From NCBI GenBank assembly GCA_030950395.1, contig JAUZRP010000163.1, positions 1-33,288 of the forward strand: a DNA stretch of 33,288 nt, read 5' to 3'. Shown one piece after another: positions 1-33,288 of this stretch; position 1 is the first letter of the stretch; each line of letters starts with the position of its first letter. The DNA is from Desulfonauticus sp. GTDB lineage: Bacteria > Desulfobacterota > Desulfovibrionia > Desulfovibrionales > Desulfonatronovibrionaceae. The notes beneath the pieces are model-generated. The model ran no database searches. It saw nothing but the letters and a program-made list of their open reading frames with translations, and was not told the origin of the DNA. Made by a program: the position numbers and the translations under genes.

Positions 1-49
1 GCCATGGGGGATGGGTGATCTGTGAACAGTGAACAGGTGTGTGGGGGAT
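1..49. repeat. Degenerate 7-nt tandem repeat, G-rich on +, cut by window edge
   Basis: The first 49 bases read as seven consecutive 7-mers in one phase: GCCATGG, GGGATGG, GTGATCT, GTGAACA, GTGAACA, GGTGTGT, GGGGGAT. It begins at the window edge, so the array probably extends to the left. The GTGAACA/GTGATCT units recur near 2067-2090 and 4193-4216. No function is visible. Confidence 0.75.
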
Positions 50-53
50 TAAA

Positions 54-326
54 ATGAGATTTAAAATTGTAATAATTAGTTTTTTGCTCGTTTTGTTTTT
101 AGTTGGCGTGGTTTTGGCAAAGATCAATATCAACAAGGCAAGTAAAGAAGAATTGACACAATTATCAGGCATAGGCCGGGCTAAGGCTCAGGCAATAGTT
201 GACTATAGAAAATCTCATGGTAATTTTATAAGTATAGAAGAGATAAAAAAAGTAAAAGGGATTGGAGATAAGATTTTTGAGAAAATAAAAGAGGATATAT
301 GTACAGGAGAAGATTGTAAAAAGTAG
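54..326 (+). CDS. ComEA-like exported helix-hairpin-helix protein
   Basis: A 90-residue protein. Residues 1-22 form a hydrophobic signal peptide or membrane anchor ending in VVLA. The rest is a ComEA-type helix-hairpin-helix pair: the ININKAS start, then [15 protein letters not shown] and [13 protein letters not shown], each carrying the GIG turn that contacts the DNA backbone. In the family such proteins bind double-stranded DNA at the cell surface during uptake. In many Gram-negatives short orphan ComEA proteins occur without a complete competence set, and no other competence gene is seen here. I prefer the ATG at 54 over the in-frame GTG at 39, because 39 lies in the heptamer repeat and 54 gives a clean signal peptide; GGGGGAT just upstream is a weak ribosome site. 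The tail [11 protein letters not shown] has two cysteines. DNA binding is inferred from the domain; an in vivo role in uptake is not shown. Confidence 0.8.
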
Positions 327-343
327 CCAAAGGGTCCAAGTTT

Positions 344-448
344 CCCTTCGCCCTTGGCCTATGGCCTATAACCTATAACCTATAACCAATATCCCTTCGC
401 CCATAGCCCAATACCCATAGCCTATGACCTATCGCCTATCCCCCAACA
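344..448. repeat. 15-unit degenerate heptamer array, C-rich on +
   Basis: Exactly 105 bases, divisible into fifteen 7-mers in one phase and each beginning with CC: CCCTTCG, CCCTTGG, CCTATGG, CCTATAA three times, CCAATAT, CCCTTCG, CCCATAG, CCCAATA, CCCATAG, CCTATGA, CCTATCG, CCTATCC, CCCAACA. The consensus is about CCYATRR. It lies between the ComEA-like gene and the PIN operon. It has no open frame of note and no hairpin. Confidence 0.9.
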
Positions 449-472
449 CGTTTACTAGTAGGAGGTTAAAAA

Positions 473-685
473 ATGGAAATTTTAGATTATAAAGATGAAG
501 TTATAAATTTGAAAATCTCTAAAAATTTTTTAAAGGATCCCACTATAAGAAAATTTTTAAAATATATTAGAGTATTAGAAATAATAGAGAAATCAAAAGC
601 ATCTAACAAAGAGATACAAGAAATAGTAAAAGAAATTAAAAAAGCTGGAAAAAAAGAAGTTGAAGAATTGCTAAATGAAAAATAA
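473..685 (+). CDS. Small helical protein, probable antitoxin of a PIN toxin pair
   Basis: A 70-residue charged protein that I do not recognise by family. It looks almost wholly helical and rich in Lys, Glu and Ile, with a stretch around residues 33-68 that could form a coiled coil. It has a very good ribosome site (GGAGG, 7 nt before the ATG). Its last 11 bases overlap the start of the PIN-domain gene, so the two are translationally coupled, the usual antitoxin-before-toxin order. The role as antitoxin is inferred from size, charge, order and overlap only. No ribbon-helix-helix or AbrB motif is evident, so if it is an antitoxin its DNA-binding mode is not obvious. The coding sequence is even more AT-rich than its neighbours, which fits horizontal transfer. 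Confidence 0.6.
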   Translation: MEILDYKDEVINLKISKNFLKDPTIRKFLKYIRVLEIIEKSKASNKEIQEIVKEIKKAGKKEVEELLNEK

Positions 686-1109
686 AATTGTAGTTGATGC
701 AAATATTTTGTTTTCTGCATTATTAAAAAGAAAAAATCCTTTTATAAAAATAATATTAAATGCGAATTGTGATTTTTTTGCACCGAAATTTCTATTTTTA
801 GAGATATTTAAACATAAACATAAAATTGAGAAATTTTCTTCTCTTACTGAAAAAGAGATATTAGAATTAATGGAAGTGTTGTTAGAAAAGTTGGAATTTA
901 TTTCCTTAAAAGAAATAGATAAAAAAATACTAAAGAATACTTATCAAGTATGTGAAATTGATAAATTAGATGTCCCATTTGTGGCATTAACGTTATTTTT
1001 AGATGCAAAACTCTGGACTGGAGATAGAAAATTATGTAGTTCTTTGAAAAATAAAGGTTTTGATATTTGTATTTCTACACAAGAAATTGCTAAATTAATG
1101 ATAGAGTAG
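675..1109 (+). CDS. PIN-domain ribonuclease-like protein (putative toxin)
   Basis: A 144-residue protein with the PIN-domain layout. VVDANILFSALL near the N-terminus carries the first acidic residue (D8), FLFLEIFKHK the second (E43), and the C-terminal half has DKLDVPFVALTL followed by LWTGDRKL, the pair that completes the metal site. PIN proteins of this size cut RNA with Mg2+ or Mn2+, and many are toxins controlled by the upstream gene, as in VapBC. The LDVPFVALTLFLDAKLWTGD stretch is typical of the group annotated as PIN toxin component rather than classical VapC. The gene begins inside the preceding 70-codon gene and no further gene follows in the operon. All key acidic residues seem present, so it is probably active. 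Toxicity is inferred. Confidence 0.8.
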   Translation: MKNKIVVDANILFSALLKRKNPFIKIILNANCDFFAPKFLFLEIFKHKHKIEKFSSLTEKEILELMEVLLEKLEFISLKEIDKKILKNTYQVCEIDKLDVPFVALTLFLDAKLWTGDRKLCSSLKNKGFDICISTQEIAKLMIE

Positions 1110-1116
1110 AAATTGG

Positions 1117-1216
1117 TTGATGGTGGATAGTGGATGGTTTATAGGTGAAGGGAGATAGGCTAAGGGCAAAAGGCTATAGGCGATGGGCGAAGGTTTTAGA
1201 GGTTATAGATGTTTAG
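1117..1216. repeat. Degenerate heptamer array (G-rich on +) passing into a 9-nt-like tail
   Basis: From 1117 to 1193 eleven 7-mers run in one phase: TTGATGG, TGGATAG, TGGATGG, TTTATAG, GTGAAGG, GAGATAG, GCTAAGG, GCAAAAG, GCTATAG, GCGATGG, GCGAAGG. The consensus is roughly the reverse complement of the 344-448 array. It then passes into AGAGGTTATAGATGTTTAG (1198-1216), which also occurs with few changes at 4122-4141. It lies between the PIN operon and csrA, so the csrA promoter must be within or upstream of it. Confidence 0.85.
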
Positions 1217-1245
1217 TGTTAAAAAAATAGTAGAGAAGTGAGAGA

Positions 1246-1479
1246 ATGTTGATATTGTCCAGAAAGACAGGTGAAAGTTTATATATTGGTAATAATATTA
1301 AAATAACTGTTTTGGAATGTAAAGGGAAAACAGTTAGATTAGGGATAGAGGTTCCAGGGGAGATCCCAGTATTCAGAGAAGAGATATACAAAAATATATT
1401 GGAAGAAAATAAAAAATCTTTATTACAAGATAAAAAAGACTTTTTAAAGGTGTTAAATTTATGGGACAGATCAAAATAA
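1246..1479 (+). CDS. csrA: Carbon storage regulator CsrA
   Basis: A 77-residue CsrA/RsmA protein. The start MLILSRKTGES, the central ITVLECKGKTVRLGIEVP and the arginine of VFREEIY match the conserved RNA-binding dimer, whose beta-1 and beta-5 strands grip GGA in hairpin loops of target mRNAs. Residues 1-50 are the folded core and the rest is the helical tail, here somewhat long. CsrA represses or stabilises mRNAs, classically flagellin and carbon-metabolism messages. The ribosome site is AG-rich (GAGAAGTGAGAG). The last 19 bases overlap fliW, whose product binds CsrA and blocks it, so the partner and its inhibitor are made together. No flagellar hook or flagellin gene is in the window, although this pair often follows flgL in relatives. 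Confidence 0.97.
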   Translation: MLILSRKTGESLYIGNNIKITVLECKGKTVRLGIEVPGEIPVFREEIYKNILEENKKSLLQDKKDFLKVLNLWDRSK

Positions 1480-1901
1480 ATTCTAGGATTGGTGAAGTTA
1501 TTATTGATAAAGACAAAATCATCAAATTTCCTAGAGGGTTAATAGGATTTGAGAATTATAGTTACTTTGTCTTATTGCAAATAAAAGAAAATTCTCCCTT
1601 TTTATTATTGCAAAGTATTCAAAACAGCAGGTTAGGACTTATTGTTGCTGATCCTTACGTATTTTTTCCTGACTATAAGGTTGTCTTAAGTAAAGTAGAT
1701 GAAAAAATATTAGGTATTGACGATGAGAGTGATTTATCCGTGTTAGTTACCGTAAGTATCCCGCCGGGAAAACCAGAAGAAACTGTTTTAAATCTTTTGG
1801 GTCCTTTAGTCATTAACAATAAAAATAGACGAGGGGTTCAATTAATCCTTACAGATGCCGATTGTCCTGCCCACTTACCGTTAAGTTTTTTCTCCAAATA
1901 A
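1461..1901 (+). CDS. fliW: Flagellar assembly factor FliW, CsrA antagonist
   Basis: A 146-residue FliW-family protein. It has the family start (SRIGEVIIDKDKIIKFPRG, then LIGFENYSYFVLL), the ADPYVFFPDYKV segment, and the late NLLGPLVINNKNRRGVQLIL block. FliW is a small beta-barrel that binds either flagellin or CsrA. When flagellin is secreted, freed FliW sequesters CsrA and relieves repression of flagellin translation. The gene starts inside csrA (19-base overlap), so translation is coupled and the ratio of the two proteins is probably fixed. About 270 bases of repeat-containing sequence separate it from kup. There is no clear T-tailed terminator right after the stop. Confidence 0.96.
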   Translation: MGQIKINSRIGEVIIDKDKIIKFPRGLIGFENYSYFVLLQIKENSPFLLLQSIQNSRLGLIVADPYVFFPDYKVVLSKVDEKILGIDDESDLSVLVTVSIPPGKPEETVLNLLGPLVINNKNRRGVQLILTDADCPAHLPLSFFSK

Positions 1902-1999
1902 TTGGAACTATGTTTTTTCTTTTCGCGTCGTCGTCTTTTGTTAATTGGAGAGAGTAAGAAGTTGGTGAGAGTTTTGCAATCGGTTTTTTTGAAATAAAA

Positions 2000-2022
2000 A
2001 ATTTTACTTTTTAAGTAAAATT
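2000..2022. other. Perfect AT-rich hairpin, 10-bp stem
   Basis: AATTTTACTT (2000-2009) and AAGTAAAATT (2013-2022) pair perfectly around a TTT loop. No T-run follows on the plus strand, so it is not a standard terminator. It may mark the 3' end of the csrA-fliW message or simply be an AT-rich palindrome. Confidence 0.4.
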
Positions 2023-2043
2023 GTATAGCCGTAAGTTGTATTT

Positions 2044-2099
2044 GGGTGAATGGGTAGGGGCAAATTGGGTGAACTGTGTTCGGTGAACGGTTAATAAAT
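2044..2099. repeat. Irregular heptamer-like repeat upstream of kup
   Basis: A G-rich stretch with GGGTGAA, GGGTAGG and CGGTGAA units at spacings near multiples of 7. The 24 bases at 2067-2090 match those at 4193-4216 at 21 of 24 positions. The remaining 70 bases before kup hold no feature I recognise: no riboswitch fold and only a weak ribosome site. Confidence 0.55.
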
Positions 2100-2169
2100 T
2101 GGTGGGGGCCCGTGGCGTTTTTTAGAGCTTTGGCAAATGCACGATTGCTCTTAATGTAGAGAGTTTTTT

Positions 2170-4077
2170 ATGAATTCAGGACGTTCTTCTAAATTAAATA
2201 CTTTATTTTTGAGTTATCTTGCTATTGGTGGTATTTTAGGCGATATTGGCACGTCTCCTCTTTATGTAATTTCTTTAACCTTTAAAACTATTCCTATTAC
2301 TCGTGAAAACGTTCAAGGAGTTTTGTCTCTTATTTTTTGGTCGTTTATGTTTTTAAGTTTGAAATATGCAGGTTTAGCCTTAACTCTGGATAACCAGGGC
2401 GAAGGGGGGACCTTTACTCTTTTGCACTTAATTCAAGAGGAAGTCAGAAGATTAAAAGAAAAATTTACAAAATCGAAATTTACTTTGTTTCTTAGTTGCG
2501 CCACTATTTTGTCTATGATTTGTGGAGCTCTGTTGTTGAGTGACGGAGTAATTACTCCATCTATTTCTGTATTGGCTGCAATAGAAGGCGTGGAGGTATT
2601 TTATCCTCATCTTGCAGAATTTGTTTTGCCTACAGCTGCAATAATTTTGTCCGCATTATTCTTTTTTCAAAAAAAAGGAACTGAAAAAATTGCCAAGTTG
2701 TTTTCTCCTATAATTATTATTTGGTTTTTATCTATAGCTTTAGTGGGAATAAAAAATTTATTGTTAAAACCATCATTAGTAAAATCTTTAAGCCCTTATT
2801 ATGCTTATAAATTTTTAACTTCACATCCTTTTAGTCTAATTTTCCCTGTATTAGGTTATATAGTTTTATGTATTACAGGTGGAGAAGCTCTTTATGCAGA
2901 TCAAGCCCATTATTCTAAACCAGCCATAAGATTAGCTTGGTTTGTGGCTGCAATTTGTCTTTTACTGAACTATCTTGGCCAAGGAGCATTTATTTTAACT
3001 TATTACAAATGTAATAATCCTTTTTTTGATATGAGTATATCTTTGGGACATTATTTTTATTTATATCTTTTATTTTTAGCAACATTAGCTGCTATTATAG
3101 CGAGTCAGGCAATGATAACTGGATCTTTTTCAACTTATAAACAAGCTATGGAATTGAGAATGTTGCCCCGAGTAGAGATAAAAAATACTTCTTATAAGAC
3201 TAAAGGACAAATTTACATTCCTACCGTAAATAAAGCAATGTTTGTAGCTTGTTTGGCCACAGTATTTGTTTTTAAAAGTTCTGATGCTTTGGGTGATGCT
3301 TATGGATTAGCTGTTACAGGAGCTTTTATTGGAACAACTTTAATGATGGCAATGGTATTCTTTTTAAGAAGTTATCCTAATCAAATGAAAAAATTTTTTT
3401 CAATGCTGCCTTTGTTAATTTTTTTTCTTATATTTGATGCAGCTTTCTTTTTTTCTAACTTAGGAAAAATTCCTACTGGCGGATGGTTTCCTTTACTAAT
3501 TGCTACGTTTTTGGTGTTTACAATGATAGCCTGGCAAAAAGGATCGTTTCTCTTATATCAATATATTCCCAAAACATCTTTAGAACATTTTATAGAGCAG
3601 TTAACAGAGTTAAAACCTGTTAGTTTACAGGGTACGAATATCTATTTGACTCTTAATACTCAAGAAATCCCAGGTTGTTTATTGGAAGAAGTCAAGCAAG
3701 GATGGATAAAGAAAATAGTGTTAATTGTTACTGTAAAAAATACTCACTCCCCCTGGGGGATACATTATGAAAAAATACTTTTAGTAAATAACGAATATAC
3801 GAAAATATATAGAATTATTATTTATAAAGGATATATGCGTCTTTTTGTGAATATCCCCAATATTATAAGTAGCCTTGAGTTTGAACAAAAACCAAGGACT
3901 TTTATTTTTAGTCTCTGGAATCCGGTAATAACAGAGAAAAGCTGGAAAAAATGGTTATTGTTTTATTTTAAAATTATCTATAAAAATGTGCCCACCTTGA
4001 CCAGACGTTTTTCTATTCCAAGTTCTGAGCTTTTGTATCTAGGGAAAGATATTGAAATTTTTTTCCCTAAAAATTAG
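2170..4077 (+). CDS. kup: Low-affinity potassium uptake protein Kup
   Basis: A 635-residue Kup/HAK/TrkD transporter, the usual length. The first membrane segment holds the family signature GGILGDIGTSPLYVI, with the aspartate thought to take part in K+/H+ symport. TLDNQGEGGTFTLLHLI, GGEALYADQAHYSK and DALGDAYGLAVTGAF are further family blocks. About twelve hydrophobic segments fill residues 12-455, and the last 180 residues are a cytoplasmic domain. The protein brings K+ into the cell with protons and needs no ATP. It stands alone, with a repeat-laden intergenic region on either side. The ribosome site is poor (AGAG, 6 nt from ATG). The ATG is supported by the alignment of the first helix to the family. 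I saw no c-di-AMP or other riboswitch upstream, which is one way K+ transporters are controlled elsewhere. Confidence 0.95.
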   Translation: MNSGRSSKLNTLFLSYLAIGGILGDIGTSPLYVISLTFKTIPITRENVQGVLSLIFWSFMFLSLKYAGLALTLDNQGEGGTFTLLHLIQEEVRRLKEKFTKSKFTLFLSCATILSMICGALLLSDGVITPSISVLAAIEGVEVFYPHLAEFVLPTAAIILSALFFFQKKGTEKIAKLFSPIIIIWFLSIALVGIKNLLLKPSLVKSLSPYYAYKFLTSHPFSLIFPVLGYIVLCITGGEALYADQAHYSKPAIRLAWFVAAICLLLNYLGQGAFILTYYKCNNPFFDMSISLGHYFYLYLLFLATLAAIIASQAMITGSFSTYKQAMELRMLPRVEIKNTSYKTKGQIYIPTVNKAMFVACLATVFVFKSSDALGDAYGLAVTGAFIGTTLMMAMVFFLRSYPNQMKKFFSMLPLLIFFLIFDAAFFFSNLGKIPTGGWFPLLIATFLVFTMIAWQKGSFLLYQYIPKTSLEHFIEQLTELKPVSLQGTNIYLTLNTQEIPGCLLEEVKQGWIKKIVLIVTVKNTHSPWGIHYEKILLVNNEYTKIYRIIIYKGYMRLFVNIPNIISSLEFEQKPRTFIFSLWNPVITEKSWKKWLLFYFKIIYKNVPTLTRRFSIPSSELLYLGKDIEIFFPKN

Positions 4078-4103
4078 CCTTAAGCGTTAAGAATAATAAT
4101 AGA

Positions 4104-4290
4104 CTATGGGCGATGGGTTATAGAGGTTCTAGATGTTTTAGAGGTGCTAAAGGTTGTAAGGGTGTTAGGTGTAGAAGCAGGATGTAAGTAGTGGGTGAAC
4201 AGTGATCTGTGAACGGAATGCTTGTAGGGGCAGACCTGTGTGTCTGTCCGTAATTGATTTTTGTAATTGGTTGTTGGAATTGTGGGCGAG
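4104..4290. repeat. Composite degenerate repeat region between kup and cheX
   Basis: It begins with 7-mers (CTATGGG, CGATGGG), then shifts to 9-mers at 4124-4177: AGGTTCTAG, ATGTTTTAG, AGGTGCTAA, AGGTTGTAA, GGGTGTTAG, GTGTAGAAG. GTGAACA-GTGATCT-GTGAACG heptamers follow at 4195-4215. Next comes an inverted repeat, GGGCAGAC (4228-4235) with GTCTGTCC (4242-4249), preceded by GTAG. After it lie loose TAATTG-type units. No gene is visible. Confidence 0.7.
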
Positions 4291-4338
4291 TGGCGTTTGC
4301 CTCAAAAACTACGTATAACAACGAATCCTGTAGGGGTA

Positions 4339-4463
4339 TTTTTTGCTCATAATTCTTAGTCTAGATGAAAGAAAAAAGTTTGATTTTAAGTCTAGATTTT
4401 TTGCTTAAAATTGATTAAAAAAATCCAACTTCTTAAGGGACGTCTAAAGAATTTTAATTTAGA
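4339..4463 (+). promoter_or_regulatory. Repeat-bearing control region upstream of cheX
   Basis: Two copies of AGTCTAGAT, at 4358-4366 and 4389-4397, lie 31 bases apart, and two copies of ATTTTTTGCT lie at 4339-4348 and 4396-4405. Further down TCTAAA (4443-4448) and TTTAGA (4458-4463) form an inverted repeat 33 bases before the cheX start. This could be an operator or promoter region. I could not place a convincing sigma-28 or sigma-54 promoter here. Confidence 0.3.
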
Positions 4464-4495
4464 GCAAGGTCAAAATTCATAAAAGGGAGAAGAAT

Positions 4496-4972
4496 ATGGA
4501 AGACAAAGTAAAACAAATAGTAAAAAAGGTAGTGGATGCTGTGACAAATGTATTTAGCACTATGGCTATGACCGAAGTAAAAGTGGGAAAGCCACATTTG
4601 AAAAATGATAATACTGCTATGGGGGATATTTCTGGCATTATCGGTTTTTCTAGTCCAGATGGTAAAAGCAAAGGCAGCATGTCTGTGACATTTACAGAAG
4701 AAAGCGCATTAGGTATCATTAGTAACATGCTGGGAGAGGAGTTTAAAGAATTAAATCAGGATGTAATAGACGCTGTAGGAGAGCTAACCAATATGATCTC
4801 TGGTCAGGCTAGACGGGGAATGGATGAGATAGGAATGACCTTTGAAGCTGGTATCCCTTCAGTAGTGACAGGAAAAAATCATTCTATTAGTCACGTTTCT
4901 AATAACGCCATATTGGTGATTCCATTTGAAAGCCAATATGGGCCTATTGTCGTAGAAATGTGTTTTGCTTAA
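4496..4972 (+). CDS. cheX: CheX-family chemotaxis phosphatase
   Basis: A 158-residue CheC/CheX-type protein. The catalytic helix carries GELTNMISG (residues about 97-105), which supplies the E-x-x-N pair that CheX and CheC use to place a water molecule for hydrolysis of phospho-CheY. A single such helix, with DISGIIGFSSPDGKSKGSM before it and VIPFESQYGPIVVEM at the end, fits CheX rather than the two-site CheC. The protein is soluble and cytoplasmic, and CheX works as a dimer. It would end the CheY-P signal at the flagellar motor. It is monocistronic here: a repeat-rich region precedes it and a strong terminator follows within 2 bases. No other che gene is in the window, though csrA-fliW lie 3 kb away. 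The ribosome site is GGGAGA. Confidence 0.9.
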   Translation: MEDKVKQIVKKVVDAVTNVFSTMAMTEVKVGKPHLKNDNTAMGDISGIIGFSSPDGKSKGSMSVTFTEESALGIISNMLGEEFKELNQDVIDAVGELTNMISGQARRGMDEIGMTFEAGIPSVVTGKNHSISHVSNNAILVIPFESQYGPIVVEMCFA

Positions 4973-5009
4973 TCCTAAAAGGAAGAAATTCTTCCTTTTA
5001 GGATTTTTC
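4971..5009 (+). terminator. Rho-independent terminator of cheX
   Basis: CCTAAAAGGAAG pairs perfectly with CTTCCTTTTAGG, extended by AAT/ATT at the base, and is followed by a T-rich tail (TTTTTCTT). It begins at the stop codon. In the opposite direction there is no T-run, so it acts on the plus strand. Confidence 0.9.
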
Positions 5010-5057
5010 TTATTCTTATTTTATAAGAACATGTTGATTCTTTTTTGGTAGAATTTT

Positions 5058-5750
5058 TTAAAGAGTTAATAACTCTTCGACCTCCAGGTCAATTATTTGG
5101 GTATTAGGTGCGTATTCTTTTAGATAGTCAATAAATTTTTGAGTAGATTTTTCTAGCACGGGAAACGTTCCCCAGTGCATAGGAATTACCTTTTTACATT
5201 TGAGTAGTTTACAGGCCAGGGCCGCTTGTTTAGGATCCATAGTAAACACTCCACCAATAGGCAATAAAGCCAGATCTATAGAATATAATTCTCCCCAGGT
5301 TTGCATAGAGCTAAAGATGCCTGTATCTCCTGCGTGGTAGATAGTATAACCATTTTCTAAGGTGATAATAAAACCTACTGGGGCCCCGTGTTCACAGGAG
5401 TGAAAGGCCTGTGTCATGGTAATTTGAACGTTATTAAAGGTAACACTGCCACCAATGTTAAAACCTATGCCATTTAAGGTCTTGTCTGGGGAGATACCCT
5501 GTTTTTGACATGCTTTTGCTAGTTCTACAATAGCGCCAAAATGACAGTCAAAGTGTTTGCAGATTTCTATGGCTTGTCCCATGTGATCTGCATGATCATG
5601 AGTTACTAAAACCAGATCTACCTTTTTTAAATCTTTATAACTGATTTTTGCCCCTGGATTATTTTCAAACCAGGGATCGATTAACAGGTGTACATCATCG
5701 GCGATAATTTCAAAATTTGCATGACCATGCCAGATTAATTGATTGGCCAT
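5058..5750 (-). CDS. UPF0173-type metal-dependent hydrolase (metallo-beta-lactamase fold)
   Basis: A 230-residue protein of the UlaG/UPF0173 branch of the metallo-beta-lactamase superfamily. The metal site is clear: THDHADH (H51, H53, D55, H56), a later histidine in FHSCEHG, the aspartate in IYHAGDTG and the histidine in IPMHWGT. LIDPWFENNPG and LPIGGVFTMDP are family blocks. The substrate of UPF0173 proteins is unknown; UlaG relatives open a lactone. I start it at the ATG at 5750 because a perfect GGAGGT lies 4 bases upstream; an in-frame start farther up (5801) would add a lysine-rich tail not seen in the family. It follows ubiX by 43 bases and probably shares its transcript. Confidence 0.92.
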   Translation of the reverse strand: MANQLIWHGHANFEIIADDVHLLIDPWFENNPGAKISYKDLKKVDLVLVTHDHADHMGQAIEICKHFDCHFGAIVELAKACQKQGISPDKTLNGIGFNIGGSVTFNNVQITMTQAFHSCEHGAPVGFIITLENGYTIYHAGDTGIFSSMQTWGELYSIDLALLPIGGVFTMDPKQAALACKLLKCKKVIPMHWGTFPVLEKSTQKFIDYLKEYAPNTQIIDLEVEELLTL

Positions 5751-5793
5751 TTTGACCTCCTTCTTTTTTGTTTTGGATTTAATTTTATTAAAT

Positions 5794-6354
5794 TTATTCA
5801 CCCCATCTAGTTATTAAGTGATGGTTTAGGCCTAATTGATCTAGGACCTTGGCTACTATCTGATCTACGATGTCCAAAATGTCTTTTGGTTTTGTATAAA
5901 AATTAGGGCAGGGCGGGATAATGGTGGCCCCAGCTTGCTTTAAGTTTAGCATGTTTTTTAGATGAATTAGATTTAGTGGTGTTTCTCTTGGCACTAGAAT
6001 TAACTTTCTTCCTTCTTTTAGACATACATCTGCTGCCCTATGAATAAGATTATGCGCCAGACCATTGGCAATGGCTGCTAAGCTGGCCATAGAGCAAGGA
6101 ATAATAACCATTCCATCGTGTAAAAAAGAACCACTAGCCATAGGAGATGCGAGATCGTTTTCTGAATAAATTTTAATGTTTTTTAATTTGTCTTTCCAAT
6201 CAGGGATTTCTATGTTTAAAACATCTTTCCCCGCATTAGATATAATAACAAAAGACTTTACTTTTGGATATTGGTTTAAAATTTCTATAAATCTTAGACC
6301 ATAAATAACACCACTAGCCCCTGTAATAGCAATAATGATTTTTTGAGTTTGCAT
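5794..6354 (-). CDS. ubiX: Flavin prenyltransferase UbiX
   Basis: A 186-residue UbiX/Pad1 protein. The FMN-binding start IIIAITGASGVIYGLRFIEIL, the PCSMASLAAIANGLAHNLIHRAADV block and LILVPRETPLNLIHLKNM are all present. The enzyme joins dimethylallyl phosphate to reduced FMN, making prenylated FMN for UbiD-type decarboxylases in ubiquinone, menaquinone or aromatic-acid metabolism. No UbiD partner gene is nearby, so the consumer of the cofactor lies elsewhere. The ATG has only a poor ribosome site, but the family starts exactly here. The upstream 180 bases contain dispersed repeat copy A. Confidence 0.95.
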   Translation of the reverse strand: MQTQKIIIAITGASGVIYGLRFIEILNQYPKVKSFVIISNAGKDVLNIEIPDWKDKLKNIKIYSENDLASPMASGSFLHDGMVIIPCSMASLAAIANGLAHNLIHRAADVCLKEGRKLILVPRETPLNLIHLKNMLNLKQAGATIIPPCPNFYTKPKDILDIVDQIVAKVLDQLGLNHHLITRWGE

Positions 6355-6392
6355 ATTAAAATTTTTAGTAAGATTTTAGAAGACTATGAAGA

Positions 6393-6543
6393 TCCAACTG
6401 TAAAAAATCTTTTAAACACTTAGATATAAATTCAACCAGCAAATTTTTTTCAATAATTTAAGCTGGTTATAATTTAAAAATTTCATCAAAAATACGAGTT
6501 CTGGTGTTTGTAGTTATATCAATAAATAAAATTTACATCTTAT
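6393..6543 (-). repeat. Dispersed intergenic element, copy A
   Basis: About 150 bp that aligns with the regions at 7690-7820 and 10848-10948. On the plus strand the shared blocks in order are CCAACTG-AAAA, CTAGATA or TTAGATATA, TTCAATAATTTAAGCTGGTT, ATCAAAAATAC and TTACATCTTAT. The last block overlaps the stop codon of the minus-strand gene that follows. In this copy AACCAGC (6434-6440) and GCTGGTT (6462-6468) can form a hairpin. Confidence 0.65.
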
Positions 6544-6805
6544 TCATAAACATTAGAATACCTATGACAATAAAACCTAGGGAGGCAATTTTTTTTATTA
6601 TTTGAGGAGAGATGTAATTGGAGATAAAGGAAGCAAAGACTACTCCTAACAAAGTTACTAAGCAAAGAGCAAGGCTTGCTCCAATAAACACTGTAACAGG
6701 CTTTTGAGTTTTGGCAGTAAGCATAACACAGGCTAATTGGGTTTTGTCCCCAAGCTCTGCCAAAAAAAGAGTGAAAAATGTGGTTATAAGAAGTTTTAGA
6801 TCCAT
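6533..6805 (-). CDS. Half-size GDT1/UPF0016 membrane transporter
   Basis: A 90-residue, three-helix membrane protein with the E-x-G-D-K-T signature (ELGDKTQL at about residues 16-23) of the UPF0016/TMEM165/GDT1 family, which moves Mn2+ or Ca2+ against protons. Full-length members have two such domains in inverted orientation, so a single-domain protein must pair with itself or with a second half-size copy. No second copy is in the window. The start is supported by AGAGAT 4 bases upstream and by the first helix. Bacterial homologues often export manganese and may sit under a Mn2+ riboswitch; I looked for the yybP-ykoY fold in the 340 bases upstream and did not find it. The stop codon lies inside dispersed repeat copy A. 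Confidence 0.88.
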   Translation of the reverse strand: MDLKLLITTFFTLFLAELGDKTQLACVMLTAKTQKPVTVFIGASLALCLVTLLGVVFASFISNYISPQIIKKIASLGFIVIGILMFMNKM

Positions 6806-7105
6806 TTTTATCTCTTGCTTGTTAAGCTTACAGGATTAAGCGCTATTTTAATGTTGATTTGTAAAAAATCCTATTAGTTAAAATGAAGCAACATCTTGCT
6901 GGTTTATAATCTATTCAGTTTTAAGTTTCAAGTTTTTTGAGATCGTTTGATGTAAAAAAACATTGGAACGCATTAATAATTGATAAATTAGTTTGCTATG
7001 TTAATAGTAACTAGCTAGCATTCTCACGTTTAATTGCTTTAGTAAAACAAACCTATTAACTATTACTTTTGGGTGGGCTAGCCTCGTATTCTTAAAATTT
7101 TTGTC
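6806..7105. other. Gene-free region between GDT1 (minus) and tRNA-Arg (plus)
   Basis: About 300 bases without an open frame worth calling. They hold a hairpin-prone AGCAACATCTTGCT (6888-6901), whose right side resembles the GCTGGTT-TATAAT block of the dispersed element, a CTAGCTAG palindrome near 7012-7019 and a GGCTAGCC palindrome near 7076-7083. Both promoters, for the minus gene and for the tRNA, must lie here or just right of it. Confidence 0.5.
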
Positions 7106-7135
7106 TTGACAAGAATTTTTAATCCTGGATAAGCT
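7106..7135 (+). promoter_or_regulatory. Likely sigma-70 promoter of tRNA-Arg
   Basis: A perfect TTGACA (7106-7111) is followed after 18 bases by TAAGCT (7130-7135), which is a weak -10. Transcription would begin a few bases before the mature tRNA 5' end at 7146. The -35 box is strong; the -10 is the uncertain part. Confidence 0.5.
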
Positions 7136-7145
7136 AATTTTTTGC

Positions 7146-7222
<77 letters not shown>

Positions 7223-7319
7223 AAGTTATGTGGTGAAACTGGTCTCTTTTATTTTCCTAGTTGCAATTTTGGGACACGTAATTAGTTTTTATATTTTACA
7301 TAAATTTTCTGATTATTTT

Positions 7320-7816
<497 letters not shown>

Positions 7817-7820
<4 letters not shown>

Positions 7821-9034
7821 ATAAATTGATAAGCATTTTCACTATGCTCACTTAGATCTAATCCAGTTTCTTCATCTTCATTATTAACCCTTAGTCCAAG
7901 CAAAGCGTTAATAAACTTTAAGATAATATAAGAAATTAGAAATGAAAAAAGACAAGTTGCGACTATGGAAACGAATTGGATCCACAATTGAGATGGATTT
8001 CCAAAGAACAATCCATTTGCACCATTAGGATTAATTATCTTGCTGGCAAATAGGCCGGTGGCAAGCGCTCCCCAAACACCACCTAAACCGTGGATACCAA
8101 CTACATCCAAAGCATCATCATAACCTAGTTTAGATTTTAAGATTACTCCATAAAAACAGAGAACTCCTGCTATTAGACCTATGAATAAAGCGGAAATAGG
8201 ACCCACAAATCCTGCTGCAGGAGTAATAGCTACAAGGCCAGCTACAGCTCCACTGGCTAAACCTAAAGTCGTAGGTTTACCGTGATATCTCCATTCTATC
8301 AATAGCCAGCTAAGTGCTGCTGTGGCAGCAGCTATGTGAGTAGTTATAAAGGCATTTACAGCTATTTGGTTTATAGCTAAGGCACTACCGGCATTAAAAC
8401 CAAACCAACCAAACCAAAGAATAGCAGCCCCAGTTAAAGTCATGGGCAAATTGTGAGGAAGAAAAGATCTTTTACCAAATCCATTCCTTTTACCAATGGC
8501 TAAAACAGTTGCCAGAGCAGCGCTTCCAGAGCTTATATGAACCACTGCTCCTCCAGCAAAATCTAAGGCTCCCATTTTTCCCATCCAACCACCTCCCCAG
8601 ACCCAATGGCATAGAGGACAATAGACAAAAGTTGACCAGAGGATAATAAACAGTAAAAATGCACTAAATTTCATTCTTTCTGCAAATGCCCCTGTAATGA
8701 GCGCTGGGGTTATTATGGCAAACATACATTGAAAGAGCATGAAAGCTAGATGAGGAATAGTCGGCGCATATTTACTTGGTTGAAAACCTACTTGTTTTAG
8801 ACCAATGAAGTCTAGACCCCCAATAAGTCCACCTATGTCTTTTCCAAAAGAAAGAGAGTAACCCCATAGGATCCAGATAACAGTAATGACTCCTAAACAG
8901 ACAAAACTTTGCATAATTGTGTTTAAGACATTTTTGGTTCTGGTCATACCTCCGTAAAAAAGGGCTAACCCTGGAGTCATAAATAAGACCAGCGCTGTTG
9001 AGATCAAAATAAAAGTAGTATCCGCTTGATTCAT
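7817..9034 (-). CDS. amtB: Ammonium transporter AmtB
   Basis: A 405-residue Amt/Mep/Rh channel with about eleven membrane segments. Family blocks include MTPGLALFYGGMTRTKNVLNT near the start, DFAGGAVVHISSGSAAL with the first pore histidine, FGWFGFNAGSAL, and GIHGLGGVWGALATGLFA with the second pore histidine. It carries ammonium or ammonia inward and is gated by the PII protein encoded next. The start has GGAGG 8 bases upstream, and a sigma-54-type promoter lies about 43-58 bases before the ATG, fitting nitrogen-starvation control. There is no cleavable signal peptide: the mature-like N-terminus begins directly with helix 1, as in many bacterial Amts outside enterics. Confidence 0.97.
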
Positions 9035-9076
9035 AAAATTTTCCTCCTATGAATTTAATTTTATAATTTTATGCAT

Positions 9077-9092
9077 TGCAAATGTTGTGCTA
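9077..9092 (-). promoter_or_regulatory. Probable sigma-54 promoter of amtB-glnK
   Basis: On the minus strand the sequence reads TAGCACA-ACAT-TTGCA, against the consensus TGGCACG-N4-TTGCA. The -12 element is perfect and the spacing exact; the -24 element has A in place of the first G. Transcription would start near 9066, about 30 bases before the amtB ATG. The location upstream of an ammonium transporter supports it. Confidence 0.55.
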
Positions 9093-9546
9093 AAGAAAAA
9101 TATGTAATTATAACAGTAAGTTATATTAAGTTATATTTTTTTTAGAGTTTTATTTTGTGACAAATCAGATAAGAATAATTTTTAAAATTACAAAATTGTA
9201 AAATATATAGCTATTTCTTTAACAATTTAAGTAAAGGAAGGAGGATTTGGTTTGTTTTATTGATATTTTTGTAAATATTTATTGGTGAACGAAAAGAAGG
9301 AAAGAGTATAGAAGATTTAAAATTTAAGAAAGAATTAGATTGTTAATGGGACTGGCCTATAAATTTTTGGTTTATTTTCTATTTAATTTGGTTTATATTC
9401 TTTAACCTTAGTTTGAATTATGGCTGATGTCTTAAGCATAGTTTGAGGAATTAGTAATGTTTCTTATTGATTACAAATTGGTTTGGAGGTTAAACGGCTT
9501 TGTACGTAACGCTTAGATTTTATACAAAATTGGAGGAAAAGTATCG
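9093..9546. other. Long AT-rich spacer between amtB and the aminotransferase gene
   Basis: About 450 bases with no supportable gene. Nearest amtB there should be enhancer sites for a sigma-54 activator, but I saw no clear palindrome. AAGGAAGGAGG (about 9234-9244) looks like a ribosome site but no reading frame of length follows it. An ATG at 9346 opens a 19-codon hydrophobic frame without a good ribosome site, which I do not call. Confidence 0.4.
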
Positions 9547-10680
9547 TTGATCCCTTTTAATAAAGCAGCTTATTTAGGAAGTGAGCAAAAATATATTTTA
9601 GAATCTATAACCAGCCATCGTATTTCTGGAGATAATAAGTTTACTAAGCTTTGTGAAAAATGGTTTGAAACTAATCTTCCCTGCAAGAAATCTTTTCTTA
9701 CTACTTCTTGCACGCACTCTCTAGAAATGTCGGGGCTGTTGGCCAACATACAGTCAGGGGATGAGGTTATAATGCCTTCGTTTACTTTTGTTTCTACGGC
9801 CAATGCTTTTGTTTTAAGGGGGGCAAAGATAATTTTTGTGGATATAAGACCTGATACTCTAAATATAGATGAACAGAAAATAGAACAGGCCATAACCAAT
9901 AAGACAAAAGTTATTGTGGTAGTTCATTATGCTGGAGTTTCTTGTGAAATGGATAAGATTATGGAACTTGCTCAAGCATATAAATTGATCGTTATTGAAG
10001 ATGCAGCGCAGGCTATTATGAGCAAATATAAAGGTAAAGCTCTTGGCACTATAGGGCATTTAGGAGCATTTAGTTTTCACGAAACTAAAAATATAACTTC
10101 AGCAGGAGAAGGGGGACTTTTAATTGTAAATGAAGATAATTTTATAGAACGAGCCGAAATTCTTCGGGAGAAAGGGACTAATAGGGCAAAGTTTTTTAGA
10201 GGAGAAATAGACAAATATACTTGGGTGGATCTTGGCAGTAGTTATTTATTAAATGATGTTAGTGCCGCTTATTTGTGGGCGCAATTAGAAAAAATTGATG
10301 AAATTATAACTAATAGATTTAGAAATTGGAATTTATATTATCAAAATTTATCCTGTTTAGCAGATAAGGGATATATTTCTCTTCCCTACATTCCTTCTAG
10401 TTGTGAACATAATGCCCATATTTTTTATATAAAAGTAAAAGATTTAAAAACAAGAAACCACTTGTTGACTTTTTTAAAAGAAAAAGGTGTAATAGCTACT
10501 TTTCACTATGTACCCTTACATTCATCTCCTGCAGGAAAAAAATTTGGAGAATTTAGAGGTGAAGATCTTTTTACTACTAGAGAAAGTGAAAGATTAGTTA
10601 GATTGCCTTTGTATTATAATATGCCAGAAGAATATGTGTATAGAGTTTGTGAATTGTTAAGGAAGTTTTTTACATCTTAA
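9547..10680 (+). CDS. wecE: dTDP-4-amino-4,6-dideoxygalactose transaminase (WecE/RffA-like)
   Basis: A 377-residue DegT/DnrJ/EryC1/StrS aminotransferase. It matches WecE closely all along: MIPFNKAAYLGSEQ start, EVIMPSFTFVSTANAFVLRG, the PLP region EDAAQAIMSKYKG, and FSFHETKN with the Schiff-base lysine at K181, then REKGTNRAKFFRGEIDKYTW. The enzyme converts dTDP-4-keto-6-deoxy-glucose to dTDP-Fuc4N with glutamate as donor; that sugar goes into enterobacterial common antigen or O-antigen-type glycans. The start is TTG, with GGAGG 10 bases upstream. No dTDP-sugar synthesis gene and no acetyltransferase lies beside it, so it is an orphan here, though LPS glycosyltransferases are encoded nearby on the other strand. 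The family assignment is firm; the exact substrate is inferred. Confidence 0.88.
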   Translation: MIPFNKAAYLGSEQKYILESITSHRISGDNKFTKLCEKWFETNLPCKKSFLTTSCTHSLEMSGLLANIQSGDEVIMPSFTFVSTANAFVLRGAKIIFVDIRPDTLNIDEQKIEQAITNKTKVIVVVHYAGVSCEMDKIMELAQAYKLIVIEDAAQAIMSKYKGKALGTIGHLGAFSFHETKNITSAGEGGLLIVNEDNFIERAEILREKGTNRAKFFRGEIDKYTWVDLGSSYLLNDVSAAYLWAQLEKIDEIITNRFRNWNLYYQNLSCLADKGYISLPYIPSSCEHNAHIFYIKVKDLKTRNHLLTFLKEKGVIATFHYVPLHSSPAGKKFGEFRGEDLFTTRESERLVRLPLYYNMPEEYVYRVCELLRKFFTS

Positions 10681-10847
10681 AATTGTTGGCTAAACTGAGC
10701 ATTTAATTAAAAATTAAAAGCAGTATTGATAATAACAGGATTGAAATACTGTCTTACTAACTCCAACGTAAGGGGATAGATTTTGTTTTTGGTTATTTTC
10801 TGAATTTAACAAGGCCAAAAAGTTTGGGTAAATAGTGTTTATAGAAT

Positions 10848-10948
10848 TCAGTTGCAAAACTTGTTTTAGGTAGTTAGATATAGCTTCAATAAAAAAATAA
10901 TAATTTAAGCTGGTTATAATATTTTAGTTTTTTGTTGTCACATCTTTA
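10848..10948 (-). repeat. Dispersed intergenic element, copy C
   Basis: About 100 bp, shorter than copies A and B but with the same blocks: CAGTTGCAAAAC, TTAGATATAGC, TTCAATAA, AATAATTTAAGCTGGTTATAAT and CACATCTTTAT. It ends at the stop codon of the minus-strand glycosyltransferase. The 170 bases between it and the end of the aminotransferase gene hold nothing I recognise. Confidence 0.6.
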
Positions 10949-11713
10949 TATTTTATTTTCGTTTAATTTTAATTCTAGTACTCTAATATACTTGTGAAAG
11001 CCGTAAAAAAAAGCGTGTAAAGCCAGGATAAATCCTGCTCGCCCATCTAAAAAACCCAGTTTTAAAAAGTAAATTTTTATAAATCTGGCCAATCCGTGCC
11101 CTAGAGCTTTGCTAAGACTGGAAGTTTTGTTATTTTGGATTAATTCTTTTGCAGCAATTTGAGTGTAGTAGTTAATTTTGTCTAGGTGTTGGGAGAGATT
11201 TTCGTATGGATAATGAATAATTTCGTAAGGTATTTTTTGAGTGGTACCGTTTAGAGAAAAGTGCCAGTGAGGACCAGAGGTCGTAACTTTAATTTTGGAC
11301 AATTTAAATATTCTTAAGAGATAATCAGGATACCATCCACAATGTTTTAAAAAGCGATCAAAATAAAAAGATTTTCTTCGACAATAAAATCCATCGTATT
11401 TTATATAGGGTGAGGACAATTGTTTCTGAATGTAGTGTTGTAGTTGGGGAGATAATATTTCATCTTGATCTAAATTTATAACCCAGGGAGTAGTAATGTG
11501 TTGGAAAGCAAAGTTGAATTGACTGGCTGGACCTTCCCATGGATTTATAATAACCTTTGCCCCGTATTCTTTTGCAATTTGCACAGTATGATCTTGACTA
11601 TTAGAGTCTATAACCAGAACTTCTTTACAAAAAGAAAGACTTTCCAGAGTTTTTTTTAATAATTTTTCACCATTGTAGGTTAGGACTAAGCCTGTAGCAT
11701 TAATTTTATTCAT
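10946..11713 (-). CDS. Family 2 glycosyltransferase, WaaE-like (LPS core)
   Basis: A 255-residue GT-A glycosyltransferase of family 2. ATGLVLTYNGEKLLKKTLES and VLVIDSNSQDHTVQIA bind the nucleotide sugar, and NLDQDEIL (D82, D84, E85) supplies the metal-binding DxD and the following acidic residue. The RRKSFYFDRFLKHCGWYPDY and SGPHWHFSLNG segments are those of WaaE/KdtX, a beta-1,4-glucosyltransferase acting on heptose I of the LPS inner core. It has no membrane signal, but the C-terminal 50 residues are hydrophobic and aromatic, suiting a membrane-associated enzyme. It is the last gene of a three-gene minus-strand run after tmk (36-base gap). Its stop codon overlaps dispersed repeat copy C. 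Sugar specificity is inferred. Confidence 0.88.
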   Translation of the reverse strand: MNKINATGLVLTYNGEKLLKKTLESLSFCKEVLVIDSNSQDHTVQIAKEYGAKVIINPWEGPASQFNFAFQHITTPWVINLDQDEILSPQLQHYIQKQLSSPYIKYDGFYCRRKSFYFDRFLKHCGWYPDYLLRIFKLSKIKVTTSGPHWHFSLNGTTQKIPYEIIHYPYENLSQHLDKINYYTQIAAKELIQNNKTSSLSKALGHGLARFIKIYFLKLGFLDGRAGFILALHAFFYGFHKYIRVLELKLNENKI

Positions 11714-11749
11714 ATTGTAAGTCCTAAAAAATACCTTGTTGGAATTTTT

Positions 11750-12385
11750 TTAAATTTCTAAACGGTTTTTAAGAGCTAGCAGTATTTCTTGAAATACTTG
11801 TTCTGGGCTATTTTCTCCGTTAATAACTACTATTCTATCTTTATTTAGAGCAGCCCAGGTAAGATAACCTTCTCTTATTTTTGTATGAAATTCCAGGCTT
11901 TCTGCCTCAAATCTACCTTCTTCTCTGGCAGTTTTATTGTTTAAATTTCTTGCCAGAGCTCGTTTTAAACCAATTTCTACAGGCAAATCCAGCAAAATAG
12001 TTAAGTCAGGACATAGCTTGTTGGTGGCCAGTTCGTTTAATAAATGAATTACGTTAGGATCAATATCTCTGCCATATCCTTGATAGACCACTGTAGAATC
12101 GATATATCGGTCTGAAATAACGACTTTATTTTCTTTTAAGGCAGGTTTTATTATAGTATGCACGTGTTGAGAACGATCGGCTAAATACAGGAAAAGTTCT
12201 GTTTCTTTGGTTATGTCTTGATTTTCCATAGACAGTAAAATTTTGCGAAGAGTAGTTCCTAGTTTGCTTCCACCTGGTTCTCTGGTTAAAAGCACAGAAT
12301 AATTTTTTTGTTCTAAAAATTCTTTTAACTTTTTAGCCTGCGTAGACTTGCCACAACCTTCTATCCCTTCAAAGGTAATAAACAT
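11750..12385 (-). CDS. tmk: Thymidylate kinase
   Basis: A 211-residue TMP kinase. The P-loop is [11 protein letters not shown] (residues 5-15), followed by [20 protein letters not shown], which contacts dTMP, and [15 protein letters not shown], the DRY/H motif. [18 protein letters not shown] leads into the LID region. The enzyme phosphorylates dTMP to dTDP for DNA synthesis, and in this genome also feeds dTDP-sugars. Its first 25 bases overlap the end of the YhaM-like gene, so the two are translationally coupled. GAGGG just upstream serves as the ribosome site inside that gene. Confidence 0.97.
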
Positions 12386-13392
12386 TGGTTAACCCTCTTT
12401 TTGTTAGAAGTTAAAGTTTTTTTTTCACAAGGTGTCTTGGGTGGTGTATATACTGAGGTCCCTAGAGCGTGATTATACTCTGACCAACAGGAGTCATTAT
12501 CATCTAAATTTGTTTTTGACAATGATTGCATGATGTTGATTTTTGCATCAATATTATCTGCAAAGTGTAGCAGTAGAGCTTCTAGAGTCTGGGGTTTTTT
12601 GGGAGAGCCAAATTCTAATTCTCCGTGATGGGTAAGGATAATGTGTTTTAGGTGTAAAATGAGGTCAGGTTCATCCTGTTCATATTTTTTTAACAAGGGC
12701 TGTAATTTTTCCAGGCCTAAAAAAATATGTCCCACTAATTGACCTGCATTGGTATAGCTTCTATCTATTGAAGTAGATATTTCATAGGCTTTTCCCAGAT
12801 CGTGTAGGGCAGCTGCCAAAAGCAAAATTTCTCTGTCTATAAAAGGATATATTTCAGAAAATCTTAAACACAGCTTACACACCCCCAAAGTATGCTCCAA
12901 AAGACCACCTATGTAGGCGTGATGGATTTTTTTACCTCCTGGAGCAGTTAGAAGGCGTTGTTCTATTTCTTTATCAAAAAAGACTTTTTTAAAGATTTTT
13001 CTCCACAAAGAAAATTTTAGTTCTGCGTCTAGAAGATGTCTCAATTCTTTTAGTAATTGTTCTGGAGGAGTTTTAGAGCTTGGCAGAAATTCTATTAAAA
13101 CAATTTCTTTTTCCGGGACAAAGGTTAGAGTTTCGATATTGATTTGAAGTTGTTGCTTAAATTCGTGCACTTGTCCTTTTATGTGAACAAATTGTCCGTT
13201 TTTTATATGCGGATAATTGTGAGAGGCAGGACTCCAGATGCGAGCAGGAATCTGGCCTGTTTTGTCCTGTAAAATTAGATTCCAAAAAGGTCCGTTTTGG
13301 GCTTGAGCCTTTTGGGCAGAAATGACCACGAATAATTCTTCTACTTGATCTAAATTTTTTAAGTCCTGAACATAGATTTTTTTTTGTTTCAT
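12361..13392 (-). CDS. YhaM-like OB-fold and HD-domain 3'-5' exoribonuclease
   Basis: A 343-residue protein with two domains. Residues about 10-95 form an OB fold of the nucleic-acid-binding anti-codon type ([18 protein letters not shown], then [11 protein letters not shown]). Residues about 155-300 form an HD metal domain: [14 protein letters not shown] (H157, H167), HDLGK with H197 and D198, [12 protein letters not shown], and a late aspartate in [11 protein letters not shown]. This order is that of YhaM/CBF1, a 3'-5' exonuclease acting on RNA and single-stranded DNA with Mn2+ or Co2+. The last 45 residues are polar and not conserved. It heads the run YhaM-like, tmk, glycosyltransferase and is divergent from surE across 157 AT-rich bases that must hold both promoters. 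Confidence 0.88.
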
Positions 13393-13549
13393 TTGAGTTG
13401 CCTATTTTTTAAGACTAACATAAATAAGCTTTTAGCTATTTTGGACTATGACCTAAAATAACAAATTTAAAAAAGGTTTGTTAAAAGCGCAAGGTTTTAT
13501 TTGTCCATAAAATTAGTTAAGTTAAAAAATTCTCTCAAAGGAGTGAGCA

Positions 13550-14311
13550 ATGCTGGTATTATTAACCAATGACGACGGTATTCAAGCCATAGGCTTGCGG
13601 TCCTTATATTGGGCCTTAAAAAGTCAGGGACACGAAGTGGAAGTTATTGCCCCTCTAACAGAGCAAAGTGCAGTGGGGCATGCTATAACTATGTTTTCTC
13701 CCATTCGAGCTAAAAGTATAAAAGAAAATGGTTTTCAGGGTATTGGCATTTTGGGTACTCCTGTGGATTGCGTTAAATGGGCCTTAACTACTCATTTTAA
13801 AAATGGTTTTCCTGATCTGGTTATATCTGGTATTAATAATGGAGCCAACGTAGGAGTAGATGTGCTTTATTCTGGCACTGTGTCTGCTGCGACAGAAGGT
13901 GCTCTTTTGGGTTTACCTGCTTTGGCAGTGTCGATTGATAATTTTACCCCTACCAGGCTCCAAAGAGAAGCTACCTGGTTGGTGACAGAGTTTTTACCTA
14001 AAATAGACTGGAGTAAGTTAACTAAAAGAATAGTGTTGAATTTGAATTTTCCTAGTTGTGGCCTAGAAGCCTCAAAAGGATTGAAAATTTGTGCTCAAAC
14101 TGATGCTGTTTATAGGGATAGATACGAACAAAGATTTGATCCCAGAGGACGCACTTATTATTGGCTTACAGGGGAAATACCTCAGGAAGAAGTGAAAGTG
14201 GGTACGGATAGGGATTTACTGTCTAAGGGATATATTACTTTAACTCCCCTACATTTTCGTTTAACAAATGAAAAATTAATTGAAAATAATCAAGAATGGT
14301 GTAAGTTATAA
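13550..14311 (+). CDS. surE: 5'/3'-nucleotidase SurE
   Basis: A 253-residue SurE protein. The metal site begins at once with TNDDG (D8, D9), continues with S40 in LTEQSAVGHAIT, and ends with an asparagine in SGINNGANVGVDVLYSGTV. TPVDCVKWAL and SAATEGALLGLPALAVS are family blocks. SurE removes phosphate from nucleoside 5'- and 3'-monophosphates and from short polyphosphate, and is tied to stationary-phase survival. It has a strong ribosome site, AAGGAG, 7 bases before the ATG. The gap gene follows after 31 bases in the same direction, so the two probably share a message ending at the terminator near 15.38 kb. Confidence 0.96.
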   Translation: MLVLLTNDDGIQAIGLRSLYWALKSQGHEVEVIAPLTEQSAVGHAITMFSPIRAKSIKENGFQGIGILGTPVDCVKWALTTHFKNGFPDLVISGINNGANVGVDVLYSGTVSAATEGALLGLPALAVSIDNFTPTRLQREATWLVTEFLPKIDWSKLTKRIVLNLNFPSCGLEASKGLKICAQTDAVYRDRYEQRFDPRGRTYYWLTGEIPQEEVKVGTDRDLLSKGYITLTPLHFRLTNEKLIENNQEWCKL

Positions 14312-14342
14312 TTATTGATAAAAAAGAGGTAAGGAGGGAATT

Positions 14343-15341
14343 ATGGCAATTAAAGTAGGGCTAAATGGATTTGGGCGTATCGGCAGGTATTTGACCAGAC
14401 TTTTAAAAGACAGGAAAGAATATGACTTGGTTGTTGTAAATGCCAGAGCCGATAATTATTCTCTGGCCTATCTCTTAAAATATGATTCTGTTCACGGTAC
14501 TTTTAATGCGGACATCAAACCCAATGAGGAGGGTTTTTTATACGAAGGAAAACAGGTCTATGTTACTAGAAAATCTCCTGGTGAATGGGAATGGGGTAAA
14601 TTTGACGTAGATTTATTAATAGAAAGCACCGGCAAATTTAGAGATAGAGACTCTTGTGAAAAACATTTGGCTTGTGGAGCTAAAAAAGTGTTAATTAGTG
14701 CTCCAGGTAAAGATCCTGACGTGACTATTGTAGTTGGAGTTAATGATGCTAATTTAAAACCAGAGCATAAAATTATTTCCAATGCCTCTTGCACTACCAA
14801 TTGTCTTGCTCCTGTAGCCAAGGTTTTGCATGAAAATTTTAAAATAAAGCATGGTATTATGACTACTATCCATTCTTATACCATGAGTCAGAGAATTTTG
14901 GATGGTACCCACAAAGATTTGCGACGAGCCAGAGCTGCAGCTATGTCTATGATACCCACCACTACAGGTGCTGCCAAGGCAGTAACAGAAGTAGTGCCTG
15001 AATTAAAAGGTAAATTGGATGGCATGGCCGTTAGAGTTCCTACCCCTAATGTGTCTCTAGTAGATCTGGTGGTAGAATTAGAAAAATCTACCAGTGCAGA
15101 AGAAATTAATTCTGCTCTCAAGAAGGCATCTTGTGGATATTTAAAAGATATTATGGGATATACTGAAGAGCCGTTGGTGTCTGTTGATTTTAATGGTTCT
15201 ACCTTTGGCGGAGTAGTAGATGCCTTATCCACTACAGTTATTGATGGCACTTTGGCCAAAGTGTTAATTTGGTACGATAATGAAGCAGGTTTTACTAATC
15301 AATTGTTAAGACTTATGGATAGAGTATCTCAATTGTTGTAA
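14343..15341 (+). CDS. gap: Glyceraldehyde-3-phosphate dehydrogenase
   Basis: A 332-residue type I GAPDH. The nucleotide fold opens with NGFGRIGR (residues 8-15). The catalytic cysteine is C150 in SNASCTTNC, and its histidine partner is in TTIHSYTMSQ. WYDNEAGFTNQLLRL closes the protein. The enzyme oxidises glyceraldehyde-3-phosphate to 1,3-bisphosphoglycerate in glycolysis or runs backwards in gluconeogenesis. After the second beta strand the sequence reads VVVNARADNYS; strictly NAD-dependent enzymes usually have an aspartate right after the asparagine, where this has Ala-Arg. That may relax the preference towards NADP. The ribosome site AGGAGG is excellent. It is the last gene before a strong terminator. 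Confidence 0.96.
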   Translation: MAIKVGLNGFGRIGRYLTRLLKDRKEYDLVVVNARADNYSLAYLLKYDSVHGTFNADIKPNEEGFLYEGKQVYVTRKSPGEWEWGKFDVDLLIESTGKFRDRDSCEKHLACGAKKVLISAPGKDPDVTIVVGVNDANLKPEHKIISNASCTTNCLAPVAKVLHENFKIKHGIMTTIHSYTMSQRILDGTHKDLRRARAAAMSMIPTTTGAAKAVTEVVPELKGKLDGMAVRVPTPNVSLVDLVVELEKSTSAEEINSALKKASCGYLKDIMGYTEEPLVSVDFNGSTFGGVVDALSTTVIDGTLAKVLIWYDNEAGFTNQLLRLMDRVSQLL

Positions 15342-15350
15342 TCTCATCCC

Positions 15351-15396
15351 AAAAACGTCCGTCCAAAGTTTTTTTTTGGTACGGACGTTTTTTGTT
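15351..15396 (+). terminator. Rho-independent terminator of surE-gap
   Basis: AAAAACGTCCGT with CCAAA pairs with TTTGG and ACGGACGTTTTT across a T-rich loop, with a one-base bulge. The downstream arm runs into TTTTTT. It sits 9 bases after the gap stop codon. The upstream arm begins with AAAAA, so it could work weakly in the other direction too. Confidence 0.88.
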
Positions 15397-15430
15397 CTTG
15401 TTGTCCTTTTATATTTACAAAAACACTAAA

Positions 15431-15505
15431 CGTATCGCCCGCCCATCGTCCAATAAACAATTACAAATAACCAATCACTAATTACTAATTACAAATTACC
15501 AACTT
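15431..15505. repeat. Heptamer array, C-led and AT-rich on +
   Basis: Phase-locked 7-mers from 15450: CCAATAA, ACAATTA, CAAATAA, CCAATCA, CTAATTA, CTAATTA, CAAATTA, CCAACTT. Just before it are CGTATCG and CCCATCG units out of phase by a base or two. It lies between the gap terminator and the TauE promoter. The next 170 bases, to the promoter, are AT-rich and featureless. Confidence 0.8.
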
Positions 15506-15675
15506 TTTTGTTTCAAATAGAACCATTTTGTAGTAAATAGTTTTATTTTTAAACAATTATTGATTTAAGTTTCAAATTGGACAAATATCGTCAATTTTTA
15601 GTTTACGACAAGCTTGCTAGATGTTAATTTTTTTTTATTTCTATATTTTTTTAGTTACAAGTTGGAAATAAATTC

Positions 15676-15704
15676 TTGACATAAAATTCACAAACAAATA
15701 AAAG
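15676..15704 (+). promoter_or_regulatory. Likely promoter of the TauE-type exporter pair
   Basis: TTGACA (15676-15681), 17 bases, then TAAAAG (15699-15704). The -35 is perfect and the spacing ideal; the -10 matches the consensus only partly. The start codon lies about 30 bases beyond the expected transcription start. Confidence 0.5.
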
Positions 15705-15740
15705 ATAAGTGTTGCATAATTTAACACAAGGAGTCGGGCT

Positions 15741-16709
15741 ATGATAAAAAAATTTTTGTCTAGATTGATGGTGGCCTATTTTCTTGTTTTAGCAAGTCCA
15801 TGGGTGGTGTTTGCGGCAGAGCAAGGGGTGAAAGCGGCTAGCGATTTAAAGCCTTGGTGGTTTTGGCCCCTTATTTTATTTTTCTTTTGTCTGGTCTTAG
15901 GAGTTATTGCAGTGTTGGCTGGAGTAGGGGGAGGGGTTTTGTATGTCCCTCTTGTGAGTGGTTTTTTCCCTTTTCATATTGATTTTGTTCGAGGTGCGGG
16001 TTTGATGGTAGCCTTGGCAGGAGCTTTAGCTGCTGGTCCTGGGTTGTTAAAGAGAAATCTGGCCAGTTTACGTCTTACTTTGCCTATTGCTCTTATAGCT
16101 TCATCTTTCTCTATAGGAGGGGCCTTTTTAGGCCTTTATCTTTCTCATCTTAATCCTGGCTATGTACAGTCTGCTTTAGGGATTACTATTATAGGTATTG
16201 CTATTTTATTGCTATGCTCCAAAAATACAGAAATACCTGTAGTTACTAAACAGGATGCTCTTGGTTTAGCTTTGGGTTTACATGGGGCATATATAGAAGA
16301 GGGCACAGGTCAGATAGTAGAATGGAAAACTCACAGAACTCTTACTGGGCTTTTGTTATTTATTGTAGTTGGTACGTTAGCCGGCATGTTTGGTTTAGGT
16401 GCTGGTTGGGCTAATGTGCCTGTTTTTAATCTGGTGATGGGAGTGCCCCTTAAAATTTCTGTTGCGACCAGCAAATTTTTACTTTCAATTACTGATACCT
16501 CTGCGGCCTGGATTTATTTAAATAAAGGATGTATTATCCCCTTGATGGCCATACCTTCAATTATTGGTTTGATGTTAGGTTCGTTTGTTGGAGTAAAAAT
16601 TTTAGCTGTAACCAAACCCAAAATTATACGATACATCGTTATTGTCGTGTTGTTGTTTGCTGGATTTAAAGCCTTGGATAAGGGAATGGGTTGGAATATA
16701 ATTGGTTAA
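15741..16709 (+). CDS. TauE/SafE-family membrane exporter
   Basis: A 322-residue membrane protein of the TauE/SafE family. Both family half-repeats are visible: LAGVGGGVLYVPLVSGFFP near residue 65 and FGLGAGWANVPVFNLVMGVP near residue 220, each with the glycine-rich hairpin that re-enters the membrane. There are eight or nine helices, plus an N-terminal segment (residues 9-25) that may be a signal peptide. Family members export sulfite, sulfoacetate, taurine breakdown products or other organic acids. In a sulfate reducer, sulfite or another sulfur anion is a reasonable but unproven guess. A polar loop of about 30 residues (IEEGTGQIVEWKTH) lies between the halves. The ribosome site is AGGAG. 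The next gene begins 16 bases after its stop. Confidence 0.85.
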   Translation: MIKKFLSRLMVAYFLVLASPWVVFAAEQGVKAASDLKPWWFWPLILFFFCLVLGVIAVLAGVGGGVLYVPLVSGFFPFHIDFVRGAGLMVALAGALAAGPGLLKRNLASLRLTLPIALIASSFSIGGAFLGLYLSHLNPGYVQSALGITIIGIAILLLCSKNTEIPVVTKQDALGLALGLHGAYIEEGTGQIVEWKTHRTLTGLLLFIVVGTLAGMFGLGAGWANVPVFNLVMGVPLKISVATSKFLLSITDTSAAWIYLNKGCIIPLMAIPSIIGLMLGSFVGVKILAVTKPKIIRYIVIVVLLFAGFKALDKGMGWNIIG

Positions 16710-16725
16710 CCAAAGGAGTGTAATT

Positions 16726-17157
16726 ATGAGTAACGAAAACAAATTAGAATTGGTCAAACCTTTACCCCATCAAATTACTTATGCTAATATATTATTTTGG
16801 GGAGCATGGGGTGGTATTTGTTTAATGACCATTACTTATATATTGTATGTGTTTCACATTGTGTCTCCTCATATAGACGTAAACTTAGTTGTTCAAAATT
16901 GGGATAAAGGAATAGCCCAATATCGACAGATTACCAATTCTCCTCAGGGTTGGGATTGGGTATTACTTCTGGGTAAAGGTGATTTTTTAAACTTTTTGGG
17001 TATATCTTTGTTAGCTTTATTAACTATCGTTTGTTACATTGTTTTATTTATAGGCTATATAAAGAAAAAGGATAAATTATATGCTACAATTGCTTTTTTA
17101 GAGATCCTAGTTTTATCTTTAGCAGCTACTGGAATACTTGGAAGTGGTGGACATTAA
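16726..17157 (+). CDS. Small membrane protein paired with the TauE exporter (DUF1634-like)
   Basis: A 143-residue protein with three hydrophobic segments, near residues 22-42, 85-107 and 115-137, and a soluble loop of about 45 residues between the first two. It resembles the DUF1634-type proteins often encoded beside TauE exporters, which suggests an accessory subunit; this is context and memory of the family, not proof. I start it at the ATG at 16726, 7 bases after AAGGAG, rather than at an earlier in-frame start that overlaps the exporter gene. A strong terminator follows 34 bases after the stop, so the two genes form a complete transcription unit. Confidence 0.72.
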   Translation: MSNENKLELVKPLPHQITYANILFWGAWGGICLMTITYILYVFHIVSPHIDVNLVVQNWDKGIAQYRQITNSPQGWDWVLLLGKGDFLNFLGISLLALLTIVCYIVLFIGYIKKKDKLYATIAFLEILVLSLAATGILGSGGH

Positions 17158-17190
17158 AATTTATTTAAAAAGTGATTTTTGCCTTGTTAG

Positions 17191-17226
17191 ACGTCCTTGC
17201 AACATAGTGGTTGCAAGGACGTTTTT
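17191..17226 (+). terminator. Rho-independent terminator of the TauE unit
   Basis: ACGTCCTTGCAAC (17191-17203) pairs perfectly with GTTGCAAGGACGT (17210-17222) around a 6-base loop and is followed by T's. It touches the 3' end of the opposing regulator gene. No T-run follows on the minus strand. Confidence 0.9.
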
Positions 17227-18565
17227 AATTATCTAGATTATACAATTTTAATTTTCTCCACAAAGATGTTCTACTAATACCAAGAATCTTTGCAGTTTTA
17301 TTTTTATTTCCTTTAGTATAATTTAATACCTGCAAAATATATTCCATCTCCATTTCTGCTAGAGTTTTTAATTGAATTTCTTTCAAATTAAAATTTGTTT
17401 TTTTGAATCTAGCAGGTAAATGTTCTATGGTTATTTCGTTTTGATCTGCTATTATAACAGATCGTTCTATGGCATATTCTAGTTCTCTTACATTACCAGG
17501 AAAAGGATAGTTTTTAAAAATTTCTATAACTTTGGGAGAAATTTTGTTAATATTTTTATTAAATTCTTTGGAATATTTATTTAAAAAATAATAGGCAAGA
17601 AGTGGAATGTCTTCTTTTCTTTCTCTCAGAGGTGGTAATTCCAGAGAAACTGCATTTAATCTATAATATAAGTCTTCTCTAAATTTACCTTGATTTAGTT
17701 GCTGAGTAAGATCAACGTTGGTAGCAGCTATAATTCTTACATCAACTTTTATTTCCTCGTGTCCACCATAGGGAATAAAAGTTTTTTTCTCAATAAATTT
17801 TAAAATCATACTTTGAATCATTAAAGGAGCATGTTCTATTTCTTCTAAAAATAAAGTCCCTCCTTGCACTACTTCTAATAATCCTTTTCTTTTTCTTTTG
17901 TTAGTCCCTATATCTTCGTATTCTTCTCCAAAAATTTCTTTTAATAAAATTTCAGGATTAAAGGTATTACAATTGATAGCTATAAATTTGTTATTTTTTC
18001 TAAAACTAAGATTATGGATCGCTTTGGCAGTGAGTTCTTTTCCTGTTCCTGTCTCCCCAATTATTAAAATAGGACAATCTAAGATTGCAATTTTACTTAA
18101 ATTTTTCTTTAATTTTTGAATTTTATTAGTCTCACCTATTATACAAGGAAAATTGTTTATATTTTGGTTGTTATATTTATTGTAGAGGTAAGAAGACTTT
18201 AACTTGTCAATAATTTCAAACAAACTAGTTAAATCATTGTTATTTATTATGTGTAACTTGTTCAAATTAAATTCATTGTCATCAGAGAATAAGTTTTTGT
18301 CTTGGATGGATTTATCTTTTAGTAAATAAATTATATTTATATCGGATTGAAGTTGATTAATTTGGGAAATTAGATTTTGGTGTGTTCTTAAAATATTATC
18401 TTCTAATATAACTAAATTTAAAGTCTGTTGAGATAAAATTTGTAAAGTTTCTTCATAAGATGAACTTATCCAGAGAATACTCTTTTCTAAGTTTAGTCGT
18501 TTGGCGATGTTTTTAAAAAATTTTAAATCTGTGTGAATTATTAAAATTTTAAAAACCTTATGCAC
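17225..18565 (-). CDS. NtrC-family AAA+ regulator with altered GAFTGA loop and degenerate receiver
   Basis: A 446-residue protein. Residues 1-120 have a response-regulator shape (KILIIHTDL, LVILEDNIL, IIYLLKDKS), but glutamate (E55) stands at the phospho-acceptor place, so it is probably not phosphorylated. The AAA+ domain has Walker A GETGTGKE (about 170-177), the arginine region FREDLYYRLN, and PFPGNVRELE. The loop that should read GAFTGA reads EDIGTN (217-222) with spacing unchanged, and Walker B is LFLEEIE in place of LFLDEIG. A Fis-type helix-turn-helix (NKTAKILGISRTSLWRKL) ends the protein. GAFTGA contacts sigma-54, so this may act on another polymerase form, as TyrR and some NtrCs do. 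I use GTG at 18565, 8 bases after GGAGAT; a farther TTG would add a lysine-rich, hydrophobic tail. It is divergent from cbpA. The target is unknown. Confidence 0.85.
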   Translation of the reverse strand: MHKVFKILIIHTDLKFFKNIAKRLNLEKSILWISSSYEETLQILSQQTLNLVILEDNILRTHQNLISQINQLQSDINIIYLLKDKSIQDKNLFSDDNEFNLNKLHIINNNDLTSLFEIIDKLKSSYLYNKYNNQNINNFPCIIGETNKIQKLKKNLSKIAILDCPILIIGETGTGKELTAKAIHNLSFRKNNKFIAINCNTFNPEILLKEIFGEEYEDIGTNKRKRKGLLEVVQGGTLFLEEIEHAPLMIQSMILKFIEKKTFIPYGGHEEIKVDVRIIAATNVDLTQQLNQGKFREDLYYRLNAVSLELPPLRERKEDIPLLAYYFLNKYSKEFNKNINKISPKVIEIFKNYPFPGNVRELEYAIERSVIIADQNEITIEHLPARFKKTNFNLKEIQLKTLAEMEMEYILQVLNYTKGNKNKTAKILGISRTSLWRKLKLYNLDN

Positions 18566-18947
18566 CCGTATTATCTCCTTTTGGGATTTTTTTAGACAAT
18601 AATTTTTCTTTTTAACCAGATTGTTTGTTTTTTTACTTTTGAAACGTTTATTACTTATTAGAAATAAAGCGATAAAATAAACTGTTAAGAAAGACAAGGT
18701 TTGAAAAAGGATATTTCTGGAGTATTGAATAAAAATTGTAACAATGATTGATGAAAATTTCAGATTGAGGACACCTTTTGGAAGTCAGATCATGCTCTGG
18801 GTTGAATTTTGTCCTTAAAATCTACACAAAAATTGTGCCAAAACTTCTTGACTCAGGTTTATTTGGACTTATCTTTTTATGTAATTTCGTTTTCATGTGT
18901 TCTAATCTGCTCTAAAAAAAAGAATTTTTAGGAAAAGAGAGGGGAGT
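18566..18947. other. Divergent control region between the NtrC-like gene and cbpA
   Basis: A 382-base region with no gene. A candidate promoter for the chaperone operon is TTGACT (18848-18853), 16 bases, then TATCTT (18870-18875). I searched for the CIRCE operator of HrcA (TTAGCACTC-N9-GAGTGCTAA) and for a sigma-32 type CTTGAAA/CCCCAT pair and saw neither. The first 130 bases could instead be an N-terminal extension of the regulator gene from a TTG at 18697, which I judged less likely. Confidence 0.4.
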
Positions 18948-19895
18948 ATGGAATATAAAGATTATTATAAAATTTTGGGAGTAGAGAAAGGGGCTACTCA
19001 AGAAGAGATTGCCAGAGCTTATAAAAAATTGGCCAAAAAATATCATCCAGATTTAAATCCCAATAACAAACAAGCTGAAGAGAAGTTTAAAGAAATAAAT
19101 GAAGCATATGAAGTCTTAAAGGATCCAGAAAAAAGAAAGCTATATGATTCTTTAGGTCCTAATTGGCAACATGGCCAGAATTTTGAACCTCCTCCAGGAT
19201 TTGAAAATATTCGTTTTGAATTTCAAAGCGGTGGAGGATTTGAAGATCTGGGTGGTTTTAGTGATTTTTTTGAGGCTATTTTTGGTGGTCTAGGTCGAAA
19301 TAAGGGCAGGAAATGTTATACCAGGTTTACGGGTTCTGGTTTTGGACAAGATTATTATACTGCCAGAGGAGAAGATCAGGAAGCCATTTTAGAGCTTAGT
19401 TTAGAAGAAGCTTACAGAGGCGGAGAAAAGGTGCTTACTTTAGGTACGGCTATGGGGGAGAGGAAAACTTTAAAAGTAAAAATTCCTCCAGGAATTAAAG
19501 ATGGTGCCAAAATCCGCTTAAAAGGGCAGGGTAGTCCTGGGTTGCAAGGAGGACCTGCGGGAGATTTGTATTTAAAGGTAAAAATTTTGCCCCATCACAC
19601 GTTTAAGCTGGATGGAAATAACATTGTTTATAGGTTAAAACTTGCTCCCTGGGAAGCTGTTTTGGGAGCAGAAATTTTTGTGCCAACTTTAGAGGGGCAA
19701 GTAAAATTAAAAATTCCAGCAGGTATAAATAGCGGACAAAAATTAAGAATACGAGGAAAAGGATTGGGACAGGGATTAAATAAAGGAGATCAATTAGTAG
19801 AAGTAGTAATTTGCTCTCCCAAACATATTTCTGCAGAAGAAAAGAACTTGTGGGAAAAGTTGGCAAAACTATCTCAATTTAATCCAAGAGGTTAA
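18948..19895 (+). CDS. cbpA: DnaJ-class co-chaperone CbpA
   Basis: A 315-residue type II Hsp40. The J domain fills residues 1-70, with HPD at 33-35 for stimulating DnaK ATPase and the [19 protein letters not shown] helix. A Gly/Phe-rich linker follows ([20 protein letters not shown]). The cysteine zinc finger of DnaJ is absent, and two beta-barrel substrate-binding domains complete the protein ([14 protein letters not shown], then [16 protein letters not shown] and [17 protein letters not shown]). It delivers unfolded proteins to DnaK. GAGGGGAG precedes the ATG. The cbpM gene follows after 12 bases and clpB after a further 64, an operon joining holding, regulating and disaggregating functions. 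Confidence 0.94.
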
Positions 19896-19907
19896 AAGGA
19901 GTTTTAT

Positions 19908-20210
19908 ATGGTAAATATTAAAATAAAAGAGGTATCTCAACCTTGTGTAACCAATGTGTTAAGCTGGGAAGAATTTATTTTTAGAACAGGCATAAATCCT
20001 TTGCGTTTGAGTGAATTGGTGGAAATGGATTGGATTAACTATGCTGTGGCAGGAGATAACACTTATTTATTCCCGGAGAAAGAAGTTTATAGGGTGCGCA
20101 AGTTATTGAGAATTTGTCGTGATTTTGAGCTCTCTACGTTAGCTGGAATGATCATTGTAGATCTTTTGGAGAGAATAGAGTGCTTAGAAAGAAAATTGTC
20201 CCAAATTTAA
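19908..20210 (+). CDS. cbpM: Chaperone modulator CbpM
   Basis: A 100-residue MerR-type small protein. Residues 17-65 look like a winged-helix start (SWEEFIFRTGINPLRLSELVEMDW, then YLFPEKEVYRVRKLLRICRDF) and the C-terminus is a helical tail (LERIECLERKLSQI). In Escherichia coli CbpM binds the J domain of CbpA and holds it inactive; MerR-like relatives of HspR type instead repress transcription of the chaperone operon. The position right after cbpA favours CbpM, though a DNA-binding role is possible. AAGGAG 6 bases upstream sets the start. Confidence 0.85.
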   Translation: MVNIKIKEVSQPCVTNVLSWEEFIFRTGINPLRLSELVEMDWINYAVAGDNTYLFPEKEVYRVRKLLRICRDFELSTLAGMIIVDLLERIECLERKLSQI

Positions 20211-20274
20211 CAGCTCTGCTTGGTGACAGCTGGATTGTTTATAAATAAATTATAGAATAGAAAAGGAGGATATT

Positions 20275-22887
20275 ATGAATATAAACAAATTTACCCAAAA
20301 ATCACAAGAGGCTATTGCTAACGCTCAAAGTGAAGCCATTCGTTTTGGGCATCAGCAGGTAGATGCAGAACATCTATTTTTGGCTTTGTTAACCCAGGAA
20401 GATGGATTGATCCCCAGACTGCTAGAAAAAGCAGGTTATGATGTGTCGGCTATTCAGGACGCTGTGAGAAAAGAATTGGAAAAATTGCCCAGAGTAAGTG
20501 GACCTGGAGCAAGTCCTGGTCAGATATACGTAACTCAGCGTCTTAATGCCGTTTTAGTGGCCGCCCAAGAATTGGCCAAAAAAATGAACGATGAATACGT
20601 AAGTGTGGAGCACATCTTTTTGTCTTTGTTGGAACAACCACCCAGTACAGGGGTAGGTAGGGTCTGCCAGACTTTTCATTTGGATAAGGATAAAATTTTA
20701 TCTGTGTTGACAGAAGTAAGGGGGCACCAAAGAGTTACTTCTGATAACCCAGAAAGCACTTATGATGCCTTAAAAAAGTATGGTAGAGATTTAGTAGAAG
20801 AGGCCAGAAAAGGAAAGTTAGATCCTGTAATTGGTAGAGATAGTGAAATTAGAAGATGTATTCGCATATTGTCCAGAAGGACCAAAAATAATCCTGTCCT
20901 CATAGGTGAAGCTGGAGTGGGTAAAACTGCTATTGTAGAAGGCATAGCTCAGAGGATTTTACGTCAGGACGTGCCAGAATCTTTGAAGGATAAAACCATT
21001 TTTGCTCTGGACATGGGAGCTTTAATTGCTGGGGCAAAATTTAGAGGTGAGTTTGAAGAGCGTTTAAAAGCGGTTTTAAAAGAAATTCAGGAGTCCAATG
21101 GAAGGATAATTTTATTTATTGACGAGATTCATACTATTGTTGGAGCTGGAAAGGCCGAAGGCGCAATGGATGCTGGAAATCTTCTAAAACCTATGCTGGC
21201 AAGAGGAGAATTGCACTGTATTGGAGCTACCACAGTTGACGAGTATAGAAAATATATTGAAAAAGATCCAGCTTTAGAAAGACGTTTTCAGCCGGTTTTT
21301 GTAGATGAGCCATCTGTAGAAGATACTATATCTATTTTAAGAGGATTAAAAGAACGTTTTGAAGTGCATCATGGTGTTAGAATTAGTGATAGTGCTCTAG
21401 TGGCGGCAGCAGTGTTATCTCATCGTTATATCACAGATAGGCATCTTCCAGACAAAGCTATTGATCTTATTGACGAAGCTGCAGCTAAGATCAGGACGGA
21501 AATAGATTCTTTGCCTACAGAATTAGACGAAATTAACCGTAAAATTATGCAATTGGAAATAGAGCAAGAGGCTTTGAAAAAAGAAAAAGACGAAGCGTCT
21601 AAAGAACGTTTGGAAAAGCTGGCCAAAGAATTGGCAGAATTAAAAGAAAAACAGGCTATTTTAACTGCTCAATGGGAAAAAGAAAAACAAGCTATTAATG
21701 CTGTAAGAAAGTTAAAAGAAGAGATAGAAAAAGTTAAACTGGAAATTGAAGCAGCTGAACGGGCTTATGATCTCAATAAGGCAGCGGAATTAAGATATGG
21801 TAAATTAACTCAGCTGGAAAACGAATTAAAACAATTAGAAGAAAAGTTAAAGCAACCTAAAGACGGCAAACCTTTATTAAAAGAAGAAGTGGGGCCAGAC
21901 GATATAGCAGAAATCGTCTCCAAGTGGACAGGTATTCCTGTAACAAAACTTATGGAATCAGAGCGAGAAAAGTTGTTAAAACTGGAAGAAGTACTTCATG
22001 CCAGAGTGGTGGGTCAGGACGAGGCTGTAAGAGCAGTGGCTGATGCAGTGATAAGAGCTCGTTCTGGTTTAAAAGATCCTAGACGTCCCATAGGTTCTTT
22101 CTTGTTCCTTGGACCTACTGGCGTAGGTAAAACAGAATTGTGTAAAACTTTGGCCAGAACGTTGTTTGATACAGAAGACAACATGATTCGTTTGGACATG
22201 TCAGAATACATGGAAAAGCATGCAGTGGCCAGATTAATAGGTGCTCCTCCAGGATATGTGGGTTATGAAGAAGGAGGACAATTGACAGAGGCTGTAAGGA
22301 GAAAACCTTATTCTGTAATCTTGTTTGACGAAGTGGAAAAGGCTCATCCTGATGTGTTTAATATCTTGTTGCAGATTTTAGATGATGGTCGTTTGACGGA
22401 TAGTAAGGGAAGAGTGGTGGACTTTAAGAATACTATTATCATTATGACCTCTAACCTGGGCGCGCAATATCTTTTGGAAGGCATTACTCCTGATGGACAA
22501 TTAAAACCTGGAGTAAAAGAACAAGTAATGAACGTGGTAAGGAGTCATTTTAAACCAGAGTTTTTAAACAGAATAGATGAGATAGTTTTATTTAAGCCTC
22601 TCTTAAAAGAAGAGATTAAAAAGATTATTGATTTGCTATTGGACGATTTAAGAGAAAGGTTAAAAGAAAAGAAAATTACTCTAGAACTTACAGAAGAGGC
22701 CAAAGATTTAATTGCCACAGAGGCTTACGATCCTATTTACGGTGCAAGACCATTGAAACGTTATCTTATTCACAACATAGAGACAAAACTGGCCAAGTAC
22801 ATTATAGCCGGCAAGGTTTCTGAAGGTGATAAAGTCGTTGTAACAGTAAAGGACAAAGAATTATATCTAGAAGTGCAAAAACAATAA
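20275..22887 (+). CDS. clpB: ATP-dependent disaggregase ClpB
   Basis: An 870-residue Hsp100 ATPase, close to the usual 857-870. Order: the ClpN double domain (1-150), AAA-1 with Walker A GEAGVGKT at 211-218 and Walker B ILFIDEIH, the coiled-coil M domain (about 410-530, rich in Lys/Glu heptads), AAA-2 with Walker A GPTGVGKT at 613-620, and a C-terminal small domain. The M domain distinguishes it from ClpA and ClpC and couples it to DnaK. It threads aggregated proteins through a hexamer ring and returns them for refolding; no ClpP-binding loop is evident. The ribosome site is a perfect GGAGG. It is the last gene of cbpA-cbpM-clpB and is followed by a strong two-way terminator. Confidence 0.97.
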
Positions 22888-22907
22888 AGTAATTTTATAT
22901 TCGCATC

Positions 22908-22949
22908 AAAAACGGGGTGGGGCGAGTTATGCACCATCCCGTTTTTTTT
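22908..22949. terminator. Terminator after clpB, possibly bidirectional
   Basis: AAAAACGGGGTGG pairs with CCATCCCGTTTTT (one G-T pair) around a 13-base loop and is followed by eight T's on the plus strand. On the minus strand the same hairpin is followed by TTTTTG, so it could also end a message from the small minus-strand frame at 22961-23134. Confidence 0.88.
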
Positions 22950-22960
22950 AGTGAAAAAGT

Positions 22961-23134
22961 TTAAGATGGCCACAGAGAGGCAAATTTAGAGGGCAAAAAT
23001 AAATATTGTCTTGCGGCGCCTATGCCTGTAGAGATTTTTTTGTCCAAAAAGATTTTTAGTTCAAAAGTAGGATCTTGAAAGTGGGATATTAAATGTCGTA
23101 AGTTCAATTCATGAATTGAACTCAGATTTCTCAT
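22961..23134 (-). CDS. Small hypothetical protein (57 residues), opposite clpB and argJ
   Basis: An open frame of 57 codons on the minus strand that fills most of the clpB-argJ spacer. It begins MRNLSSIHELNL and ends FLPSKFASLWPS. The composition looks protein-like rather than random, with mixed charges, a short hydrophobic run (YLFLPS) and several aromatic residues. AAAGG lies about 10 bases before the ATG, a moderate ribosome site. The clpB terminator, read from this side, has T's and would end its message. I do not recognise a family and give no function. Against it: small size, and a 22-bp perfect palindrome lies inside its 5' part, which may instead be an operator for argJ. Confidence 0.4.
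   Translation of the reverse strand: MRNLSSIHELNLRHLISHFQDPTFELKIFLDKKISTGIGAARQYLFLPSKFASLWPS
23101..23122. promoter_or_regulatory. Perfect 22-bp palindrome upstream of argJ
   Basis: The arm AGTTCAATTCA is followed at once by its exact reverse complement TGAATTGAACT. It lies 85 bases before the argJ start. An arginine-repressor site would be an imperfect palindrome of 18 bp of the type TGAATAATAATTCA, which this partly resembles (TTCAATTCATGAATTGAA). It is a candidate operator, but the repressor is not known. Confidence 0.45.
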
Positions 23135-23207
23135 TAAAAGTTTGCCTTTTATTAAAATTATTTTTAAAATTTTTTAATAAAATTTATTACGTGAAGGGGT
23201 AAAACAC

Positions 23208-24386
23208 ATGCAAGAGCTAAAAGGTTTTGTGTTTGCTACAGCACAAGGTGGTTTTAAATATAGCCATAGGGATGATATAGGCCTAATTTACGTGCCAGAA
23301 GGGGCAGTTTGGGCTGGAGTTTTTACGCAAAATAAATTTCCAGCAGCTCCTGTTCTTATTGCCAAAAAGCGTTTACAAGAAAATTCCAAAATAAAGGCCG
23401 TGCTGGTAAATGCCGGTCAGGCCAATGCCTGTACAGGAGAAAGGGGTATTAAGGATTGCCAATATACCTTGCAATTACTGGCAAAGGTGTTTTCCATTTC
23501 CGAAAAGGAGATAGTACCTGCTTCTACTGGAGTTATTGGAGAATTTTTTGATTTGACCAAATGGGAAAAGGTAATAGATAAATTAAAACTAAATTTGGGC
23601 CAGGCAGATTGTACAGATTTTGCCAAAGCTATTCTTACTACAGATCGTTATCCAAAACTAATTTACAAAGAAATAACCTTGCAACAGCAGACTGTTCCTT
23701 TAGTTGGCATAGCCAAAGGAGCAGGTATGATTGCTCCAAACATGGCTACAATGCTTGCTTTTATTTTGTGTGATTTACAAATAGATCCTCTCTGGTGGCA
23801 AAACACATTATCTGAAGTAGTAGATAAAACCTTTAATAGAATTAGCGTTGATGGAGACACTTCTACCAACGATACTGTGTTGGCTTTGGCCAGTGGAAAA
23901 CGGAACTTACAATTAAGCGAACAAGACTTGCTTTTGTTAAAACAGGGGGTATATGAACTGTGTTTTGAACTTGCTTATCTTATTGTCCAGGATGGAGAAG
24001 GAGCTACAAAGGTCGTTCGTCTTCAGGTTATAGGGGCAACGAACACTAAAGAAGCAGAGCAGGTGGCAAGAACTATCTCGTCTTCTTTATTGGTAAAAAC
24101 AGCTTTTTTTGGTGAGGATCCCAATTGGGGCAGAATCGTGGCTGCTTTGGGACGAAGTGGGGTATCTTTTGATCCGGATAACATAAAAATATTTTTGGGT
24201 AAGCAAGAAGTGTTTGCTAGGGGAATACCGGTATTGAAGGATATTGATACTTTTTTGCAGGGGTATATGCAAAAAAAAGATTTGGAATTAACTATAGATT
24301 TAGGCCAGGGCAGAGCCTGTTATGAACTTTTGTTTTCAGATCTGAGTTTGGATTATGTGCAATTAAATGGAAGTTATAGGAGTTAA
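23208..24386 (+). CDS. argJ: Bifunctional ornithine acetyltransferase / N-acetylglutamate synthase
   Basis: A 392-residue ArgJ. Key blocks are the AVLVNAGQANACTGERG loop, VPASTGVIGE, and KGAGMIAPNMATMLAF, in which T181 is the expected N-terminal nucleophile of the beta chain after self-cleavage between A180 and T181. GDTSTNDTVLALASG and ANWGR-type FGEDPNWGRIVAALGRSG follow. The enzyme moves the acetyl group from N-acetylornithine to glutamate, and bifunctional versions also use acetyl-CoA, serving arginine synthesis. AAGGGG lies 10 bases before the ATG. The stop directly abuts the stop of the opposing MBL gene with no spacing. It is a single gene here, with a palindrome about 85 bases upstream that could bind ArgR. 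Confidence 0.96.
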   Translation: MQELKGFVFATAQGGFKYSHRDDIGLIYVPEGAVWAGVFTQNKFPAAPVLIAKKRLQENSKIKAVLVNAGQANACTGERGIKDCQYTLQLLAKVFSISEKEIVPASTGVIGEFFDLTKWEKVIDKLKLNLGQADCTDFAKAILTTDRYPKLIYKEITLQQQTVPLVGIAKGAGMIAPNMATMLAFILCDLQIDPLWWQNTLSEVVDKTFNRISVDGDTSTNDTVLALASGKRNLQLSEQDLLLLKQGVYELCFELAYLIVQDGEGATKVVRLQVIGATNTKEAEQVARTISSSLLVKTAFFGEDPNWGRIVAALGRSGVSFDPDNIKIFLGKQEVFARGIPVLKDIDTFLQGYMQKKDLELTIDLGQGRACYELLFSDLSLDYVQLNGSYRS

Positions 24387-25259
24387 TTAAAAACTAAGTT
24401 CTAAACCAGTATAGGCTAATGTAGTTGGAAAGTGTTCTTTTAAAATATTGCTAGCAGTTACTCCTGTGCAGTGAGCAGGTAAGATGTGGGAAATATTATA
24501 TAACTTTAGGTGGAGGCAAAGTTTAGTTATTTCTTCTGATGTTGCGTTATAGAGATGAAGCCCACCTATTAGAATAAGAGGTTTGGTGTAAGCCTCTGTT
24601 AGCTTTAAGATGTAGTCAATAGTATTTAAAACTCCAGAATGACAACATCCTGTAATAATCAGCAAAAATTTAGGATGATTAATCCATAAACTTTGATCGT
24701 CTGGTATAATATCTCTTCTTTGTCCTTTTATATCTTCAAAAAAATATTTAGTGTGTTCTTGAAAGTGTTTTCTGGGAATAAATCCTGTAACTCCCACTCC
24801 AGAAAAGAGAAGTAGCGGATTAGAATTCCAAAAAATATTGTTTTTTAGCCTAGCAAGGGCTTTTTTACTTTTAGATGGCATGCCAATGGGTCTAATTTTG
24901 TTTTGTTTTAGAGAATATCTGGGAATAATTGCATTGGGATGAAGAATGAGTTGAGCTTGCTTTGTTAAACTAAGAGCTTTAAATAAACCTCCTGTATGAT
25001 CATAATGACCATGGCTTAAAACAATGAAGTTAGTTTTGTTTAAATTTATTCCTAACCTTTGGCCATTTTTAGTAAAATAACTTGAACAACCAGTGTCAAA
25101 TAAAATGTTTTTTTCATCAATTTCTAGCCATAGACTCAAGCCATGCTCAGAAAAGAGCTGGTCATCTCGATTTTTTAAATTATCTATCAAAAAAGTTATT
25201 TTGACTGACTGTGAGATTTCAGAGCGTCCGAAGACGCTCTTTTGCTCTAATGATCGCAT
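24387..25259 (-). CDS. Metallo-beta-lactamase-fold protein of the dihydropterin-synthase-like group
   Basis: A 290-residue MBL-fold protein and the last gene of the metal-carrier operon. The metal motif is LSHGHYDHTG (H83, H85, D87, H88), preceded by ILFDTGCSSYF and followed by FSGVGVTGFIPR, ITGCCHSGVLNTI and a late IGGLHLYNAT. This is the group whose archaeal members include the dihydropterin-ribofuranosyl-aminobenzene phosphate synthase. Genes of this group recur beside NifX and MinD proteins in anaerobes, so a role in cluster handling is possible; the true substrate is unknown. The only ATG that fits is at 25259, inside the preceding gene (13-base overlap). It gives an unusual 18-residue leader, part of which is encoded by a UUCG-capped hairpin. 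The core similarity begins at VKITFLIDN. Confidence 0.85.
   Translation of the reverse strand: MRSLEQKSVFGRSEISQSVKITFLIDNLKNRDDQLFSEHGLSLWLEIDEKNILFDTGCSSYFTKNGQRLGINLNKTNFIVLSHGHYDHTGGLFKALSLTKQAQLILHPNAIIPRYSLKQNKIRPIGMPSKSKKALARLKNNIFWNSNPLLLFSGVGVTGFIPRKHFQEHTKYFFEDIKGQRRDIIPDDQSLWINHPKFLLIITGCCHSGVLNTIDYILKLTEAYTKPLILIGGLHLYNATSEEITKLCLHLKLYNISHILPAHCTGVTASNILKEHFPTTLAYTGLELSF
25221..25240 (-). other. UUCG-capped hairpin at the start of the MBL gene
   Basis: On the minus strand AGAGCGTC, TTCG, GACGCTCT form a perfect 8-bp stem with a C(UUCG)G tetraloop, among the most stable RNA loops. It lies 19 bases after the MBL start codon and 7 bases after the stop of the preceding gene. On the minus strand no T-run follows. 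It may mark an RNA-processing site or limit expression of the last gene. Confidence 0.7.
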
Positions 25260-25585
25260 ACGTTTTGACCGGTCTGAAGTGTTCCGTTTAAATAGGCCAA
25301 AATAATGTTTTCTGGCTTGTCTGCAGGCGCTCCCACAATAACTTCTATACCTAATTGGTTGAACAAACTAATTGCCTTATGCCCCATACCACCTGCAATA
25401 ACTAAGTTGACTCCTTGATCTTTTATCCATCTTGGAAGTAAGCCAGGTTGATGAGGGGGAGCATCTACATAATCCACATTTACTATTTCTTTTGTATCAG
25501 GATTAGCTTCTAGTAAAGCAAACTTTTCACAATGTCCAAAGTGTAAACTTAACTTATCTCCTGCCATTGGAATTGCAATTTTCAT
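25247..25585 (-). CDS. NifX/NifB-type metal-cluster carrier protein
   Basis: A 112-residue protein of the NifX/dinitrogenase-cofactor fold (the ribonuclease-H-like beta-alpha domain). The start MKIAIPMAGDKLSLHFGHCEKFALLE, with H-x-G-x-C in FGHC, is typical of the group, and GVNLVIAGGMGHKAISLFNQ and GIEVIVGAPADKPENII close the fold. Homologues carry Fe-Mo, Mo-Cu or plain Fe-S clusters to target proteins. The gene lies between the MinD-B ATPase (15-base gap, AGGAGG ribosome site) and the MBL gene (13-base overlap). No nitrogenase structural gene is present, so the cluster is probably not FeMo-co. Confidence 0.88.
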   Translation of the reverse strand: MKIAIPMAGDKLSLHFGHCEKFALLEANPDTKEIVNVDYVDAPPHQPGLLPRWIKDQGVNLVIAGGMGHKAISLFNQLGIEVIVGAPADKPENIILAYLNGTLQTGQNVCDH

Positions 25586-25600
25586 AATAAAAATCCTCCT

Positions 25601-26497
25601 TTAATGTATATTTTCAATAATTTTCTCCCAAATTAGCTCTAATCTATCGTGTAATTCTTTATTTATTTCCACCACTGGCTGTAATTTCAATTGCGCTTCG
25701 GTAAAAGATTGATCATAGGCAATGGAATCTAAGAGCAGGCATTTTTGTTTCTGGCCTAATTCTTTTATTTGAGAAGCAACTTCTGGATTTAGATCCCACT
25801 TGTTAATCAATAGAGCAGATGGAATTTTAAAGTGATTTATTAGTTGTAAAATACGTTCAAAGTCGTGTAAGCCCGATAAAGTAGGTTCTGTGATCACAAT
25901 CACAAAACTACTGCCTGTAAGCGAGGCAATTACAGGACACCCTATGCCAGGTGGTCCATCAACAATTACATAATCTAATTTTTTTTCCTTAGCAACTTCT
26001 CTGGCATATTTTCTGACCAAAGAAACCAATTTTCCTGAATTTTCAGCTCCAATGTGTAATTTTGCATGCACCATAGGACCATATTGCGTAGAAGAAAACA
26101 TTATTTCTCCACATTCTTGTTCTTTAAAATCTATAGCCGAGACAGGGCAAAAATGCACGCACACACCACATCCTTCACAGTCTATAGGATCTATACGAAA
26201 GGTATCTCTAGAAGGATTACTTTGCTTTATTACTGCGTCAAATCTACAATATTCTTGACAAAGCCCACAAGCAGTACAATCATCTTGCCTAATCTGAGCA
26301 AGTTTACCAGATACAAAAGGTTGTTTTTTTTGAATGTTAGGGTGTAATAATAGATATAAATTGGCTGCATCTACATCACAATCTGCAAGCACTGCTTGTT
26401 TTTTTTGTAAAGCAGCAAAAGAGGCTGTTAGGCTGGTTTTGCCTGTGCCTCCTTTGCCACTTAAAATTACTATTTCTTTTATTTTTTGCTTTTCCAT
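25601..26497 (-). CDS. MinD/Mrp-type ATPase with internal ferredoxin domain (second of two)
   Basis: A 298-residue P-loop ATPase. The deviant Walker A is LSGKGGTGKTS (residues 12-22) and VDGPPGIGCPVI supplies switch 2. A 2x[4Fe-4S] ferredoxin insert lies at about 72-120: C74, C77, C80, C84 and C107, C110, C113, C117, each as C-x2-C-x2-C-x3-C. The combination is known from the Desulfovibrio orange-protein complex and from similar anaerobe clusters, where two such ATPases work together. A role in loading or moving a metal cluster is inferred. I start at ATG 26497, 5 bases after GAGGA, rather than TTG at 26509. The preceding ATPase gene ends 16 bases upstream. Confidence 0.92.
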   Translation of the reverse strand: MEKQKIKEIVILSGKGGTGKTSLTASFAALQKKQAVLADCDVDAANLYLLLHPNIQKKQPFVSGKLAQIRQDDCTACGLCQEYCRFDAVIKQSNPSRDTFRIDPIDCEGCGVCVHFCPVSAIDFKEQECGEIMFSSTQYGPMVHAKLHIGAENSGKLVSLVRKYAREVAKEKKLDYVIVDGPPGIGCPVIASLTGSSFVIVITEPTLSGLHDFERILQLINHFKIPSALLINKWDLNPEVASQIKELGQKQKCLLLDSIAYDQSFTEAQLKLQPVVEINKELHDRLELIWEKIIENIH

Positions 26498-26513
26498 ATT
26501 TGTCCTCAAGTCA

Positions 26514-27362
26514 TTAGAGTGTTGAATTTTTAGCTAATTTTTGGACCTGTTGCCAGAGATCGATAAAAAGATTTTTGTATTCAGGTGCAACATCAACAAG
26601 TATTTTTCCTTTAGAATAATGCTCTGCAATACGTCTTTGATTGGGAATTTTTATTAAAATAGGAATGTTTTTTTCTTGGCAATATTCATCTATAATAGAT
26701 TTTCCTGGTTCATTTTTGTTTATTATCACTCCAAAGGGAATATCCAGCTCTAATACAGTTTCTACAGCCAATTTTAGATCGTTTAAACCAAAAGGAGTTG
26801 GTTCTGTAACCAAAATAATAAAATTACTCCCTTTGAGAGTAGCAATAACAGGACAAGATGTGCCTGGAGGAGCGTCCAAAATTACTAGTTTTTGAGGATC
26901 AATATGTTTTTTTAAGCTTTTTATTAGGGGAGGAGCCATTGGATGAGCAATCTTTAGTCTGCCTTCTATTAGAGAAATTTTGCCGTTTTTGTAAAAACGT
27001 AATTCTCCAATAGGATTATCTATTTCAAACAAAGCCTTTTCCGGACAAACTTTTATACAACCGCCGCAACTGTGACATAATTCTGGGAAAATTAAAGGAA
27101 CAGTATTAAAGGAAACAATAGCATTAAACTCGCATATTTTGGCGCATTCTCCACATTCTTTGCACAAATCCTCTTTAACTTTAGGGATAGGAACGTTTAC
27201 AGTATGTTGTTTTATTGGTTTGCCCTGAATAAAAATATGAGCATTTGGCTCTTCTACATCACAGTCTAAGAGCAAAATTTCTTTATCTATTGCCCGGGCT
27301 AAATTAACAGATACAGTTGTCTTGCCTGTACCTCCTTTTCCAGAAGCAACTGCTACAATCAT
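26514..27362 (-). CDS. MinD/Mrp-type ATPase with internal ferredoxin domain (first of two)
   Basis: A 282-residue paralogue of the next ATPase. Walker A is ASGKGGTGKTT (6-16), and LDAPPGTSCPV is switch 2. The ferredoxin insert has C67, C70, C73, C77 and C96, C99, C102, C106, and the second cluster is followed by the usual proline (CPEKA) while the first has glutamate. VTEPTPFGLNDLKLAVE is shared by both ATPases. They are clearly related yet differ in insert length, so they probably form a heterodimer with unlike surfaces. The ATG lies 1 base after the stop of the NifX-like gene before it, so translation is coupled. Confidence 0.92.
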   Translation of the reverse strand: MIVAVASGKGGTGKTTVSVNLARAIDKEILLLDCDVEEPNAHIFIQGKPIKQHTVNVPIPKVKEDLCKECGECAKICEFNAIVSFNTVPLIFPELCHSCGGCIKVCPEKALFEIDNPIGELRFYKNGKISLIEGRLKIAHPMAPPLIKSLKKHIDPQKLVILDAPPGTSCPVIATLKGSNFIILVTEPTPFGLNDLKLAVETVLELDIPFGVIINKNEPGKSIIDEYCQEKNIPILIKIPNQRRIAEHYSKGKILVDVAPEYKNLFIDLWQQVQKLAKNSTL

Positions 27363-27363
27363 T

Positions 27364-27723
27364 TTACCAATGTCCTTCTACGTTTGCATTGTCTAATAAA
27401 CTTACCTGATTTTGTAAAAATTTATCAATGGCTTCTTGGACTGTATTGACATTAACAGTATAAACTTTAATACCTGTTTTAGACAACACCTGAAAAGCTT
27501 TTGGTCCACAGTTAGCAGTTAAAACAGCCTCTACTCCTTCTTTGGCTATATTTTGAGCAGTCTGTACTCCTGCACCTTGCATAGCAGTTAGATTTTGTTC
27601 GTTATTTATAACTTTAAATTCTTTGGTATCCGTATCGTAAATAATAAATTGAGGTGCTCTTCCAAATCTTTGTTCAAAAGGTGCACTTAAGTCCTTACCT
27701 GACGTGGGAATTGCTATTTTCAT
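27364..27723 (-). CDS. NifX-type metal-cluster carrier, orange-protein-like
   Basis: A 119-residue protein. MKIAIPTSGKDLSAPFEQRFGRAPQFIIYD begins the domain; GVQTAQNIAKEGVEAVLTANCGPKAF has the glycine-cysteine loop and GIKVYTVNVNTVQEAIDKF the last strand and helix. It belongs to the small NifX-like group that includes the orange protein of Desulfovibrio, which holds a mixed Mo-Cu sulfide cluster. Whether this one binds Mo, Cu or an iron-sulfur cluster cannot be told. It precedes the first MinD ATPase by 1 base. A stable hairpin lies in the 95-base spacer on its 5' side. Confidence 0.9.
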   Translation of the reverse strand: MKIAIPTSGKDLSAPFEQRFGRAPQFIIYDTDTKEFKVINNEQNLTAMQGAGVQTAQNIAKEGVEAVLTANCGPKAFQVLSKTGIKVYTVNVNTVQEAIDKFLQNQVSLLDNANVEGHW

Positions 27724-27772
27724 CGTTTTTATCTCCTTTTGTTTTTATGATGTGTGTAAATGTTGAATCAGC

Positions 27773-27811
27773 TAAGACGCCTTTGTCTTCTTTTGGAGCA
27801 AAGGCGTCTTA
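27773..27811 (-). other. Stable intercistronic hairpin inside the metal-carrier operon
   Basis: TAAGACGCCTTTG (27773-27785) and CAAAGGCGTCTTA (27799-27811) form a perfect 13-bp stem with a 13-base loop. It lies between the DUF5320-like gene and the NifX-like gene. No T-run follows on the minus strand, so it is more likely an RNA-stability or processing element than a terminator. Confidence 0.7.
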
Positions 27812-27818
27812 TAAAAGG

Positions 27819-28157
27819 TTATTTTTCTGCCTCAAGTTCCTGCAATCTCTTTTTGATAGCTTCCAGCTCTTGTTCTATAAGTTTGGCCTCTTGCTCTAGG
27901 TATTGTTTTTCGTTTGCAGGACTAAAAGTGGTAGCTGGTTGGGGGATTGCTGCTCCAAATCTGGCTCGAAATCCCCAGCCTGCTCCAAATCCAAATCCTC
28001 GTCCCCAACCTCTACCAAAACCTCTGCCCCAGCATCTAAATCCTCTACCAAAACCACCTTTTACAAATCCTGGACTATCATATCCTGCACAAAAACCAAG
28101 ACCTCTACCTGTTCTTGGACCATAACCAAGTGGTCCTGTTCTATCTCCTCTTGGCAT
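27819..28157 (-). CDS. DUF5320-like glycine/arginine-rich protein
   Basis: A 112-residue protein. The N-terminal signature MPRGDRTGPLGYGPRTGRGLGFCAG is that of the DUF5320 group. Residues 30-70 are a repeat of Gly, Arg, Phe and Trp (GRGFRCWGRGFGRGWGRGFG) with two cysteines overall, and residues 80-112 are a charged coiled coil (EQEAKLIEQELEAIKKRLQELEAEK). Such proteins accompany NifX-like carriers and MinD ATPases in anaerobes, but their role is unknown. The coiled coil suggests an oligomer, and the Gly/Arg region may bind nucleic acid or other proteins; both are inferences. It has a perfect ribosome site, GGAGGT. Confidence 0.85.
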   Translation of the reverse strand: MPRGDRTGPLGYGPRTGRGLGFCAGYDSPGFVKGGFGRGFRCWGRGFGRGWGRGFGFGAGWGFRARFGAAIPQPATTFSPANEKQYLEQEAKLIEQELEAIKKRLQELEAEK

Positions 28158-28207
28158 ATCTCACCTCCTAATAAAAAAAATTTTACTTATTGCTTAGTTT
28201 TTAGTTT

Positions 28208-28588
28208 TTAAAAATGGTTAGAAATTTCTTCCACTTGCCAATTTTCATCTACCCATAAAGAAATAATTGGCACATCATATTTTTCACGGAGAAATTGAAC
28301 TGCCTTTTGGAGCTGTTGTAACTGGACATCTTTTGACACTGGGTTTCCAGCACAGTCATAATGCCCTACCACCGCTATTCCTACAGACGAGTGTTTTTCA
28401 ATAGAAACGTTGACTCTGGCAAGAATAGAATCAATTAACGTTTTATTTTTTTGCTCTGCTAAGATTAAGATAGGACCAGGTTCAGTGATGGAGTCAACGT
28501 AATCTACGTTGAAACGTTTAAGTAAATAATTAATTACAGGTAGTTGAACTCGTCCATCCATACAATTAATTACCGTACAAAATTTCAT
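28208..28588 (-). CDS. Small beta-carbonic-anhydrase-like protein
   Basis: A 126-residue protein. It keeps the active-site layout of beta-class carbonic anhydrases: C9, then D11 and R13 (INCMDGRV) as the first zinc ligand and the Asp-Arg pair, and H76 and C79 (GHYDCAGNP) as the other ligands. It is about 60-100 residues shorter than typical beta enzymes. The zinc site therefore looks complete, but the surrounding core is reduced, so true CO2 hydration is uncertain. I start at ATG 28588, with GGGG 8 bases upstream. Neighbours are the zinc-ribbon NifX protein (17 bases) and DUF5320. A role in metal delivery rather than bicarbonate supply is possible. Confidence 0.78.
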   Translation of the reverse strand: MKFCTVINCMDGRVQLPVINYLLKRFNVDYVDSITEPGPILILAEQKNKTLIDSILARVNVSIEKHSSVGIAVVGHYDCAGNPVSKDVQLQQLQKAVQFLREKYDVPIISLWVDENWQVEEISNHF

Positions 28589-28605
28589 CTTATCCCCTTG
28601 TTTTT

Positions 28606-29178
28606 TTATTTTCTCGTTAATCCTGTACCACATTTAGGACATTTTTTTTCAAAACAAGGCACTCCCCGCAAGTGAGGCTCTAAGTATCCACATTGGGGAC
28701 AAATACACTCTCCATCTTGAGTGCCGCGCATAGGTCCACCTGCCCTACACCTACCTCCTCCCTGTCCTCTACCACCTCCCATACCTCTACCTTGTCCTTG
28801 ACCGGGCATATACCACCTCCGTTGTTTAGGTTTAAAGCAACCTGGCATGGCAAATAGGTTGTTTCCCTCCAGTTGATTGGCTAAAAACGCAGCTTTTACT
28901 TCCTCAATAGAGCCCGCTATAAAAGGAATCACTTTTATCCTGCGTTGAATTAAAAATTCCCAGACAAAACGAGAAATAGCTCCACACACAAGAGTATTTA
29001 TACCCAGTTGTTCGATTTGCTTAACCTTTTCAATGCAAAATTCATCAGCAAATGGAGCCAAAATTACCTGTTCGGTCTTCACTATTGCTCCATCTTCTAT
29101 TTCTATCACTTCCAGCTTTCTAGATACGTCAAAAACCGGAGCTATCCTACTTTGCCATACCGTAAATCCTACTTTCAT
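28606..29178 (-). CDS. NifX-like domain fused to a Gly/Arg linker and a C-terminal zinc ribbon
   Basis: A 190-residue protein and the first gene of the operon. Residues 1-100 are a NifX-type domain ([55 protein letters not shown]). Residues 120-150 are a low-complexity Gly/Arg/Gln linker ([17 protein letters not shown]). The end is a zinc ribbon with C-x2-C twice ([25 protein letters not shown]). I take ATG 29178, which matches how the family begins; the earlier ATG at 29196 adds six residues and neither has a good ribosome site. No sigma-54 promoter was seen upstream. The NifX part probably binds a cluster. Confidence 0.85.
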
Positions 29179-29429
29179 CACTTTGATTACAAGCATTTTT
29201 TATGCCAAAGTTTATTTTTTGTTTAACCATTTGAGATCATTAATATTTTTTTTTACACACGACACGATTAATTTCAAAACAGTAGTAAATTTGCAACTAA
29301 TGATTTTTATTAGTAGCTTTTTCGCTACTTTAGTGGTGATAAGTGTAAGGTTTTTTCTTTATTTTTAAATAAAATTTGGTTAGATTTAGTCTTAAAAGCT
29401 AATTTAAGAAGAATATTAGCCTTAAAAGG
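29179..29429. other. Control region of the metal-carrier operon
   Basis: About 250 AT-rich bases between the divergent carrier operon and waaF. AGTAGC (29312-29317) and GCTACT (29324-29329) form a small hairpin. On the minus strand TTGCAA, 18 bases, then ATTAAT could be a weak promoter. I see no gene. Confidence 0.35.
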
Positions 29430-29527
29430 TCATTGGTAGTTAGTAATTGGTAATTGGGGGTTAGGCAATTGGGCTATAGGCTATAGGGCATGGGTGATGG
29501 GACATGGGGGATGGGCTATGTTGTATA
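29430..29527. repeat. 14-unit degenerate heptamer array, G-rich on +
   Basis: Exactly 98 bases in one 7-nt phase: TCATTGG, TAGTTAG, TAATTGG, TAATTGG, GGGTTAG, GCAATTG, GGCTATA, GGCTATA, GGGCATG, GGTGATG, GGACATG, GGGGATG, GGCTATG, TTGTATA. The left third is the TAATTGG type seen in reverse at 15450-15505, and the right part is the GGCTATA type seen in reverse at 344-448, joined without loss of phase. It ends 26 bases before the waaF start. Confidence 0.9.
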
Positions 29528-29553
29528 GTGCTCTTAACCAGGAGTGAAGTTTT

Positions 29554-30549
29554 TTGAAAATTTTACTCTGGCAAACAGCGTTTTTAGGAGACTTGATTTT
29601 AACTACGTCTCTTGTTCGGTGTGTAAAACAACTTTATTCGGATGCTTATTTAATAGTTGTCAGTAAGCCTTTTGGAAAAGAGGTTTTTAAATATAACCCT
29701 CACGTGGATGAATTAATCCTGTTTGATAAAAAAAAAGACAGTTTTTTAAATTTAGTCTTTAAACTTCGTCAAAAACAAATAGATCTTGCCATTTCTCCTC
29801 ATCGATCTCACAGAGCAACTCTGGCCATATTTTTATCAGGCATAAAGACCAGAATAGGTTTTGATAAAGCGGGCTTTTCTTTTTTATATACGAAAACGTG
29901 TGCCCATAGATTTTCTGGAGAGCACGAAATAATTAGAAATCTAAAGTTATTAACCACTCTAAAGTCAACAGATGTTTCTCAGCTAGATTTAAAACCGTGT
30001 TTGTATTTGCAACCCCAAGAACAGGAGTTTTTAACAAAATGGCAACTTAATCAGAGCAAATATGTGGTTATAGCACCAGGAAGTAAATGGCCTACCAAAC
30101 GTTGGACAGTGCAGGGATTTAAAGACGTAGTCCGATTTTTACAACAACGAGATTTTCAAGTGGTTTTAATGGGCGGTAAAGAAGATGTTTCCATTTGTGA
30201 GGAAATAGGTTTAGAAGGGAAAGTGTTAAATTTGGCTGGCAAGACTAGTTTGCGAGAGAGTTTTGCCCTTATTTCTAAAGCAAGATTGCTTGTTTCTAAT
30301 GATTCTGCTCCAGTACACATGGCTGTTGCTTTAAATACGCCTGTAGTGGCTATTTTTGGACCTACAGTAAAAGAATTTGGTTTTTATCCTTTTCAAAAGG
30401 GTGAGGTGGTTGAGATAGACATGGATTGCCGTCCTTGTGGTTTGCACGGGCACAAAAAATGTCCTTTAGAACATCACAGGTGCATGCGTCAAATTTCTTC
30501 CCAAAAGGTTATTCAAGTTATGGGAAAATTTTTAACTACGCAGGATTAG
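29554..30549 (+). CDS. waaF: LPS heptosyltransferase (GT9 family, WaaF-like)
   Basis: A 331-residue GT-B glycosyltransferase of family 9. MKILLWQTAFLGDLILTTSL with the glycine-aspartate turn starts the N-terminal fold, and ISPHRSHRATLAIFLSG is the acceptor side. IAPGSKWPTKRWTVQGF, LMGGKEDV and VSNDSAPVHMAVALNTPVVAIFGPT form the ADP-heptose site. It adds heptose to Kdo or heptose in the LPS inner core, and fits with the WaaE-like enzyme 18 kb away. HeptII (WaaF) rather than WaaC is my preference from the C-terminal cysteine motif MDCRPCGLHGHKKCPLEHH, but it is not certain. The start is TTG at 29554, with AGGAG 10 bases upstream. ispG follows after 22 bases. Confidence 0.88.
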   Translation: MKILLWQTAFLGDLILTTSLVRCVKQLYSDAYLIVVSKPFGKEVFKYNPHVDELILFDKKKDSFLNLVFKLRQKQIDLAISPHRSHRATLAIFLSGIKTRIGFDKAGFSFLYTKTCAHRFSGEHEIIRNLKLLTTLKSTDVSQLDLKPCLYLQPQEQEFLTKWQLNQSKYVVIAPGSKWPTKRWTVQGFKDVVRFLQQRDFQVVLMGGKEDVSICEEIGLEGKVLNLAGKTSLRESFALISKARLLVSNDSAPVHMAVALNTPVVAIFGPTVKEFGFYPFQKGEVVEIDMDCRPCGLHGHKKCPLEHHRCMRQISSQKVIQVMGKFLTTQD

Positions 30550-30571
30550 TGGTAAGAGGGGGATTATAAAA

Positions 30572-31651
30572 ATGCACATAGAACGAAGAAAAACCAGAAC
30601 TATTTACGTAGGAGATGTTGGCATAGGTGGAGATAATCCTATTCGGGTCCAATCTATGACCAATACAGATACAAAAGATATAGCCAAAACAGTTCGTCAG
30701 ATTAAAGAATTGGAAGACGCTGGTTGTGAACTGGTAAGAGTGGCTGTGTTGGACGAGCAGGCTGCTAGGTGTATTGAAACTATAAAATCAAAAATTAATA
30801 TTCCTTTGATTGCTGACATTCATTTTGATTATAGATTGGCCTTGATTTGTCTGGAGCAGGGCATTGATGGTTTGAGAATAAATCCTGGAAACATTGGAGG
30901 AGAAGATAAGATAGATGTACTGGTGCAAAAAGCTAAAGTACATAAAGTGCCCATTAGAATAGGGGTAAATGGTGGGTCTTTGGAAAAGAGTTTGTTGCAA
31001 AAATACAAAACAGTTACTCCAGAGGCTATGGTAGAAAGTGCCTTAAAGCACGTTTATTTGCTAGAAAAAAGGGATTTTTTTGATATAAAGATATCGTTAA
31101 AAACTTCTTCTGTAATCAAGACCATAAAGGCTTATGAATTGCTGGCCCAAAAAGTAGATTATCCTTTGCATATTGGGATTACAGAAGCAGGTACTTTTTT
31201 GCGGGGAACGGTTAAATCTGCTCTTGGATTGGGTATTTTATTGTATAAAGGTTTGGGAGATACGTTAAGGGTTTCTCTTACGGACAGTCCTGTAAAAGAG
31301 GTACAAGTGGCCTGGGAGATACTGCGTTCTCTTGATTTAAGACATAGAGGACCAGAAATAATATCTTGTCCTACCTGCGGAAGAACAGAGATAGATTTGA
31401 TAGAATTGACTCAAGCTGTAGAAGAGGCGCTAAAGGATGTGCAGGAGGTTTTTACAGTAGCGGTAATGGGTTGTGTGGTCAATGGACCAGGAGAGGCAAA
31501 AGATGCAGACATTGGGCTTGCTGGGGGAAAAGATTGTGGAGTTGTGTTTGTAAAAGGAGAGGTTAAAAGAAAAATTAGGGGGGAGGCCAATTTGTTACCC
31601 GTATTTTTGGAAGAAATTCATAGATTTTTAGAAGAAAAAAGTAATAGCTAG
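30572..31651 (+). CDS. ispG: 4-hydroxy-3-methylbut-2-enyl diphosphate synthase IspG (GcpE)
   Basis: A 359-residue IspG. The TIM-barrel part opens with RRKTRTIYVGDVGIGG and NPIRVQSMTNTDT, and contains LVRVAVLDEQAA and LIADIHFDYRLAL. The [4Fe-4S] part has C-P-T-C-G-R-T and CVVNGPGEAKDADIG, giving three cysteine ligands plus the conserved glutamate after NGPG. It reduces 2C-methyl-erythritol cyclodiphosphate to HMBPP, the sixth step of the MEP isoprenoid pathway, with ferredoxin or flavodoxin as electron donor. It is 359 residues, like other bacterial single-domain members. GAGGGGGA precedes the ATG. It probably shares a message with waaF. Confidence 0.97.
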   Translation: MHIERRKTRTIYVGDVGIGGDNPIRVQSMTNTDTKDIAKTVRQIKELEDAGCELVRVAVLDEQAARCIETIKSKINIPLIADIHFDYRLALICLEQGIDGLRINPGNIGGEDKIDVLVQKAKVHKVPIRIGVNGGSLEKSLLQKYKTVTPEAMVESALKHVYLLEKRDFFDIKISLKTSSVIKTIKAYELLAQKVDYPLHIGITEAGTFLRGTVKSALGLGILLYKGLGDTLRVSLTDSPVKEVQVAWEILRSLDLRHRGPEIISCPTCGRTEIDLIELTQAVEEALKDVQEVFTVAVMGCVVNGPGEAKDADIGLAGGKDCGVVFVKGEVKRKIRGEANLLPVFLEEIHRFLEEKSNS

Positions 31652-31673
31652 AATAAAATTAATAGCTTATTAA

Positions 31674-31931
31674 ATGGGCATCATTTTTTTACTTTCAAAA
31701 AATAGTCAGTTGGAGCAATTTTTAGAACTTGTAAATGAAGTGCACAAAAGAGAAGCTTATTTGATTTTGGATATCCCCATAAATCATACTGGTGTGGATA
31801 GTTTTAGATTTGATGGTATTACTAGTATGCTTTATTTGCATGATGATTATATGTATTACTTTTCTGTCTCTATATCCCCAATAGATGTTGTTTTGTTTTG
31901 GCTAAAATTTAAGCTAGTCCACTCCGGGTAA
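31674..31931 (+). pseudogene. Decayed fragment of a GH13 glucan branching enzyme
   Basis: An 85-codon open frame without a ribosome site. Its first part (LELVNEVHKREAYLILDIPINHTG) resembles region I of GH13 enzymes, the D-x-x-x-NH motif of the alpha-amylase barrel. It then jumps to DSFRFDGITSMLYLHDDYMYYFS, which resembles region II of glycogen branching enzymes (GFRFDGVTSMLY) and the stretch beyond, including a DVV...LVH-like ending. The 60-90 residues that normally separate these regions are missing, and both ends are truncated. The tail overlaps the fmdB-like gene by 18 bases. I read it as a remnant of a branching-enzyme gene after an internal deletion; the alignment is from memory, so a novel small gene cannot be fully excluded. 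Confidence 0.65.
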
Positions 31932-32147
31932 GGTCATGGTGGTGCAAGTGTTGGAACCACACTGTTTACTAGTGAGGGTAGCTTTTCCTGAAGGTGAAGA
32001 CATGGCATAGGAAACACGGCTTAATACTCTGGTAAGCTCTTCGCTCCCGCACTTTTCACACTTTATTTCCACAGTATCTTCTGCATTTTTTAAAATAAAT
32101 TCTTGTAAATGTCCGCATTGCAAACACTTAAATTCAAAAATAGGCAT
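31914..32147 (-). CDS. FmdB-family zinc-ribbon regulator
   Basis: A 77-residue protein of the FmdB/CxxC-CxxC group. MPIFEFKCLQCGHLQEF and IKCEKCGSEELTRVLSRVSY give the two C-x2-C knuckles of one zinc ribbon, followed by a polar tail with two more cysteines (KQCGSNTCTTM). FmdB of Methylophilus is a putative regulator of formamide and amide genes; in most bacteria the role is unknown. The ribosome site is a perfect GGAGGAG. The gene is transcribed in the same direction as the ATPase gene before it, across 77 bases that hold no strong signal. Its 3' end overlaps the GH13 remnant on the other strand. Confidence 0.85.
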   Translation of the reverse strand: MPIFEFKCLQCGHLQEFILKNAEDTVEIKCEKCGSEELTRVLSRVSYAMSSPSGKATLTSKQCGSNTCTTMTLPGVD

Positions 32148-32224
32148 TTTCTATCTCCTCCTTTGTTTTTAGTTTATAGTTAGCAGTGAGTAATGGCTTA
32201 ATATATTAGGGCAGATTTTGGTAT

Positions 32225-33288
32225 TTATCCCAAATTACCAATCACTAATTCAAACCCCTTTTCGTATAGTCTATTATTTCCTGTCACTTTTCTGGTAAGG
32301 GGATCGTAAAAAAATATTTCTTTTTCAGCCATAAAATCTATGACTTTTACTAAAACTTCACTGTCTTCTTCTCCTGTTTCAAAAAATCCCTTATCTACTA
32401 TAATTTTTATAATCTGTTTAAAAATATCTTTTTCTTTTTTAGTTAAAAATCGTCTCATCAAATCAATTATTTCGCTTTCAGCCAATTTTACTTCGTTTTC
32501 CAGATATTGCTGTAAACTATCAAAATAAATTCTTTTGCGAAACAGCTTTTGAATCAAAGGGATACATCCACCCAGATAATCCCAGATCAAATCTATATCC
32601 TTAAAGCTAAATCCTAAATCCTTCCCTAAAAGCCATTCCTTAACAGTTGCGTAGTCCAGATGATCGATTTTATAAAATTCGCTCGTAACTTTAAGTTTGG
32701 CGTCATTATATATCCTATCTATAAATATGGTATTGGAGCTCAAAAGTATGACGTGGCAAAGATGGGTCTCTTTGGTGAGTCTGACACAAAAATTTAAAAA
32801 CTCTTTTAATAATTCCTTTTCTCCATTATAATAAATCGACTCCAAAGTCTGAATCTCGTCTATAATTAATATCTTTGTCTTTTTTAATTTTTTAAATTTT
32901 TCTATCAATGCGTTAAATAAATTCTTTTTGTTATTTTTTATTCTTTCTAATAATTTGGCCTCTAATCTTATAACTCCTAAATTAAAACCAGCTTTAAATT
33001 CTCCACTAAAATCATCCTGATCCTCTGCTTCTTCAAAAAAGCTATTTATAAAACTAGCATAACTTCCCACCATTAGTCCTCTAAAATTGATGTACTTTAT
33101 CCAGTACTTATCAAAAATCTTTAAGTCTGATGTCCATTCTTTTTCTATAACGTATTCTATCAAGGTAGTCTTGCCTGTGGACTTGGGACCATAGAGCCAG
33201 AGAATCTCTTTTGGTACGTGATCTACCCAATCTTTTAGGTATTGTATTTCCTTTTCTCTATCTATAAATTCATCTTGCCTGAATTCTC
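32225..33288 (-). CDS. Archaeal-type AAA ATPase (ATPase_2 family), cut by the right window edge
   Basis: At least 353 residues; the frame is open to the edge, so the start lies just outside. The visible N-terminus reads FRQDEFIDREKEIQYLKDWV, the usual FIDRE opening of this family, so only a few residues are likely missing. Walker A is LYGPKSTGKTTL near residues 35-46, and Walker B is ILIIDEIQTL. VILLSSNTIFIDRIY and LDYATVKEWLLGKDLG match the sensor and lid regions, and a C-terminal winged-helix region follows (LTKKEKDIFKQII). The family is most common in Archaea such as Thermococcales and is scattered in thermophilic bacteria; its role is unknown, perhaps in DNA or membrane-associated remodelling. 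The last codons (LVIGNLG) come from heptamer-like sequence CAAATTA CCAATCA CTAATTC. Confidence 0.85.
   Translation of the reverse strand, partial: EFRQDEFIDREKEIQYLKDWVDHVPKEILWLYGPKSTGKTTLIEYVIEKEWTSDLKIFDKYWIKYINFRGLMVGSYASFINSFFEEAEDQDDFSGEFKAGFNLGVIRLEAKLLERIKNNKKNLFNALIEKFKKLKKTKILIIDEIQTLESIYYNGEKELLKEFLNFCVRLTKETHLCHVILLSSNTIFIDRIYNDAKLKVTSEFYKIDHLDYATVKEWLLGKDLGFSFKDIDLIWDYLGGCIPLIQKLFRKRIYFDSLQQYLENEVKLAESEIIDLMRRFLTKKEKDIFKQIIKIIVDKGFFETGEEDSEVLVKVIDFMAEKEIFFYDPLTRKVTGNNRLYEKGFELVIGNLG

Follow-up and report, generated by a model that had tools for sequence, protein, structure and literature searches.

The window, the whole 33,288-nt stretch of DNA that was analysed, is the entire contig C72 of genome G000 (2.22 Mb in 172 contigs; assembly 96.9% complete), and same-genus comparisons were made with genomes G001 and G002. 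The nearest named relative of its kup gene is from an uncultured Desulfohalobiaceae bacterium (72% protein identity), and a tRNA was the only known RNA family in the window. Arrays of 7-nt units (heptads) recur along it. Three unit classes recur in the arrays of this genome: A, CC[CT][AT]TNG; B, C[AT]G[AT]TCA together with its reverse complement; and C, C[CTA]AAT[TC]A. The relevant features of the window are:

1..49, minus strand: array of class B units (GTGAACA/GTGATCT) running from class A (GGGATGG), with 26/42 lag-7 matches; the contig and a duplicated ComEA module both have their left edge here
54..326, plus strand: ComEA-like helix-hairpin-helix gene (Pfam HHH_3, 1.3e-23)
344..448, plus strand: class A array of 15 CC-initial heptads (lag-7 self-match)
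473..685, plus strand: small ORF of 70 aa that overlaps the PIN gene; candidate antitoxin
675..1109, plus strand: PIN-domain gene, candidate toxin (Pfam PIN_2, 3.5e-24)
1114..1193, minus strand: array, one of 7 dispersed genome copies of an 80-nt composite made of ordered heptads
2071..2093, minus strand: short, marginal class B run between fliW and kup (from sequence; p 0.02 for 2044-2099)
4116..4155, plus strand: period-9 array GGTTCTAGA, from a family that accompanies the heptads (from sequence)
4195..4215, minus strand: three class B units (from sequence and lag-7 matches)
4224-4250: hairpin repeat GGGGCAGACC...GTCTGTCC, following the three-unit array
15451..15502, plus strand: class C array (CCAATTA/CTAATTA/CAAATTA; lag-7 self-match)
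29428..29520, minus strand: mixed array, class C (TAATTGG) then class A (GGCTATA; lag-7 self-match)
32225..33163, minus strand: ATPase_2 gene (Pfam ATPase_2, 2.7e-23)

The PIN-domain gene is flanked by two arrays of opposite orientation. A Pfam search of the 70-aa ORF gave no match, and it is its position that makes this ORF a candidate antitoxin. Upstream of the class C array at about 15451 lie a gene that we take to be GAPDH-like, from its own sequence rather than a family test, and then a terminator-like hairpin. The family of the ATPase_2 gene is greatly expanded in this genome, and its copies elsewhere are often bounded by arrays.

Period and phase of the arrays

In the window at large, about 28% of bases match the base seven positions away, and this rate served as the expectation. 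At 344-448, where a sequence-only reading had described fifteen units free of slip, all 15 units begin with CC, the phase never slips, and 70/98 positions match at lag 7 (71%, p 6e-19). Matches were similarly in excess at 29430-29527 (58/91, p 1e-12), 1117-1193 (46/70, p 6e-11), 15450-15505 (36/49, p 5e-11) and 1-49 (p 5e-6), so that five of the seven arrays named by that reading lie far beyond chance, with neighbouring units about 62-73% identical. The two it had called looser hold up less well: 4195-4215 has three units only (10/14, p 9e-4), and 2044-2099 is marginal as drawn (21/49), its GTGAACx units being confined to about 2071-2093.

Counting every 42-nt window with at least 28 self-matches gave 96 starts at lag 7, 69 at lag 14 and no more than 13 at any other lag. 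A 409-kb sample of the genome, made up of contigs picked for pattern matches so that array density may be high, held 31 gapless arrays at lag 7 (2813 nt), 22 at lag 14, 15 at lag 21 and 10 at lag 28, compared with 7 at lag 9, 5 at lag 18 and 0-4 at other lags. A second-order Markov null gave 0-1 arrays per lag and one segment over all lags. Period 7 had been open to two objections, that it might be no commoner than other periods or that one recent duplication might account for the arrays; lag 7 and its multiples lead, lag 9 comes next and other lags are nearly empty, and the genome holds many arrays. Lag 9 is the sole other short period clearly enriched; a period-9 family, AGGTTCTAG, adjoins some heptad arrays (window 4116-4155, L017 about 4040-4090 and L034 about 3005-3045). 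Hairpin repeats also accompany the heptads. The repeat GGGGCAGAC...GTCTGCCC stands beside several arrays, and GGGGCAGACCTATGTGTCTGCCC forms a second dispersed family that often adjoins them (window 4224-4250, L017 about 3930-4020, L035 about 9098-9140 and L290); no Y1 transposase matching the GGGGCAGACCTATGTGTCTGCCC family was found in this genome.

In arrays elsewhere in the genome, 384 units contain 6 internal phase jumps, as against 729 unit-to-unit mismatches, in a test that recovered a planted one-base indel 89% of the time. The absence of phase slip thus stands for the named arrays but not as an absolute. A ratio of 6 jumps to 729 mismatches is below usual indel rates, and selection may therefore act on phase. 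Different unit types had been described as joined in phase, and they do share the period of 7, but their consensus columns are offset by 1-2 at CC/CCAATTA junctions; class C is often rotated by 1-2 bases relative to class A. The 80-nt ordered composite occurs at 7 sites in this genome and in 0/40 relatives, and five of the 7 copies are without internal indels.

Comparison with same-genus genomes

Three comparisons show that the arrays are a recent gain in the G000 lineage. No CC/GG heptad arrays were found in 894 kb of G001, which yielded just two low-complexity A- or T-rich segments. Between guaB and guaA, G001 has the conserved end AATTATTAG followed by 11 nt to the ATG, whereas in G000 AATTATTAG directly abuts TAATTGG TAATTAG TGATTGG TGATTGG units. 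Beside gatC, where the G001 genes abut, G000 has an extra gene of about 330 aa, an array and two hairpin repeats; by eye, without a family test, we take this gene to be coiled-coil and nuclease-like. Gene order at large is less telling. Array-bearing gaps are collinear with G001 in 6/16 cases versus 108/180 for other gaps, and a first count that had pointed to a strong synteny break at arrays (0/5 vs 44/87) faded to these figures; judged from gene order, a genome-wide loss of synteny at arrays is only suggestive.

Contig C37 carries window positions 1-464 a second time, and the two copies differ at 2/343 bases over positions 1-343 (flanks 99.4% identical). The C37 array exceeds that of C72 by exactly 77 nt (11 heptads), in part through an internal block repeat. 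Beyond the array, C37 enters a gene that we take from its own sequence to be WecA/MraY-like, whereas C72 enters the PIN-domain pair. Exactly 141 nt at the end of C37 recur at the starts of C37 and C72, an overlap that fits a tandem order C37-C72. The two contigs could alternatively be strain variants within the metagenome bin and not paralogues. The ComEA-like gene has three copies in G000 and a single copy in G001 and G002, where it is followed by the WecA/MraY-like gene; because C37 has this same order plus the array, it represents the ancestral order with an inserted array, and C72 the derived copy.

The third ComEA copy, on C24, is intact as far as GAGAAAATAAAA and then passes into TTGGTAATTGGTAATTAG (TAATTGG) units, which give its stop codon. 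The full ComEA 3′ end is kept in C37 and C72; in C24 the last codons are replaced by repeat units. Because the units occupy the place of the last codons, the C24 joint indicates that its array sequence entered from elsewhere and is no outgrowth of local sequence.

Arrays at gene ends and duplication joints

The arrays of G000 are intergenic, and most begin in the interval from 25 nt ahead of a gene's stop codon to 20 nt past it. Their G-rich strand serves as coding strand in 16/21 cases, and several genes end within an array, which provides the stop. Placement at 3′ ends is weaker in the other genomes that carry such arrays than in G000. At L034:1846-2829, a Transposase_31/Rpn-like gene is broken by an in-frame stop and has arrays on both sides.

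Of 88 ends of duplicated DNA, scored with arrays masked, 18 fall no more than 60 nt from an array, against a background of 3.4%; the excess comes mainly from two gene families. ATPase_2 (PF01637) gives 40 matches in G000, some of them partial, whereas each of the two same-genus genomes gives 8 weak ones. This expansion is lineage-specific and large, and several copies lie at contig ends. We considered ATPase_2 as a driver of the arrays and rejected it: its correlation with them is modest within the order (rho 0.45; 0.41 without G000) and none is visible in heavy carriers elsewhere, and outside the order its number fails to separate carriers from their sisters. An apparent enrichment of arrays at contig ends was also set aside, since most of the contig starts drawn were masked and the multi-copy ATPase_2 also sits there.

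Distribution in the phylum

The class A pattern CCYATAG occurs in 19/395 genomes and 15/246 genera of the phylum, compared with 1 genome for the reversed control; there was no match in nine single genomes of other groups. The heavy carriers, G289, G086, G121 and G000, share the variants CCCATAG, CCTATAG, CCTATCG and CCTATTG and add classes of their own. Class B triplets were found in 57 stretches of a viral collection, against 13 and 1 for permuted controls. Window positions 1110-1200 had no DNA relatives among plasmids, tblastn of translated repeats against plasmids returned mostly cyanobacterial and lactic-acid-bacterial matches of low identity, and a literature text search for the DNA or translated repeat strings found nothing relevant. 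The same-order genomes G027 and G035 gave 74 and 87 matches to the control read backward and zero to the real pattern; to judge from these matches, another family of period-7 repeats is probably present there. In other members of the phylum, some arrays change strand in phase round a short loop to make imperfect hairpins with heptad arms (L143:10046-10121, L140:8176-8264, L132:11926-12018 and L134:2741-2826). The placement at gene 3′ ends, the ties to duplicated or truncated genes and the phylum-wide unit family all went beyond what the sequence-only reading had foreseen.

Interpretation

The arrays look like a fast-growing, self-spreading simple repeat and not like a regulatory code. We give a probability of about 55% to a lineage-specific heptamer satellite that would grow by slippage in 7-nt steps and spread by copying during repair or recombination. 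From a few in-phase heptads, replication slippage or unequal exchange would gain or lose whole units while the bases drift; the C37 and C72 copies display such an outcome at one locus. Blocks of array would then be copied mostly behind stop codons, where insertion does no harm, and into joints of duplication or truncation, probably through microhomology-guided repair copying or recombination between arrays; outcomes of this kind are seen at single loci. Exchange between arrays would finally homogenise them into composites of several unit classes while the period is kept. Continual expansion in 7-nt steps, one of two explanations offered by the sequence-only reading, is supported by the 11-heptad difference between copies, the absence of arrays from the 894 kb of G001 and the large number of arrays. 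The other, a helical-turn or protein-binding constraint, gained no support: units vary freely, and folding beats column permutation for some arrays only. A sequence-specific job for the arrays is probably lacking, and they would act as recombination-prone joints that helped the PIN pair, ATPase_2 and the ComEA copies to duplicate or move.

We infer copying by repair or recombination because the arrays stand at joints and the obvious enzymes went undetected: searches of the 96.9% complete assembly found no match to the Y1 transposase (Y1_Tnp, PF01797) of REP/RAYT systems or to the reverse transcriptase (RVT_1, PF00078) of retroelement-made repeats, although an enzyme could be hidden by the incompleteness of the assembly. 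Against the satellite reading, one degenerate unit family throughout the phylum exceeds what would be predicted from random seeds slipping freely. A dedicated, unrecognised element or enzyme that writes heptads and moves horizontally would explain one such family in 15 genera, and the excesses of CCYATAG and class B over their controls and the presence of arrays where coding sequence was lost all favour it. We nevertheless consider it unlikely, as neither enzyme was detected, the carriers differ in unit classes, and the expansion of ATPase_2, seen in G000, G023, G007 and G008, has no counterpart in heavy carriers from outside the order. Somewhat less probable again is a broader proposal, in which selfish heptamers are written at gene ends or DNA breaks by an unrecognised host or mobile activity, pass between lineages of the phylum, and turn gene 3′ ends into joints at which accessory genes are duplicated, truncated or swapped through in-phase homology.

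The remaining alternatives give the arrays a function, and we hold each to be improbable. Stop trinucleotides recurring every 7 nt, a spacing that 3 does not divide, would fall in all three frames, and the arrays could act as translation stoppers at gene 3′ ends. On the coding strand, counting past the gene's own stop, G000 arrays hold 171 stop trinucleotides, compared with 112±13 in column-permuted arrays, and those of other carriers hold 226, compared with 157±16; between co-directional genes of G000, nearly all arrays lie closer to the stop of the first gene than to the start of the second. Their raw rate, however, is 10.8 per 100 nt versus 7.5 in ordinary G000 3′ intergenic DNA, and this modest excess argues against a function built upon stops. 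Agreement in phase between array and gene stop was rejected as an independent signal, being largely automatic where the gene ends inside the array; moreover, the sister species has the same genes without arrays, 3′ placement weakens in other carriers, and units such as CCCTTCG and CCCATCG contain no stop. A protein-binding or helical-phase array would account for a phase that is near-fixed while sequence drifts, and related Beggiatoaceae repeats have been proposed as regulator sites (PMC4679880), but the unit classes lack a common conserved core, position is not conserved across the compared species and 7 bp amounts to two thirds of a helical turn; we regard this as very improbable. Slightly less credible still is a hairpin or terminator element. 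Strands switch in phase in L143, L140, L132, L024:14219 and L035:10278, and at 344-443 folding of the G-rich strand surpasses that of 60/60 column permutations, yet in most G000 arrays folding is no better than after permutation, a separate terminator-like hairpin stands before the array at 15451, and the guaB-guaA array sits between two genes of a likely operon. A palindromic-hexamer hairpin as the reason for a length of 7 was likewise discarded, column-permutation folding backing some arrays only.

Relation to known heptamer repeats

Filamentous cyanobacteria carry STRR heptamers, which, as here, comprise several 7-nt unit types per genome, although the units differ, and which a host protein binds. 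A Calothrix report on these heptamers is cited in PMC4692102. According to Mrazek et al. (2007), as cited in PMC4679880 and PMC4692102, 7 is the commonest long-repeat unit length in most genomes; polymerase slippage is proposed, with the length of DNA contacting the polymerase as the reason for 7. Like heptanucleotide LSSRs, the arrays have head-to-tail 7-nt units above chance and above other periods, and a change in whole-unit copy number was found at one locus (77 nt). In contrast to LSSRs, with their perfect or near-perfect units, copies here are degenerate, composite and dispersed in blocks.

The TAACTGA repeats of Beggiatoaceae, Cyanobacteria and Bacteroidetes are intergenic 7-nt direct repeats of patchy distribution (PMC4679880). 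They resemble the present arrays in their 7-nt-step indels between related strains, their mixing of heptamers, their suspected role in gene rearrangement and their absence from some close relatives. In the TAACTGA case that has been studied most closely, a single exact unit prevails and its near variants are seldom repeated, whereas the units here are degenerate and of several classes; in Beggiatoaceae those repeats lie mostly just upstream of start codons, whereas the G000 arrays lie mostly just downstream of stop codons. The G000 array listings held no TAACTGA array, the nearest being class B CTGATCA/CTGTTCA. The GGGAATC and GGGGA(C/T)T heptamers of Xanthomonas and Nostoc are intergenic and variable in length and sequence (PMC4692102). 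Those of Xanthomonas share the 3′ bias: their mean distance is 28 nt to the 5′ neighbouring ORF and 160 nt to the downstream one. The Xanthomonas and Nostoc units form quadruplexes, while classes B and C have no GGG run; and those repeats mostly occupy the same gene intervals across related species, whereas the arrays here are missing from the compared same-genus genome.

G000 offers a case recent enough to compare, with empty sites in a sister species, a counted change of 11 units and a gene end replaced, and a degenerate unit family common to distant genera makes horizontal spread versus convergent slippage testable. Patchy heptamer repeats with 7-nt indels and a suspected role in rearrangement are already known (PMC4679880). 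As far as the searched literature goes, the new features are arrays of degenerate units in several classes whose unit family spans the phylum, their position behind stop codons in this lineage, and one documented gene end that repeat units have replaced.

Follow-up and report, generated by a model that had tools for sequence, protein, structure and literature searches.

We identified an eight-gene operon on the minus strand of a 33,288-nt stretch of Desulfonauticus sp. DNA (the window), which is contig C72 in an assembly of 172 contigs and 2.2 Mb that is 96.9% complete. It is probably an operon of the orange-protein (ORP) type, which would handle a metal-sulfur cluster, be switched by sigma-54 through an unlinked activator, and carry a carbonic-anhydrase-like (CA-like) gene as a passenger. 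Apart from that oddity, gene content marks the eight genes as a single-operon version of the ORP cluster, a set widespread among anaerobes.

Gene set and protein families

All eight genes are real ORFs that run head to tail from 29178 to 24387, in the order NifX1, Pro_CA_2, DUF5320, NifX2, MinD-A, MinD-B, NifX3, MBL. Their profile matches agree with the families assigned earlier from the DNA alone (the sequence-only reading), and we presume that the genes are co-transcribed. The NifX/Nitro_FeMo-Co profile PF02579 matches three of the proteins. NifX1 (28606..29178; E = 3e-6) consists of a NifX domain, a Gly/Arg-rich linker, and a C-terminal zinc ribbon with the pattern CxCPxC ... PC ... CPxCG. 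NifX2 (27364..27723; E = 2.7e-25) is an ORP/Orp8-like protein that also matches the solved ORP protein 2wfb (E = 4e-18) and 1rdu (9e-22). NifX3 (25247..25585; E = 1.2e-20) covers positions 265-365 of the MrpORP profile NF041136 (E = 1.1e-36); it is the C-terminal (ORP) domain of MrpORP standing alone, a domain that is fused to Mrp in many relatives. MinD-A (26514..27362) and MinD-B (25601..26497), recognized by their domain matches, are P-loop ATPases of the deviant-Walker type, each with an inserted 2x[4Fe-4S] ferredoxin (dicluster) domain that provides two 4Fe-4S sites. The remaining genes encode a short beta-carbonic-anhydrase-like protein, Pro_CA_2 (28208..28588; PF20393, 4.4e-47); a Gly/Arg-rich DUF5320 protein with a C-terminal coiled coil (27819..28157; PF17253, 3.7e-29), a family for whose function we found no literature; and a metallo-beta-lactamase-fold protein, MBL (24387..25259; PF00753, 1.2e-11), which matches PDB 2p4z (7e-30) and TM1679 (3h3e; 2.3e-28).

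The genes had been described as separated by overlaps or short gaps. The only true overlap is the 13 nt shared by NifX3 and MBL, and MBL is translationally coupled to NifX3. Two other overlaps vanish when the likelier starts are used: 28588 for the CA-like gene, with the Shine-Dalgarno-like GGGGATAAG ahead of it, and an ATG at 26497 for MinD-B, with the Shine-Dalgarno-like TTGAGGAC, rather than a TTG at 26509. A clear or plausible Shine-Dalgarno sequence precedes six genes, the exceptions being NifX1 and MBL. The statement that no nitrogenase gene is near holds more widely, as PF00148 gave zero matches across the whole assembly.

Sigma-54 promoter, proposed operator and unlinked activator

The sequence-only reading had seen neither a sigma-54 promoter nor an activator; by sequence, both are present. 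The sequence TTGGCATAAAAAATGCT (29192..29208, minus strand) has the GG-N10-GC spacing of a -24/-12 promoter and lies 14 nt upstream of the first ATG, with a -12 element, ATGCT, that is one base off TTGCA. The assembly encodes rpoN (contig C141), and the scanned stretch ahead of the first gene contains no strong sigma-70 promoter. By itself the site would prove little, since the pattern TTGGCAYNNNNNNTGCW has five matches in the whole assembly, compared with four for a reversed control; its weight comes from position and conservation. The same site is found 12-14 nt before the ATG in both congeners (loci L120 and L121) and in a locus from another family (L124). Among the 40 clusters with a recognizable NifX1, 36 have a sigma-54 site (at least nine matches) near the first gene versus 2.45 expected from shuffles, a figure that, like the palindrome counts below, is strong but inexact because the shuffle controls were mononucleotide and related species are not independent.

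The predicted transcription start lies near 29181, about 3 nt ahead of the NifX1 ATG. Transcription from sigma-54 promoters usually starts 11-12 nt from the C of the -12 element. Thirteen clusters, including the one in the window and others from unrelated phyla, place the NifX1 ATG 12-14 nt from this C; the distance is 18 nt in one cluster and 24-86 nt in the rest. The group of 13 would therefore be leaderless. The NifX1 start itself is fixed by the fold, as the NifX domain begins with the strand MKVGFTVW.

Upstream of the promoter is a perfect palindrome, GTAGC-N6-GCTAC (29313..29328), which we propose as the activator (EBP) operator. It is centered at about -139 from the predicted start and is the only copy in the 2.2-Mb assembly; a second, imperfect copy, GTTGCAAATTTACTAC (29282..29297, minus strand), lies 31 bp away. 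The perfect motif occurs once in congener G001 and twice in congener G002, always upstream of the orthologous operon, and in genome G023 there is one copy before the operon and one elsewhere. The G001 locus likewise holds a pair of copies separated by 31 bp, of which the second has one mismatch, and clusters from other phyla carry the motif at a similar position. Of the 40 clusters, 10 have the palindrome without mismatch (0.05 expected from shuffles) and 21 have it when one mismatch is allowed (0.35 expected); it is often duplicated, with copies 31-33 bp apart.

We fetched 80 related loci by scanning genome contigs with MinD-B; their titles, which are those of metagenome-assembled genomes with approximate bin names, give Desulfobacterota, Acidobacteriota, Planctomycetota, Lentisphaerota, Nitrospirota, Omnitrophota, and others. 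A PAS-AAA+-Fis activator gene lies beside the cluster in 32 of these loci and in many relatives from the same order. The ortholog of the window species is unlinked, on contig C46 between ligA and mfd. It is 79% identical to the operon-linked activator of G001 (75% for G002 and 69% for G023), with GAFTGA and HTH intact, and its recognition helix, GIHKTTLFRK, is that of relatives keeping GTAGC-N6-GCTAC. Desulfovibrio-like relatives have ITKDTLRRIL-type helices; GTAGC-N6-GCTAC was not found in Desulfovibrio-like genera, where the palindrome near the activator gene differs, and in locus L204 the palindromes that overlap this gene read GACGAA-TTCGTC. Because recognition helix and DNA motif agree across relatives, the pairing of the C46 activator with this operator is supported. 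A C-x8-C-x3-C motif in the PAS domain, present in 42 of 45 full-length activators, is a candidate redox or Fe-S sensor.

An EBP encoded within the window itself (17225-18697) was rejected as the activator: it shows 43-45% identity over AAA+ and HTH and has no PAS match, whereas the C46 protein is the 79% ortholog. With a different palindrome in Desulfovibrio-like genera, the window operator motif was not matched to the D. vulgaris operator.

This locus has been reshaped, with its Mrp gene lost and its activator gene now elsewhere, and one could suppose that the operon is now constitutive and that promoter and operator are chance relics of the activator's unlinking. We consider this improbable, since divergence of the neighboring DNA has left both operator arms perfect and the sigma-54 spacing intact, the activator retains its identity to the G001 protein together with GAFTGA and HTH, and the first gene lacks a strong sigma-70 promoter in the scanned region. 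Regulation by sigma-54 through the unlinked activator is thus our preferred reading. To the broader proposal, that the whole sigma-54 module (PAS-cysteine activator, GTAGC-N6-GCTAC, and promoter) has been retained with the operon across phyla and includes a leaderless subset to which the window operon belongs, we give even weight for and against.

Gene order in relatives, loss of Mrp and the CA-like gene

MinD-A adjoins MinD-B in 80 of 80 loci; NifX2 is present in 67, NifX3 in 57, NifX1 in 47, DUF5320 in 39, and MBL in 21, all lower bounds because many of the 80 contigs end early. Both congeners have the order activator-NifX1-DUF5320-NifX2-MinDA-Mrp-MinDB-NifX3-MBL. The window species shares this single-operon layout; its three differences are an inserted CA-like gene, a lost Mrp, and an unlinked activator.

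In the congeners Mrp lies between MinD-A and MinD-B. The Mrp gene that remains in the window species, on contig C45, follows proS and is 86% identical to the additional Mrp that the congeners encode next to proS, versus 74% to their operon copy; it is therefore the ortholog of the proS-linked copy, and the operon copy has been lost. For the same reason we rejected relocation of the operon Mrp to C45. As the operon contains only the ORP domain (NifX3) and not a MrpORP gene with both P-loop and ORP domains, we lowered our claim of a complete ORP set. The Mrp carrier, usually fused to or beside NifX3, may be supplied in trans from the proS-linked copy.

The CA-like gene sits between NifX1 and DUF5320. 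We found it in none of the 80 related loci and in neither congener. PF20393 occurs in 4 of 61 relatives and 17 of 395 phylum genomes (each count including the window genome), and in 16 neighborhoods fetched from phylum and order genomes the gene was never adjacent to ORP genes, its surroundings being unrelated. No homologs were found in phages and plasmids. The protein has 126 aa, against about 200 residues for the classical fold; it matches Pro_CA (PF00484) only weakly (E = 0.0028), and a single-sequence AlphaFold model was of poor quality (pLDDT 51). The beta-CA metal-site set Cys/Asp-Arg/His/Cys is present, and C9, D11, R13, H76, and C79 are invariant across 14 homologs; since these include the presumed zinc residues, the protein may be an active enzyme. 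Overall, the gene looks like a passenger inserted in the window species, perhaps recently, which would have acquired operon expression. A two-sided assembly error inserting a 0.4-kb gene with a fitting Shine-Dalgarno sequence is unlikely.

The sequence-only reading had counted both the CA-like protein and the zinc-ribbon fusion as additions to the ORP set. The fusion is an ordinary part of the cluster family: both congeners and many other clusters have a NifX1 that carries the same ribbon, and in some other loci the ribbon is encoded as a separate small ORF. A variant of that idea is that the CA-like and zinc-ribbon proteins are true subunits of an extended ORP machine, for example in bicarbonate or zinc chemistry. 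It draws on the mid-operon position of the CA-like gene, its own Shine-Dalgarno sequence, a GC content near that of the window (0.354 versus 0.345), its intact Cys-Asp-His-Cys set, and the retention of the ribbon in relatives. The absence of the CA-like gene from the 80 related loci and both congeners, and from beside the cluster in the other genomes examined, makes this improbable, and we retain the passenger interpretation.

Proposed function and relation to the Desulfovibrio ORP system

The question of what ORP does dates from the discovery of a Mo-Cu protein in Desulfovibrio. The link to this system made by the sequence-only reading is borne out by the match of NifX2 to 2wfb and by loci L204 and L207, which come from relatives in the same order. 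These two share the order MrpORP-Orp8-NifX1-activator (GAFTDA) facing DUF5320-MinDA-MinDB, which is the published divergent D. vulgaris arrangement built from the same families as the window operon; GAFTDA is the variant given for DVU2106 (PMC4641369). By position, we infer that DUF5320 is the counterpart of Orp5 and NifX1 that of DVU2107, and the matches of NifX1 and DUF5320 to Desulfovibrio proteins are weak. Judged by sequence, the same evidence fits the proposal that two MinD-ferredoxin ATPases work in a machine for metal-sulfur clusters. MrpORP carries Fe-S clusters and hands them to ORP proteins in vitro (PMC6345978), and on the basis of the families and published biochemistry we consider metal-sulfur cluster handling likely.

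In the mechanism that we propose, the PAS-AAA+-Fis activator would sense a redox or metal signal through its conserved PAS cysteine motif, bind GTAGC-N6-GCTAC about 139 bp upstream, and drive RNA polymerase-sigma54 at 29192-29208, so that the transcript would start about 3 nt ahead of the NifX1 ATG. The NifX proteins would hold a cluster, presumably of metal and sulfur, the two MinD-ferredoxin ATPases would reduce, load, or move it, and DUF5320 and the Gly/Arg-rich zinc-ribbon tail could serve as adaptors in a putative protein complex. Published work on ORP proposed a role in cell division and saw polar MrpORP (PMC6345978, PMC3897727), so the main role of the MinD-like ATPases might instead be positioning or cell division. 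This seems unlikely to us, because each ATPase has two 4Fe-4S sites and sits among three NifX proteins, which points to cluster chemistry.

By sequence, our comparison shows the gene set and its sigma-54 switch in many anaerobic phyla. The operator sequence pinpoints the operon within a genome, the cysteine-bearing PAS domain is named as the likely signal receptor, which makes the inducing condition testable, and separating the conserved parts from the CA-like passenger leaves fewer candidates to purify.

Among characterized systems, the closest is the ORP complex of Desulfovibrio vulgaris (DVU2103-2105 and DVU2107-2109, with the activator DVU2106). The two share a pair of MinD-ferredoxin ATPases (Orp3 and Orp4), an Orp8-like NifX protein, the MrpORP C-terminal domain, a sigma-54 promoter, upstream palindromic sites (by sequence), and a PAS-AAA+-Fis activator. 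The orp operons depend on sigma-54 and DVU2106, whose sites lie at -131 and -88 (PMC3897727); the window operator lies at about -139. D. vulgaris has two divergent operons, whereas the genes here form one, with the activator unlinked, the Mrp half outside the operon, a zinc ribbon on NifX1, added MBL and CA-like genes, a predicted leader that is almost absent, and an operator unlike the palindromes of Desulfovibrio-like relatives. NifX3 matches the C-terminal domain of MrpORP (NF041136) end to end, but it stands alone, with the P-loop domain encoded by its own gene at another site, beside proS. The Pro_CA_2 putative carbonic anhydrases (PF20393) are matched over their full length with all presumed zinc ligands invariant, and the window copy is the only one found inside an ORP-type operon. 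The NifX/NifY/NafY proteins and the C-terminal cofactor-binding domain of NifB share the PF02579 fold family with the operon's NifX proteins; the match to NifX itself is weak (E = 0.0089), and the assembly lacks nitrogenase. The single-operon layout, unlinked activator, Mrp loss, predicted leaderless promoter, and CA insertion make the window operon a variant of a system whose defining parts are already known.

Promoter spacing and flanks of the operon

We compared the operon's promoter and start region (29178-29208 of the window) with those of related clusters. Across unrelated phyla, the distance from the sigma-54 -12 element to the start codon forms two classes, one of 12-14 nt with 13 clusters, this one included, and one of 24-86 nt. 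The 12-14 nt class is predicted from sequence to be leaderless. Upstream, a low-complexity stretch at 29428-29530, with short repeats such as GGGCTATAGGCTAT and GGGCATGGGTGATGGGACATGGGG, separates the operon's upstream region from the next gene. At the other end, argJ (plus strand) and the MBL gene (minus strand) are convergent, with stop codons that abut at 24386-24387 with zero gap and no obvious terminator in between.

The operon's proposed activator and other sigma-54 activators

The operon's proposed activator is encoded on contig C46 at 51351-52679 (8349-9680 of fetched locus L157). Comparison of its orthologs revealed a C-x8-C-x3-C motif in the PAS domain, retained in 42 of 45 homologs, which could possibly serve as an Fe-S or redox sensor. 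A further AAA+-Fis sigma-54 activator in the window (17225-18697, minus strand) has no PAS match and is not orthologous to the operon's proposed activator.

Other loci with parts of this kind

In the same assembly, operon-type parts also occur at a second locus, on contig C119 at 24550-26418 (L003 1-1869; L159 4709-5137). It encodes a small protein in which a Gly/Arg-rich start and a zinc ribbon (CICPxC...RGIPC...CPQCG) that is the same as the operon's are combined with a 2x[4Fe-4S] ferredoxin. A cation diffusion facilitator with a NifX domain fused at its C-terminus comes next. At L030 11405-14791, a second, divergent GAFTDA-type activator adjoins another NifX1-DUF5320-NifX2 set. This set shares its contig with a first ORP-type cluster; one genome carries two different versions of the ORP-type cluster.
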